Shown here one piece after another: positions 1 through 64,000 of a stretch of DNA of 64,000 bases. Source of the stretch: Zingiber officinale (Eukaryota; Streptophyta; Magnoliopsida; Zingiberales; Zingiberaceae); NCBI RefSeq assembly GCF_018446385.1, contig NC_056001.1, forward strand, positions 8,798,672-8,862,671, written 5' to 3'. The position numbers and the translations under genes are program-made. The notes under the pieces were generated by a model. That model saw nothing but the letters and a program-made list of their open reading frames with translations. It made no database searches and had not been told where the DNA came from. Every line of letters begins with the position of its first letter. Position 1 is the stretch's first letter.

Positions 1-372
1 ATCGATCGACTTCTTAGCTAGTTGGGCTCTAGGACTTAGTCCTCTCACTTTTCTTGGACACTGCTCCAGTCAACTTCTGATCAATTTCTTAGTTGGTCGT
101 GTCTCCAAAGCTCAGTCCTCTCACTTCTCCTAAGCATCGCCCCAGAGTACTCTCGGTTGGCTTTTTAGCTGGTTGGGCCCTTGGGACTCAGTCCTCTCAC
201 TTCTCTTGAGCATCGCTCTAGTCAACTCCCGGTTGGCTTCTTAGCTGGGCAGTCCCTCTGGGCTCAATCCCCCTCATTTCTCCTGAGCACCGCTCTAGTC
301 AACTCTCGATCGGTCTTCCAGGGCTCAATCCCCTCATTTCTCCTGAGCACCACCCCAGTCAACTCCTAGTCG
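1..372. repeat. Degenerate minisatellite, about 60-80 bp unit
   Basis: The phrase CAGTCCTCTCACTTCTC, or a close variant, recurs at about 36, 115, 190, 266 and 330. Each time it is followed by GAGCATCGC-like and CCAGTCAACTC-like blocks and a TTGG(C/T)TTCTTAGCTGG-like block. This is a diverged tandem array of four to five copies. It runs off the left edge, so its full length is unknown. The short open frame across it is only a by-product of the repeat. Confidence 0.75.
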
Positions 373-1000
373 TCCCCAACGCTTGTCAGATTATTATCAG
401 GAGGCAATACTATCAGAGAATCTCAACAACTTGTCAGAGAATAACGACTATTCATTAGGGAATATTTCAATACTCGGTCACTTGCATAAGGCGGAACCTT
501 CCTTTACCCAATGGGAATTCGTCGTACTTCATCCATCACCCGACATACCCTGACACCTAACATTCTCTGATACCTCATTATTGTGGAGGTTATGAGAGGT
601 AGCATAAAAAAGAAGATCATCTCCGTTGACCAAGTACGCGCACATATACGTATCTACTGTAGTACTATTGTGCATCTTCTTTCTAGACTTTTCACTTTGT
701 GCTGCTCCTGATTTGAACTTCGGAGGCCCTGCGCATGAGACATCTTTCAAGGTTCTCACTCTAACATTCTTGTGTGATCTCTCTATGTATGCACAAATTC
801 GTGAGTACCATTAGCGCCCTTCATTCACCCCACCCCATTCCGTTGGAAGGTAGAAAAACATGCAATGCTCTTGTAACGTCAACATCCTTACCCCTCGTCG
901 TCGGCTCTCCCATCTGACTTAGCTTCCTGACGAGATCAATAATCATTAATCAAAAAATAATTAAATAATTTTAACCGAAAAAATATCTAAAATAATCATT
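373..1000. other. Unassigned non-coding stretch, possibly an old LTR remnant
   Basis: There is no gene I can support here. The mixed-composition block at about 620-830 contains a phrase ending in TTTGAACTTCGGAGG. That resembles the TGAxxxxCGGAGG signature seen near the 3' end of many monocot gypsy LTRs, so a decayed LTR fragment is possible. I found no paired LTR, primer-binding site or target duplication. The two short opposing open frames at 529-814 overlap on opposite strands and resemble no protein. Confidence 0.25.
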
Positions 1001-1039
1001 TCCATCCCCCGCTGAAAAACTAATCTTGGAACGGACAGT

Positions 1040-1393
1040 TAACCAACGGTCGTCAATTTTTGCCGGGCTGATTACGATTCAATCCGACAACTCAGATCAA
1101 CAGGTAACTAGTATGATGATCCAGTTACAAGCCCCAGCCAAATCTGGGCCGGTTCAGGCCCGGGGTCAGCTCTAGTCGTGTTCCTGGATGTTTAGTGAAG
1201 GAAGGAAACCAAACCTGATAAGTGCACTGCAGTTTACTTTAGTGGTCTTTCCTAAATTCATTTATTAACATTGTAGCTTTATGAGCAAAGCTCATGATAT
1301 TAAATTAATAATTAATGCGATGGGCCCTAATTTAATGCACCGGCCACGCTGCCCCAAAAAGCCTCCAACTCCCCATTCGCTCATTAAGCTTCC
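1040..1393 (+). promoter_or_regulatory. Putative promoter of the ATL RING-H2 gene
   Basis: The 350 bp upstream of the ATL start codon contain several TGGGCC/GGCCC (site II/TCP-type) motifs. They sit near 1145 (TGGGCCGG), 1158 (AGGCCCGG) and 1321 (ATGGGCCCTAA). AT-rich DNA from about 1262 to 1320 contains TTAATAATTAA and could hold the core promoter. The motif names are established knowledge; their use here is inference. Confidence 0.35.
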
Positions 1394-1870
1394 ATGTGGC
1401 CGGATGCGCCGCCCTCCGCCGCCGGCGTCGGCCTCGGCTACGGCATAGCCATCGCCGTCGGTGCCCTCGTCCTCGTCTCCACCATCCTTCTCGCCTCCTA
1501 CCTATGCATCCGCGCCAAGGCCAGCGGCCGATCCCCTCCTCCCTCCACGCTCCCGGCCTCCCCGTCCGCCGCCGCGGAAACAGTTGGGCTCGACGGGCCC
1601 GCCGTCGATGCCTTCTACCCGAAGTTCGTCTGCAGGGGCATTCCTCCGGCTGGGCCATGCCCGATCTGCCTGGCGGAGTACGAGGGCGGAGAAGCACTCC
1701 GGCGAGCGCCGGAGTGTGGGCACTGCTTCCACGCGGCCTGCATCGACGAGTGGCTTCGGGTCAGCGCCACGTGTCCGCTATGCCGCAGCTCGCCGGTGAC
1801 CTCAGCGGCGGAGACGCCGGTGGGGACTCCGCTATCAGAGTTGATTCCTCTGGCAGCGCACCGACGGTGA
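1394..1870 (+). CDS. RING-H2 finger protein, ATL family (ATL69/70-like)
   Basis: This is an intronless 158-aa protein, typical of plant ATL ubiquitin ligases in size and lack of introns. Residues about 12-40 form one hydrophobic N-terminal membrane segment (GYGIAIAVGALVLVSTILL), followed by a basic stretch. A proline/serine linker leads to a GLD motif at about 65-67. The RING-H2 domain (about 88-130) has the order C-x2-C, C-x-H-x2-H-x2-C, C-x2-C; PICLAEY and the EWL segment before the last CPLC pair are visible. Family knowledge says such proteins are membrane-anchored E3 ligases that recruit an E2 through the RING. The substrate here is unknown. Codons are strongly G/C-ending, unlike the AT-rich surroundings, as is common in grass-like monocots. 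The start is the first ATG of the frame and lies directly before the membrane segment. The frame-shifted and antisense open frames at 1332-1923 are shadows. Confidence 0.93.
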   Translation: MWPDAPPSAAGVGLGYGIAIAVGALVLVSTILLASYLCIRAKASGRSPPPSTLPASPSAAAETVGLDGPAVDAFYPKFVCRGIPPAGPCPICLAEYEGGEALRRAPECGHCFHAACIDEWLRVSATCPLCRSSPVTSAAETPVGTPLSELIPLAAHRR

Positions 1871-3988
1871 CGGGGATCTCCGATGGGTGCGTGAGTAGAT
1901 CTGAGAACGGTGAGGGTAGTTAAGCATCATTAATATTTTATCCCTTTTATTTGTTATTTTTGACTTATAATGTTTTTTTTTTAAAAAAAATTGCGTCCCA
2001 TTTATTAAATCAATGAAATCATAACAATAACAATTACTTTTCAACGGTGTGACGTATTAATAAGAACTATTATTTAAAAAGCAAACGCAAAATAAATAAT
2101 AAATAAAAAGAGAGAGTATTTGTAGGTTCATTTATACCGTTGGAGAAGATTGTTTAATATCCGAAAGGCTTCTAAATTTGATTTTTTTTTACTTTAATAT
2201 ATTTATATTTATCAATAAAAAATTAATAAAAATGTCTATATAATTAATTTTTATAAAAAATATTACTTTTTTTCGCAAAATGCATAACTATTTATAAAAA
2301 CAGTTTAAAGTTAATTTTTATTCAAATAAATTTTTAATATAAAAAACAAATAATATATTTCTCAATATTTAACATTTTAATCAAGTTGTTTTTATTAATA
2401 TGTCATGTACTTTTATACCGATGGTATAAACGATATAAACGTCTTAAGTTTTAAATATTTATAACATATAGATCCTTAATTATATGAGTTTAATTTTTTA
2501 AGGTGTAAATATACAAAATATATCAAACAAGTATATTGAATTATAAACATTTATATTGAGAAGCTTACCAATATGATAACTTCAAAAGTCCTGATGGTTT
2601 TGATGAGGACTCGGCGTTAGAAATTCGCAAGCAGTTGCGTGACCACGGAACATCAAAAAATCAACGGAAGAGTGCTGAATTTGTAAACAATTATGACAAT
2701 AAATGAATAGGACGTTAATGAATAAATTTGATATTTAATTTAATAAGAGTTTATTGATATTTATATTCGTTCAACACAAAGAAAATCAATAAATTGAATA
2801 AACTTAAATAATTTATTAAATTAACCGAATAAAGTTAAATACATATGTGTTCATGAATAATATTGTGAATCATATTCATCAATAAAATTCTTATCAATAT
2901 ATTAAATTTAAAAATAAAATAAAATGAATAAATGAGTTTATATTTTTAAACTCAATAATCAATCAAATAAATTTAAAATATAAAAATTTTAAACAATTAA
3001 ATATTTGATAACATCTAAATAAATCAAATTTAAGCTAAGTTTGAACCACGCTCAAGTTCATAAAAAAGAAACTTGAAAAATTATTTCAACAATTTGATTC
3101 AATTTTAGGTTCAACTTGGCTCAATTATCTTATTAAACAAACTTGAACATTATAAAATTTAATTTAACTCATCTCATTTACAACCCTATTAACAACAAAA
3201 CTCAAAACTATTTCTTACAATAGTGGTGATTTTACATTAGAACCGGAGGGGTCACAACTCTCCAAATTTTTTTAATAACATTATTACTATATAGAAAATA
3301 AAAAATTTCCCAGTATATATATTGTTTGACTCTTTTATATATATATAGACTAATAATGTGTTTTGTTTTTTTTAACACACACATGGAGTTCGAATCCTGT
3401 CCAAATTTTATTTTTTTTTATTCGGAAGATTATTATTATAGAGTGCATTTAATAATTATTTTAGTCATTTAGAGAATTCACATCAGATTCTTTAAATAAA
3501 GATTTTATTTTAAAATTTACATTACTTAAAAAATATTTATATTAGTTATCCTATTCATTTCTTAAATTTAAATTTTATAAATCTATTCCTTAAATATTAA
3601 AATATTATTTTCTCTATTCTCACTTTAACTTTGTCATTTTATAGATAATAAAAAAATATAAAGGAGAAAAAATAATAAAAAATAAAGATATAATAAATTA
3701 TAAGGAACCTGATGGATTATTTAGTGAAATGTTAATATCTAAATTTAACATGTAGATCTTCAGTCTTAAATTTTAAATTTTGAATAGGAAAGCCCCTCCA
3801 AATTTAAAATCGGCCTTATCTTAAAAGTAACTGAAAGATAAAACGGAGAACCCACATACAGCAGGACCATTCCTGACTTAGCTTAGGAAATTCGACGGAA
3901 CAAAGGAAACAAGAGAAAGGAAGACCATTTGTTACAATAACCTAAAGATAAATAGGAGAGGCCCCATGCAGTAGAACCATTTCTGATG
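1871..3988. other. AT-rich intergenic spacer
   Basis: About 2.1 kb of strongly AT-rich DNA lies between the ATL gene and the MITE. I see no open frame with family character, no tRNA and no clear terminal repeats. A TTCGAATCC box-B-like string near 3391 stands alone without an A box. The first 150 bp after the stop presumably hold the ATL 3' UTR and poly(A) signals. Confidence 0.5.
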
Positions 3989-4185
3989 GAGTTGAGATCC
4001 TCTGTCCCCAAAATGGGGTGTCCCCATGTCCCCTCGCCGATCGGACGGGTTAAATCATATCTCAAAGATGCAGTGCACATCACGAGGCCATCATGATCGT
4101 CCGATTTTAAATCATATCTCAAAGATGCAGTGCACATCACGAGGACATGGGGACACCCTATTTTGGGGACAGGGGATCTCAACTC
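3989..4185. mobile_element. MULE-type MITE with 9-bp target duplication
   Basis: The element is 197 bp. Its terminal inverted repeats begin GAGTTGAGATCC and end GGATCTCAACTC. The similarity runs about 40 bp inward through CTGTCCCCAAAAT and GTGTCCCCATGTCC. It is flanked by a perfect 9-bp duplication TTTCTGATG (3980-3988 and 4186-4194), the length made by Mutator-like transposases. The interior holds a direct repeat of about 37 bp containing ATCTCAAAGATGCAGTGCAC at about 4054 and 4114. It lies 41 bp past the stop codon of the - strand gene at 4227-6245, so it is probably transcribed in that gene's 3' UTR. Confidence 0.88.
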
Positions 4186-4226
4186 TTTCTGATGTCAAAT
4201 AGATAGGATGGGTTCTAACTTGCCAT

Positions 4227-6245
4227 CTACCGCCATTCTTCCATGAACCTTTTTCCCCGAGGATACTTAGCGACCATTCCTTTAGTTTCAAGGTTTTCGA
4301 TAATGGCCTTTGTCTCCCCCAATAGAAGAGGTGTTTCCCTAACGCCCTTCCCTAGTTTCTGAAGACCATCGCAAAAGGATTTGTTGAAAAAAATATGTGG
4401 CAAATTGGTCAGACACGCACACAACGTGCCACGAATGGTGCTTTTTAACCACTCCAGTAGTTGACGATCTCCATTTTCTGCCCCATACTTGGCGTCATAG
4501 TCTTGCAGTATGATTGCCGTCACTCTGGTAACACACTTTGCTATGATGGTGTCTCTTCCCGATTTGGCTTGATTTCCTTCGCTGAATTTTTTGAGTTCTT
4601 CGATGATAGTCTTGGAATTAGCACTCCGTCGTCGTCGCAGCGGGTGATCGAGCAACTTGTACTGGAAATCAACTCCTAGCCAGAGACTATATGCTGCTAT
4701 TCTCATGTCAATGAACGTTTCATGACCCAAATAATCTTCGACGTGTCTGACATATTTGAGGCCTTCTCTCACCCCATTTTGGAGCTTCCGCACCGAGTCA
4801 GGATCGATACTGGCTAGCGCCACCGTGATTGCGGTGAGGGTCACCAATGGCAGTTCCCAACACATGGTAGCTCGATCCACCACTGCTAGTGGTACATTTG
4901 AGGATTCCATCGAGATATAAGAGTGAAGGAATGTTTGCAGATTTTGAGCATCATATCCTTCTACATTGGATATTAGCTCAATTAGACACGAAGGTTTGTA
5001 TTCTGCTCCCTTCTTGATCAATCGCTCAAATTCGTTGCATTGCATCAGAATCACGAAATTAACCAAATCATCTTCTTCCCCTTCCAAATCCTGCACATGT
5101 CGTCGCAGCTCTGCTGCAGTACCTGAAAGAGCGCGAGGCCCCGCAGCATTCTCTCCAACTCTAAAGAAGAAGAGAAGCAAAGCTCTAACGACGCAATGGA
5201 TCCACCTGGCTGCTGAGCATATTGTCTTGCAAACCACTACTAATCCGATTTGAACTCCGACAACGAAGCAGAAGACAAGATTCTTAAAACCGCATGCATT
5301 CGTCCAAGGAAAGGATGCATCGTGTTTCCACTCATCCAGCTTTTGGGTCCAGTAACTCTCCACTCCGAGCTCATGTGAGCATCGTCGAGTCAGATAGACA
5401 GAATCGAACAATCTTAAAGTTGGAGTGACGGTGCCAGCCATGACTGCAGTCAGTTGGGAGAAGAACACGACCTCAGCTGACCGCTTGTACTCCGACCGTC
5501 CCTCGCAGAAGCTCATGTAAGAGGACCTCAAAGTAGCTTCGACTAGGACGACGCAGGCCATAAGGCCGAAGAAACCTGATGCCCTGCAGGTGGCTGAGCG
5601 GCCGAGAACGTGTTGATGGCTCCAACTACGTGCCATCAACCAGCACTTCTTCACGGACTGTTCAAGAGAGGTGATGTTCAAATAGTCATCGAAACCCGCC
5701 ATGACCCTGTCGGTGTAGATCTGGAACTTGAGCTCTAGTGAACGCTTAGTGGCAAGAACGAAGAGGGCGGAGGAACAAAGGACGAAGAGAAGGGCGATGT
5801 TGAGAACGACGAGGGCCACGTGCTCGGGCACGAAGGCGTAGATGACACTGGTGGAGACCTGGATCGAGATGTCGACCATGAGAGTAGCCACGAAGATGGC
5901 GAGCGCGATGAGGTCGGAAACAGAATCGAGGGAGGGATGAAAGTGACAGGCAGCGGCGGCGACCAGGGCGGAACCACTGAGCTTGGCTAGCTGGTCGAAC
6001 TGAGAAGGCATGGAAGAGGAGAGGTCAAGCGGGAATTTGGTGGCGACGGAGAGGAGGGTGATGGTGGCCGCATTGAGGGAGAAGATGGCGGCAGGGTACG
6101 AGGGGCGGTCGTGGCGGCAGACAGCGTAAATGGCGTCGTAGGCCATCGCTACCGCGCAGATGGCAGAGGCGGCAGCCGCATAGAGTCCGATCACCGGCAA
6201 CGGCCGGGAAAAGCCCGATGGGTCGACTGCACAGCTTCCGTGCAT
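4227..6245 (-). CDS. Plant multi-pass membrane protein of unknown function, 672 aa
   Basis: This is one uninterrupted frame of 672 codons with a G/C-rich 5' third. I do not recognise a named domain. The N-terminal third shows a series of hydrophobic segments, at about residues 17-37, 50-68, 84-102, 107-128 and 138-163. More follow at about 220-240, 250-272 and 322-348. The C-terminal 300 residues are mostly soluble and helical, with acidic and basic patches, and end in a basic stretch (YPRGKRFMEEWR). The layout (membrane bundle plus long cytosolic tail) resembles the large uncharacterised membrane protein families of monocots, but I cannot name a family with confidence. The start is the first in-frame ATG, just before the first hydrophobic segment. 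The MITE at 3989-4185 lies in the presumed 3' UTR. The gene lies downstream of and on the same strand as the acyl-CoA synthetase gene, with 1.3 kb between them. Shadow frames inside it were ignored. Confidence 0.8.
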   Translation of the reverse strand: MHGSCAVDPSGFSRPLPVIGLYAAAASAICAVAMAYDAIYAVCRHDRPSYPAAIFSLNAATITLLSVATKFPLDLSSSMPSQFDQLAKLSGSALVAAAACHFHPSLDSVSDLIALAIFVATLMVDISIQVSTSVIYAFVPEHVALVVLNIALLFVLCSSALFVLATKRSLELKFQIYTDRVMAGFDDYLNITSLEQSVKKCWLMARSWSHQHVLGRSATCRASGFFGLMACVVLVEATLRSSYMSFCEGRSEYKRSAEVVFFSQLTAVMAGTVTPTLRLFDSVYLTRRCSHELGVESYWTQKLDEWKHDASFPWTNACGFKNLVFCFVVGVQIGLVVVCKTICSAARWIHCVVRALLLFFFRVGENAAGPRALSGTAAELRRHVQDLEGEEDDLVNFVILMQCNEFERLIKKGAEYKPSCLIELISNVEGYDAQNLQTFLHSYISMESSNVPLAVVDRATMCWELPLVTLTAITVALASIDPDSVRKLQNGVREGLKYVRHVEDYLGHETFIDMRIAAYSLWLGVDFQYKLLDHPLRRRRSANSKTIIEELKKFSEGNQAKSGRDTIIAKCVTRVTAIILQDYDAKYGAENGDRQLLEWLKSTIRGTLCACLTNLPHIFFNKSFCDGLQKLGKGVRETPLLLGETKAIIENLETKGMVAKYPRGKRFMEEWR

Positions 6246-7534
6246 TGTGATTTTCTATCGCATAGCAGGTAGAACGACGACAGGTGCAGTTACTCGATGA
6301 GTTTCAGATGACCAGTGCTTAAATTAATTAATCAGACACCTGTGCTGGCGATCGAAGGTAGTCAGGCTGAGCTAAACTAAAGAGACGGATAACTAATCCT
6401 TCACTTAGATAATAGCACTAGCAGACAAAAAAAAAAGTCTTCAGAAAATAACAAAGAAAAAAGAAGTCTCAGGAGTCAAACAAACCGGAGAGTTATATCA
6501 ACCTGGCCGTCTTGTCGGGTTGTGCTTCTGCAACCAAACCGTTTCATCACAAGCATATTCTTCCTGTAAAACGAGCCCAACAGCATTTTTCATTTTTACA
6601 AGCCCAACAGCATTTTCATTTTTACAAGCCCAACAGCATTTTCATCGATTAATTGATGATTCCGGCCAAATAATAATAATAATAATAATAAATCGACAGA
6701 TTAACTATCTAAATTACCTCTAAATTACAATTCTAACCTCCTATATGAGATACAAAATTACAATTCTAACCTCTAAATTAACGCCGAGCTTCGGCTTTCC
6801 CGGTCTCATTCCAGGAGTCCGTGCTGTACGTTTGACGGCCTGGATAACCTATTGCCAAATATAGAAAAGATTGAAATGTTTAACACAATAAAAAATGCAA
6901 CACAAAATATAAGGAACTGAAGCAGTAAATGAACATCATAACTACCTGCTCCAGAAGAGTGAAAATCTCTTCGGACTTCGTTTACAATCGATAACAGTTT
7001 TTTTATCTCAGTATGACTCTACTTTGATATATATATATTATATTAACTAATTCTGAGGATAACTAATCCGACCTATAAAATTTTTCCATCAATATCAAAA
7101 TAAATCCGAAAACCACCAAATGAACCCACAATCATAATCAAACTTTCTAGAATTAATCATACTTAGCAAATGCCCTTATTGCGAATTAACCCCAGATGAG
7201 TCTGTTAGTGCAACGCCCTGCCACCATTGCTGTGCCCAGAAGGTAATAAATAAATATATTTGAAGCGTCAAAATAACAACGGGTAGACTAATACATGCAC
7301 CACAATATCCATCCTCACGATATGACACGTTGGCACATGATAAACTTTTAAAAGATCGATTGGATAAAATAACGACGATGAAATCTCCTACCCACCCCAG
7401 AATCCTCTCGAAACTTGTAGCCACCAATACAGCATCGCACGCAATTATTCAAACACGATTAATTTTATTTTGTAGGGTCTGTGAAACCACTTCTTCAGCT
7501 TCCAAGATAAATCGGCGTGTAATTTTGATGCAAT
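6246..7534. other. Intergenic region between two - strand genes
   Basis: This stretch should hold the promoter and 5' UTR of the membrane protein gene and the 3' UTR of the acyl-CoA synthetase gene. I found no open frame I trust. It contains a short tandem triplication (6574-6645), an ATA/ATT trinucleotide run (about 6669-6691) and a TATATATATATTATATTAA tract near 7028. Confidence 0.5.
6574..6645. repeat. Three tandem copies of a 29-bp unit
   Basis: The unit AGCCCAACAGCATTTT(T)CATTTTTACA occurs three times in a row. The last copy is cut at CATTTTCAT. It lies about 330 bp upstream of the start codon of the - strand membrane protein gene and could be part of its promoter. Confidence 0.8.
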
Positions 7535-10500
7535 TTATTTTGGTTTCTGATGTAACGAATCAGAATTAACTAACTCGGCGTACATATCTGCTATCGCCTT
7601 GGCAAAATACGCCTTTGCTTGAGGTCTCTTTATCTGGAAAGATGAACTTGAATATAACTATAAGGAGCATTTTTCAATCCAATTAAATGAGGGAAAAGAG
7701 GTTATAACACTTGCCTTGAATGTTGGGGTAAGTAGACCATTTTCTAAAGAAAAGGGCTCCACAACTAAAGTGACAGCTTTCACAAATTCAAAACCTCTCA
7801 GCTGGAAGGCATGGACGTCAAGGATTAGGAGAAGAATTAGACATGTAAATATCGGATTTGGTAACGCAAGGTGAAGAGTTACCTGAGCCTGCTTTCCAAC
7901 ATCATCCATGTCAGCAAGGACTGCGGCCCTTGTCCGTGGGTCGCTGCAGAGCTGGGCTAGACCTTCATACTGAAAATAAAAAAGCGAAACATATTTAAAC
8001 AATCATTTTTTAGAAAAGTTAATGATCAAGTCTGGATAATTTCTTAATAATGGGAATCAACAGTCAAAGATAACATGCAATGCAACCTTCATAATGCAAG
8101 CTAGAGATGTCCCCGGGGTCATGGTACCGCGATAGGATATCTAAGTTATCTCTCAGGCATCCGCGGTTCGAATCCCAGCTATGGCGTATTTGTAGGAATT
8201 TTTCCTCCAAATGGGAGACGTAATCAAAGGATGCTGGGCTTCTGGGCTGACCGCCGCGTGCGCTTCCCGATTTACCCTGATGGCCGGTGGGAAACTTCCG
8301 TAGGACTGGACCAGTCACTCCAGAGATAATTAACGATGCTAACTAGGATTATCATAATGCAAGCTAGAGATATCTTTAGCAGAAAGTGCCCCTCATGCGT
8401 AGGTTTATCTCATACAGGATGTTGAACAAAGAACCAAAGCCCCCAGGGCGTAGCGCAGATGATGGGCGCATGGTATTTCTGGCGTAATGGCCAGGGGTCG
8501 ATTCTCAGGAACTGACGACCTGAGGTTTACCCCGCTATACGCCTATGGCCTGTGTATCTGCATGAACTTCCCTCCATATCCATGGGGCCGGCACTAGGAG
8601 GACCGTTAAGGTAGCGGATCTACCTTTTGAACAAAGAACCAAAGAAACAATAATCGCAGTAGCATTAAAGCTGGATCTCACATGACATATAGTTGCAAAT
8701 AAACTTTTCATAGGACGGGATGTTTAATTGTATGTTTTCTGGCGTTTAACAGTGATATTTGGACTAGCACATAATCTACCAAGGATCAACAGAGTTAAAT
8801 TTCATATAATTTCGCATAGGTACCAGTTGTAGCTGGGCTTTAGCATCTTTGGAGAGGACTCGCACTCGCTATGCTATTATCTTTGGTGGACTAGGGCTAC
8901 CTGAAGGGTCCCTTTTAAATGGCATTGATACCCTTATGCATTATTTTTTTATAGCAATTACTGGTATTTGACTTTATTTAACCTCAATGACCATGATATT
9001 TGCCAGTCAGTATATGGCAATTAGGTTACTCGGACATCTCAATTTGTCCATCTTATTTTCCACCTAACTTTATACAGAATATTTCAGTCCCCGGATTCTG
9101 GTTGAGTGCAATGCCAACAGAGAACTAATCTTAGGCATGTGGTGAATAGACTTGAGCACAAATAGGTTCCATAGTTAATGGAATTCCAATGCAAAAGAGA
9201 GATTGTTGCAAACCAACCTTTATTCCTTCTGATGTAGCCCAAGCTTTTAATACATCTTGATCCACTGAAACTACTGCAACTAGATAGGAATTGAAGCTAT
9301 CACCTGGCGTCAATTAAGATTTGTATTGCTTAGCATGTCATATGTTCATAGTCATGATGATAGTTGAAGAACTTACCGTAGACAAAGCATTGAGACACAA
9401 ATTTGCATTTGGCATATACATTCTCTATCTTTTCTGGGGCGATGTACTCACCCTGAGCCAACTTAAAAATGTTCTTTTTCCTGTAATTTTTCCATTAAAA
9501 ATCAGATGATGTAATTATAAAGATGAAAGTTGATTACAAAATTACGAAAAAAATTACCAATCTTAAATTACACATATTTGAAGCCATTTTGCAGAAAAGA
9601 GTTAAAAGTTACAGCAAATAGCATGTTCCCGTTCAAAAACACCATATTCCAGTCTATAAAGAATGAGGCATATTGTCCAGGAGGCAAATTAAGATGACAT
9701 AATCCTTGCATCTAACATTATTCAAAAGAGGTATCTTAGGCACAATGCATATAACTCTTAGGCATCAGCTTAAGTCATAAGCCCCACACCTATTACTGCT
9801 CAGAAGACATCAAAACCATGGTTAGAAGTTAGAATTCTTAAGCATAGTGTAAATGGCACATGCACATCCACGTCCACATCCACAAGGGTTTACAAGTACA
9901 TTAACAAATATTCTATCCCCAAAAATCTACGGCTTCAGCAATACTATTATATTTATCACTAACATCATGCCCCAAATAATTGAAAGTTATGATTCTTACA
10001 CCTGGTAATAAAAACAATTAAAAAACTCAGCTATCCTCTCGTTACTAAATGTTTATTTTGACAGTATACCTATATTTCAGTTCCCTTGTGGGTGACACAA
10101 TAGTTAGAAGACAAAAAAACTACAAACTTTATATTTTTAGAAACAAAGTAACAAAGAATACCATGGTTATACTTGCTGCTGAGCAAAAATAGTAAATAAA
10201 TTTACCTGTCAATGATCTTTAAACGTCCTCCAGGTAACCATAATCCTATGTCTCCTGTGTGAAGCCATCCATCCTCATCCATTACCTCCTTGCTGTCAAA
10301 TTAGTTAAGGTTTCAGAAATTTTAAGATCATTAAAAGTTACATAAGGAAACCAAACAATAAGAATTTCAATTACGTCTGCACTTCGTCCTTGTAATAGCC
10401 TTGAAACACGATTGGACCTCTTACACAAATTTCTCCACGGGGATACGGTTGATCATCAGATGTATAATTCATTTCAGGAACATCTTCAAGCTTGATCTCT

Positions 10501-13500
10501 GTCAAAACATCTCCATTTTCATAACATCAAATATTAACTAAAAATAGTAAGAGAGTTGAGGAGGATAAACAGTGAAACCCTAACATTCAATTTCAATGCT
10601 AGGGATAGAATTCCACATAACAATTATTGAAAATAAAAAGAAATCAAACACGAATATCTTGGGATATCAGTGGAAATAATGAGCGGATACACACTGTTAG
10701 AATTTTCTTTCTTCCATAAAGAAAATTCTTGGAGATAAAGAAGAAGAAAGTTATGTTATTTTTCACTGAAAATACATATTCACCTTTTCAAACTATGAAA
10801 TACTCAATTTGACATTACAAAATCTAACAGCACATATGTATCTTTATAATCTAGAAATCTAAAATAAATTTCACTATGGAACTAAACCTAGATCAATGAA
10901 TATTGGTTAAAATTATATACATACCGCTTATTATAATCTTTTTGTTCACCCTCAACAAAAATAGCACCAAACCAATAATGGTAAAGAGGAGTGACACTAG
11001 AGTTAAAAAAAAAAAACTAAGATCTCTTTGTTCGTATCTTGTTCCAATTTTAATTGAGTCCAAATCTAACTTTGATGCATCACCAACTAATATCTGTAAA
11101 AAAAAAAAATTGAAACTTGCTATAAATCTTGTAAAAGTATAAAATTGATAATTGGTTGAGACACTTGCTATAAAATTGAAACTTATTCCAGTTAATCTTG
11201 AAATGCTTTCAAGTGTGCTGACATGGCTTGATATTAAAACCATTTAGCGTCCAATAGAAGATGTTTCTGGCATGTAAGGAATCAACAAAAGTTCCATCCA
11301 GTCTACAAAATTTGTTTTGAGTTCGAAGTAATATTCAAAAAAGGAAGGAAAAAAAAAAAGAATTCTTGATTGCAATTGTTGATGGATTCACTATATGTTT
11401 AACCATTAATAAACATTAAAACCCAACAATAACAGTGCATATAACTTAGTCACCTTGAAAATAGATCATGAGAGATATTGAGATGACAATTCCATGCCTA
11501 AGCATAAAAAATGTGAAAGCAGTACACTTCACGGGAGAGAGTTAATAGAATACTAGATGCATTGTTTAGGTTAAAAGTTTAACTAATAATCAAAGACCAA
11601 TTAAGTTCTTTAAATTTAGGCATGTGCTCAAGAAGAAATGGATTACCATGTGGGAAAAGAAAAGAGAGTGAGAAAAAGGAAAATCACATAATTATATTTA
11701 CTAGATAGAATACAACCTTAAGCTTGCTATAGAATAGTGTGAGAAGTATCCATCAAACAAAAGACAACTACAATGTCTGCAAGTATGAAAAAGGGAAATA
11801 TCAGATCACTTTCCAATTAGTGATATTCATACTCACCACAAGCAGGATTTGGAGAACCAACATGACCAGTTAAATTGTCGCCCACATCCATTCCACTTAT
11901 GACACAAGATGTCTCTGTCATCCCATAGCCTTCAAGAACTAAACCAACAAAGCAGCTGGAAGGTAGGATAGCAGCAAGTTGGTGAGACAATCACAAAACT
12001 GTAAAGGCGGATCAACATACAATATCCATAAATCTTTCTTACACTCTTAGGAAGTCCATAACATCTGCCGACAATGGAGAGGCACCTGAAGTCATGAATC
12101 GGACACGGCCTCCAAGTTTTTCTCTAATTTTGTTAAATACTAGTCTATCCCAAATTGGTGACGAGCTCTTTCCTGAAAAGATTATAACTTTTCTTGACAA
12201 AAGTTACAAAGATCTCAACTACGAATCCTTCTCATAATTTTCTTATGATCATATGCAAAGAACCTTTTAGATATTTATCAGTGATTCTTGGAACCGATAT
12301 GGTTTTGCTAAGATAGTTCACACTGATATGCGCAGCAGTTGTTTGATAACTTGATACCGGGAAAAATGACATCTAGCATAGGTATGATTTTTTTTTTAAA
12401 ATTAAGTATGCTTCATTTCTCAGCTCTTACCATTTGCTATTGCTTGCATCTTGGCATTGTAGCCTGCATTAAATATCCTCTCTCGCAAGCCACCAGATGT
12501 CTTCACCGCATTCATCACACTAAAATCAAATGTGGTAAATGATGCATTATTTCATGTATACAACTATAGAAAAAAAATACATATATCTATCTTTTGTTGG
12601 AAAAATATAGATAACGCCAAGTTACCCATCATAAATTCTGTTGTATAATCGAGGGACACTAGAAAACAGGGTAGGCCTTAGAGCTTCCATATCCTCCATC
12701 AGTTTCAAATTATCCTGGAAGTAGAGCAACCCTTATAAAGAATCTAGAAAAGATAATATGATACAATTTCGCAGGACTAACAAAAAATGGAACTTTGAAC
12801 ATTCAAGGAATTTAATCACGGGCATACCAGCAATTGAAATGGTAATGGTACTTCCAAATAATGAAAAAACTATATAGTAAGAACTAAGAAGAGAACCACT
12901 CTGGATAGTAGATGATATTTTTTATTTAAACAAATAAATAGGTGGGGCAGAGTTAACACAACTAGCCTTTTCATTCTCTCACTATTAAATTGAACTGAAA
13001 CAAAGTGATCTGGTTAAAATAATACACTCCATTCAGACCACGCTATCTAATTCTGAGCAGTCTGTGTACAGTTTGAAGAGATAAATGACAAATATCAACC
13101 AGTTCGATCATCATTTCATTTATTGTGTCTAATCATGGTTTTAAGTACTACTAAGAAGCATATGAGAATTCATATTTCACATTCAACTATCACAAACAAA
13201 TTGTGCAGGTTAGAACCACTAAATATGTCAAAATTCATGGTAATGTTAGTTGGTACAAATTAGAAAACCAACAAAGTTATAAGTCCTGATCAAACTATAT
13301 AAAAAGTTTTATACAAACTAAAACTAATACTGCTCTCAACATTTGATACAAAAATCCCTAACCAATTCAGAAGTCCTATCTATTTATGTATCTTATTTTA
13401 TACTCTTAGTATTTCTAGACTTCTAGAAATTTTTGGCTTAACAATAAAGTTATAGCAGAATTGAAATACATACCCCCTGATAGAAACCAACTGCAACTCC

Positions 13501-16500
13501 AAAATATGTCACCATAATTTGGTTAACACGCTCATAAATATGGGCCAAAGGAAGATATGATATATACCTGCAAGAGCAAACAAAGAAATATTTTAGACAT
13601 GCCTTAATCAACATGATAGATGAATAACAGTAAGCCCCAAATGAAAATCACTAACACATCTGAGGGGTAGAACTTGACACTCATACTAGATCCAGCAGCA
13701 TTTGCAATCAAGTTTCCATGAGTAAGTACAACTCCCTATTGCACATCAATCATCCATGACTCATCAGATACCAAATATGATGAAGATTTATACAGTATTA
13801 TTTGCACCAAACTGAAACTTTATAGTACCTTAGGTGTCCCAGTTGTACCACTGGTATAGCAGATAGTTGCCACATCTTCAGGTTTTGGTGGGCAATATCT
13901 CTGAATATTACTTTGCCCCTAATTAACAAACCAGATCTGAGGATCAGGCTAGAATATCATACTTAAAGATACATGTAGGTCACAGGAACTTATGTTGAAA
14001 GAGAAACACAATGATTTTGATTAAAAAAACAACAGGTCAGGGATTTATTGCATGTATGATAAAACCTACTAACTAGGACATAATCGGCCATAAAAGACAA
14101 GATTGATGGAAGAGCACCACTAAATATTAATTGCAGTGAAGGTGAAAAAAGTAAAAGTTTGGAGTCTGTACATGTTGAATACTTTCGAAGATTCCCTTGA
14201 TTATAGGGATTATGATTGATTTGAATCCCATGATTATAAGGCTTGAGATTGATCTTGATCGTATTCCCTTGATTGTAGGGATTGAGATTGATTTTTTCCT
14301 TTTCCTCCTTATATATATAAATACCTACATGTAAGTAGATTAATAGTGAAAATAGAGAGATTTTTTCCAACTCTTCTACATGGTATCAGAGCAAGGTTAA
14401 CCCTTCTCTGACCTAGTTTTTTTTTTTCTCTGCCGCCACTACCAGAAACCCTAATATTGAGTTGTTGCGTCACTACCAACCCTCTCCTTTCGGCCTAATC
14501 TAATCTATTGGATCTTATGTAGTTGGAGTAAATAGTAGATTGGAACTTCTTGATCAGCCAGCTGCTTGATCTCAAGCGTTGCTGGATTGCCAGAAGGGGA
14601 ATCAATCAACACTATTCCAATCTATTACTACTCAGGTTTCTATCTCTGAATTTCTCCTACGACGACGCCTTCCTATTCTAAAACTAATTTGGCTACCACT
14701 ATCAAATTGAATAGAACCAACTATCTCCTATGGTCACGTTTGTTTGAACTATTCCTTATAAGAAGAAGGATCATATTCTGTTCGGCCACTCTAAAGATCG
14801 GAAATATTCAAATTGGTTTTGGATGACTGTTTTGTTATGGCTTGGCTTCTCAACAGTATGGAGTCTGTAAGCACTAATGTTATGTTCGTGGGAATTGCCA
14901 AAGAGATGTAGGATGCTTTACGTGGTATGTATTTGAATGACAAAAATGTTTCTCGATCGTTCGAATTATATGAAAAACTCTTCTCTCTTCACCAAGACGG
15001 TTAATCTGTTAGTAGTTATTTTGCTACTCTTAAAGGGGTTGTCGAGGATATACCGTCCTCTCTCTTGTGACGCTCAGACTCGAAAGAATCAGTGGGAGGA
15101 ATATTTGGTGGCAAAGTTCCTACCCGATTTAGATTCTACTCTACGACTAGTTCAGGATAATCTACTAGCAAGTGATAACATTCCTACGTTATCGAATGCT
15201 CTGTCTCGGGTTCTTCGTGTGACCACGGGCCGTCCTGATACCAATTTTTCTTCATCTTCCGACACTTTGACTATCGCTGCTCGCAGTCAGATGTTCTTTC
15301 GGGGTCACGGTCGTGGAATTGATACCACCGAGAAAGGTCGTTCGTGTGTTCACTATGGTCGGTCCAACCATGCCTTCGAGAAGTGTTAAGCGAAGTTGGG
15401 TTAATAATGCATCTACTGAACTATCGACTCCATCACCGGACACTGGCAATCACGATGATATGATCTCAATTTCTCGTACTGATTATGAGAAATTGCTTCG
15501 CTCTTCTGCTAGCATTCCCCCAACCATGGTTGCCTCATCCTCTAGGTGTGTTTGTTGTGTCTCATGAAAAGTCTTAGATGCTAAATTTCGGTGCTTCTGC
15601 TCATATTACTGGTACCAAGTCTATTTTCTCTTCCTCTTTTGTTTCCTCATCTTTATCCTCTATCTATCTATCTAATGACACTTATTCTCTGATTATAGGA
15701 ATAGGTGTTGTCAGGTCCAATGCAAATATCACTCTTGATAATGTCCTCTTTGCTTTGCAGTTAAATTTTCTATTGTTTTGTATCTTTTTATCCATCCTAT
15801 TGTATTTTTTAAGATCTGGAAACGAGGATGATTGGTGGAGGACATGAGCATGATGGTCTATACTATTTGGATTTGGTTACACCTAGAACTCTAGCACCTG
15901 TCTCCTTATCAGTGGCATTGTCATTTAGGTCACCTATTTTCTGCCATTCTTATAAGTTTAGTTCTTGTTTAGTCTATCAGTGCGAGTCCTATAAGTTTGA
16001 CAAAGACCATCATACTTCTTTGCCTTCTAGAATTGATAAACGTAGTTCTTTTGCATTTGAGCTTGTTCATTGTGATGTTTGAGACCTAGTAGAGTTGAGT
16101 CTAGAGGGGGCTTTTAGTATTTTATAATTTTTGTTGATGATTATTCTCGCGTAACATGGTTATATTTACTCAAAAATAGGAGTGAGATTTCTGAGGTGTT
16201 AATATCATTTTATAATGAAATAAAAGTCCAATATGCTATTGTCTTGCACATTCTTCAAACCAATAATACACTTGAGTTCACTCAGAAGACTGTGTCTACA
16301 TTTTGTGATTCTCATGACATAATTTATCAAACCTCTTGCTCACCGTCATATTTTAAATGTAGCTGATACTCTTCTTTGTCACATGCATGTTCCGAAGTTT
16401 TTGTGGGGGTGATGCTGCACAGCTTGCTTTCTTATAAATAGGATACTGATAAAAACCCAATTCCAGATGTGAACCTGGGTTATGAAGGAAACATGCTGGA

Positions 16501-19500
16501 TTATCTGGATCATGTGGGAAACAAGCCTAAAACATGGATTGTATATTCCAAGAGGGCCAAAACACAAAAAGGGTAGTAGGTAATTTATATTGCAGCAGTT
16601 ATGTTTTCATGTTTGAGTATGTGTGCGGTTATAAGTTGGTAGAAAGTTAGTGGAGAAGGATCTAAGAATTATTATCAAAAGAGAGTATGGGCTTTGGCTG
16701 GTGGAGAAAATTTCTCTATCAAATTCGAGTGTTTTTGTTATACTTTTCTGTTAACTATAATACAATTCTGTGTGTTTCTTTATTCTGAGTTTTGGAACCC
16801 TAACAGTATTCAGACCTGTCGGATGTAAGAGGGGTTGTATGCTTAGAAGGAATGCCAAAGATGTCAAATAGGGTTAATGTTTTGGGAGAGATGCAAGAAG
16901 GAAGTAGGGAGCAAATCAAAGGTATAATGCAACGATTCTCTGCAGTGCAACAACATGGTTCTCTTTTACAAGAGATCAGCAAGCAATTAGGAACAAGGGT
17001 TGAAGCAACACCATTGAAGGGGGCATCCATTTCAGCTAATCAATCATCAGACTCAAGAATATCAAAGTGATCAATTGGAGGAGTACAAGATGTCTATTAA
17101 GAAAGTAGCATTATCAGTGTTTGATGATTGGGATCCAGTGGCATGGATTACTAGGGCTAAAATTTATTTCAAAGTCCAGAATACTTCTGATGAAGTTAAG
17201 ATCAAGTTGGCACATGTAAGTATGGAAGGCCCTACCATTCATTGGTTTAGTCTTCTTAAGGAGACCGAAGTTAATCTAATTGGGGAAAATTTTAAACGTG
17301 CTCTCATTTCTCGTTATGGAAGGTGTAGACATAAAAATCCTTTTGAAGAGTTGGCAGCATTAAAACAAAATGGAAATGTAGAAGAATTTACTAAAGCCTT
17401 TGAGTTGATTTCTTCACACATTCCACGTCTTCTAAAAGAGCAGTATATTGGCTATTTCATGAGTGGATTACAACCTCATATTCGAAGAAGAGTTCGAATG
17501 TTAAATCCATTCTCTAGAGGGCAAAGGATGTTGAAGAGGAATTGTTAGAGGAAGGGGGGATTTCACAAAAAACATTCGAGAAGGAGAAGTAATCAAGCAA
17601 TTTTGGCCAGGCAATGCTGGTCTGGGCAGTTTTCAACCATATGTTGTGAATAATTCAATTCAAAAGAAATTGGGTCAGTCTTTTCAAATGGGCAACACTA
17701 GTAAAACATCAGGATGGGGTTCCAATTGGATTTGTGACTCTAAGGAAGCTAGTAATGCAGGTTCTACATCAAATAGAAATCCTTCTTTATCCCAAGCCTC
17801 TACGGCATGAAAAGGAGAAGGAGATAAGCGAGGGTTCATGGAAAAATTCAGAGGAATTCGTTCCATTTCTTACCCAGAATTATTGGAACGAAGGGCCAAG
17901 GGATTATGCTTCAAATGTGGTGAAAAATTCCACCCACTTCACCAATGTGTAGAGAAACAATTGAAGTTATTGGTGTTGGAAGAAAATTTAAAAAAAAAAA
18001 AAAGGCACCTCGATGTATGAAGCTTTCACTATGCGGGGTCCCGGGAAGGATCCATTGTAGCAGTCTTACCCTGCTTTTTGTAAGAGGTTGTTTCTAAGAT
18101 TTGAACCCATGACCTTTTGGTCACAAAGCAACAACTTTATTGATTGCGCCAAAGCTCCCCTTCTAGTGTTAGAAGAAAATGAAAGGTTAAGTTCGGATGG
18201 AGAGATAGTGGGTCTTGAGGCAGAGACTTCAGAAGATGAGGAGTAAATTCATATCCCTCATCTCCTGATGCTCCTCGCCCCTCCGATATTGATCTACCTA
18301 TTGCTCTTCGTAAAGATATTCGATCTTGCACTACCCATCCTTTGTCTAATCATATCTTGTTTGATTACATTGGTCCTGTGTTCTGCGCTTTGTTATTTCT
18401 CTATCATCTACACAAGTTTCAACTTCCTACTTTGAGGCTTATCAACACTCGACTTGACAAATTGCAATGGAGGAGGAAATGTCTATCCTTATCTCTCATG
18501 GTATGTGGGAGTTGGTGGCTGCACCACCTTTTGTTGATATTGTTGCATGGGGTATTTACTCTGAATTTAAAGTTGGTGGTACTATTAATCGATACAAAAC
18601 TCATTTGGTGGCCAAAGGATTTACACAAATTTACGATATTGACTACTTTGAAACGTTCTTTCCTACCGTCTGCTTGAATTCTATTAGAATTTTATTCTCC
18701 TTAGATGTCAATCAATCTTGCCAATGCATCAGCTAGATGTGAAGAATGCCTTCTTTGATGGCGATTTGCATGAGACTGTATTTATAGAGCAATCTCCAGG
18801 GTATGTTGCTATGGGGGAGAATGTTACTATAGTCTGCAGACTTAAAAATGCTATTTCAAGTCTTATACAAAGCCCCAGAGCCTGGCTTGATAAATTTAGT
18901 AATATAATTAGAGTTGTTGGCTTCAAATAGTGAAAATCTGATCATTCTGTGTTTGTATGACAGAGCACGAATGGAATTATTATTCTTATTGTTTCTATTG
19001 ATGACATCCTAATATCTGAGAGTGATATATGTGGGATAGATGAAACTAAGAAGTATTTACAATAACACTTTGTGATGAGTGATATGATAAGATTTGATGA
19101 ATGTCATTTTCTTTGATGATCTTTCCTTTAAATAAAAATTGTTGTACAACTTATTTTAGACAAGAAAATATTTACAGCAATTACACTAATTACTGCTACT
19201 CTACTTTAGGTTAGAAGATATATACAGTAATTACTACTAATCTATTTTAAGTAAGAATATATACAGTTAATACACAAATTATGATAAATTATATCTTGAA
19301 ATCTCAGCCATAATTTCTGTCATAATTTTAGCAATTGATTGCCCACAATATCTGTCATTGATATCGCTCCTCAAATTGATGCCAAATGATCAGAAAACAT
19401 CAATTTGGTAACAAGAAAATGATGTCGTTGTCGTGAGAGAGCCTTAGTAAATATATCAGCAATCTGTTGAACAATGGTCATATGAGATAGAGAAATGACA

Positions 19501-22500
19501 TAGACATCATATGCTTCACGAATAGAATGACAATCCACTTCTATGTGCTTGGTGCGCTTGTGAAATACTAGGTTAGTTGAATTTGGATAGCACTAGTATT
19601 ATCCGCATGAAGCGGAGTAGGTTCCATTTGAGGAAACCCAAGCTCTCACCCAACAGTCCTTGAAGCCAAACAATCTCAGAACATGCAGAAGACAGCACGA
19701 TATTCAAACTTAGTGGATGATTTTGACATCCGATCTTGCTTCTTGCTTTTCCAAGAGACAAGCGAGTTGCCAATGTACATGCACCAGCCAATAATGGAAC
19801 GTCGAGTATCAAAACAACAAGCCCAGTCAGCATCACTATATGCAACCAAGCGAATAGGAGAATCCATAGGAAAGAAAAGACCTCTGGTAGAAGTGTCTTG
19901 CAAAAAGCGAACAATGCAATGAACAATAGCCAAGTAAAGGTGTCGAGGGGCCTGCATAAATTGGCTAACTTGTTGGACAGCAAAAGAAATGTTAGGCCAA
20001 GTAATAGTTAGATAATTCAAGCTCCCCACTAAATGTTTATATAAGGAGGGATCAGGAAGAAAATCACCCTCATCACGATGATATTTAGCATTCATTTCTA
20101 AGGGAGTATCAACAGATCGACCATCTCGAAGACCAGCTAATGTAATTATTTCCTGAATGTATTTTTGTTGATTTAAGAAAATACCTGTCACGGTAGAGTT
20201 TGTTGGGACCTTGACGCCGCTAGAGGGGGGGTGAATAGCGACTCACCTAACGTTTGCTTCCTACAATGGTTAGTATGCACAGCGGAATACAAAAACAAAT
20301 ACTAACAAGAGAAAGCAAACCTAACACGTTGATTTAACGTGGTTCGGAGATAAAGCTCCTACTCCACGGTTGTCCGAAAGGTGGACGATCCCGATCCGTC
20401 GGTGAATGACTTCTCGAAAAACCTCCGGCTAGCTCGAGTAGCTCCTTATGGATGGAGAAACCTCGCCACAAACTCGCACAAGCTCTTGATCACTTAAAAA
20501 GACCTTGGAGACTCTAATAGGGGTTAACCACCTCTATTTTCGTTAATCATGGCCAAGCACCCCGAGCTCTATTAAATAAAGCTTGGGAGAAAACACCTAG
20601 CTGTGTTTCCCGCCACCAATCGACTGGTACAACCACCAGTCGACTAGTCATAAGTGAAATTCGATCGTTACAAGCCAACGGTCGGTTACCAGTCGACTGA
20701 TGAAAACACCAATCAATTGCTACAGTACTGCTACAGTAACGCTACAGTACTGCTGCAGTGCACACTGAAATTTTACCCTAGTACAATCTCTCATGCACTC
20801 GTCATTGCCCACACAACCTAGACCTAGCCTTTTAGCCTCCATCAATCTGCGTCCCTCGGATGTCTCCCCATCCTTCACGCCTTGCCTTCTGGAGGTTCCA
20901 TTAGCCTTGTTATCATTGTCGGGTCTTCACTGCCAGGAGCCACGCTCCGGGACTTCATCCTTTGCCAAGTCACATTTGGACTTACATTGTCAAGACTATA
21001 TACTTGGACTTACACTGCCAAGACTCACCCTTGGACTTCCTCCTTTGCCAAGATCACCCTTGGACTTTCCTTGTGTACCTGTATCCTGCACACTCACAAT
21101 GCATATCAAATACAATAATAAACCTAACTTAAACCTTTGCCCAAACATCAAAACCTAGGGTACCCAAATTGCTCCGAGTTCACTTCAAGGCCTAAAAAAT
21201 AACGTAAAGGACAAGGTCTTTCATATAAAAAAGAGCTTTGAAGGCGTTGAAGCTGAGAAATCAATTCAGAGTCAGTCCGTATAATAATGATATCATCAAT
21301 ATATACTAGGAGCAAAGCAATTCCTTTAATAGTCTTGCAAAGAAACAAAGAGGAATCATATTGACTCTGGACAAAAGAGAAGCAAATAAACGTGGATCAA
21401 AACTTATCAAACCAAGCACGCGGAGCCTGTTTTAAACCATAGAGTGACTTTTTTTAGTTTAGAAACATCAGAAGAGGATGTAGAAAATAATCTTGGTGGC
21501 GGAGTCATATAAATTGCTTCCTTAAGATCCCCATATAAAAAGGCATTCTTAACGTCCATCTGTCGTAATGACCAGCCCTTAGAAGCAACAATAGCTAGAA
21601 CAAGTCACACTGTCGTCATTTTTGCTACTAGTGCAAATGTCTCCTCAAAATCAACTCCATACTCTTGTCAATTTTCAAGTGCCGCCAACCTTGCTTTGTA
21701 TCGGTCAAGTGATCCATCAGATCACATCTTAATAGAATATACCTATTTGCAACCAATGGATTTAATACCAGTGGGACAAGGAACAATATCTCAAGTATGG
21801 TTCTCTTGAAGAGCTTGAAGTTCCTCTTGCATACATAGCTTTCTCCCAACATACATGTTTAGTGGTCTGAGAATAAGAGGTAGGAACTGTAATATCAGCT
21901 AAAATAGCAAAAAAACCATACCTATCAGGAGGACGACTGATATGATTAGATCTTCAAGGAGCCACTGAAATGGGCACTGGATCAGGAAGGATTTGCAATG
22001 ATGGGGGTTGTCGTCGCTAATAGACAAAACTAAGTTTAAAACGCTCAATGGAGGGAGATATATCATCAAAGCTAGGAAGAAGAACACCATTTGAAGGGAA
22101 ATCTTGTTGCTGAAAATAGTACTCATGTTCAAAGAAAACCACATTTCTAGAAACACGCAGTCGATTAGCGGTAGCATCAAACACAGAAATCCTTTGTGAG
22201 TAATGTTATATTCCATAAATGCACACCTTACTGATTGAGTTGTAAGCTTGTGGCGTTCATGTGAAGGAAAGTGAACAAAGCAAACACATCCAAAAGTGTG
22301 TAGCATATGATAATTAGGCTACATACCCAAAAGACGAAAATAAGGAGAATCAAAATTCTATTATTGAGAAAGTAGCCGATTAATCAGATAAATTGCAATC
22401 GACAAAGCTTCCACTCAAAATCTAGGTAGAACTAATGTCTCTAAGAGTAAAGTGCGAACCATATCCAGCAAGTGATGGTTCTTCCATTCAACCACCCCAT

Positions 22501-25500
22501 TCTGTTGAGGGGTATAAGGACATGATCGTTGAGATATAATGTCTTTCTATTGTAGGAAAGCTTGGAAATCATGTGACATATACTCACCACTATTATCGGA
22601 CGTAAATTGCTTTTCCCCCCTCCCGATGTGACACTGCACCCCCCTCCTCTCCTCTCTCTCCCTGTCAAATGACAGATTTATCCTTTTTCTTTTCTTTATT
22701 TTTTAAAATTTTTATTTAATTTTATTTTTAATTAATTTTATTTATTATTTTTTCATAATACTTATATATTTTTAATTTTATTTAAATTTTATTTAATTTA
22801 ACTTTTTAATTAATTTAGTTTATTATTATTTTCATTAATACTTATATATTTTTTAATTTTATTTTTAAATTAATTTTGATTATTATTTTTTAAATTTTGA
22901 TTTAATTTTATTTTTAATTAAATTTGCTTATTATTTTTTTATTTTTTCAAAACACCCTTTTCTTTTAAATTACGATCTTAACTCTTGACATATATTAGAA
23001 TCTCCATTCCCTTTAAATTATCCATCTTCCAACCTTAACACATGTCAAAATCTATCATCCCTTTAAATTACCCCTCTTCCAACCCATGACACATGTCAAA
23101 ATCTTTCATCCCTTTAAATTACTCCACTTTTAACTCTTGAAACATGTCAGAACTTATCACTCTTTTTAAATTACTCATGTCAAAATCTCTCATCCCTTTA
23201 AATTACCCCCTTCCAACCCTTGACATATGTCAAAATCTTTCATCCCTTTAAATTATCTCACTTCCAACTCTTGGCACGTATCAGAATTTCTCACTCTTTA
23301 AATTATCCATCTTTCAATCTTTGATACATGTCAAAATACTCCTCTCCTAAAATATATAACTAAAAATAAACAAAAGATTATAAATATATAATAAAAAATT
23401 ATAAAAAAAATATGGATCAATAGCTTCTTTTTTTTTAGCTTGAGCAACACATTTAGAGAATTCCTAAAAAAAAATTATTTTAAAAAAATAAAACGGATAA
23501 AAAAATAGATTAACAAAAATAAAATAAAATTAATAAAAAATAAAACTTAAAAAATAATAATAATAAATTAAAAAATATAAGTATTGGTGAAAATAGTGAA
23601 TTGTTTGAAACAGTTTTTTTTTTAAAAAAAATAAGGGTAAACATGTCATTTACGAGGGAGAGAGAAGGGAGGGGGAGGGGATACTGACAGTTGGGAGGGG
23701 GAAAAAGCAGCTCTCTTATCGGACCGTAAAATCTTAATGGAGGTGAAAAATTGAGTCTTAATATAAGCCACAAAAATTCTGAAAATAATTAACATTTCAG
23801 CCTTAGTATGAAAAAAATATATCCATGTGAAACGATTATAGTCATCAATGAATGTCACGAAATATTTATACTGTGCATGCGAAATGATAGGAGTAACACC
23901 CTAAACATCACTATGTATAATCTCAAAACATATATTAGCATGAGTACCATAGGTAAGAAAAGATAACACTTTACCCTTTCCTAATTTACAAACAGAGCAA
24001 TCAAGAGATAAACTATTAGAAGAACACTGATTTTCGTTGCCAAGAAAACCATGCTTTAGCAAATGAGACGATATCACATTATTTGGATGGCCCAATCATT
24101 TGTGCAAAATGTTAGCCTTATTTTCGATAATAATAGAAGCCAAAGACAAAGTTCTAGGAATAGTAAATTGCAATGGAAATAATCTGCCCACTTTAGGCCC
24201 CCTCATGATCACCTTCCCTGACCTCTGATCCTACACAAGACAACCACAACGAAAGAAATTTACATCACAGTTATTATCCACCAACTGCCCAGCAGAAATT
24301 AAACTAGTAGACAATCTAGGAGAGACAAATACATGCCAAAAGGAAAGTCCAATATCACCAATGGCTGTAATTAGAAGATTACTACCATTAGCAATTTGAA
24401 TATTTTGTTTACAAGTATACTTCTGAAGATTATGTAGCCAATCAGGTGATCCCGTCATATGATTTGATGCCCCAAAATCAACAAACCAAGGAGAAGAAAT
24501 AATCTTACCTTGACCATGAAGTCCAAGAGTAGAAAATGCTGTAATGATCATCTGTTGGACCATTTCTGGAGTAGTAATAGGCTGATTTGTGCCAGCAATT
24601 GTGGATGTAGAACTGATAGTGGTAGGGTCTAAGATAGCAGCTTGAAAAGCTTGGCTTCGTCAATTTTCTAGGAGTATAGAACATTGCTTGATAATGTGTC
24701 CATTCTGTTTACAATAATTGTAGAACTTCTTACCACAATTGCGGGCAATATGCCCAAACTCTTTGCAACTATAGCACTACATTTGTCCCTTTCCTCGGTT
24801 CTTCCCTTGAGCAGCATAAGCAACATTAACAACCTCAGATATCTCCTTGGACAAACCTAGAACAACTTGTGTAGTCATTCTTTATTCTTCACACAACAAT
24901 TCTCCAAGACATATATCCAAGAAAGGGACAAGATTTCTATTCAGTAATCCAGCCCGTGCAACTTCAAATTCTGGCCTCAGTCTCATCAAAAACTAATCGC
25001 GTCTACTATCTCCGTAAATCGCTTGAAGGCTGGCTAAGGCCTCATTAGGTTCCTTCGAATAGATAAGACCAGAATATTCACTCCATAGATTAATAAATCC
25101 AGAATAATACTGCAGAGATTACCTTGATTAAAATTACTAATCTCAAGTTCTAGTTGAAATCGTCTTGCAATGTTATCTTGATGATATATGCGTTGCAGAT
25201 AATCCCACATCTCCTTAGCTGTACTAAAGGAACGTAAATTGTTCACCATATGAGGTTCAATAGAACCTAAAACCCAAGAGATGATTCGAGCATCCTTTGT
25301 CTCCCATTGACTAAGTTCTGTACCTTCTTTAGGAGCATAGAAGACCAATCAATGTAATTCCAAAGCTTCTTCCCTTTCAGAAACATTCTGAAAGGAAATT
25401 CCCATGCTGCATAATTCTTTCCTAAATTTGATAGCCAAAGTCTCTGTAGATATTCTTCCAAGAAAATTCTCAGCAAACATTCTTCCGAGCAAAATAAAAT

Positions 25501-28500
25501 CTCAAAGCTAAAGTAGTTGATCAGAAATTAATCAACCCAAAAAAATGAAAACAAACCAGAATACTCTATAAAACAGAAGCAAAAGAAACTTTCGAAGATT
25601 CAGGGGGCGTTTGGTTTAGGGTAATAGGAATGGGGAATGGGAATGAGAATCATTTATTACCATTGTTAATGTTTGGATTATAGGAATAGGAATACAAATA
25701 AGGGAATGAATCCTTGAAATTGGGTAATAACTCATTCCCATGTACCTCCCCTTCAATGAGCCATTACCCTATTTTCATCAATCAAAATATTCCCTTATTC
25801 CAAAAATACCCTTGACTTAAAACTAAAATTTTCTCCATTAATATCAAATATCAAAATATATTTATTTATTTTTTCTTTCATATCACTTCTCTCTATTTGT
25901 TCTCTCTCATCATATTTTCTCTCTCATCATTTTATCACACACTTTCTCTCTCATCATACTTTCTCTCTCCTCAATCTCTTCCATCACACTCTCTTCCTTT
26001 TTTTCTCATTACACTTTCTCTCTCATCATACTTTCTCTCTCCTCAATCTCTCCCATCACACACTCTCTCTCATCATACTTTCTCTCTCCTCAATATCTCT
26101 TGTCACACTCCCTCCTTTTTTCCTCAACACACTTTCTCTCTCATCATACTTTCTCTCTCCTCAATCTCTCCCATCATACTCACTGTTCTCTTTTTTTCTC
26201 ATCATACTTTCTCTCTCACCATACTTTCTCTCTCCTCAATCTCTCTCATCACACTCTCTCTCCTCATTTTTTTCTCATTATATTTTCTCTCTCTTCATCC
26301 TCTCTCATCATACTTTCTCTCACATCATATTTTCTCTCTTATCTTCTCTCATCATGCTCTCTCCAATCACACTCTCTTTTCTCATTTTCTCTCATTACAC
26401 TTTCTCTCTCTTCATTCTTTCTCATCACACTTTCTCTCTCATCACACTTTCTCTCTCATCATTCTCTTTCATCATATTTTTCTCTCACATCTAATTTTTT
26501 CTCTTATTTTCCTTTAAGGGTAAAAAAGGAAATTTTGATTTATTCCGATAGAAGATATGCAACTAACCAAACATTGCTTTTAAGAGTGATATCTATGCTC
26601 ATACCCATTCCCATTCCACAATACAATGATTCTCATTCCGATTCCTATTCCTAGGAAAGAACCAAACGCCCCCTCAATTATGAATTTTAGAGCCTAGCTC
26701 GATATTATGACAAAATTTGATGAAATGGCTAAATGCCATTTTCTTTGATGATCTTTCCTTTAAATAAGAATGGTTGTACAACCTATTTTAGACAAGAAAA
26801 TATTTATAGCAATTACACTAATTACTATTAATCTACTTTAGGTAAGAATATTCTATTTTTGGTAAGAATATAAACAACTAATACACAAATTATGATAAAT
26901 TAGATCTTGAAATCTCATCCTGCATAGGATATGGGACGTCCTAAGTATTTCTTCGGAATTGAAATTGCTCTTAACAAATCTAGAGTTTTATTATGCCAAC
27001 GGAAGTATACCACAGATTTATTCAAAGAAATTGGATTGCTTAGAACGAAATCAGTTGATACGCCTATAGATATCAATTCAAGTGTTTGGGATGATATTGG
27101 AGAGTTATTTGAGGATAAGATAAAATATAGACGGTTTGATGGGAAACTCATCTACTTAATAATAACGAGATCTGACATCTCTTCTATAGTTAGAATAGTC
27201 AGTCGTTTTACGGATAAGCCGAAGCAAGTTTACTAGGATTCTTAAGTACATTAAGAAATCTATAGGAAAAGGGTTGTCATTTAAGAGAAATGGGCATCTA
27301 AAAATCGAAGCTTATTCTGATGCCGACTATGCTAGATCTAAGACTGACAGATGGTCCACTTTTGGGTATTGCATTTACGTAGAGGGAAATCTAGTAACAC
27401 GGCGAAGTAAGAAACAAATTGTTGTTGCTAGGTCAACTGTTGAAGCTAAGTACAGAGCCATGACTCACACCGTAACCGAGATGTTATGGCTAAAGAATTT
27501 GCTTGAAGAATTAGGATTCATCTACAATGAACCACTACCAATGTGTGATAACCAAGCAGCTATCACATTGTAAGTAACCCGATTTTTCATGAGAGGACTA
27601 AACATATTGAGATTGGTTGTCACTTTATTCGCGAGTGTGTAATGAGCTAGAAAATTACTACATTCATATCATCATCCAACCAAGACGTCAATCTCTTCAC
27701 TAAAGTATTAGGAGGAAAACGATTCTCAAGAACTCTCTGACAAACTGAATATGATTGACATATATGCTCCAATTTGAGGGGGAGTGTTGAATACTTTCGA
27801 AGATTCCCTTGATTGTAGGGATTATGATTGATCTTGATTGTATTCCCTTGATTGTAGGGATTGAGATTGATTTTTTTTTCTTCCTTATGTATATAAATAC
27901 CTACATGTAAGCAGATTAATAGTGAAAACAAAGAGATTTTTTCCTTCTATTCTACGGTACAAACTTGTGGGCCAAAGGTCTTTTTCAAAATACCTAGATC
28001 ATTCACTTTGGATTTTGCCTTATGTATCCACTTGAGAGAATTTACCTCAACCATCCTCCTAACAACAAACAGCAGACCAAATATCTCTCCACTATGGCCA
28101 TCACTCAGAATGTGAAGTTGGGTTTCAAGCCTTTGGTCAAATTATTTGGTGGAGTGGAAATGATGTCACTGATCAATAACTTGACTAGATGGATGGATTA
28201 CTTTAATATTTTACACATTTCGGAATTTATGCTAGGATAAAGAGCAGATATGATCAAATGAAAAGCTCAAGTTGCACAATTTTAATGAAGAGGCAACTCT
28301 GTCAAACAACACAACCAATTAAGATCATTACCTACAGAAATCCATTCGTATCAAATTAAGTGGTGGACATAATTCTGTATTTAAAAATAAAACCCTGTTC
28401 ATTGAATATTTACATCGTTATCAAGCCTTCTTAAGCATTTCTAAAGTACAAGATAACATGATATAATTCTACATCCTTTCATTTAATTATATTTGCAGTA

Positions 28501-31500
28501 TAATCTTAAGTTTCTTAACTCTCGAGTAAATTTCAGTCAAGATATATGGTAAAAGAAACTTACTTCACTAATCAGTTTTGAATAAGTAATAATCTTCACT
28601 GAAGTTGCTGAAGAAATTGAGGGCATCTTCTCATCTATTCCACCAACAACCTATCAAAGAAATTGAAAATAAGCAAAAACTAGACACAATTATTCAAAAT
28701 CAGAATTTAAAAAAATTAGCTTTCAACAACCTTACCACTATTAAACGAACAGATGACATCTGAGATAAGAAGATAAGTAGCTGCAAAACAAAAATATATG
28801 AAGGTTTCAACTGTGAAATCAACAACTAGCTCATTACAGACTAAGAATAAGACAAAGTGGTAGAAGTCAGGTCTTCAGTTTCAAACAAATTAAAGTACTT
28901 CAATAGTAAAAATATAACTTAGGAGGAAATCTGCACGGCAAGGATTTGGGCTAAGTCTCTGAAAGAGTAAATTATCCACAAAAAAGGAGATAAATATTGG
29001 TTTTTGCAACTTTAAAAAATCCTGGGTATGGACGCCTATGAAATTTGGCACAAAGAGAAGAGCAAATAAATCATAAATGCATGTTAAATTTGATTTATCA
29101 TGCCTTAAACAAAAAAATTGAACAGCTAAGAGAAAGCATAGGTTCGGAACTCACAGTGCTCAGTGTTTGGGGTACACAAAAAATGACTTCAACTGATGCA
29201 TGATTAACTATATATTGCACCGCATCTGGTCCTGCAGATGTGCCAATGCCTGTATTTATTACGAACCAAAAAAAATAAAAAAAAATAAATATAAAGACTA
29301 GTGAACTAAGTCATACCCAGTGTATCATAAAGAGGCACAGATATATAAGAATATGCTGAGCAGGCATGATCCAAAATAATCCACTCTGGTCTGTTTATAA
29401 AATAGAGTCCTATGCATGCACCCTGTCCAAATAGCAAATTAGAATGATTTCTTGTTAAGAACAAGATAAAGAAAAATCAATCATATCTAACACTTAATGG
29501 TTCATCAAGAGCACAACCACAAGTAAAAGAACTTAAGATGCAGGAAGTGATAGACGTTTTGCTAAGTGTGGGCATGGGTCAGGTCAATTTTTATTTTTAT
29601 TTTTTAAAAAATCAACCCTGTTTGTTCTAGGTTGCAAATACATAGATCAGTACCTACTGATGTTTTTTGAATGCAATGCCTACAAAGATACATACAAGAA
29701 CTATACTAGAACTATGAAATATACATATAAAAGAAACACAATAGCGCTTCTTTGTTAAGTTTCAGTTGCAAGCCACCACTATCGATAGAAAAGAAATTGT
29801 TTAACAATTCTTCTTAGTAAATATAAAATATTTTAAGTAACAAAATAAAAGTGTCAAAAAAAGAGAAATAGGCATTAATGCATTATAAGCTATTTACAAT
29901 AGATGGGGTGACTACGGAGACAGACTGAACAATCTCATGGGATCATAATATAGTAGAAAGCACGAGAGAGCTCAAACACAAGTCACGAAGCAACTCCTCT
30001 ATCGTTATGTTGATATTTCACAGCATATAGCATATAGATAAATATTTTAATTAATTATATCATATATAATTTAATTAATATAATATACATTACATAAACC
30101 CAGTTGGGTTGTATTTTTCCATGTTATAAATAAAAACCCAAAGCCCAATCCAAATCTGAAATACAGAATGTTAAATATTTGAAACCCAAAAAACTCCTGA
30201 TCTTTGGGTTGGTTCAGTTTGGTTTTCAGTTGGTTGAGATATATTGGTTTTTATGCCCACCCTTACACTTAGACAGTGATGGCTTCAAGCCTTCAACAAT
30301 TACTAATCCCAACTACTTGAATGTCGGCTAGAATGAATATTTGAAGCCATTTATAAAACAAAAGGAACCTTTGCAGGAATTATTCATTCCTAATGACATA
30401 TTAAAACAAATTCTCTTATTCATTTTAGCTTGCAATAACTTTTATTTACTCAGCTTTTCATCATAATACAACAAATGTAATACATCTGAATCATTATTAC
30501 TTACCCTTGGTATTCCATGATAAATAAGGCCAGATCCTACTGCTGACCGAGAGGTGCCGGCTTCTCCATAGGTCATCCACTTGTATCTTGAAAAAAAATA
30601 ATAGAACAGCAACACAATCATTAAAAAAAAATGACAAGATGGGCATCTCAACAGCCAAAATGTAGATTCTTACTCCCCAACTGTTCCATCCATACGAATC
30701 CTTGTACCCAGGTATTTGTAATTTCGAAAGGTCTCTACAGCATGTCTAATGGTCATTGAAAGCAAAGCAACATTCAGTTTGACAGTAATTACATTTGAAT
30801 AAGTAATATTTCTAAGGAAAAAACTTGTATAAGGTCTTGTATTTAGAAGATAATAGTTTAACATGAATTTAATGTTCATATGGTAATAAAGCTAAAGGAA
30901 AAACACTCTTCAGAACCATCTTATGGGGTGTGTTTATAAATAAAAGAACTAATTTCATGAGCTTGAAGAAGAACTTTAATAAAATAGAATAGCCAAAAGA
31001 TATACTGACTCAAAATTATCATGCAGTGTTGCGATATCAGGATGCTCTGCAAACCTAGAAACTAGCTGCAGTGGGGATCTTGCGGATCTGCCAAGTTAAA
31101 ATAATTGTTAGATAAATGATAGGCAAATGCGCAACACCAATGTCATGTCTACCTATAAACATTCCATTTCCCAGTTTGCAATTTCTCAGGAAGAACAACA
31201 CTGTAACCCTGTGCTGCACAACCAAAATACTTGAGATCAAATGAATTAAATACTAATGTTGTGTTTAATTGGAGGGAAGAGGAATAATTACAAGAAGATA
31301 AGTGATTTAAGATAGGAAAAAGCAAAGAAATAAAATCATTCACTCGTTTCTCTTCATCTTCATTTACTTGGATGAAAATGAGAGGAAGAAAATAATGTCA
31401 CAGACATATTATTGTTTTTATTCAATATTCAAACTTCATTTCCTTCATTTTCACCAAATTAAGGAAGGCATAAAATGAAAGAAATGCACAAAATTATATT

Positions 31501-34114
31501 CATTCATCCTCAATCTCTGCCTCCTTGCCAAGTAACAAAAGAAATTGAGAATTCTTTCATCCTTTTTCCCCCTTCTTATACTACTTCTCTCAAAGTAATC
31601 ACACCATTAGAAATAGCAGGAGCAAAAAGGGGGGGGGGGGGATGCACAAAAAGTCTCAACTTGAGTAGATTATAATACTAAAGGAAATACTTAATATTTG
31701 TCATATGAACCATAAACTGTCATAAAAATCTAAGATTCAGCTGGGTGGAAGAGAAAACTATAAGTAAAAAAATCTGCTAGCAGGTGTAGAAATGAAGAGG
31801 GCTTGTAAATGTAACAACTTCAAACATCCATGCAAGCAAAAGATGAGGGCTACCACCTAAAAGCAAGAGAAAAGGAACAGAAATTTCAAGTACTTTTATA
31901 TCTTTACAGACCTAAACTTTCAAATAAACTGAATGACAGATAAAGTTATTGCATTATTTAAGTAGTGGCAACCCATTTTTGCTTATAAGAAAAATAACAA
32001 AGTAGCGACAAGCCATCAAGCAGATCTAAGATTCGTAATACATTAAGCAAATAATCTTTTTAAGAGAAAAAAGTTGCACATTTGATCCCCAAAATGTGGG
32101 CAAAAAATAAGTGAAAATTCATATCTAGGTACTAGAATTTTGGAAAAGGATTCTAAGAAACAATTAGCATCACAAAATCTAGATGAACAAGCATTTGAGA
32201 TATCAGTGAAAAAATGCCACAAACTAAGGGCAAATAGCCTACTAATTCAAGGATTTTATTGGCGATATAGAAGCATCATGATTTAGAGTGGAGGTTCATG
32301 AAATAGCTGGATAACTATTCAACACCCAACAACCAGACGAAGAGATGCCACAGCCAAATTGGATAGCTCCTACTTGATCCTGCAACATTTACTAAGATAA
32401 ACTTTACAGGTAGAGCGGTTAAAACCACTAAACCAAGCCAAGTATCTAGTATGCATGTGAAATGATCTCAGATCCATCAGGACAAAATCACAGTACATTA
32501 GCATCAAAACATTGACCATAACCTGACTGTTAAAAACTCATCAAGATGGACAAGTTCCATAAATACTAGAGAGCAAATCCTTTGCCCCAACGGCGTAGCT
32601 GAGTTGGTACTCGGTGGTACATTTGCATCACATGTGGAGAGTAAATCCAACTTCCATGCTTACAAGATTAAGCGATTGCATGTCACATCAAATTGACTAT
32701 GGTCCCACTAGCACAAGCAGGAAATTTTTTCCCCCTCCCCATTTACTTCGGAGTCAGATTTGACAATGGTGAGAGGTCCGAAGAGTCAATTCACCCATTA
32801 CCAACTGGGTAATTTTGCATGCAGTCCCTATTAGCAAACAAATCTTTGCATGCAGTCCCCATCCATGAAAATCTTTGTTTTCACTCCCCAATTAAACATC
32901 TTTACCTAATTACCCATGATATTTTTAGGTACAAAAAGTCTAAAAATTAGTATAAATCCTCTTAAATTGAGTATATTAACTTAGAATCTAGTATATTTTC
33001 TATCAAATTGAGTACGATTCTTTTTTCACCTCAAAATATACTCGATTTTAGTTTAATGTGCTGAATTTAATAGGAATTATACTCATTTTTAGACTATTTG
33101 TACCGAAAAATATGAGGGTTAATTTCGATAGAAAATATACTCGATCCTAGTATAGAGTACTAGATTATAGTGTAAAGTGCTGAATTTAACATGAATTATA
33201 CTTATTTTTAGACTTTTTATACCTAAAAAATAAGATGAACAATTTTGATAGAAAATATACTCGATTTTTAATATAAAGTACTAACTTTAAGAAGAATTAT
33301 ACTCATTTTTGGACTTTTTGTACTCAATTTTGAAATTTTTGTACCTAAAAAATCTGAGGGGCAATTTAGGTATCAATATTTGCATGAGGGAGTTGAAACA
33401 AGTAATACTTTGCATGCAGGGAATGGAAACAAAGTTTTTTGGACATGGGGATTGCATGCAAAGTTAACATTGTGATTGGGGATTTTTCTCTAATTTACCG
33501 TTACCAACTTTAAATTTAATATAAAAAAAAGTAGATTACATGGCATTGACATCGTAAAGTCACAAGAATCGCATAACATCAAATCAATGAACGAGAAGCG
33601 AGTAAGGAGTCAGCCAACTGCTAGAAGGTAGCAAAAGAAAGGATAAGGGTGGTCGAGCTAGAATCAAGTAGTCACGTGTATAATTTTTAAGCACGCAATA
33701 CCAAAGCCAAACAAAAAAATTGGGAGCCAGAAACCACTCCATCGGAGCTTCTCTTTATCCTCCGTTTTCCCCATTAATCACTGACTATTTTTTCCGCGAT
33801 ACTTGAACAATTCAGGAATTACTTTCTAGCTACTTCAATCGACAAGAATAACTCTTTCACAATATTCATATTGCTGATTCAAGAAGAAAATGAGCATGTT
33901 ACTGATTTTAAATTAAAGAAAAAAGGACAAGAAACGGTAAGAAACACTCCATCTAGGACCCAATCTAGAACCAAGAGACGGGAGGAGGACATGTACCGAG
34001 CACGAACTCGCCGACGGTGGTGTTGATGCTAAGGTTAGAAGTCTTATCCGGATCGCTAGAGGCGATGAGATGACCGGAGATGGCTCGCAGCCGGCGTTGG
34101 GCAGCGGATTCCAT
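7535..34114 (-). CDS. LACS6: Peroxisomal long-chain acyl-CoA synthetase (LACS6/7 type), 23 exons
   Basis: This enzyme activates fatty acids to acyl-CoA for peroxisomal beta-oxidation. Exons on the - strand: 34114-33997, 31213-31153, 31087-31010, 30745-30674, 30586-30505, 29422-29317, 29231-29155, 28780-28736, 28650-28564, 13918-13829, 13735-13656, 13567-13474, 12714-12626, 12519-12431, 12172-12043, 11955-11837, 10498-10375, 10292-10206, 9480-9377, 9303-9218, 7969-7883, 7801-7715, 7633-7535. They sum to 2091 nt (696 aa plus stop) with no internal stop. Motifs seen: PTS2 RLRAISGHL (residues 8-16), AMP-binding [11 protein letters not shown] (exon 10/11 join), EGYGMTE (exon 16), GWLHTGD and the D-R-K-K run (exons 18-19). 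The C-terminus ends QKPK, so the PTS1 tripeptide SKL of Arabidopsis LACS7 is absent and LACS6 is the better match. All introns are GT-AG except the last, which is GC-AG. Intron 9 is 14.6 kb. I see no defect, so the gene is probably functional; splice sites were placed by hand. Confidence 0.95.
8109..8352 (+). mobile_element. tRNA-derived SINE in LACS intron 20
   Basis: The insertion is flanked by a perfect 19-bp duplication CATAATGCAAGCTAGAGAT (8090-8108 and 8353-8371), typical of LINE-mediated integration. Its head is tRNA-like: TGGTACCGCGATAGGAT (A-box-like, about 8122) and GGTTCGAATCCCAG (box B, about 8165). An unrelated body of about 165 bp follows. It lies antisense to the host gene, between exons 20 and 21. 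I cannot assign it to a named SINE family. Confidence 0.85.
8440..8626 (+). mobile_element. Second tRNA-derived SINE in LACS intron 20, different family
   Basis: It is flanked by a perfect 18-bp duplication TTGAACAAAGAACCAAAG (8422-8439 and 8627-8644). The head reads GGGCGTAGCGCAGATGATGG (A-box-like) and GGGGTCGATTCTCAGG (box-B-like). The 110-bp body shows no similarity to the SINE 90 bp upstream. Two unrelated SINE families are therefore in the same intron and orientation. Confidence 0.85.
14173..14380 (+). repeat. 5' LTR of copia A
   Basis: This LTR is 208 bp, starting TGTTGAATAC and ending TTCTACA, followed at once by the tRNA-Met primer-binding site. It contains about 36 bp absent from the 3' copy, within a locally repeated block of TTGATT(G/A)TAGGGATT units. 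A TATA-like TATATATATAAATA lies at about 14312. Confidence 0.92.
14650..15400 (+). pseudogene. Copia A gag remnant
   Basis: Frames here read as a broken copia gag. The N-terminal match is [10 protein letters not shown] (about 14700-14735), then helical gag-like sequence with several stops and shifts, and an S-x-S-R-V-L-R segment near 15210. It ends with a zinc-knuckle remnant ([14 protein letters not shown], about 15346-15386). Expected length is about 350-400 aa in one frame. Here no frame exceeds 150 aa, so it is inactive. Confidence 0.75.
15570..16446 (+). pseudogene. Copia A protease and integrase N-terminal remnant
   Basis: At about 15578 the frame reads [11 protein letters not shown], where an active copia protease has D-S/T-G-A, so the catalytic Asp is lost. 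A GAG-pre-integrase-like segment follows (HDGLYYLDL, 15846-15875) and an integrase start (FVDDYSR near 16126-16150). Similarity continues through a FLINRI-like segment at about 16430 and is then cut by the gypsy insertion. Several stops are present. Confidence 0.75.
17075..17548 (+). pseudogene. Ty3-gypsy gag domain, truncated
   Basis: This 157-codon frame matches the plant retrotransposon gag domain: the D-P-V-A-W-I-T-R-A segment at residues about 25-33, then E-G-P-T-I-H-W at about 51-57, K-x-N-G-N-V-E-E-F at about 105-113, and G-Y-F-M-S-G-L near 130-136. It shifts frame before the zinc knuckle. It could still be read within the intron but has no pol partner. Confidence 0.8.
17988..18165 (-). 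mobile_element. Au-type SINE, nested in the gypsy fragment
   Basis: On the - strand it reads AAGGGGAGCTTTGGCGCAA (start), GTTGTTGCTTTGTGACC, GGGTTCAAATC (box B), a CTCTTACAAAAAGCAGGGT-like block, and GGACCCCGCATAG near the end. It finishes in an oligo-T tail (the A run at 17989-18003). This is the order of the plant Au SINE. The flanking duplication is GTGTTGGAAGAAAAT (17973-17987) versus GTGTTAGAAGAAAAT (18166-18180), with one mismatch in 15. Confidence 0.92.
18250..19084 (+). pseudogene. Copia A reverse transcriptase, N-terminal part
   Basis: Copia RT sequence is spread over shifting frames. An [13 protein letters not shown] run lies at about 18589-18630. Then come LDVKNAF and DGDLHE (18724-18774), EQSPGYV (18787-18807), [10 protein letters not shown] (18871-18900) and a VSIDDILIS segment where YVDD is expected (about 18991-19017). 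At least five stops or shifts occur. It is cut by the LTR of copia B at 19085, and its continuation starts at about 26918. Confidence 0.8.
19573..20200 (-). pseudogene. Copia B RNase H and C-terminal RT
   Basis: The 171-aa frame 19676-20191 has the copia segments [28 protein letters not shown] and YSDADWA with GW(C)MY, then SWKSKKQ. These are the RT-RNase H junction and the RNase H core. The next frame on the same strand continues toward the 3' end. Residues are well kept, but stops separate it from the upstream RT, which is displaced to 21151-21450 by the insertion at 20201-21150. Confidence 0.85.
20201..21150. mobile_element. Solo or truncated LTR (TGTTGGGACC family) inside copia B
   Basis: A 950-bp block interrupts the RT frame of copia B. 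It starts TGTTGGGACC and ends near CCAAACATCA. The left end (GCTAGAGGGGGGGTGAATAG) is the reverse complement of the ends of the C-family LTRs at 42580 and 55250, so this belongs to the same broad group, inserted on the - strand. It holds a cluster of AGTCGACT-type palindromes (20625-20705) and a CTACAGTACTG direct repeat (about 20720-20760). No gene and no confident target duplication were found. Confidence 0.7.
21151..22608 (-). pseudogene. Copia B reverse transcriptase and integrase, middle part
   Basis: Reading right to left, integrase C-terminal pieces include a W-x-N-G-R-T-I-T-C-W run (22441-22530) and [19 protein letters not shown] (about 22230-22300), followed by a linker. RT pieces include a YVDD-equivalent [10 protein letters not shown] (about 21275-21310) and [12 protein letters not shown] (about 21165-21200). 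Frames are interrupted by many stops. The left end is split from its continuation by the LTR at 20201-21150. Confidence 0.75.
22609..23708. mobile_element. TIR element inside copia B integrase
   Basis: The ends are imperfect inverted repeats of about 90 bp. The left reads GCTTTTCCCCCCTCCC, and the right, reversed, reads GCTTTTTCCCCCTCCC. Similarity continues through a CTCTCTCCCTG/CTCGTAAATGACA block. The interior is very AT-rich and includes the 60-bp minisatellite at 22960-23345. An imperfect 19-20 bp direct repeat of integrase sequence (TTATCGGAC(C)GTAAA) sits on both sides. No transposase frame is present. A MULE-like or foldback origin is possible, but the flanking repeat is longer than the usual 9 bp. 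Confidence 0.6.
22960..23345. repeat. Minisatellite, about 60-bp unit with a TTGACA-TGTCAA palindrome
   Basis: About six or seven diverged copies contain CCCTTTAAATTA, then CTTCCAAC, then a CTTGACACATGTCAAAATCT-type block. The centre TTGACA(C/T)ATGTCAA is palindromic in most copies. It lies inside the TIR element at 22609-23708. Confidence 0.8.
23709..24110 (-). pseudogene. Copia B integrase core and GAG-pre-integrase
   Basis: The frame 23646-23858 reads [16 protein letters not shown], the usual integrase core start. The frame 23901-24095 reads GHPN, then [10 protein letters not shown] and a HSDV end, which is the GAG-pre-integrase zinc region. The coding order continues leftward after the TIR element at 22609-23708. 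Confidence 0.85.
24231..24563 (-). pseudogene. Copia B aspartic protease region
   Basis: This 110-aa frame reads [16 protein letters not shown], the typical copia protease segment. The usual catalytic D-S/T-G-A is here D-F-G-A, so the residue after the Asp is altered. [10 protein letters not shown] segment near the C-terminus matches the copia protease-integrase linker. Confidence 0.85.
24600..25476 (-). pseudogene. Copia B gag with zinc knuckle
   Basis: The frames at 25267-25476 and 25034-25348 give the UBN2-type copia gag layout ([49 protein letters not shown]). Cys/His-rich zinc-knuckle sequence ([11 protein letters not shown]) lies at about 24740-24775 on the same strand. Stops separate the pieces. 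Confidence 0.8.
25603..26673. mobile_element. PIF/Harbinger-like MITE carrying a pyrimidine-rich array
   Basis: The terminal inverted repeats are GGGGGCGTTTGGTT and AACCAAACGCCCCC. They continue into a GGAATGGGAATGAGAATCAT-type block and its inverted copy (ATGATTCTCATTCCGATTCC) near the right end. The 3-bp duplication TCA flanks both sides. The length (1071 bp) is inflated by a CTCTCTCATCATACTTT-type array in the middle. It sits in the untranslated leader of copia B. Superfamily assignment rests on TIR style and the 3-bp duplication. Confidence 0.85.
25889..26515. repeat. Pyrimidine-rich array, CTCTCTCATCATACTTT type
   Basis: More than 600 bp consist of TTTCTCTCTCATCATACTTTCTCTCTCCTCAATCTCTC-like units, almost free of G on the + strand. 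The long open frames across it (206 and 184 codons) are low-complexity Ser/Leu/His strings and not genes. Confidence 0.9.
26918..27650 (+). pseudogene. Copia A RT C-terminus and RNase H
   Basis: This continues the RT broken at 19084. The frame 26931-27236 reads [12 protein letters not shown], then SVDTPID and FDGKLIYL. The frame 27274-27573 holds RNase H with [18 protein letters not shown] and E-A-K-Y-R-A-M, plus CDNQAA. One frameshift at about 27233 and a stop near 27573 separate the pieces. The sequence is better kept than the gag of the same element. Confidence 0.85.
27785..27956 (+). repeat. 3' LTR of copia A
   Basis: This LTR is 172 bp, starting TGTTGAATACTTTCG after the tract AATTTGAGGGGGAG. 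It is shorter than the 5' LTR by about 36 bp and differs at several bases, and its last base is G instead of A. The divergence marks an old insertion. The duplication GTACA follows at 27957-27961. Confidence 0.9.
32583..32800 (+). mobile_element. Probable tRNA-derived SINE in LACS intron 1
   Basis: The head CCCCAACGGCGTAGCTGAGT with TAGCTGAGTTGG is a good tRNA A box. A degraded box B (GGAGAGTAAATCC) follows about 40 bp later. The body ends near a GTCAATTCACCC segment. The head resembles the SINE at 8440 (CCCCAGGGCGTAGCGCAG). I found only an imperfect flanking repeat (CAAATCCTTTG versus CAAATCTTTG), so the right boundary is uncertain. Confidence 0.55.
32845..33463. mobile_element. Foldback/MITE-like element in LACS intron 1
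   Basis: The left end TTTGCATGCAGTCCCCATCC and the right end, reversed, TTTGCATGCAATCCCCATG form inverted repeats. These extend about 60-70 bp with indels, through CTTTGTTTTCACTCCC versus CTTTGTTTCCATTCCC. The interior has several diverged copies of GAAAATATACTCGATTTTA. No coding capacity is seen. An extra partial copy of the terminus lies just outside at 32813. Confidence 0.7.
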
Positions 34115-36470
34115 ATCTCGATTTGCTCTCTTTCTCCCTTCCTTTCCTTCTTACTTTATTCCTGGGATTTCCTGCGCCTTTTGGCCGCCGATTCCCTACT
34201 GATCACGCTCAAATTAAAAATCAAAAAAGGAAAAAGAAACAGACATTGACCGTGAAATATCTCTTCGATTGCGTGCATGGCCTCAATACCCACATCAAAT
34301 CTTAACCCTTCCGTCGCTGTTTGCATCAGGGCAGCAAACGTCGTTTCTGTAAAACGTGGCAGGTACGCATTGGTAAGCCAGTAGTCCCAAATGTGGTTCC
34401 GCATAAATGACGACTGAGAAATGTGAAATAGAGATTCTTCAATTTAACCCGTGATCTTACCTGCCTTTTGAATTAGAGTTAGCGTGGGTCCCGCAAACTT
34501 TTGAGATGGTAAAACGTTCAGGTCGACAAAAGTGGTCAGACTCTTGGGATATAGAAAAAAATAAAATAAAATCCGCTACCCGGCGGTCTCATACCCCCAT
34601 ACCATCAGTCTCGTGACAAAAAAATAAATACGTTTGTTTCTAATATCTTCGTCAATTCGTCTTAAAATTAATATAGAAGAGATAAATTATAGACAACTAT
34701 TATCCTTTAGAATAATGATTAACATATAAGAGAGATATTTATCTCGATTTTATCAAGATTTGAACTCCAGACATTATGTTGACAACCCTTTATGAGCTAG
34801 TCATTAGATCGTTCCGAGGAGACCTCATACGATCAGTCTCATGGTGGTAAAAGATGAATACGCTTGCCCTCAGTGTCTCCGTCAACCTGTCTCAGGGTCA
34901 ACATGAAAAAGATAAATTACGAACGACTATTAACTTTTAAAATAATGATTAATCATACGATGGATCTCATGATCATATATGAGAAGATAAATTAAAAATT
35001 TATAATTAATGAAATAAAATATGAAATTATACTTGATTAACATAGAAGAGGACCTTTTTCTTTCTTGACTTTATAAAATTTAAATTCTTATACTATAATA
35101 ATACCTTTATTCCGTACTGACGGACACAATTTTACCTGAGACATCTTTTACACTCTTTGAATATAACAAGAGAGGCGCACCGGGAGGATGCTAAACCATC
35201 ACGCCATTGCCCACCTTAAAAATTCAAAGAAACTCTTTATTATAATTATCCGTTAAAATAATGTCTCCTTTCTTAAAATAGTGTCTCGATATTTTCTAAA
35301 AAAATATGCTTTTATAACAAAAATGATAATCCTTGTAAACTCTTATCCATCTAACACAAATATAAAACACTCTTATGAAGTAATAGTGAAACAGTCTGTT
35401 TTAAACGGTTAATTAGATATGTAAGGATTGAATTTTAATTATGATGTACTAAAATTTTTCTCCGGTGGTCATTTGTTTGAGTTTTCATTAAGACTTTCTA
35501 ATTTATATGGAAATATTTTATAGGCAAACCCGTCATTTTCAAATTTAATTGATTTGAAAAATTGAACACATGAATTAAAAAATTTAAAAAAACACACATA
35601 TACTCTAATTTGAAAAGGATCTTTACTTTTTTTTAAAAAAAAATTATTTATTTAATATAGTATCCAACAGAGAACTTTTATAGGTACAATCTTACTACTT
35701 TCATAAAAATAACAATATCTTCTAATAAGTTTGAATCTTATCGTACTCAATTAAGTTTAAATTTATTTTACAGAATGTGTAAGACGTAGGTGAAAAGTTA
35801 TTGTATAAATATTAGAAATATTTTATTTATAGGTTTAAAAATAAGAGAGTAAAAAAAAAATAATATTCTAAAAGATAAAGTAAAATAAAAAATTTGTAAT
35901 AAAAAGTTTGTGTTAATCAGTGTATAGTTAACTCTCTTTTTAATTATGAGTAATATAATTAAATTTATAATATAATAAAATTATATTGTAATCTAATTTA
36001 TATAATTTTTATTATAATGATGATTATATTTTTTTTTATTTGATGTTTAATATTTTTTATAAGGAATGTAATTTGTATTATTATAAAATAATAAAAATAT
36101 CTTACGACGTCGATGACCAACAACAACGGCGACCGATGATTGGCGATGGTGGTAATGACATCGATGGCCGATGACGACAATCGGTGTCCTACATGATGTT
36201 AACTTTATAATCTAAATTATAAAATTTTATTACTTTTTAATTCAAATTATATTATATTATAATTTTAAAATTATATCAAATAAAATAATGAATATTATAA
36301 TATAATTTTAATTATATTACCATACAACCTCCTATCAAAGATAGCATAAATGGAGCCCAATTACTCCCCATCTCGCATACTACATGGTGTACCTTCACCT
36401 GTCTAGCCATTTATAAATTCGTATTTACATTAATGTTATACCACTTATTAGGCATTTCTTATATTAATGT
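34115..36470. other. LACS upstream region and AT-rich intergenic DNA
   Basis: This should hold the LACS promoter and 5' UTR on the - strand, next to 34114. I see no coding frame I trust. A diverged direct repeat occurs at about 34600-34730 and 34830-34960 (CATCAGTCTC(G/A)TG, then GATAAATTA, then ACTATTA and AATAATGATTAA), perhaps a fragment of an unknown element. The MITE at 35950-36320 is listed separately. Confidence 0.45.
35950..36320. mobile_element. AT-rich MITE with inverted ends
   Basis: The 371-bp block starts GTAATATAATTAAATTTATA and ends with its near inverse (TATAATTTTAATTATATTAC). A GC-richer core (CGACGTCGATGACC to GACGACAATCGG) lies at about 36108-36180. No target duplication could be fixed in the AT-rich surroundings. 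Confidence 0.55.
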
Positions 36471-36479
36471 TAGAGTAAT

Positions 36480-37224
36480 GATGCTCGCCGCGAACTTGCT
36501 CCGCGAATTCGCTGCGCGACTGAGCTGGCATCGTTCGTGGCCAAGTCCACGTAGGACAAAAAAATGCTGACGAGGCATATGCCCCCGCTCTTCCTCAATC
36601 GCGACCCCGACCCATGCCCTAACTCTTCCTCATTCGCGACCCCGACCATTGCCCTAACTCTCCGCCGCCTCCGTTTTTTAGCGACCCACCCTCCCGTGCC
36701 CTGCCCTAACTCCCCTTCTCCTTCCCTCGCGCTAACTTAGCTGCGCCTCCTCCTTCTTCTTCCCTCCCCCTCCCAGAGAATCGAAGCCTTCTATATGTTT
36801 CGGCGCTGATCTCATCGTCAGTTTTGTGGAGTGGTGTGTGAAATCAGGCGTCCGCAAAGGACATCGCAGAGTACATCAACAAGGAGTTTGATAGCAAGTA
36901 CGGTAAAATTCTTGAAGGGTTTTCATGTTTTTGTGGTTCCACAGTGTCATTTTATTTGGAGATTTGTGATTTTCATGTTCATAAGTGGATTATGTTTATG
37001 TTGAATTTTGTTTTTGATTCCAATCAACCATGGTATGTTGCTATGTTTTAACAACTTAAAGTTACTGATTAGGTTAATGTAGTTACATTATTTCATTTGG
37101 ACTGACATTCGTCTCTTTTAATGTAGTCATTGTTTCATTTTTTTTTATTATGTCTCTGTTTTCTATTTATTTTTGGCCTTATAATTTTTTAAAAATAAAT
37201 GTAGGTGAAGAAAGTATCATGAAA
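36480..37224 (+). other. 5' flank of the FAR1-related pseudogene
   Basis: The stretch includes a C/T-rich block (36590-36780, CGACCCCGACC and CCTAACTC repeats) resembling a 5' UTR. A T-rich stretch with a possible GT-AG intron (about 36900-37204, ending TTTTTAAAAATAAATGTAG) follows. I cannot define an exon with confidence. Confidence 0.35.
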
Positions 37225-38439
37225 AAAAAAATGATTCAAATGAGATAAAGGATAACAATGACCATAGGGATCAAGACCCATCTCCATCTAGTGTAAATGA
37301 AGTTAAGCTTCCTGAGATTGAAATACATTTTCATCTGAAGAAGAAGTTCGTACATTTTATAATTCCTATGCTCAGAATGTTGGTTTCGGTATTTACAAAT
37401 TAGGCGGTAGAAATGGAGATGATGGAAAGCAAAAATATTTCTCTATTGGATGTACAAAAAATGGTAGGAAAGTATTCCAAGCAAAAAAACATTTTATACC
37501 CTCGACCTTCTACCAAGACGAATTGCAAAACTAAGATTAATGTTGCTATTCGAAATGATGGGAACTTTGTGATTATTAGTCTATGCCTTGAACATAATCA
37601 TATCTTGAGTCCTGGAAAGTCACGACATTTTAGATGTAATAAAGTATTGGATTCAGCTATAAAGAGAAAATTAGAGTTAAATGATCAAGCTGGAATAACT
37701 TTAAGCAAAAGTTTTCAATCATTTGTAGTTGAGGCTAGAGGCTATGAGAATTTGACATTTGATGAGAGAAATTGTAGAAATTATATTTCAGAAGCTAGAA
37801 GGTTGAGGTTAGGGGATGGAGATGTTGAAGCTTTGAGTACTTATTTTTGTCGCATACAAAGTAGGAACTCAAAATTTTTTTATGTGCTTGATTTAGATAG
37901 GGAATCTCGAATAAGAAATATTTTTTGGGCAGATGCAAGATGTAGGTGTTGGAACCCCAAGGTTGTTTTGGTGTGATCAACAAGTTAAGTTAGGTCCTGT
38001 GTTGTTCTAACCTTGTGTCTAAGTGTGCAGGAGCTTAGGAACACAGGTAGTCGAGCGGAAGATGCAGATAGCGAGAAGGACGGCAGTCCGAGGGACTAGG
38101 TGCTACGGAAGAGTACACTGACGGACGAGAAGGAAGCGCGTGGTGGTTCCGAGGGACGAAAGCTGGAGCGGAAGATTGCTCGGGGAGCAAGAGACGCAGC
38201 TAGCAAGAAGGACGACACGCGGTGCGTCCGAGGGACGAAGACTGCGGATGAGTACGCCGGCGGACGAGAAGGGAACACGCGGCAATTCTGAGGGATGAGA
38301 AGCCGGAGGGAAGCCCGCTCGAGAAGACTGGAAGTTGGATTCGGGTGAGCCCTATTCCGGATGACAGAGATCACCCAAGCGAGCGGAACCGAAGTTGAAG
38401 ACCCGGACCGAGGCGAAAGAAGTCAACCGGAGTTGACTT

Positions 38440-38625
38440 AGGGTCCGGGGCACCCGGACCAGCCCAGGGCGCCCGGAGCAATCCGAGGCGCCCTGAGCAG
38501 CCCGGGGCGCCCGAAACCCCTTCCAGGCGCCCGGAACTTGAATTTTGACCAGAACGCGTCTAATGCGTTCTGAACGTTGGGGAATAAAGTTTTATCCTCC
38601 CAGGGCGCTCGGAACCCTTCCAGGC
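38440..38625. repeat. GGGCGCCCGG palindrome cluster in the LTR of G
   Basis: GGGCGCCCGG, AGGCGCCC, GGGGCGCCCG and AGGCGCCCGG occur within 190 bp, at about 38468, 38486, 38504 and 38524, with further copies near 38600 and 38620. The shared core is GGCGCC. The spacing is irregular, at 15-25 bp within the main group. Confidence 0.85.
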
Positions 38626-39439
38626 GCCCCGACCAAGGCTATAAATATAGCCTTGGTCCAGAAACTTTCCAACGAACTCTGAATTGTAATTCCAACGCTT
38701 GTAAGCTTTAGTCTAGAGTTGATCTTCTGTTTTCTGCACTTCAACGTTGTACGAGGCTTCTCCGCCTGAAGGAGTTTTTAGTGAGCTTAATCTTCCTTGG
38801 ATTAACAACCACATCGGTTGTAACCAAGTAAATCCTTGTGCCTCACTTTTTTTTTTTATGCTTTTAATTTATCAGCTTACTTTATATATACAAGTGTCAG
38901 CTTAAAGAGTTCGAAGAAGGGTTGTTTGGTTTTTTATTTTACAGGACTATCCAACAACCCCCTTCTAGCCGACCGCAACGATCCTACAAGTGTTAGTTTA
39001 GTAAATTTGAAAAAATATTTAAAATAAATTCTAGCTAAGTCTTGTCCCTTGGAAGAATTAGATAAATTAAAAATAGCAAATGAAAAATTGAAACTTGAAA
39101 ATGATTATTTGAAAATTAAAGTAGATAACTTGAAAAATTATGCATGTTCATCTAAAACCAATTTTAGAAGATTTAATAATTTAAATTGGTACTTTAAATA
39201 TCACCCAGGACAAATTAAGAACATTTCAAGAAAATATGTCCCTAAATTTTTTTTGGTTAATCCAGTAGGCTGGAACCTATATTGGGTTCCGAAGTCATGC
39301 TTAAATTAATTTTAAAATTAAAATTAGCGCTTTAAGTGAGAAATTAAACAAAGAATTTCTTTATGAGTCTTTGTCAAGGAAGTGGTATCAGAGCCGAGAC
39401 GCCTCAGAAGGACTAACCGCCGTCTGAAGCAACAAAGAG

Positions 39440-40309
39440 ATGGTCAGACCAAGCATCCACCCACCGAAATTCGAAGGGGATTTCACCACTTGGAAAAAGC
39501 ATATGCAGGTATTCTTTACCACCGATATTGAATTAATTTTAACAATGAAACTTGGCTTTGAAGCTCCAGAGGACAAGGAGATAAATCAATGGACAAAAAG
39601 GGAGTAGGTCGACTTCGTGGCGAACGGCAAAGCAGAATACCATCTGTTGAGCGTTCTTCCGCCTCAAGAAGTCAACATGATCGGTAAATATAACTCCGCA
39701 AAGGAATTTTGGGAGAAGTTCCTCGAGCTGCATGAAGGTACGTCCGAAACTAAGCTCGCTAGACGAGATCTGCTTCGCAATCAACTCACTAGCCTGCGAC
39801 TTAGGGAAGATGAGACAGTCGCACATCTGCACTCCAGAATAAAAGAAATCATCACCGGACTCACGAATCTCAGAGAAAAGGTAAGTAACCAAGATTCGCT
39901 CAGGTACGCGTTAAATTCATTTCCGAGAAATTCAAAATGGGCATCACTAGTAGATGCTTTTTACATTTCGAAGGACTTAGAAAAAATTTCATTAGAAGAA
40001 TTTTTTTCAACATTTGAAGTGCATGAGTCAAGATGTGTAGGAATGAAGGAGCCCAAGAACAGCGTCGCCCTCAAAGCTTCGAGAGACGAACCTGAGTCGG
40101 AATCTTCTCTCGACAACGAGGAAATGGTAATGATGGTAAGAAGATTCAAGAAACTTTGTAAATCTAGATCTACTAACCATCCGCAAGGGAAGAAGAAAAG
40201 GGCAATCCACTGCTACCACTGCGACGAAGAAGGGCACGTCAAGGACAACTGCCCCAAGCTAAAGAACTCAAGCATTTCTTTCAAACACTTGTACGCTCTC
40301 TGTAGTTAG
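39440..40309 (+). pseudogene. gag of element G with one zinc knuckle
   Basis: The frame starts near M-V-R-P-S-I-H-P-P-K-F-E-G. It has F-x-T-W-K-K-H-M, one stop at about 39606, then a 230-aa stretch from 39617 with the UBN2-type motif NSAKEFWEKFLELHEG. It ends in a zinc knuckle CYHCDEEGHVKDNC (about 40210-40252). The single early stop and the lack of pol indicate a non-autonomous or dead copy. Confidence 0.85.
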
Positions 40310-41148
40310 CTTCTGTTTCCTGAGCTTCAACGTTGTAAGAGGCTTCTCCGCCTGAAGGAGATTGATAGTGCGATCATCTTTCTTGGATTAACAACCACCC
40401 CGGTTGTAACCAAGTCAAATCCGGTGCCTCTTCCTTTTCTTGCTTTTTCTTGTTTAAGTTAATTTTATGCAAGTGTTAGTTTAAGAGTTCGAGAAGAGTT
40501 GTTTTGCTTTTTATTTGAAAAAACAAACAAAAAATAAATTGCAACCTATTTAACTAATAGTTATGACATGTCATTTGCTCCATTTGTTGGGGTGAATCAT
40601 CATGGTCAATCTATTATGCTGGGATGTGGATTATTATCAAGCGAAGACTCAACAACTTTCATATGGTTGTTCAAATCTTGGTTGACATGTATGCTCGGAC
40701 ATGCTCCAAAGGCTATAATCACAGACCAATGTCATGCCATGACAATTGCAATTGAAGAGGTATTTCCAAATTCGCATCATCGTCTGTGTCTTTGGCATAT
40801 CATGAAAAAGCTTCCAGTAAAATTAGGTGGTCATGCTCAATACAAAATGATAAAGAAACAATTGAAAAACATTGTTTATGACTCACTTACAGTTGATAAG
40901 TGTGATGAGAATTGGTTGAAAATGATTGAGGAGTTTAATTTGGAAAACAATGATTGGTTGAAATCTTTGCATGAAGAACAGAATAGATGGATACCTATAT
41001 ACGTTAAAGATTGTTGGTGCAATATTCCCTAGGTCAAGGTTGACCTGGTTGACTAAGCTTGAGTCTTATTGTTTGGGTTTCAATGTTTGATAATACATGG
41101 GGATTGCAGGTGCAATTGTCCATGTGAGAAGATTGTGAAGAAGGAAAT

Positions 41149-41420
41149 CCTGGTGAGTGAAGCTAGGTGAAAGACCTGGTGAGTGAAGCGAGACAGTTGG
41201 GGAATCCTGGTGAGTGAAGCCAGGTGAAAGACCTAGTGAGTGAAGCTAGGCAGAAGGAAATCCTGGTGAGTGAAGCCAGGTGAAAGACCTAGTGAGTGAA
41301 GCTAGGCAGTTGGGAATCCTAGTGAGTGAAGCTAGGTGAAAGTCCTGGTGAGTGAAGCCAGTCATATGAGAAGTCCTAGTGAGTGAAGCTAGGTAGAAGG
41401 GAAGTCTTGGTGAGTGAAGT
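41149..41420 (+). repeat. Array of about ten short hairpins in the C LTR
   Basis: The unit is a 5-bp stem, a fixed 9-nt loop TGAGTGAAG, and the complementary 5 bp. Perfect copies alternate CCTGG/CCAGG (41206, 41262) and CCTAG/CTAGG (41231, 41288, 41318, 41375). The first copy (41149, CCTGG/CTAGG) pairs with one G-T, the copy at 41344 has one terminal mismatch (CCTGG/CCAGT), and two others (about 41175 and 41406) are imperfect. Spacing is 25-31 bp. A second array lies at about 51410-51680 in the 3' LTR. Confidence 0.9.
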
Positions 41421-41435
41421 CAGACACAAGAAAAT

Positions 41436-41722
41436 CCAGATGGATCAAGGTTGATCAGACATCTGGTGTTGGAAAGTCCAAGTAGGTCAAAGGGATTGAC
41501 CGGATATTTGGCACGAGGAAATCCAGGTGGATCAAGGTTGATTGGACACCTGGTGGAGATAAGTCCAAGTGGGTCAAGGATGACCGGACACTTGGCACGA
41601 GGAGAAAAGTTCAAGTGGGTCAAAAGTATTGACCAAACACTTGGTGAGGGAGTCCTAGCAGGTCAAGGATGACCGGATGCTAGGCATGATGTACCAACAT
41701 GTCATGGTTGACCGGATGTTGG
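41436..41722 (+). repeat. Array of seven long hairpins with changing stems in the C LTR
   Basis: Each unit is about 30-34 nt with an outer 7-bp stem and an inner GGTCAAGG-type hairpin. Outer stems: CCAGATG/CATCTGG (41436-41466), CCAAGTA/TATTTGG (41478-41511, one G-T), CCAGGTG/CACCTGG (41523-41553), CCAAGTG/CACTTGG (41565-41595), CAAGTG/CACTTG (about 41612-41645), CCTAGCA/TGCTAGG (41654-41684), CCAACAT/ATGTTGG (41694-41722). Spacers such as GCACGAGG recur between units. The 3' LTR has the same series, split by the solo LTR insertion. Confidence 0.92.
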
Positions 41723-41756
41723 TGTAGGGGACTTTGGACTTGTTTTTGGGCAAAAA

Positions 41757-42102
41757 TAGGAGCTGGATCGATCAGCCGATCGATTGGCTCATGCTCAATC
41801 GATCGGCTGATCGATTGGGTGAGTCCCCGCGACAAACCTTCTCCCAATCGATCAGTGGATCAATTGGGGAGAAGTGTCGCATGAACAAAAAGTCTGCCAA
41901 TCGATCGGGTGATCGATTGGGAGTCTCCAATCGATCGAGCGATCAATTGGGAGGTGCGCTTTCACACATTAAGCCCTGAATCGATCAGCCGATCGATCCA
42001 GGCAATTCCAAAGAGCACAGAGGCACTTTGGATCGATCGATCGATCAATCCAAAGCCTCCCCAATCAATTGGGAGCAATCCAATCGATTAGGATTCGACC
42101 GT
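41757..42102. repeat. CGATCGATTGGG palindrome cluster in the C 5' LTR
   Basis: GATCGATC/GATCGATT cores occur in nested, mostly paired arrangement: CAATCGATCGGCTGATCGATTG (about 41798), CCAATCGATCGGGTGATCGATTGG (about 41898), CCAATCGATCGAGCGATCAATTGG (about 41928), AATCGATCAGCCGATCGAT (about 41980), GGATCGATCGATCGATCAATCC (about 42031) and CCAATCAATTGG (about 42061). The 3' LTR cluster is at 54434-54770. Confidence 0.9.
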
Positions 42103-42611
42103 TGGCGCTGGATAAAGACGTTGGCGTGTGATTTCGTCGAAACAACGAGAAGATCTCTCTCAGCTTTCTTCTCTAAGACAACAGATCTTCACAGCGACTT
42201 CTCCACAACTCTCACTCTAGATCTTGAAGGTTCTTGGAGGCTTGTGCTGGTGCACGTCCAAGTCAAGAGGTGAGGAAGAAGCTAGGGTTAGGGTTTCTTG
42301 TGCATATCTTGTAAGCTTTTGCTTGTATAGTATTTCCCTTCCCTTTCTTCTTGTACTGTGAGCGTGTAGGGCTTCTTCGCCTTTGGTAGTTACCGTAAAG
42401 GAGTGATTTCATAGTGGAGGGTGCGTGAGTGTGTGGATCCTTGGACTAGTCACCTCTTCTTGAGGTGGATACCAAGTAAATTCCTTGTGTTAGCATTGTA
42501 GTTGTTGTTTCTTGTATTTTCCGCTGCACATCATCGAAGAAACAAAGCAACGAAGAGCACAAGATCGCGCCGAGCTATTCACCCCCCTCTAGCTACATTT
42601 CGGTCCCAACA

Positions 42612-43691
42612 AGTGGTATCAGAGCAAGGTCGTTCTTCACCGGAATCATCACCGGAAGGGGCAACAAGCTAGAGGGTGTAGAAGTTGGAGCAAATTTTAT
42701 CAAGTCGAATACTTCATCAAATGGCTCAACTTTAAGATGGAATTCCGAGATGGACTCGGATTCGACACAAGGGTGCCTCCACCATATGTATCCACGAGTT
42801 TCGATTCTTGGAAATCAAGAATTAAAAATTTTCTTATGATAGAGATAGAGCAATGGTTTGCTCTAATGGAAGGCTTCAAATCTCCAACAAGTTCAAAGGG
42901 CAAGATCCTCAAAAAGAGCAAATGGAGTCAAGAGCAAATTCAAAAGAGCGAGGCAAATGATAAAATGACCAAACTTTTGGTCAATTTGTTGCTAAGCAAT
43001 ATATTGGCTCAAATTGGAGAATTTGAGGATTCTAAAGAGCTATGGAGCAAGTTGGCCAAGCTTCATGAAGAACCCTCCACTGTACCAGTCCAAGAAAAAT
43101 CTAAAGAGGGTGACTCAATGGAGCAAGATCAAAGGGAAGATGATTTCGAAGTTGAGAGATGCTCAACTTCCGAAGAAGAGGTCCAAGAAGCTTCATCTTC
43201 AAAGGAATACAATGAAAAGGGCAAAGAGAGAGCATACTCTTTGTTTCATGTACAAGATGAAGATGAAGAAGCCTTCACCTCTAGGATTGAGAGGGAGCAA
43301 TTTTCATTGACACCAGATTAAGAAGAAAAAGAAGTCTCCACATCCGGGTCCAGAGAAGAAGAGGATGAAGAAGCTTCCACCTCCACAAGTCAAGTCAAAT
43401 CTATTGGAGGAGCACCATTATCGGAACAAGAGGAAGTTTCTACCTCCAAATCAAAAGGAGAAGATGTCATCCCTACACACGAAGATATAAATGTTTCAAT
43501 TAAAAATAAAAATCATAATATATGTTTTGAGTGTAGGGAACATGTGCATTATATGAGCAAATGCCCTAAAATGGCCAAGAATAAGGGCCAAGTGGCACCA
43601 AAGGGCAAGGAGAAGCCCAAAGAGACCGCTCCCGGAACAAAGAAGAGCAAGGAACACATTGTGTGCTTCTCTTGCAATCAAAGGGGACACT
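42612..43691 (+). pseudogene. gag of element C, one stop, cut by element D
   Basis: After the primer site the frame 42737-43321 encodes a copia-type gag (S-F-D-S-W-K-S-R-I-K-N-F near residue 20, then a helical part with F-E-D-S-K-E-L-W-S-K-L). A highly acidic Glu/Ser-rich tail follows. One stop at 43319-43321 breaks it. The same frame then continues to zinc knuckle CFECREHVHYMSKC (about 43521-43562) and a second knuckle that reads CFSCNQRGHL and is interrupted by the LTR of D at 43692. Confidence 0.85.
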
Positions 43692-46289
43692 TGTTAGGGT
43701 GTATACTAAAAGTCTAGCTTTTGGTATAAACATTTATCTAGAAATAAGAATCACATTGGTCAAATGTCTACATTTATGATAAATGTAGTTGTTCAATTAA
43801 TTTATATTGTAGATAACATGATGTGTGGAGTCACACACAGAGGATCATGTTATCAGTACCTTATAAATTATAAGCAGTAGCTCACGACCAAGATGGAAAG
43901 GAACAAACCATTGGAAGGTCGTAGTGTAATTAGGTATTAGTTTATCTTAACTATATAATTACACTAGTGCACTTATAGTGTATTGAGTAGGACCATTAGA
44001 GATCGTTTCTTTTTATACTGACTTTAAAAAGGAACAAAGACCTCAGTAATTATGGAAGTGTGTGCTCTTAATCCTAATATAATAACAAGCACATATATTT
44101 GATATTTATTGCTTTAATTTATCAATGGGTGAGATTTAGTTCGATAAATCAATAAGCCCGATAAGTTGGGAAATGATATTACTTATAGTGCGTGTTATTG
44201 ATTATAGAAGGAAACTGTGTCCTAGTAATCTATGTTGAGAATGACCTCAAGAGGAGTTCATAAGGATTGTCATGTTAAACCCTGCAGGTAGACTTAGTCC
44301 GACATGACGATAAGGTTGAGTGATACTACTCTTGGACTAAGATATTAATTAAGTGAGTTGTCAGTAACTCATTTAATTAGTGGACATTTATTATCTTAAA
44401 CACAGGAAGACTATCACACTCATAATAAGAAGAAGCCCAAAATGTAATTTGGGATTTGTGCGGTAGTTCAATAATAGTTCTTTAGTGGAATGAATTATTA
44501 TTGATGAAATTAAGTTGTGTGTTCGGGTGAACACGGGAAGCTTAATTTTATCGGGAGACCAAAACCAATTCCTCCTCTCGGTCCCTATTGTAGTATCTTG
44601 TATATAGAGAATTATACCCACCTATACCCACCTTCTTACCCAACCTATAGGGGTCGGCCAAGCCAAGCTTGAAGCTCAAGCTTAGGGCCGGCCAAGCCTA
44701 AAGGTTGAGCCTTAAGGTGGCCGACCAATTGCTTGGAGCCCAAGCTTAGGTGGCCGGCCACATCATATTACAAAGGAATTTTTATTAAAATTAGTTCTTA
44801 TGTGGATATCATGGTTTTAAAAGAGAGTTTGAAATTTAAATATTTCATTTTATAGCTTTCTACAAAAGATTAAGAAAAGATTTGAAATCTTTCTTTATTT
44901 GTAGATTGAAAGGTAGATTTTAATTTTGAGAAAACTTTCATTTTTTAACCATGTTCATGATTTAAAAGAGAGTTTAAAAATTAAATATTTCTTTTATAAA
45001 GCTTCTACAAAAGATTTAATATCTTTCCTTATTTGTAGATTAAAAGAGATTTTAATTTTTAGAGATAACTTTCTTTTTATCCACATGTTTAAAAGAAGGA
45101 TTTTAATTTATAAAATTTCCTTTTTACAAATCACCATGAAGGGAAAAATTAGTGGAGAATTTTTTATAAATTTCCGGAAACAAATAAGGAAGTTTTAATT
45201 TGTGTTTAAAATTTTATTTGCTTGGAGATTTGGTTGTGGCCGGCCATTATAATAATAAAAAGCGAATTGATTTTTAATTAAAGAAAATTTCCTTATCATG
45301 GCAAAAGAATTAAGGAAGGTTTTTATTTAAATTTCCTTATTTGCCAAGACCAAGGATTATAAAAGAGGAGGTAGAGGTGTTTTCATGGCTAACGATTCTA
45401 TTCTTTTTCTCTCCCTCTCTTCCTTGGTGTGGTCGGCCATAGAAGTTTTCTCTTCTTCCTTTTCTTTCTTCTTCATTGGCCGAACCTCATCATCTCATGG
45501 AGCTTGAAGGTGGCCGGATTCTAGCTTGGAGAAGAAGGAGAGAAAGGAAGCATCCCTTGGAGCTTGGTGGTGGCCGAACCTCATCCTTTCATGGAGTTAT
45601 TGTGGTGGCCGAATATTGCTTGGAGAAGAAGGTGGCTTAGGTGGATTCTCATCTCGGTAGATCATTACCCACACAACGCCCAGGATAAGAAGAGGAATAC
45701 GGTAGAAGATCAAGAGGTTATTTGCTTACAAAGAAAGGTATAACTAGTAATTGTTTTCCATATCATACTAGTTTTCTTTGTATAAGTTATTTTTGGAAAT
45801 ACCAAACACAAGAGGCATATAATTCTAGAGTTTTCAGATTTGTTTCGAATTTATGTTTTTGTTTTATTTTTTGAATTTGTGATTCGATTGTTCTTTTTTG
45901 GTTAACTTAGAGTTATTTAAGGAAATTAAATATTAGCTTTCCTTAAAAGACTTTGTCTATGCGGTGGTGGTTGCTCCCATATCCAAGAAGGGCATGTGCC
46001 TCGCCATACAGTCCTGGAAGCCAATTTTGGAAATTAATATTTAATGAAATTAATAACATAGGTGGATTTGAATCAATAGTGTTAAGTTCCGCTTGCGATT
46101 CAAATCTAAACCATTAAGAACAGATAAGTTAAATTTGGAATCAATGATGTTAAGTTCCTTCTGCGATTCCTAATTTAACTTCTAAAGAACACAATAGGTT
46201 ATTTAAGGAAAGGTTCGACACTTGTACAAAAAAATTTTGTACAGTGGAACCGGTACAATTTTCCTAGGACTAACCAACAATTTGTATCA
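43692..46289 (+). repeat. 5' LTR of element D
   Basis: About 2.6 kb, one of three D-family LTRs in the window (see 51817-54225 and 57831-60208). All share the start TGTTAG(G/A)GTGTATACT, the block CTCACGA(C/T)CA(A/T)(G/A)ATGGAAAGG, GGCCGGCC/GTCGGCC palindromes around 44640-44770, and a TGTACAAAA...TTTTGTACA hairpin about 45 bp before the end. TATA-like TTATAAAAGAGGAGG lies at about 45357. The short open frames inside it are not genes. Confidence 0.9.
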
Positions 46290-47193
46290 GAGCTAGGGTT
46301 TGTTTCTGTGTGTTTGGTTTTCAAATTAGGTTATGCACATGTCATACATAATTTAGGTAGGATAATAGTAGGATGTGCTATCTTTGTGGTTGCAGGCTCC
46401 AACTATTATGGCTTATAGATGTTGTGTGTGATTGGACCCTTGGACATGTCAAGGGCATTATTTTGTGTGTGCATAATTGTATGTAACTAATACAGCAGAA
46501 GCTGTATTAGCCCTAGGATTTTAGAATTTTATTTTCGATCTAGATTACATGTACATTCCCTCGTGGAATATAGGATCGATATATGTAAAATTCTATTTTT
46601 ATCGCGGATCAGATTCTTGCGAGGCGTGGTACTTTTGGAGCACCAGAGGCGCAGCGGAATAAGAAGCAAGATGGATGCAACAACTCGACCCGATGACGGT
46701 GGCTAAAGATGGCAGCAGCTAGGATTGGAGCACATGGAGGACAGTAACAGGAAAAGGTCATAATAGTTGGAAAATAATTTCCATATTTATTGCTTTTATT
46801 TACTGTGATGTGTGTGTATGCATGTGATGTATGCTAGGATAATTTAAAATTTCTCACTTTAAATAACTAAGTGGGAGAGGGATTTATTTTAATAAATTCC
46901 ACGGTCTCCATTACTGGTTTGTAAGTGATGCAAACAAACTTGCGCATTGGCTCTGAGTGTCTTCCTCCATATCAGATGAGTTTGTTTGCGGATCACTAGA
47001 TCAAACTTCCATTTAGGATGACTATAGGAAATTAATTAAGAGCGTGTGATCTTCCCCATCGGAAGGGACACAATCTTATTAATGGACTTAGTGTCAAGTA
47101 ATGGTATACACTTAGGCACGTCTAATATTATCCTCCCCATCGGAGTCACTGCTATTATTTGTGTGACCAAAGGAAAACCAACTATTAATTTGT

Positions 47194-47760
47194 CAAAAAG
47201 ATAAGTTGACAAGATAATAAAATTAAAACCCCCTCTTACAAATGTCGAGTTTTTGTATACGTCCACACTATCGTAGCATACAAAATTCACGGTGTATGAA
47301 GTAATTTTATTTGTCAGGATGACAAGAAAATAAAATTAATGGGAAAAACTTCTCTTACAAATGTTTGGTTTTGTATACGTCCACACTATCGTGACATACA
47401 AAATTCACGGTGTTTAAGGTAATTTTATTTGTCATAAAGACTTATTGACAAGATAATTAATGGGTAAAATCCTCCTCTTACAAATGTTTGAATTTATATA
47501 CGTCCATACTATCGTGGCATGCAAAATTCACGGTGTTTGAGGTGTTGGTGAATTTAAATGATATTGTTTTGAGGAATCAATATTATTTCAAATTCAAAGT
47601 TTTTGACCAAATATTTGATAGATCAACTATTAATTTTATTTGTCATGAAGTTAGGATGACGAGATAATAAAATTAATGAATAAAATTTCTTTTTTGATTT
47701 TGTATACGTCCACACTATCGTGGCATACAAAATTCATGGGATTTTAAGGTGTTGGTCTTG
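47194..47760 (+). repeat. Tandem repeat with a recurrent TTTGTATACG...ATACAAA hairpin
   Basis: The block TGTATACGTCCACACTATCG followed by TGGCATACAAAATTCACGG occurs at about 47254, 47372, 47498 and 47703, embedded in about 115-200 bp repeats with CTCTTACAAATGTTTG and AATTTTATTTGTCA. Each block can pair TTGTAT with ATACAA and CCAC with GTGG around an ACTATC loop. It lies in the leader region of D, where gag would be expected. Confidence 0.85.
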
Positions 47761-47867
47761 ACCAAATATTTTTGTGATTCTTAGGATTTAAAATGTTTGT
47801 CAATCCCCTATTTGTTATACTATAGAATAAACTTAGTAGTCCAAATTGTAATGATTGGAAATAGGAC

Positions 47868-50800
47868 TTGGACATTAAGGTAGACAGTCTTCTTAGAACT
47901 AAGAATAATTCAGGTGTATTTTATTCATTAGTTGTAACATGTTTAGTGGAGTTATCTACCGGTACCTGGCGTGTAGATACGGAAACCACTGATCATGTCT
48001 GCAATTTATTGCAGGGTTCCAGGAAACCCGACAACTATATAAAAAGGAAAACACCGTCTACATGGGCACTACTGCAAAAGTAGCAGCTGTTGCAGTGGGA
48101 GATGCTTATCCTCTGATAGGAATAAAATATGGATTTTCAGAAATTATCTTTACGTACTAAGTTTAGAAAGAATCTGATTTCGGTTTCTAAACTATCGAAG
48201 AATAGATATTCTATCTATTTTGATAACAAACTTGTTATCAAGAAAATAGGAAAGATATCTGTTCTGGTACGTTGGTTGACAATTTATAAATCCAATAACT
48301 CCCACAATGAATAAATGGAAATTAGTAACACATCTTCTAATTTTAATAAGAGAAAGGAACCTTCGGAAATGAACCAATCACATCCTTGGCAGTCTAAGGC
48401 TAGGTTATATTTACTTGAGTAGGATTCAAAGGATAAAAACCAATGAACTCTTAGGTTCATTGGTAGTGGAAATCTTTCCAATCCTACGGGTCTTACTTGG
48501 AAGGAAAAATAACCAAGAAGCTTTTAAAGTCTAAGGGGTATAGAGCCGAGGATGTGTTGGAATTGGTTCATTCTGATTAGTGTAGACTTTTGACTATCCA
48601 GGTAAGAGGTTGTTTCGAATATTTCGTCTCTTTTATAGACGACTATTCGAGATAAGAATACATTTACTTGACGCGTCGCAAGTCTAAGTGCTTTGATTAG
48701 TTCAAAGAGTACTAGGCTAATGTGGAGTAACGTCAAGATAAAAGTATCAAGCCACTATGGTTAGATCGTAGTGGCGAGCACCTCTTAGGAGAGTTTAGAA
48801 GTCATTTATCAGAAGTTGGGACTCAATCCCAACTAATTACACCTGGTACACCCCAATAGAATGATGTAGTAGAAAAAAGGTATAAGACTCTTATGGAATA
48901 ATTAGATAGATGATGAGTTATTCAGAAAATTACCAAATTCATTTTAAGGATATACACTGGAAACGGAAGTGAACATAGTACCTTCTAAGTCAGAACTCTC
49001 TACTCCCATAGAATTACAGAATGGGCGTAAGCCTAGTCTGAAGCATATTCGGACTTGGGTGGTCTAGCACATGAGAGACACTGATAAGTTGAACATAAGT
49101 TCACTTGTTTGTGAGTTATCCTACAAAAATGAAAAGAGGTTTATAGTCCTTAAAATCGGAAGGTCATTGTTGGCACCAATGCCCGATTTTAGAAAAGGAC
49201 TATACTATGAACCATAAGCCCATAAGTAAATTTGTTCTTAAGAAAATAATAAAGGATATGTCTAATCTAGTACCAACTGTACAAGATGAAATATCACAAT
49301 AAACTACAACACGTATCACAATTGATACACAACAACAGACAGTGTCTCGTCGTAGTGGGAGGGTTGTGAGGTAACCTGAGATATTCATGTTTTTGGGAGA
49401 GTCTTCAGACTTGATCCCGAGTAAACATGAACCTGATCCCCAGATATATGACGAAGCACTCCAAGATAAAGATGCAGCATCTTTGTAAAATGCAATGAAT
49501 ACAGAATTAGAATATATGTATTCTAATAAAGTCTGGGAGCTTGTAAAATCACCAAATGGTGTAAAAGCCATTAAGTGAAAATAGGTTTACAATAGGAAAA
49601 GAGGATAGACGAGAAGGTGGAAACTTTCAAAGCAAGGCTTGTTAGAAAAGGAAACTTTTTACCGGTAGCCATGCTTAAGTTTATTCGGATTCTTTTATGA
49701 GATTTGACAAGTGGATGACAAGATAACTTTCCTTAATGGAAGTCTTGAAGAAAGCATCCATATAAAACAACCACTAGGGGTTTATTGCAAAGGGCAAAGA
49801 GCATCTTATGGACTGAAGCAAAGCTTCAAGGTCTTGGACATCTGGTCTAATGAAGTAATCCAGACCTATGAAATTATTTAGTGACCAAATAAGTCTTGTG
49901 TATTCAAGAAGTGTGATGGAAACGTGGTGGTATTTCTTGTACTATACGTAGATGACATTTTTGGTAGTTGGAAGCAATATCAAAGTGTTGTCAGAAGTAA
50001 GGGTACGATTGTCCAAGTAATTCGATATGAAGGACTTGGGAGAATACACACATATTCTCGCGATCAAGGATCGCAAGAAAAGAATATTATGCTTATCTCA
50101 AGCTTCATATATCGAAACGATCCTTGCTCGATTTAGAATGCAAGACTCCAAGAAAGGTTTTCTATCTTTTAGGCATGGAGTAACTTTATCTAAAGAGATG
50201 TCTCCGAAGACATTAAATGAGATAGAAGTCATGAAAGTAATTCCTTATGCTTCGGCAATCGGAAGCCTAATGTATGCTATGTTGTGTACGAGACCAGATA
50301 TCTGTTTTGCCCAAGGCATAGTTAGCAGATATCGAAGTAACTCAGGAATGGGACACTAGGCTATAGTAAAGCATATATTAATAGTACCTTAGTGGGCTAG
50401 AGATTATATGCTAGTTTATAAGGCAGATAATTTGATCCCTATGGGTTACATGAATTTTTGACTTCCAATCAGATAGGGACAATAGTAAGTCGACTTCGGG
50501 GTTTTTGTGTTTACTTTAGGAGATGAAGTCATAACTATAGAGGAGTGTTAAGCAAAGGTGTTTTTTCGGACTCCACCACAGAAGCTGAGTATATGGCAGC
50601 CTCTGAGGTAGTCATAGAAGCTGTATGGCTCAGATACTTCAAGATAGACTTAGATATGATTTCTGGTTTCCCCAAAATAATTTGGTGCAGTAGCAAACTC
50701 GAAGAAACCATAAGTCCATAAGGTAAGTAAACACAATAGAGCGCAAGTACTACCCAATACGAGAAATCGTATAACGAGGAGAAGTTATTGTCGCTTAGAT

Positions 50801-50930
50801 TGCATCAAGTGATAACCTGAAAAATCTTTTCACTAAGGCCTTTAAGGCAAGAGCTTTTGATGGGCATGTTGAAGAGTTGGGAATCAGATGTATGGCAGTA
50901 GATATGGCAGCTTAGTCTTTTAGTATAAGT
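47868..50930 (+). pseudogene. Pol remnants of element D
   Basis: Copia pol pieces occur in order. A protease-like TGTWRVDTETTDHVCN (about 47970) has no catalytic D-S/T-G. A GAG-pre-integrase part follows at 48129-48300, then integrase near 48590-48670 (a VDDYSR-like FIDDYSR reading). RT includes YVDDIFG (about 49948) and DLGEYTHILAIKDR (50031-50070), followed by IGSLMYAMLCTRPDICFA (about 50251-50300). RNase H has EAEYMAASE (about 50583-50610). Stops and shifts occur every 100-300 bp. No gag was found. Confidence 0.8.
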
Positions 50931-51256
50931 GGGAGATTGTTAGGGTGTATACTAATGAAGTAATCCAGACCTATGGAATTATGAAGGGTATGATACCTTC
51001 GTTATTGTGTTGTGAACAGCGAGTGAAGTTGTAAACAATGTTGGGTAACTCTTTAGGGGGAGAGTTTTTGATGTGTGCCAATAGGGCGAGAATGTGTGGT
51101 TAAGTTAGACCTTCATTACCTGAAGAGGGAGTTTGTCCATTATAAAAGGAGGAGAATGAAGGAAATCATCATTCATATATTGGCATGAAAGGAGTTGAGG
51201 CTATGGGATTAGCCTAAATTAAAAGTGGTATTGTCAAACATCAAAAAGGGGGAGAT

Positions 51257-54200
51257 TGTTGGTACAATATTCCCTAGGTCAAGGTTGACCTAGTTGACTA
51301 AGCTTGAGTTGACTCAAGCTTGAGTCTTGTTGTTTGAGTTTCGATGTTTGATAATACATGAGGATTGCAGGTGCAATTGTCCATGTGAGAAGATTGTGAA
51401 GAAGGAAATCTTGGTGAGTGAAGCCAGGTGAAAGACCTAGTGAGTGAAGCTAGGCAGAAGAAAATCCTGGTGAGTGAAGCCAGGTGAAAGACCTAGTGAG
51501 TGAAGCTAGGCAGAAGAAAATCCTGATGAGTGAAGCCAGATGAAAGACCTAGTGAGTGAAGCTAGGCAGTTGGGAAATCCTAGTGAGTGAAGCTAGGTGA
51601 AAGTCCTGGTGAGTGAAGCCAGGCAGATGAGAAGTCCTAGTGAGTGAAGCTAGGCAGAAGGGAAGTCCTGATGAGTGAAGCCATACACAAGGAAATCCAA
51701 ATGGATTAAGGTTGATCAGACATCTGGTGTTGGAAAGTCCAAGTAGGTATAAGGGATTGACTAGATACTTGGCACGAGGAAATCCTGGTGGATCAAGGTT
51801 GATCGGACACCTGGTGTGTTAGAGTGTATACTGAAAGTCTAAGTTTTTGAAAACATTTATTTTGAATAAAGAATCACATTTGGTTAAATTATCTACATTT
51901 GTTTGTAGTTGTTCAATTAATTTATATTGTAGATAACATAGTATGTGGTATCACATACAGAAGATAATGTTATCAGTACCTTATAAATTATAAACAGTAG
52001 CTCACGACCAAAATGGAAAGGAACAAACCATTGGAAGGTCGTAGTGTAATTAGGTATTAATTTATCTTAACTATATAATTACACTAGTACACTTAGAGTA
52101 TATTGAGTAGGACCATCAGAGGTCGTTCCTTTTATACTGGCTTTATAAAGAAACAAAGACCTCAGTTATTATGGAAGTGTGTGCTCTTAATCCTAATATA
52201 ATAACAAGCACATATATTTGATATTTATTTCTTTAATTTATCAATGGGTGAGATTTAGTTTGATAACTTAATAAGCCCGATAAGTTGGGAAATGATATCA
52301 CTTATAGTGTGTGTTGTTGATTATAGAAGGAAACTGTGTCCTAGTGATCTAGGTTGATAATGTCCCCAAGATGAGCTCATAAGGATTGTCATGTTAAACC
52401 CTGCAGGTGGACTTAGTCCGACATGACGATAAGGTTGAGTGGTACTATTCTTGGACTAAGATATTAATTAAATGAGTTGTCAGTAACTCACTTAATTAGT
52501 GGACATTCGACATCTTAAACGCAGGGAGACTAGCACACTCATAATAAGAAGGAGCCCAAAAATGTAATTTGGGATTGGTGCGGTAGTTCAATAATAGTTC
52601 TCTAGTGGAATGAATTATTATTGATAAAATTAAGTTGTGTGTTCGGGGCGAACACGGGATGCTTAATTTTATCGGGAGACCAAAACCAATTCCTCCTCTC
52701 GGTCCCTATCGTAGCCTCTTATTTATAGAGTACTATACCCACATATACCCACCTTCATACCCATGGTGCAGGGGCCGGCCAAGCTAGCTTGTGGATCAAG
52801 CTAGGGTCGGCCAAACCATTGGTTCATGGGTGGCCGACCCTATCTTGAACCCAAGCTTAGGTGATCGGCCCTATTAAATTAAAAAAGAATTTTAATTTTA
52901 AATTTTTCTTATGTGGAAGATATAATTTATTGGAGTGATTAAAAATTAAAATATATCTTTTATAAGTTTCTACAAAAGATTAAAGAGAGAGATTAAATCT
53001 CTTTCCTTATTTGTAGATTGGAAAGATATTTTATTTTTCTTCTTTGTAAATTATTCACATGTTGAAAAATTAAAATTATAGAAATTTCTTTTTATCAGCC
53101 ATGAAGGGATTTTAAAGGGAAATTTTATTTTTTTAAATTTCCAAAGATAAATAAAGAATTTTTAATTGTTGATTGAAAATTGTCTTGTTTGCTCTCCATG
53201 AGGTGGTCGGCCATGACATGTTTAATTGGGAAATTTTATTTTATTTTTCTTAATTAATTCATGTCAAGGAAAGTTAAGGAAATTTTATTGTAATTATATT
53301 TCCTTATTTGCCAAAGCTAAGGATTATAAAAGAGGGGCTTTTGGGAGCCTTCAAGGCGAACAACCTCTATTATTTTCTCCCTCTTTTCTTCCTTGGTGTG
53401 GCCGGCCACTTCCCTTTCTCTTCTCTCCATCCTTGTGGCCGAAACCTTCTTCCCTCTTGGAGATCAAGTGGTGGCTGGTTTTTAGCTTGGAGAAGAAGGA
53501 GAGAAAACTTACATCCCTTGAAGCTTGGTTGGTGGAAAAAGATCTTCATCTTTTGGAAGCATTGTGCTTGGCCGAAACTTGAAGAAAGGAGAAGAAGGTG
53601 CTTTGGTGGTTTCTCATCTCGGAAGATCGTTGCCCACACAACGTCCGAGGTTAGAAGAGGAATACGGTAGAAGACCTAGAGGTTTTTGCTTACAAAAGAA
53701 AAGGTATACTAGTATTTAATTTCTGCATCATACTAGTTTTATCTTCATGTAAAAATACTAAATACAAGAGGCATGCGATTCTAGTATTTCGAATTTGTTT
53801 TTGATGTTGTGTTCTTTTGTTTTTCTTTTCCTCGTGATTTGATTGTTCTTTTCGGTTGACCTAAAGTTATTTAAGGAAATTAAATATTAGCTTTCCTTAA
53901 AAGGCTTTGTCTAGGCGGTGGTGGTTGTTCCCATATCCAAGAAGGTCATGTGCCCCGCCATGCAGTCCTGGAAGCCAATTTTGGAAATTAATATTTAATG
54001 AAATTAATAACCTAGGTGATTTGGATCGAAAGTGTTAAGTTCCGCAGGAGATCCAAGTCTAAACCTAAAAGAACAAATAAATTAAACTTTGGATCAAATG
54101 TGTTAAGTTCCGCAGGCGATCTAAGTTTAATTTAAAAGAACACATGGTAGCTAGGAAAAGGTTCAGACCTTTGTACAAAATTTTTGTACAGTGGAACCAT

Positions 54201-55292
54201 TAGGTTTTCCGAGTAGCAACCAACATGGTGGAGATAAGTCCAAGTGGGTCAAGGATGACCGGACACTTGGCACGAGGAGAAAAGTCCAAGTGGGTTAAAA
54301 GGATTGACCAGACACTTGGTGAGGGAGTCCTAGCAGGTCAAGGATGACCGGATGCTAGGCATGATGTACCAACAGGTCATGGTTGACCGGATGTTGGTGT
54401 AGGGGACTTTGGACTTGTTTTTGGGTAAAAACAGGAGCTGGATCGATCAACCGATAGATTGGCTCATGCTCAATCGATCGACTGATCGATTGGGTGAGTC
54501 CTCGCGACAAACCTCCTCCCAATTGATCAATGGATCGATTGGGGAGAAGTGTCGCAAGAACAGAAAGTCTCCCAATCGATCGGGTGATCGATTGGGAGCC
54601 TCCAATCGATCGGGCGATCGATTGGGAGGTGCGCTTTCACGCGATAAGCCCTGGATCGATCAGCCGATCGATCCAGGCAATTCCAAAGAGCACAGAGGCA
54701 CTCTGGATCGATTGACATATCAATTCAAAGCCTCTCCAATCAATTAGGAGCAATCTAATTGATTGGGATTCGACCGTTGACGCTGGATAAAGATGTTGGC
54801 ATGTGATTTCGTCGAAACAACGAGAAGATCTCTCTCGGCTTTCTTCTCCAGGACAACAGATTTTCACAGCGACTTCTCCACAGCTCTCACACTAGATCTT
54901 GAAGGTTCTTGGAAGCTTGTGCTGGTGCACGTCCAAGTCAAGAGGTGAGGAAGAAGCTAGGGTTAGGGTTTCTTGTGCATATCTTGTAAGCTTTTGCTTG
55001 TATAGTATTTCCCTTCCCTTTCTTCTTGTACTGTGAGCGTGTAGGGCTTCTTCGCCTTCAGTAGTTACCGTAAAGGAGTGATTTCATAGTGGAGGGGTGC
55101 ATGAGTGTGTGGATCCTTGGACTAGTCACCTCTTATTGAGGTGGATACCAAGTAAATTCCTTGTGTTAGCATTGTAGTTGTTGTTTCTTGTATTTTCCGC
55201 TGCACAAAATCGAAGAAACAAAGCAACGAAGAGCACAAGATCGCGCCGAGCTATTCACCCCCCCCTCCTCTAGCTACATTTCGGTCCCAACA
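51257..55292 (+). repeat. 3' LTR of element C, interrupted by a D-family solo LTR
   Basis: It begins TGTTGGTACAATATTCC after the polypurine tract and ends TCGGTCCCAACA. Removing 51817-54225 and one TGGTG leaves about 1.62 kb, matching the 5' LTR. It differs from the 5' LTR at scattered positions. It keeps the short-hairpin array (about 51410-51680), the long-hairpin array (on both sides of the insertion) and the GATCGATT cluster. Confidence 0.9.
51817..54225 (+). mobile_element. D-family solo LTR with perfect 5-bp duplication
   Basis: 2409 bp, TGTTAGAGTG to AGCAACCAACA, flanked by TGGTG (51812-51816 and 54226-54230). No internal region, primer site or second LTR is present, so it is a solo LTR formed by recombination. 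It interrupts the third long hairpin of the C 3' LTR. The open frames at 53226-53719 lie in its transcript-leader part. Confidence 0.93.
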
Positions 55293-56330
55293 AGGATAAC
55301 TTTTGGGCAGGTATGTCCACATCTCAAAGAAGTGAAAGTATGAATGCTTTTTTTTTATGACTACGCCCATTCTAAAACATCCTTGAAGCAATTTGTTGAG
55401 CAATATGATAATGCTTTGAATAAGAAGATTGAGAATGAAAAACATTTGGATTTTATTTCTTTTAATTCTACCATATCAGTTATTCTTGGTCATTCTATTT
55501 AAAGATAATTTCAAAATACTTACACTAACAACTTATTTAAGTTGTTCCAAGATGAAATAAGAGGATTGATGTTTTGTGATGCCTCATTATTGAAGGAAGA
55601 AGGGACCACTTTAATATTTGAAGTAATAGAAACTATCTTGGGAAAAAATAGAGAACCTGTAAGAGAAGTTTCCTTTAGGGTACATTATACAGAGTTAGAT
55701 TGCAAATTGAAATGTGTGTGTCGTCTATTTAAGTTTTGGGAAATATTATATAGGCATGTGATCAAAGTGTTGATAAGGATGAAGGTGACTGAGGTTCCTA
55801 TGAATTATATTATGGATCAATGGTGCAAAGATATTAAGCGTGGGTATCAAAGTATCAGTAACATCTATGATGATTATGTTTGTGATGAAGAAAGACATCG
55901 GTATAATATTCTCACTCCATTAATACAAGAGATTCAACAACTTGGTGCAAAAAATGATGACAGCTGTTCTATGTTGGTGGAAATCTTGAAAGACACGAAG
56001 GGAAAACTGATTGTTAATGATCTTGAGCATTCAAGGGCTGAACAACTGAAATGAGTATCTACATCTGGTGCAAAAGTAATACACTCTCCATTAAAAGTAA
56101 AATCTCGAGGTCGTCCCCCCACAAAGAGAAAATAATCTAAGATTGAACAAATTGTGAAGAAATCAGTTGCAAAGGCCCGAAAAGAAGGTAAGTGATACAT
56201 ATAATAGATACGTAAAATAATTATGCAGTATTGTTTTGTTCAAGTATATTCATGTGATTGTAGCTAGTCTAAATTTTTTTTCTAATCTTTCTTACAGCAG
56301 TAAAGATTGGAAAGTCGATGAGTTGATTGT

Positions 56331-57176
56331 GGAAGACTCATGGAAAAGTGCAGGCAAGGACTAGATGGTGAATGAGCATACTATCCTTTAGTTTACTTTT
56401 ACAAAATTGTGTTTATGTTTCAAGTATTTAATATCAAACAAGATATAACAGCCATCTTTTTGGAGCAGAAAGATGAGTATGATACTAGCTCTCATTGACT
56501 TACACAAATTTCTTGTATTGGACTTTGGGGGCGATCACTATTAGGTGTTGTTACAAGGTATCATTTTTTGCTGCATAGTTATTATTGTCATATGCCATTC
56601 ACTTATCCTTAGTTTTGTTTATGATATAACAGCTTTCTTTTTGGAGTATAAGATTCCCCTATTGCTGGCTTGGTGTTGGATAGTGCCTTCTTAAATTTAT
56701 TTGATCTTATAATGCTTGTGGATGTTTTGTAAATTTGTTGGAATCTATCAAATTGAGAACAACTTATGTAAATATGACATCTTGTTTTCCTTTTGGTTTT
56801 TGACAAGTAGCAGCCTGTCTCATGCATAGGCAGCCATTTATGGACACTTCCATTTCATTTCGAGTTAATTATACTTCCATTTCTTGAGTATCCGAACTCT
56901 ATTTCATTTCGAGTTAATTATACTTGTATCCGAACTCATTTGTGAAGATTGGAGAGCAGATTTTACAATTTGAACTTGACAGATTCCAGAGTCAAGGTAT
57001 ATTCTGAGCTCAATGTATCCGAACTCAAGGTATATTCTTGGCTATATGGAGTCATTGATAACTTCCATTTTCCCTCTTTCTACACTTCCTTTTTTTGCTT
57101 CTGGAATGTTTAGTTTATTGCTTTATTTCTATTGTAGGCAAAGCATGCAATTAGATGATTCTGAATTCATCATCAT
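56331..57176. other. 3' flank of the FAR1-related pseudogene
   Basis: No coding frame is supported. A direct repeat around 56850-56935 contains TTTCATTTCGAGTTAATTATACTT twice with TATCCGAACTC units. CAAGGTATATTCT also repeats near 56992 and 57024. The preceding AAACAAGATATAACAGCC / GATATAACAGCTTTCTTTTTGGAG phrases (56435 and 56620) are another diverged pair. Confidence 0.4.
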
Positions 57177-57792
57177 TGTTGGATCGAGACGCGCTAGAGG
57201 GGGGGGGGGGTGAATAGCGCTCGCGGCTAGTTCTTTCAATTATCGGAATCGTAAAACAATCGTCGAGTAATTAAAACGCAACGGAATAAAGAAACACAAA
57301 CACAGAGGAATTTACTTCGTTCGGAGCCTAAGGCGACTCCTACTCGAAGGCCCGCGATCCTTGATCGCTTTCCGTGGGCAATAACTATACGCTCGTAAAA
57401 CTTTTACAAACTAATTACAATTCAGAGCAGTAAAAAAGATTATACCGACAACAAAAGACTAAATCTGAAGCTCCGGGTTGTCGAGGTATCGTTGCAGCAC
57501 TTCGGGATCGTCTCGTAGGCAGCTTGTAGCAGAAGGTTCGCTTGGAAGCAGATAATTCAAGCTGCTGGTCGAGGTGTCCTTTTATTGGACGTTCAAGGCA
57601 CCTCCAATGCTAGTTAAGGCGCCTTGAACCCTAAAACTTATCCCTGTTCCTGCGCTGTGATAACTTCCGCTGACTACTGCTTATCCCAACCTGAAGGTGC
57701 CTTCATCAAAGCTCCAAGGCGCCTTCAATCAATGGTCCGAGGCGCCTTCAATCCCTATGAAGGCACCTCCAGTTCCAGTTCGCAGTCAGCTT
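57177..57792. mobile_element. Partial LTR E, cut by LTR F
   Basis: It starts TGTTGGATCGAGACGCG and GCTAGAGGGGGGGGGGTGAATAG, the reverse-strand signature shared with the LTR at 20201 and the C/F family. It continues for 616 bp until TGTTAGGATC of F interrupts it at 57793. It carries an AAGGCGCCTT palindrome cluster at 57595-57770. The rest of E lies past the window. It is probably on the - strand. Confidence 0.65.
57590..57780. repeat. AAGGCGCCTT palindrome cluster in LTR E
   Basis: CAAGGCACCTCC, AAGGCGCCTTGAA, AAGGTGCCTTCA, AAGGCGCCTTCAA, GAGGCGCCTTCAA and AAGGCACCTCC follow one another in 180 bp. The core GGCGCC is shared with the LTR of element G, but the flanks differ. Confidence 0.85.
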
Positions 57793-57830
57793 TGTTAGGA
57801 TCCTTCGTACGGAGGCTAGAGAGGGGGGGT

Positions 57831-60208
57831 TGTTAGAGTGTATACTAAAAGCCTAGCTTTTGGTATAAACATTTATCTAGAAATAAGAATCACATTGGTC
57901 AAATATCTACATTTATGATAAATGTAGTTATTCAATTAATTTATATTGTAGATAACATGGTGTGTGGTGTCACACACAGAGGATCATGTTATCAGTACCT
58001 TATAAATTATAAACAGTAACTCACGATCATAATGGAAAGGAACAAACCATTGGAAGGTCGTAGTGTAATTAGGTATTAGTTTATCTTAACTATATAATTA
58101 CACTAGTACACTTAGAGTGTATTGAGTAGGACCATTTGAGGTCGTTTCTTTTATACTGGCTTTATAAAGAAACAAAGACCTCGGTTATTATGGAAGTGTG
58201 TACTCTTAATCCTAATATAATAACAAGCACATATATTTGATATTTATTTCTTTAATTTATCAATGGGTGAGATTTAGTTCGATAAATCAATAAGCCCGAT
58301 AAGTTGGGAAATGATATCACTTATAGTGTGTGTTGTTGATTATAGAAGGAAACTGTGTCCTAGAGATACTAGGTTGATAATGTCCTCAAGAGGAGCTCAT
58401 AAAGATTGTCATGTTAAACCCTGCAGGTGGACTTAGTCCGACATGATAATAAGGTTGAGTGGTACTACTCTTGGACTTAGATATTAATTAAATGAGTTGT
58501 CAGTAACTCACTTAATTAGTGGACATTCGATATCTTAAACACAGGGAGACTAACACGCTCATAATAAGAAGGAGCCCAAAAATATAATTTGGGATTGGTG
58601 CGGTAGTTCAATAATAGTTCTCTAGTGGAATGAATTATTATTGATAAAATTAAGTTGTGTGTTCGGGGCGAACACGGGATGCTTAATTTTATCGGGAGAC
58701 CAAAACCAATTCCTCCTCTCGGTCCCTATCGTAGCCTCTTATTTATAGAGTACTATACCCACCTTCATACCCATGTTATAGGGGTCGGCCAAGCTAGCTT
58801 GGTTCATGGGTGGCCGGCCCTAGCTTGAACCCAAGCTTAGGTGGCCGACCCTATTTAATTAAAGAATTTTAATTTTAAAATTTTCTTATGTGAAAGATAT
58901 AATTTATTGAAGAGATTAAAAATTAAAATATCTCTTTTATAAGTCTCTACAAAAGATTAAAGAAAGAGATTAAATCTCTTTCCTTATTTGTAGATTAGAA
59001 AGGATATTTTATTTCTCTTCTTTATAAATTATTCACATGTTGAAAAATTAAAATTATAGAAATTTCTTTTTATAAACCAATCATAAAAGGGATAAAAATT
59101 ATTGGAGAAATTTTTTATAAAATTTCTGGAGACAAATTAGGAAGTTTTAATTAATTAAAACTCTCCTTGTTTTGTTTTTAAAGTGGTCAGCCATTGTGTT
59201 AAAGAAGAAAATTGTTTTAATTAAAATAATTTTTCTTTACATGACAAAAGAATTAAGGAAATTTTGTAATTAAATTTCCTAATTTGCCTAGGCCAAGGAA
59301 TATAAAAGAAGAGGTGAGGGTGCCTTCATGGGAACAACCTCTATTATTTTTCCTCCCTCTTTTCCTTGGTGTGGTGGCCGGCCATCCTCTACCTTTCTTC
59401 CTCTTTTGTGGTGGCCGAAACTTATCTCTTGCTTGGAGTTCTTGTGGTGGCCGGATACTACTTGGAGAAGAAGAAGAAGAAGGAGAGAAAGCTTGTATCC
59501 CTTGGAGTTTGGTTGGTGTTTTGTTCTTCGTCCTTGGTGAAGCTTCTTTGTGATTGGCCGAACCTAGCTAGGAGAAGAAGAAGGTGCTTGGTGGTTTCTC
59601 ATCTCGGAAGATCGTTGCCCACACAACGTCCGAGGTTAGAAGAGGAATACGGTAGAAGATCAAGAGGTTTTTCTACAAGGTATAACTAGTAAATTTTATT
59701 TCCGCATCATGCTAGTTATTTATGGAAATAATACCAAATACAAGAGGCTTACGTTCTAGAATTTCGAATATATTTTTTTCGAAGTTGTGTTCTTTTGTTT
59801 CTTTCTTTTCCTTGTGATTTGATTGTTCTCTTTGGTTAACCTAAAGTTATTTTAGGAAATTAAATATTAGCTTTCTATTAAAGGTTTTGTCTAGTCGGTG
59901 GTGGTTGCTCCCATATCCAAGAAGGTCATGTGCCTCGCCACGTCAGTACTGGAAACCTTTTATGGAAATTAATATTTAATGGAATTAATAACTTAAGGAG
60001 ACTTGGGTCGAACGTGTTAAGTTCCGCAGGAGATCCAAGTCAAAACCTAAAAGAACAAATAGATTAAGTTTTGGATCAAACGTGTTAAGTTCCGCAGGCG
60101 ATCCAAAATTTAATTTAAAAGAACACATGGTAGCTAGGAAAAGGTTCAGACCTTTGTACAAAATTTTTGTACAGTGGAACCTATAGGTTTTCCGAGTAGC
60201 AACCATCA
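57831..60208 (+). mobile_element. Second D-family solo LTR, 5-bp duplication GGGGT
   Basis: 2378 bp, TGTTAGAGTG to AGCAACCATCA, flanked by GGGGT (57826-57830 and 60209-60213). It inserts 38 bp inside LTR F. The TGTACAAAATTTTTGTACA hairpin is at 60155-60173. No coding gene is supported; the frame at 59284-59553 is leader sequence. Confidence 0.93.
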
Positions 60209-60774
60209 GGGGTGTGAATAGCCGCCCCAAATCGCTCGTTTCTTTCTACAAATCAGGTTAGCGCAGCGGAAAAATAACAATAGAAACGTAAATGGAGAAA
60301 TCAAACCTTAGACGCAGCGATGTAACGAGGTTCGGAGATGATACTCCTACTCCTCGGCGTGTCCGTAAGGTGGACGAGCCCTATCAATCCGTCGGTGGAT
60401 GAGTCCCCGGAGAACCGGCTAATATCAACTCCTTGTGGGTGGAGAAACCTCGCCACAATCACTTGCAACAGCAAGCTAAGAGTACAACAGAATACAAGAA
60501 GTAAATACAATGAATGTAACAATACAAGCTTGCCTTCTTGTCGTCGACTGAAGTCCTGGAAGCAGCAACTTCACGGACGAATGCCAACAAGCAACTCAGC
60601 CGAAAGAAGCTCACGCGGGGCTTCGGAAGTGAGCTCAACAAAGCTCAGTCAAAGCTTAGCAGCACCAAGAACAGGAAGAAGGAAGAAGAAGATTCACCGA
60701 AGTCCTGTAGCCCTCTTTTATACCTGCGAAGAAGAAGAGCAGAGAACTAGCCGTTGCGTCGCAACGGCTAGATT

Positions 60775-61075
60775 CCTGATCGGTCCATGGTCCGATCAGG
60801 GAACCTCCTGATCGGTCCACGCCCTCAATTCCTCTCCTCTGATCGGCGTGGACCGATCAGGAACCTCCCGATCGGTCCATAGACCGATCGTCGGCCGATC
60901 GATCGCCGGCCGATCGGGTGGATCGGCCAGACCGATCCACGGCTTCTTCGCGGGTTGCGTTGCCTCGATCGGTCTCGCCGCATCGATTCTGTCAGATGAG
61001 CCATCGATCGATTACGATCGGTCACCGATCAGGCAACGCAGATCACCGGATCGGTCACGGACCGATCCAAACTTC
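60775..61075. repeat. GATCGGTCC palindrome cluster in LTR F
   Basis: GATCGGTCCATGGTCCGATC (about 60779), GATCGGTCCACG paired with CGTGGACCGATC (about 60810 and 60846), GATCGGTCCATAGACCGATC (about 60870), CGGCCGATCGATCGCCGGCC (about 60894), and GATCGGTCACGGACCGATC (about 61050) form nested pairs. The same motif recurs in the internal part at 62565-62730. Confidence 0.88.
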
Positions 61076-61089
61076 TCACCCTAAACCTA

Positions 61090-61730
61090 AGGCTTCCACA
61101 CCAACATCCGATCAACCTTGACCTGTTGGTACATCATCCCTAGCATCTGGTCACCCTTGACCTAGCACCCCGCTAAGTGTCCGGTCAATCCCTTTGACCC
61201 ACTTAGACTTTCCACACCGGATGTCCGATCATCCTCGATCCATCTGGATTTTCCTCTTCGTGCCAAGCATCCGATCACCCTTGATCTACTTGGACTTTCC
61301 AACACCGGATGTCCGATCACCCTTGATCCATCCGGATTTTCCCTTGCATGGCTTCACTCACCGTGACTTTCACCTAGCTTCACTCACTAGGGTTTTCACC
61401 GGCTTTCTCACCAGGATTTCCACACCGCCTAACATCCCAGTTAGGACTTTCCCACTGCCTGGCTTCACTCACCAGGACTTTCCACACTGCCTAACATCCC
61501 AGTTAGGACTTTCTCACTGCCTGGCTTCACTCACCAGGACTTTCCCTCGTGCCAAGCTCCCTGCTTGGACTTCTCCGTGCCAAGTCTCCATACTTGGACT
61601 TTTCCAGTGCCAAGTCTCCATACTTGGACTTTTCCAGTGCCAAGCTCCCTGCTTGGACTTTTCTGTTGCCAAGTCTCCATACTTGGACTTTTTCCCGAAT
61701 CAGGTCAACCTTGACCTACGGTTGCCCCAA
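61090..61730 (-). repeat. Hairpin arrays of LTR F with stems different from C
   Basis: On the - strand, long units include CTAAGTG/CACTTAG, CCGGATG/CATCCGG and CCAAGTA/TGCTTGG (one G-T), each around a GGTCAAGG or GATCAAGG inner hairpin (61120-61345). Short units include CCTGG-TGAGTGAAG-CCAGG (about 61459 and 61520), CTAG-TGAGTGAAG-CTAG (about 61375) and CCTAAC-TGGGAT-GTTAGG (about 61428 and 61490). This is the same layout as the C LTR with other stem sequences. The 179-codon frame here is a shadow of the array. Confidence 0.85.
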
Positions 61731-62564
61731 TAATCTCCCAAACATCTATTCTTGTCCCATATCAAGAATACAACTCTTCCACGAGTATCAAACATCAACA
61801 TGCAACTCAACTAGGTCAACCTTGACCTAAGGTTGCACCGACAATCTTCCTAAGTCAAACATCAAAATACAACTCGAGTCAGGTCAACCTTGACCTAAGG
61901 TTGCACCAACAATCTCCCCCTTTTTGATGTTTGACAAAACCCATAATCAAGTTAGGTTAACCCGACAACCTAACTTAGGTTTTCCAACCATCTTCCAATG
62001 TCCAATGTTCTTTCCTTGAACATTCTCTGGACATTCTCCCCTTAGGTTAACCCGATAACCTAACTTGGGTTCTCCAATAATTCTCCCCCTTTTTGACACA
62101 CATCAAAAAGAATTCCAATGTTCTTCCTTGAACATTCCTTGACATTCTTCCCCTAGCTTAGGTTAATCCGATAACCTAACTTGGGTTCTCCAATAATTCT
62201 CCAATGAACACTCTCCCCTTTTTGACACACATCAAAAAGAAAAAGAGGGTATCAAGGTCAAAAGTTTATTCCTAATGAAAGTCCCATACCTTTCATTGAA
62301 ACTCTTAATTTCCCCCTTGATACTAAACTCAACAATCAACTTAGTGACAATCCCATATCACTAATCCTCAAAAGTCTTAAGGAGTAAAAACTCCCCCTAA
62401 AAGTCAACTCCCCCTTGACAATTAGGTAAAACTCCCCCTAAAGGTCAACTCCCCCTTGACCATTGCACCAACAATGTCTTTGTGAGTTCCAAACCTTTAG
62501 AAATCCAAAAACACCATTTCCATAACTGAAATTTCAGACAACAGCTGAAAAATCAGAAATTCGG

Positions 62565-62730
62565 CACGCTCGGTCGATCGAAACCATGGATCGGTCCCTG
62601 CATCGATCAGCATTCACCGATCGCACCAAGCTCTCGGTTTCTTCGAATCGGTCCGCGACCGATCCATGCCAATCGGATCGGTCCACACCGATCAGATTCT
62701 GGATCGGTCCCCGCACCGATCCGGCACTGA
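62565..62730. repeat. Second GATCGGTCC palindrome cluster, internal to F
   Basis: GGATCGGTCC, CGATCAGCATTCACCGATCG, GAATCGGTCCGCGACCGATCC (read in two halves), GGATCGGTCCACACCGATC and GGATCGGTCCCCGCACCGATCC lie within 165 bp. This is outside the LTR but uses the same core as the LTR cluster of the same element. Confidence 0.85.
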
Positions 62731-63832
62731 TAGGCGATTTCAAATTTCCTTCCAAATTCGAAACCCTAAAAATTCCAGAAAATTCGAAAATTGTGAAATT
62801 TTGAGGATACATTCCTCATAACATATACTATCATGGAAAAATAGTTTTCTATGAAAATAACTTCCACTTTTCAATCTTGATACAAAGTTCAAAAACTTTG
62901 AAATAGTTCAAGTTTAACTCAACTTTGTATCACAATGTTCAATGATGAATGCTATCACTAGGAAAACTTCATCAAGGTTTTTCAAATCAATTTTAAAATA
63001 CTTTTAAAACCATTTGAATTTAGGACCATAATCTTAGGGCTAGATGTACATGACTTGTACACAAGCTTTCCTTATGATCCTTAATTTCTTGAATTAGGGT
63101 CATCTAGGTACAAGGACAATGCACCTTGATCCTAACTCATGATCCTAATATCTCACACACATCTAAGGTGTATCAAACCACATTCAAGTCAATTTGATGT
63201 GAGATATGGGTTAAGGTCAACTTAGGCTAAGTTCTCATGCATTTTCTAAACACCAATTTGATCTCAATATCAAATTATATGTTTGTCCTTAAATCAATTT
63301 CATTGATTATAATGCAAGAGATGATGACATGGCATATAATGATATCATAAGTAAAAATATGTGCCAATGTCATGATGTCATGGCATAAAGTTTGAAAACT
63401 TAAATAAAGCATGACATATAAACTAGCCTAAGCATTATCATGACATTTCAAATGATAATAAACTAAATATGATGTCATGGCATGGCATATGGCAACCAAT
63501 CATGGCAAGTTAGCACAAATAAAATACCTAAATTCCCTATCTAAGTATCCTTAGCCTTAGCTAACTTAAAATCTAACCCTAGATTGCCCATATATCCCTA
63601 AGAGAAAACCAAAATCCCAATTATGGTATTTCTCTAGGTTTTCTTAAATTTTTCCAAATAAGATTAAAATCGATATTTTTCAAATATGACACAATTTACT
63701 CTTCAAGGAGTAAACGATAATTCCATTTCATTTTCAAAAGTTCTCAAAACCTTGAAAATGCTCCTTGAGTGTCAATTTCCTCAAAGTTGGGTTAACTACC
63801 CTTCTAATCGGAGTTGACACTCTCTAACCCAT

Positions 63833-64000
63833 CTATGGGATAGAGAAGATGCTCCTAGGAACCCAATACCTATTAGAGCTCATTGGGTTCACTAAATATT
63901 CACTAGGGATGACTTCCCTAGCAACCCTCCTAATGACCCTCTTAGGCTTTGAAGCCTTGGTCATTTGGGACTCATCAATATCAACTCTAGGGGTGACTCC
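63833..64000 (-). pseudogene. Partial coding end in element F with YWVPRS motif
   Basis: On the - strand a frame open to the window edge reads 55 codons to a stop at 63833-63835. It contains DESQMTKASKPKRVIRR, then EYLVNP and YWVPRS. A similar VNP-x-YWVPKS end occurs in element G at about 39260-39300. In copia elements this spacer normally precedes protease. Here it is followed by non-coding DNA and the LTR, so pol is missing or elsewhere. Confidence 0.6.

Follow-up and report, generated by a model that had tools for sequence, protein, structure and literature searches.

A run of tandem hairpins in the genome of Zingiber officinale raises the question of why the two arms of a stem should change together from one unit to the next. 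We analysed a window of 64,000 nucleotides (contig NC_056001.1, positions 8,798,672 to 8,862,671), in which a sequence-only reading had described seven such hairpins at 41436..41722, with a constant inner core ending in TGACC or TGATC and differing 7-bp outer stems, and had taken the matched change of the arms to mean that pairing itself is kept. All seven units were recovered at this place, and the phenomenon proved larger than that reading had stated.

Architecture of the hairpin array

The seven long hairpins lie on the + strand, with the outer stems CCAGATG/CATCTGG (41436..41466), CCAAGTA/TATTTGG with one G.T (41478..41511), CCAGGTG/CACCTGG (41523..41553), CCAAGTG/CACTTGG (41565..41595), TCAAGTG/CACTTGG with an outermost T.G (unit Y, 41611..41644), CCTAGCA/TGCTAGG (unit Z, 41654..41684) and CCAACAT/ATGTTGG (unit W, 41694..41722). 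Each outer stem is 7 bp long and holds at most one G.T, as had been claimed, but the stem given for unit W is that of the window copy and a few others only. Most aligned copies of this unit read CCAACA-GGTCA...TGACC-GGA-TGTTGG, with a stem ACCAACA/TGTTGGT that is one base wider per side, and in the window copy the plan of inner stem and bulge is altered.

The long units share one plan, in which a 7-bp outer stem of free sequence encloses an inner stem GRTCA/TGAYC of five pairs (six in some) and a loop (AGGT, AAGGGAT, AGGGAG and others). The inner stem stacks on the outer stem along the 5' arm; the 3' arm carries a 3-nt bulge, which reads GGA or AGA, or AAA in the case of unit Y (41611). Counting units with at least six of seven outer Watson-Crick pairs and an exact core, a selection that says little on decayed units, we obtained 345 units with both stems, in which the bulge was GGA in 225 and AGA in 94, the bulge bases were 573 G, 459 A, 2 T and 1 C (1035 in total) and the loop bases 870 G, 646 A, 254 T and 4 C (1774 in total).

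A scan of 41425 to 41730 for perfect 7-bp stems whose arms are 15-22 nt apart found five that do not overlap; 1000 dinucleotide shuffles yielded 0.13 such stems on average and never more than 2, which rules out chance palindromes. Folding both strands of the array as RNA, a check proposed with the sequence-only reading, gave z-scores of -5.0 (+ strand) and -8.0 (- strand). A pattern for the long unit with five of the seven outer bases per arm left free matched 34,618 places in the genome. The number of dimers of the CCAGATG and CCAAGTA units varies per array (L061, L095 and others), and in most of the 35 listed loci the last units, CCAAGTG, CCTAGC- and ACCAAC-, follow in unchanged order.

Two further sets of inverted repeats flank the long units. 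Upstream are about nine or ten short hairpins of the form CCTRGT-gagtgaa-GCYAGG (41149..41424, + strand), some of them decayed, in which the third pair is G-C and A-T by turns. Downstream are palindromes centred on ATCGAT with differing outer arms (41773..42055, no strand assigned), which resemble the Tnd-1 repeated motif in the Sirevirus motif table of PMC2829016.

The host element and its setting

Judged by the signatures of its polypurine tract (PPT) and primer binding site (PBS) junction, the element that carries the array appears to be a Sirevirus-type Copia. Its 5' LTR (LTR A, 41012..42611, + strand) is 1600 bp long with TG...CA termini, its ends reading TGTTGG...CCAACA, and its 3' LTR (LTR B, 51257..55292, + strand) is split by a solo LTR. 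AAGAT precedes LTR A and AGGAT follows LTR B, which look like a target duplication with one later change. The Sirevirus 5' junction, CA / A(T/G)TGG / TATCAGAGC, is present at 42610..42625 (+ strand) as CA-AGTGG-TATCAGAGC, the whole reading CAAGTGGTATCAGAGC. The Sirevirus PPT AGGGGGAG, followed by AT and the TG of the LTR (start TGTTGG), stands before LTR B (51247..51254, + strand) and at 61914-61921 beside a third LTR, copy C. PPT octamers are multiple, at 51055-51062 and 51247-51254 before LTR B and six times on the - strand, from 61914 to 62456, before copy C. We also saw TTCACCCCCCTCTAG just before the LTR end and the arms TCAAACATC/GATGTTTGA, which may correspond to the C-rich integrase signal and the inverted repeat around the PPT known from Sireviruses. 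The coding match is thin: one of five fragments matched Retrotran_gag_2 (copia gag) with an E-value of 5e-4, under the cutoff of that profile, and the other four gave no Pfam hit at an E-value of 0.001.

A weak TATA-like motif, GATAAA, lies 3' of the arrays (42111..42116, + strand), and in copy C TATAAAAG near 60722 (- strand) reads as such a motif. If these mark promoters, the arrays, which lie upstream of them, belong to U3; they are probably, then, near the 3' end of the element RNA. Copy C itself (60210..61911, - strand, lower end approximate) comes from a divergent family; its array follows the same plan and includes a third type of hairpin, CCAAGT-atggag-ACTTGG. In the haplotype-resolved ginger assembly of 3.09 Gb, Copia elements are reported to make up 33.66% (PMC8342452).

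Several neighbouring insertions were recorded in the window. The element with LTRs A and B sits inside a MULE-transposase-like gene, presumably of FAR1 type: a PF10551 match (E-value 4e-26) is located just before the target site and a reading of NFWAGMSTSQRSESMNAFF follows LTR B (40568-41011 and 55298-55357, + strand). Within the LTR B array lies a 2.4-kb solo LTR of another element (TGTTAGAG...CCAACA; 51817..54225, + strand, or 51812-54230 with its 5-bp duplication TGGTG), which starts two bases to the right of hairpin 3, the duplication overlapping the stem end. A weak palindrome preference has been reported for insertions of plant LTR retrotransposons (PMC6911290). Relatives of this solo LTR occur at about 43784-46167 and, abutting copy C, near 60208. 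The start of copy C (61911-61690, - strand) is present as three tandem near-copies, each with the palindrome AGGTCAAGGTTGACCT. As this palindrome contains the inner core of the array, and as the unit W stem ACCAACA/TGTTGGT resembles the LTR termini, the units may derive from LTR ends. Among the genome matches listed, many same-strand pairs lie about 5.0-6.0 kb apart, a spacing that points to many of the array copies belonging to short, perhaps non-autonomous, elements.

Covariation of the stem arms between lineages

We surveyed units in 126 loci and the window, without requiring outer pairing and excluding loci L001 and L029 from unit counts as repeats of the window, which yielded 562 distinct unit contexts. 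Outer pairs 1 to 7 were each Watson-Crick in 74-84% of these contexts, and pair 8 in 13%; for each of the seven outer pairs, the position with the highest mutual information was its partner. For differences between hairpin strings we used only strings with five or more of the seven outer pairs (294 of 386 strings, from 457 of 562 contexts), G.U being accepted as a pair, a filter that leans to paired states; of the two-site differences in the outer arms, those at partner sites made up 5 of 5 for strings in at least three contexts (0.4 expected), 7 of 14 for strings in at least two (1.1 expected) and 26 of 126 for all strings (9.7 expected).

We then placed the changes on a tree built from 265 non-stem columns of 97 distinct segments (of 105), using only arrays with a recognisable last unit. 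In units Y, Z and W, changes on the same branch amounted to 10.8 at the 21 partner site pairs and 1.55 at the 126 non-partner pairs (rough Fisher test, 2.5e-7), although pair 6 of W and pair 2 of Z changed repeatedly on the tree and the true independent events may be fewer. Shifting the registers by 1-3 columns left 0 to 0.55 co-changes. Adding a fourth unit, X, gave 18.1 partner and 8.55 non-partner co-changes, partly from misaligned unit types. The inner pairs also covary, with fewer events. On internal branches, stem sites changed at 7.0 per 1000 site-branches against 26.4 for non-stem sites, a rate inflated by alignment noise. By the measure of partner against non-partner co-changes on the tree, the covariation of the long units thus exceeds a phylogeny-aware null; in the short GAGTGAA hairpins the partner excess is weak (37 of 249 against 22.6 expected). 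The matched change of the arms is real, and the pairing itself is kept, as the sequence-only reading had concluded from the window's own units; pairing across the 562 contexts, string differences, co-changes on the tree and counts in the genome all bear this out.

Timing of the changes relative to insertion

A comparison of 5' with 3' LTRs shows what happens once an element has inserted. In 18 LTR pairs (84 units, 588 outer pairs), of which all but the window's own were assigned from spacing and strand only (with 8-11 kb between the members of L088/L089 and of L042/L045), we counted 18 single and 0 double differences, the single ones being 6 G.U, 9 A.C and 3 other. There was no sign of restored pairing in these resident copies, and no excess of G.U over A.C, as neutral decay would give. 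The copies nearest to the window (L001-L028), read by eye, carry private one-arm changes at individual units; one locus, L038, contains two arrays. Independent change of the arms among copies, which the sequence-only reading had held to speak against kept pairing, is therefore seen after insertion and not between lineages. Covariation between lineages, taken with independent change between the LTRs of one element, indicates that pairing is kept while elements replicate.

Strand preference of the intermediate states

A stem that passes from C-G to T-A goes through T.G or C.A, and these two states are each other's opposite strand. At pair 2 of unit Y, the genome held 13,505 C-G, 1,302 T-A, 1,020 T.G and 183 C.A (odds ratio 94), where about 14 T-A would be expected under independence. 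On either arm the C that changes stands before AA, so that mutation pressure on the two should be nearly matched, and the surplus of T.G over C.A favours sense-strand RNA over DNA cruciforms. Among the matches listed, a same-strand neighbour at 3-10 kb, as for the two LTRs of one insertion, accompanied 42 of 100 T.G units and 6 of 100 C.A units. At the inner pair, the 34,618 genomic units included 1,485 G.T and 440 A.C, and with an AGA bulge only, where both arms read as CHH context, 514 G.T and 178 A.C. Single breaks on the tree were G.U in 12.1 and A.C in 4.0 cases on internal branches and 39.5 and 26.0 on terminal ones, where the excess of G.U is small, since non-stem transition rates lean the same way at about 1.15-1.3 to 1.

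Sampled variants gave a smaller bias or none. Among long-unit single-site variants under the same string filter, there was no G.U bias in strings seen once (26 G.U, 28 A.C) and a small one in shared strings (9 and 4). A census of pair states, in which the filter favours G.U, gave 122 G.U and 65 A.C for single-occurrence strings, 20 and 3 for those occurring twice and 2 and 3 for those occurring three times or more. The short GAGTGAA hairpins had no excess of G.U over A.C (42 and 40 for those seen once, 13 and 10 for 2-4 times, 5 and 5 for five or more). The strand bias consequently rests mainly on the copy-number counts, which are weighted heavily by a few successful lineages, and the better folding z-score of the - strand runs counter to a sense-strand reading. 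On balance, the G.U and A.C counts lend moderate support to sense-strand RNA.

Mechanisms that could keep the arms matched

The reading we favour, with somewhat better than even confidence, is that the array consists of sense-strand RNA stem-loops in U3 that are kept by selection during the replication cycle. Between the two mechanisms that the sequence-only reading had offered, the evidence agrees better with selection on RNA structure than with copying through a hairpin intermediate, against which stand the side of the bulge, the orientation of the loops, the predominance of transitions and the genome-wide excess of G.U over A.C.

Under hairpin copying, a polymerase would switch to the opposite arm during reverse transcription or replication and so match the arms without selection. 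Template switching has been published as a source of compensatory changes in RNA stems (PMC8794818), compensation occurred between lineages and not between the LTRs of one element, reverse transcription taking place only in the first case, and one double transversion was seen (L079, C-G to A-T). However, in the 275 distinct units with at least six of seven outer Watson-Crick pairs and an exact core, a set that tells little of decayed units, the 3-nt bulge kept to one side of the loop, and by eye none of the 265 loops listed for these 275 looked inverted. Inverted loops would be C-rich, whereas the 345 units held only 4 C in 1774 loop bases. The constant bulge side and the C-poor loops together rule out loop-inverting template switching, and the one-sided bulge, like the uninverted loops, counts against hairpin copying. 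Further, of the 11 changes from one Watson-Crick pair to another with a count of 20 or more over the 20 reconstructions, 10 were transitions, for which G.U can serve as the intermediate, about a quarter of single breaks were neither G.U nor A.C and hence transversions, and the excess of T.G over C.A is not predicted. As event numbers are small, we still allow hairpin copying a real, if minor, share of the probability.

Somewhat less probable still is that the units act as DNA, as palindromic binding sites or cruciform enhancers upstream of the promoter. The core GGTCAA/TTGACC, which we take to be a W-box, and the position of the array upstream of a TATA-like motif would fit such a role. The core nevertheless reads GGTCA/TGACC and GATCA/TGATC by turns, so that TTGACC is gone in many units while pairing is kept, and W-box sites are ruled out as the constraint. 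Repeated motifs of Sireviruses have been published as possibly regulatory (PMC2829016), but the bulge makes the units asymmetric, and a cruciform should accept T.G as readily as C.A, against the counts of 1,020 and 183 at pair 2 of unit Y.

We consider it improbable that the hairpins are kept as a template for host small RNAs, entering miRNA-like processing and silencing in the way suggested for maize Sireviruses. Hairpins in Copia LTRs do correlate with small RNAs in maize (PMC10760457), but a structure that only drew silencing should be lost and not repaired, stems of 7+5 bp would be short for dicing, and small-RNA production can be a consequence of the hairpins without being the reason for their upkeep. 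Turnover of units, by which paralogous units with pre-matched arms would swap through unequal exchange and mimic compensation, is very improbable, for although unit number differs between LTRs and some apparent double changes in unit X are different unit types aligned, the order and flanks of units Y, Z and W mark them as orthologous, and stems such as CTAAGTG/CACTTAG and CTTAGCA/TGCTAAG match none of the other common unit types listed; replacement by paralogous units is accordingly rejected for Y, Z and W on the tree and does explain part of unit X.

A proposed sense-strand RNA array in U3 and its implications

On the reading we favour, the array would form a string of RNA stem-loops on the sense strand; placed in U3 of the Sirevirus-type Copia LTR, it would lie close to the 3' end of the element RNA. 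Selection in the replication cycle would remove elements with broken stems, and base pairs would change by way of G.U. Less securely, the purine bulges (mostly GGA or AGA) and G-rich loops on stems of free sequence may together, in their regular display, offer binding sites to a protein that recognises shape and unpaired G. Candidate binders are the zinc knuckle of the element's own Gag, in packaging or RNA stability, and a host RNA-binding protein; naming either is a guess. A function of the array at the RNA level is thus what we favour, and it is a more doubtful, though possible, extension that Sirevirus-type LTRs at large carry a needed repeated RNA module with a shape code of free stems, one-sided purine bulges and G-rich loops, for instance as serial sites for Gag zinc knuckles.

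If this holds, the LTR palindromes of Sireviruses, so far read as DNA cis elements, would be RNA structures that the elements cannot lose despite silencing. More than 34,000 genomic units, a neutral control in the comparison of 5' with 3' LTRs and a strand test make the choice between DNA element and RNA structure answerable by counting and reporters. Direct evidence of compensatory evolution also bears on why miRNA-like hairpins persist despite silencing, as asked in PMC10760457.

Comparison with known systems

Bousios and colleagues reportedly described, in 2016, a palindrome-rich cis region of Sirevirus LTRs. The statement of the sequence-only reading that no LTR module like this was described does not hold, since clusters of hairpin-forming palindromes have been published for Sirevirus LTRs (PMC2829016, PMC10760457). 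As for the compensatory change and the strand bias, our search of the open-licence literature turned up no report of either for LTR hairpins among the papers listed, the palindromic and hairpin-forming nature of these LTR regions being already known.

The miRNA-like hairpins of maize are, as here, predicted RNA hairpins concentrated in Copia LTRs, where they occur with small RNAs and where cis-regulatory palindromes were pointed to (PMC10760457). That study reports on hairpin stability and small RNAs, and no word in covari- occurs in its main text. The template-switch account of hairpin maintenance likewise explains coupled changes of the arms, and its model permits inverted loops and compensation at multiple sites (PMC8794818), of which the units here offer no clear case.

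The closest system is that of the repeated-motif (RM) boxes of Sireviruses, clustered palindromic motifs upstream of the TATA box which are described as a hallmark of these LTRs (Bousios 2010, PMC2829016). The published motifs are similar short palindromes, with a CGG-CCG core in all but Tnd-1, and it is this stated exception that the ATCGAT palindromes of the window resemble. Like the RM boxes as described there, the units of the array are multi-copy, hairpin-capable palindromes that precede the TATA box and occupy the upstream half of an LTR, and the element has Sirevirus PPT and PBS junctions. Unlike those highly similar palindromes, the seven long units have unit-specific stems and no CGG-CCG core, their ends being CC...GG with GRTCA/TGAYC inside; they carry a one-sided 3-nt bulge, and their stems vary by unit and by lineage with the partner base following.
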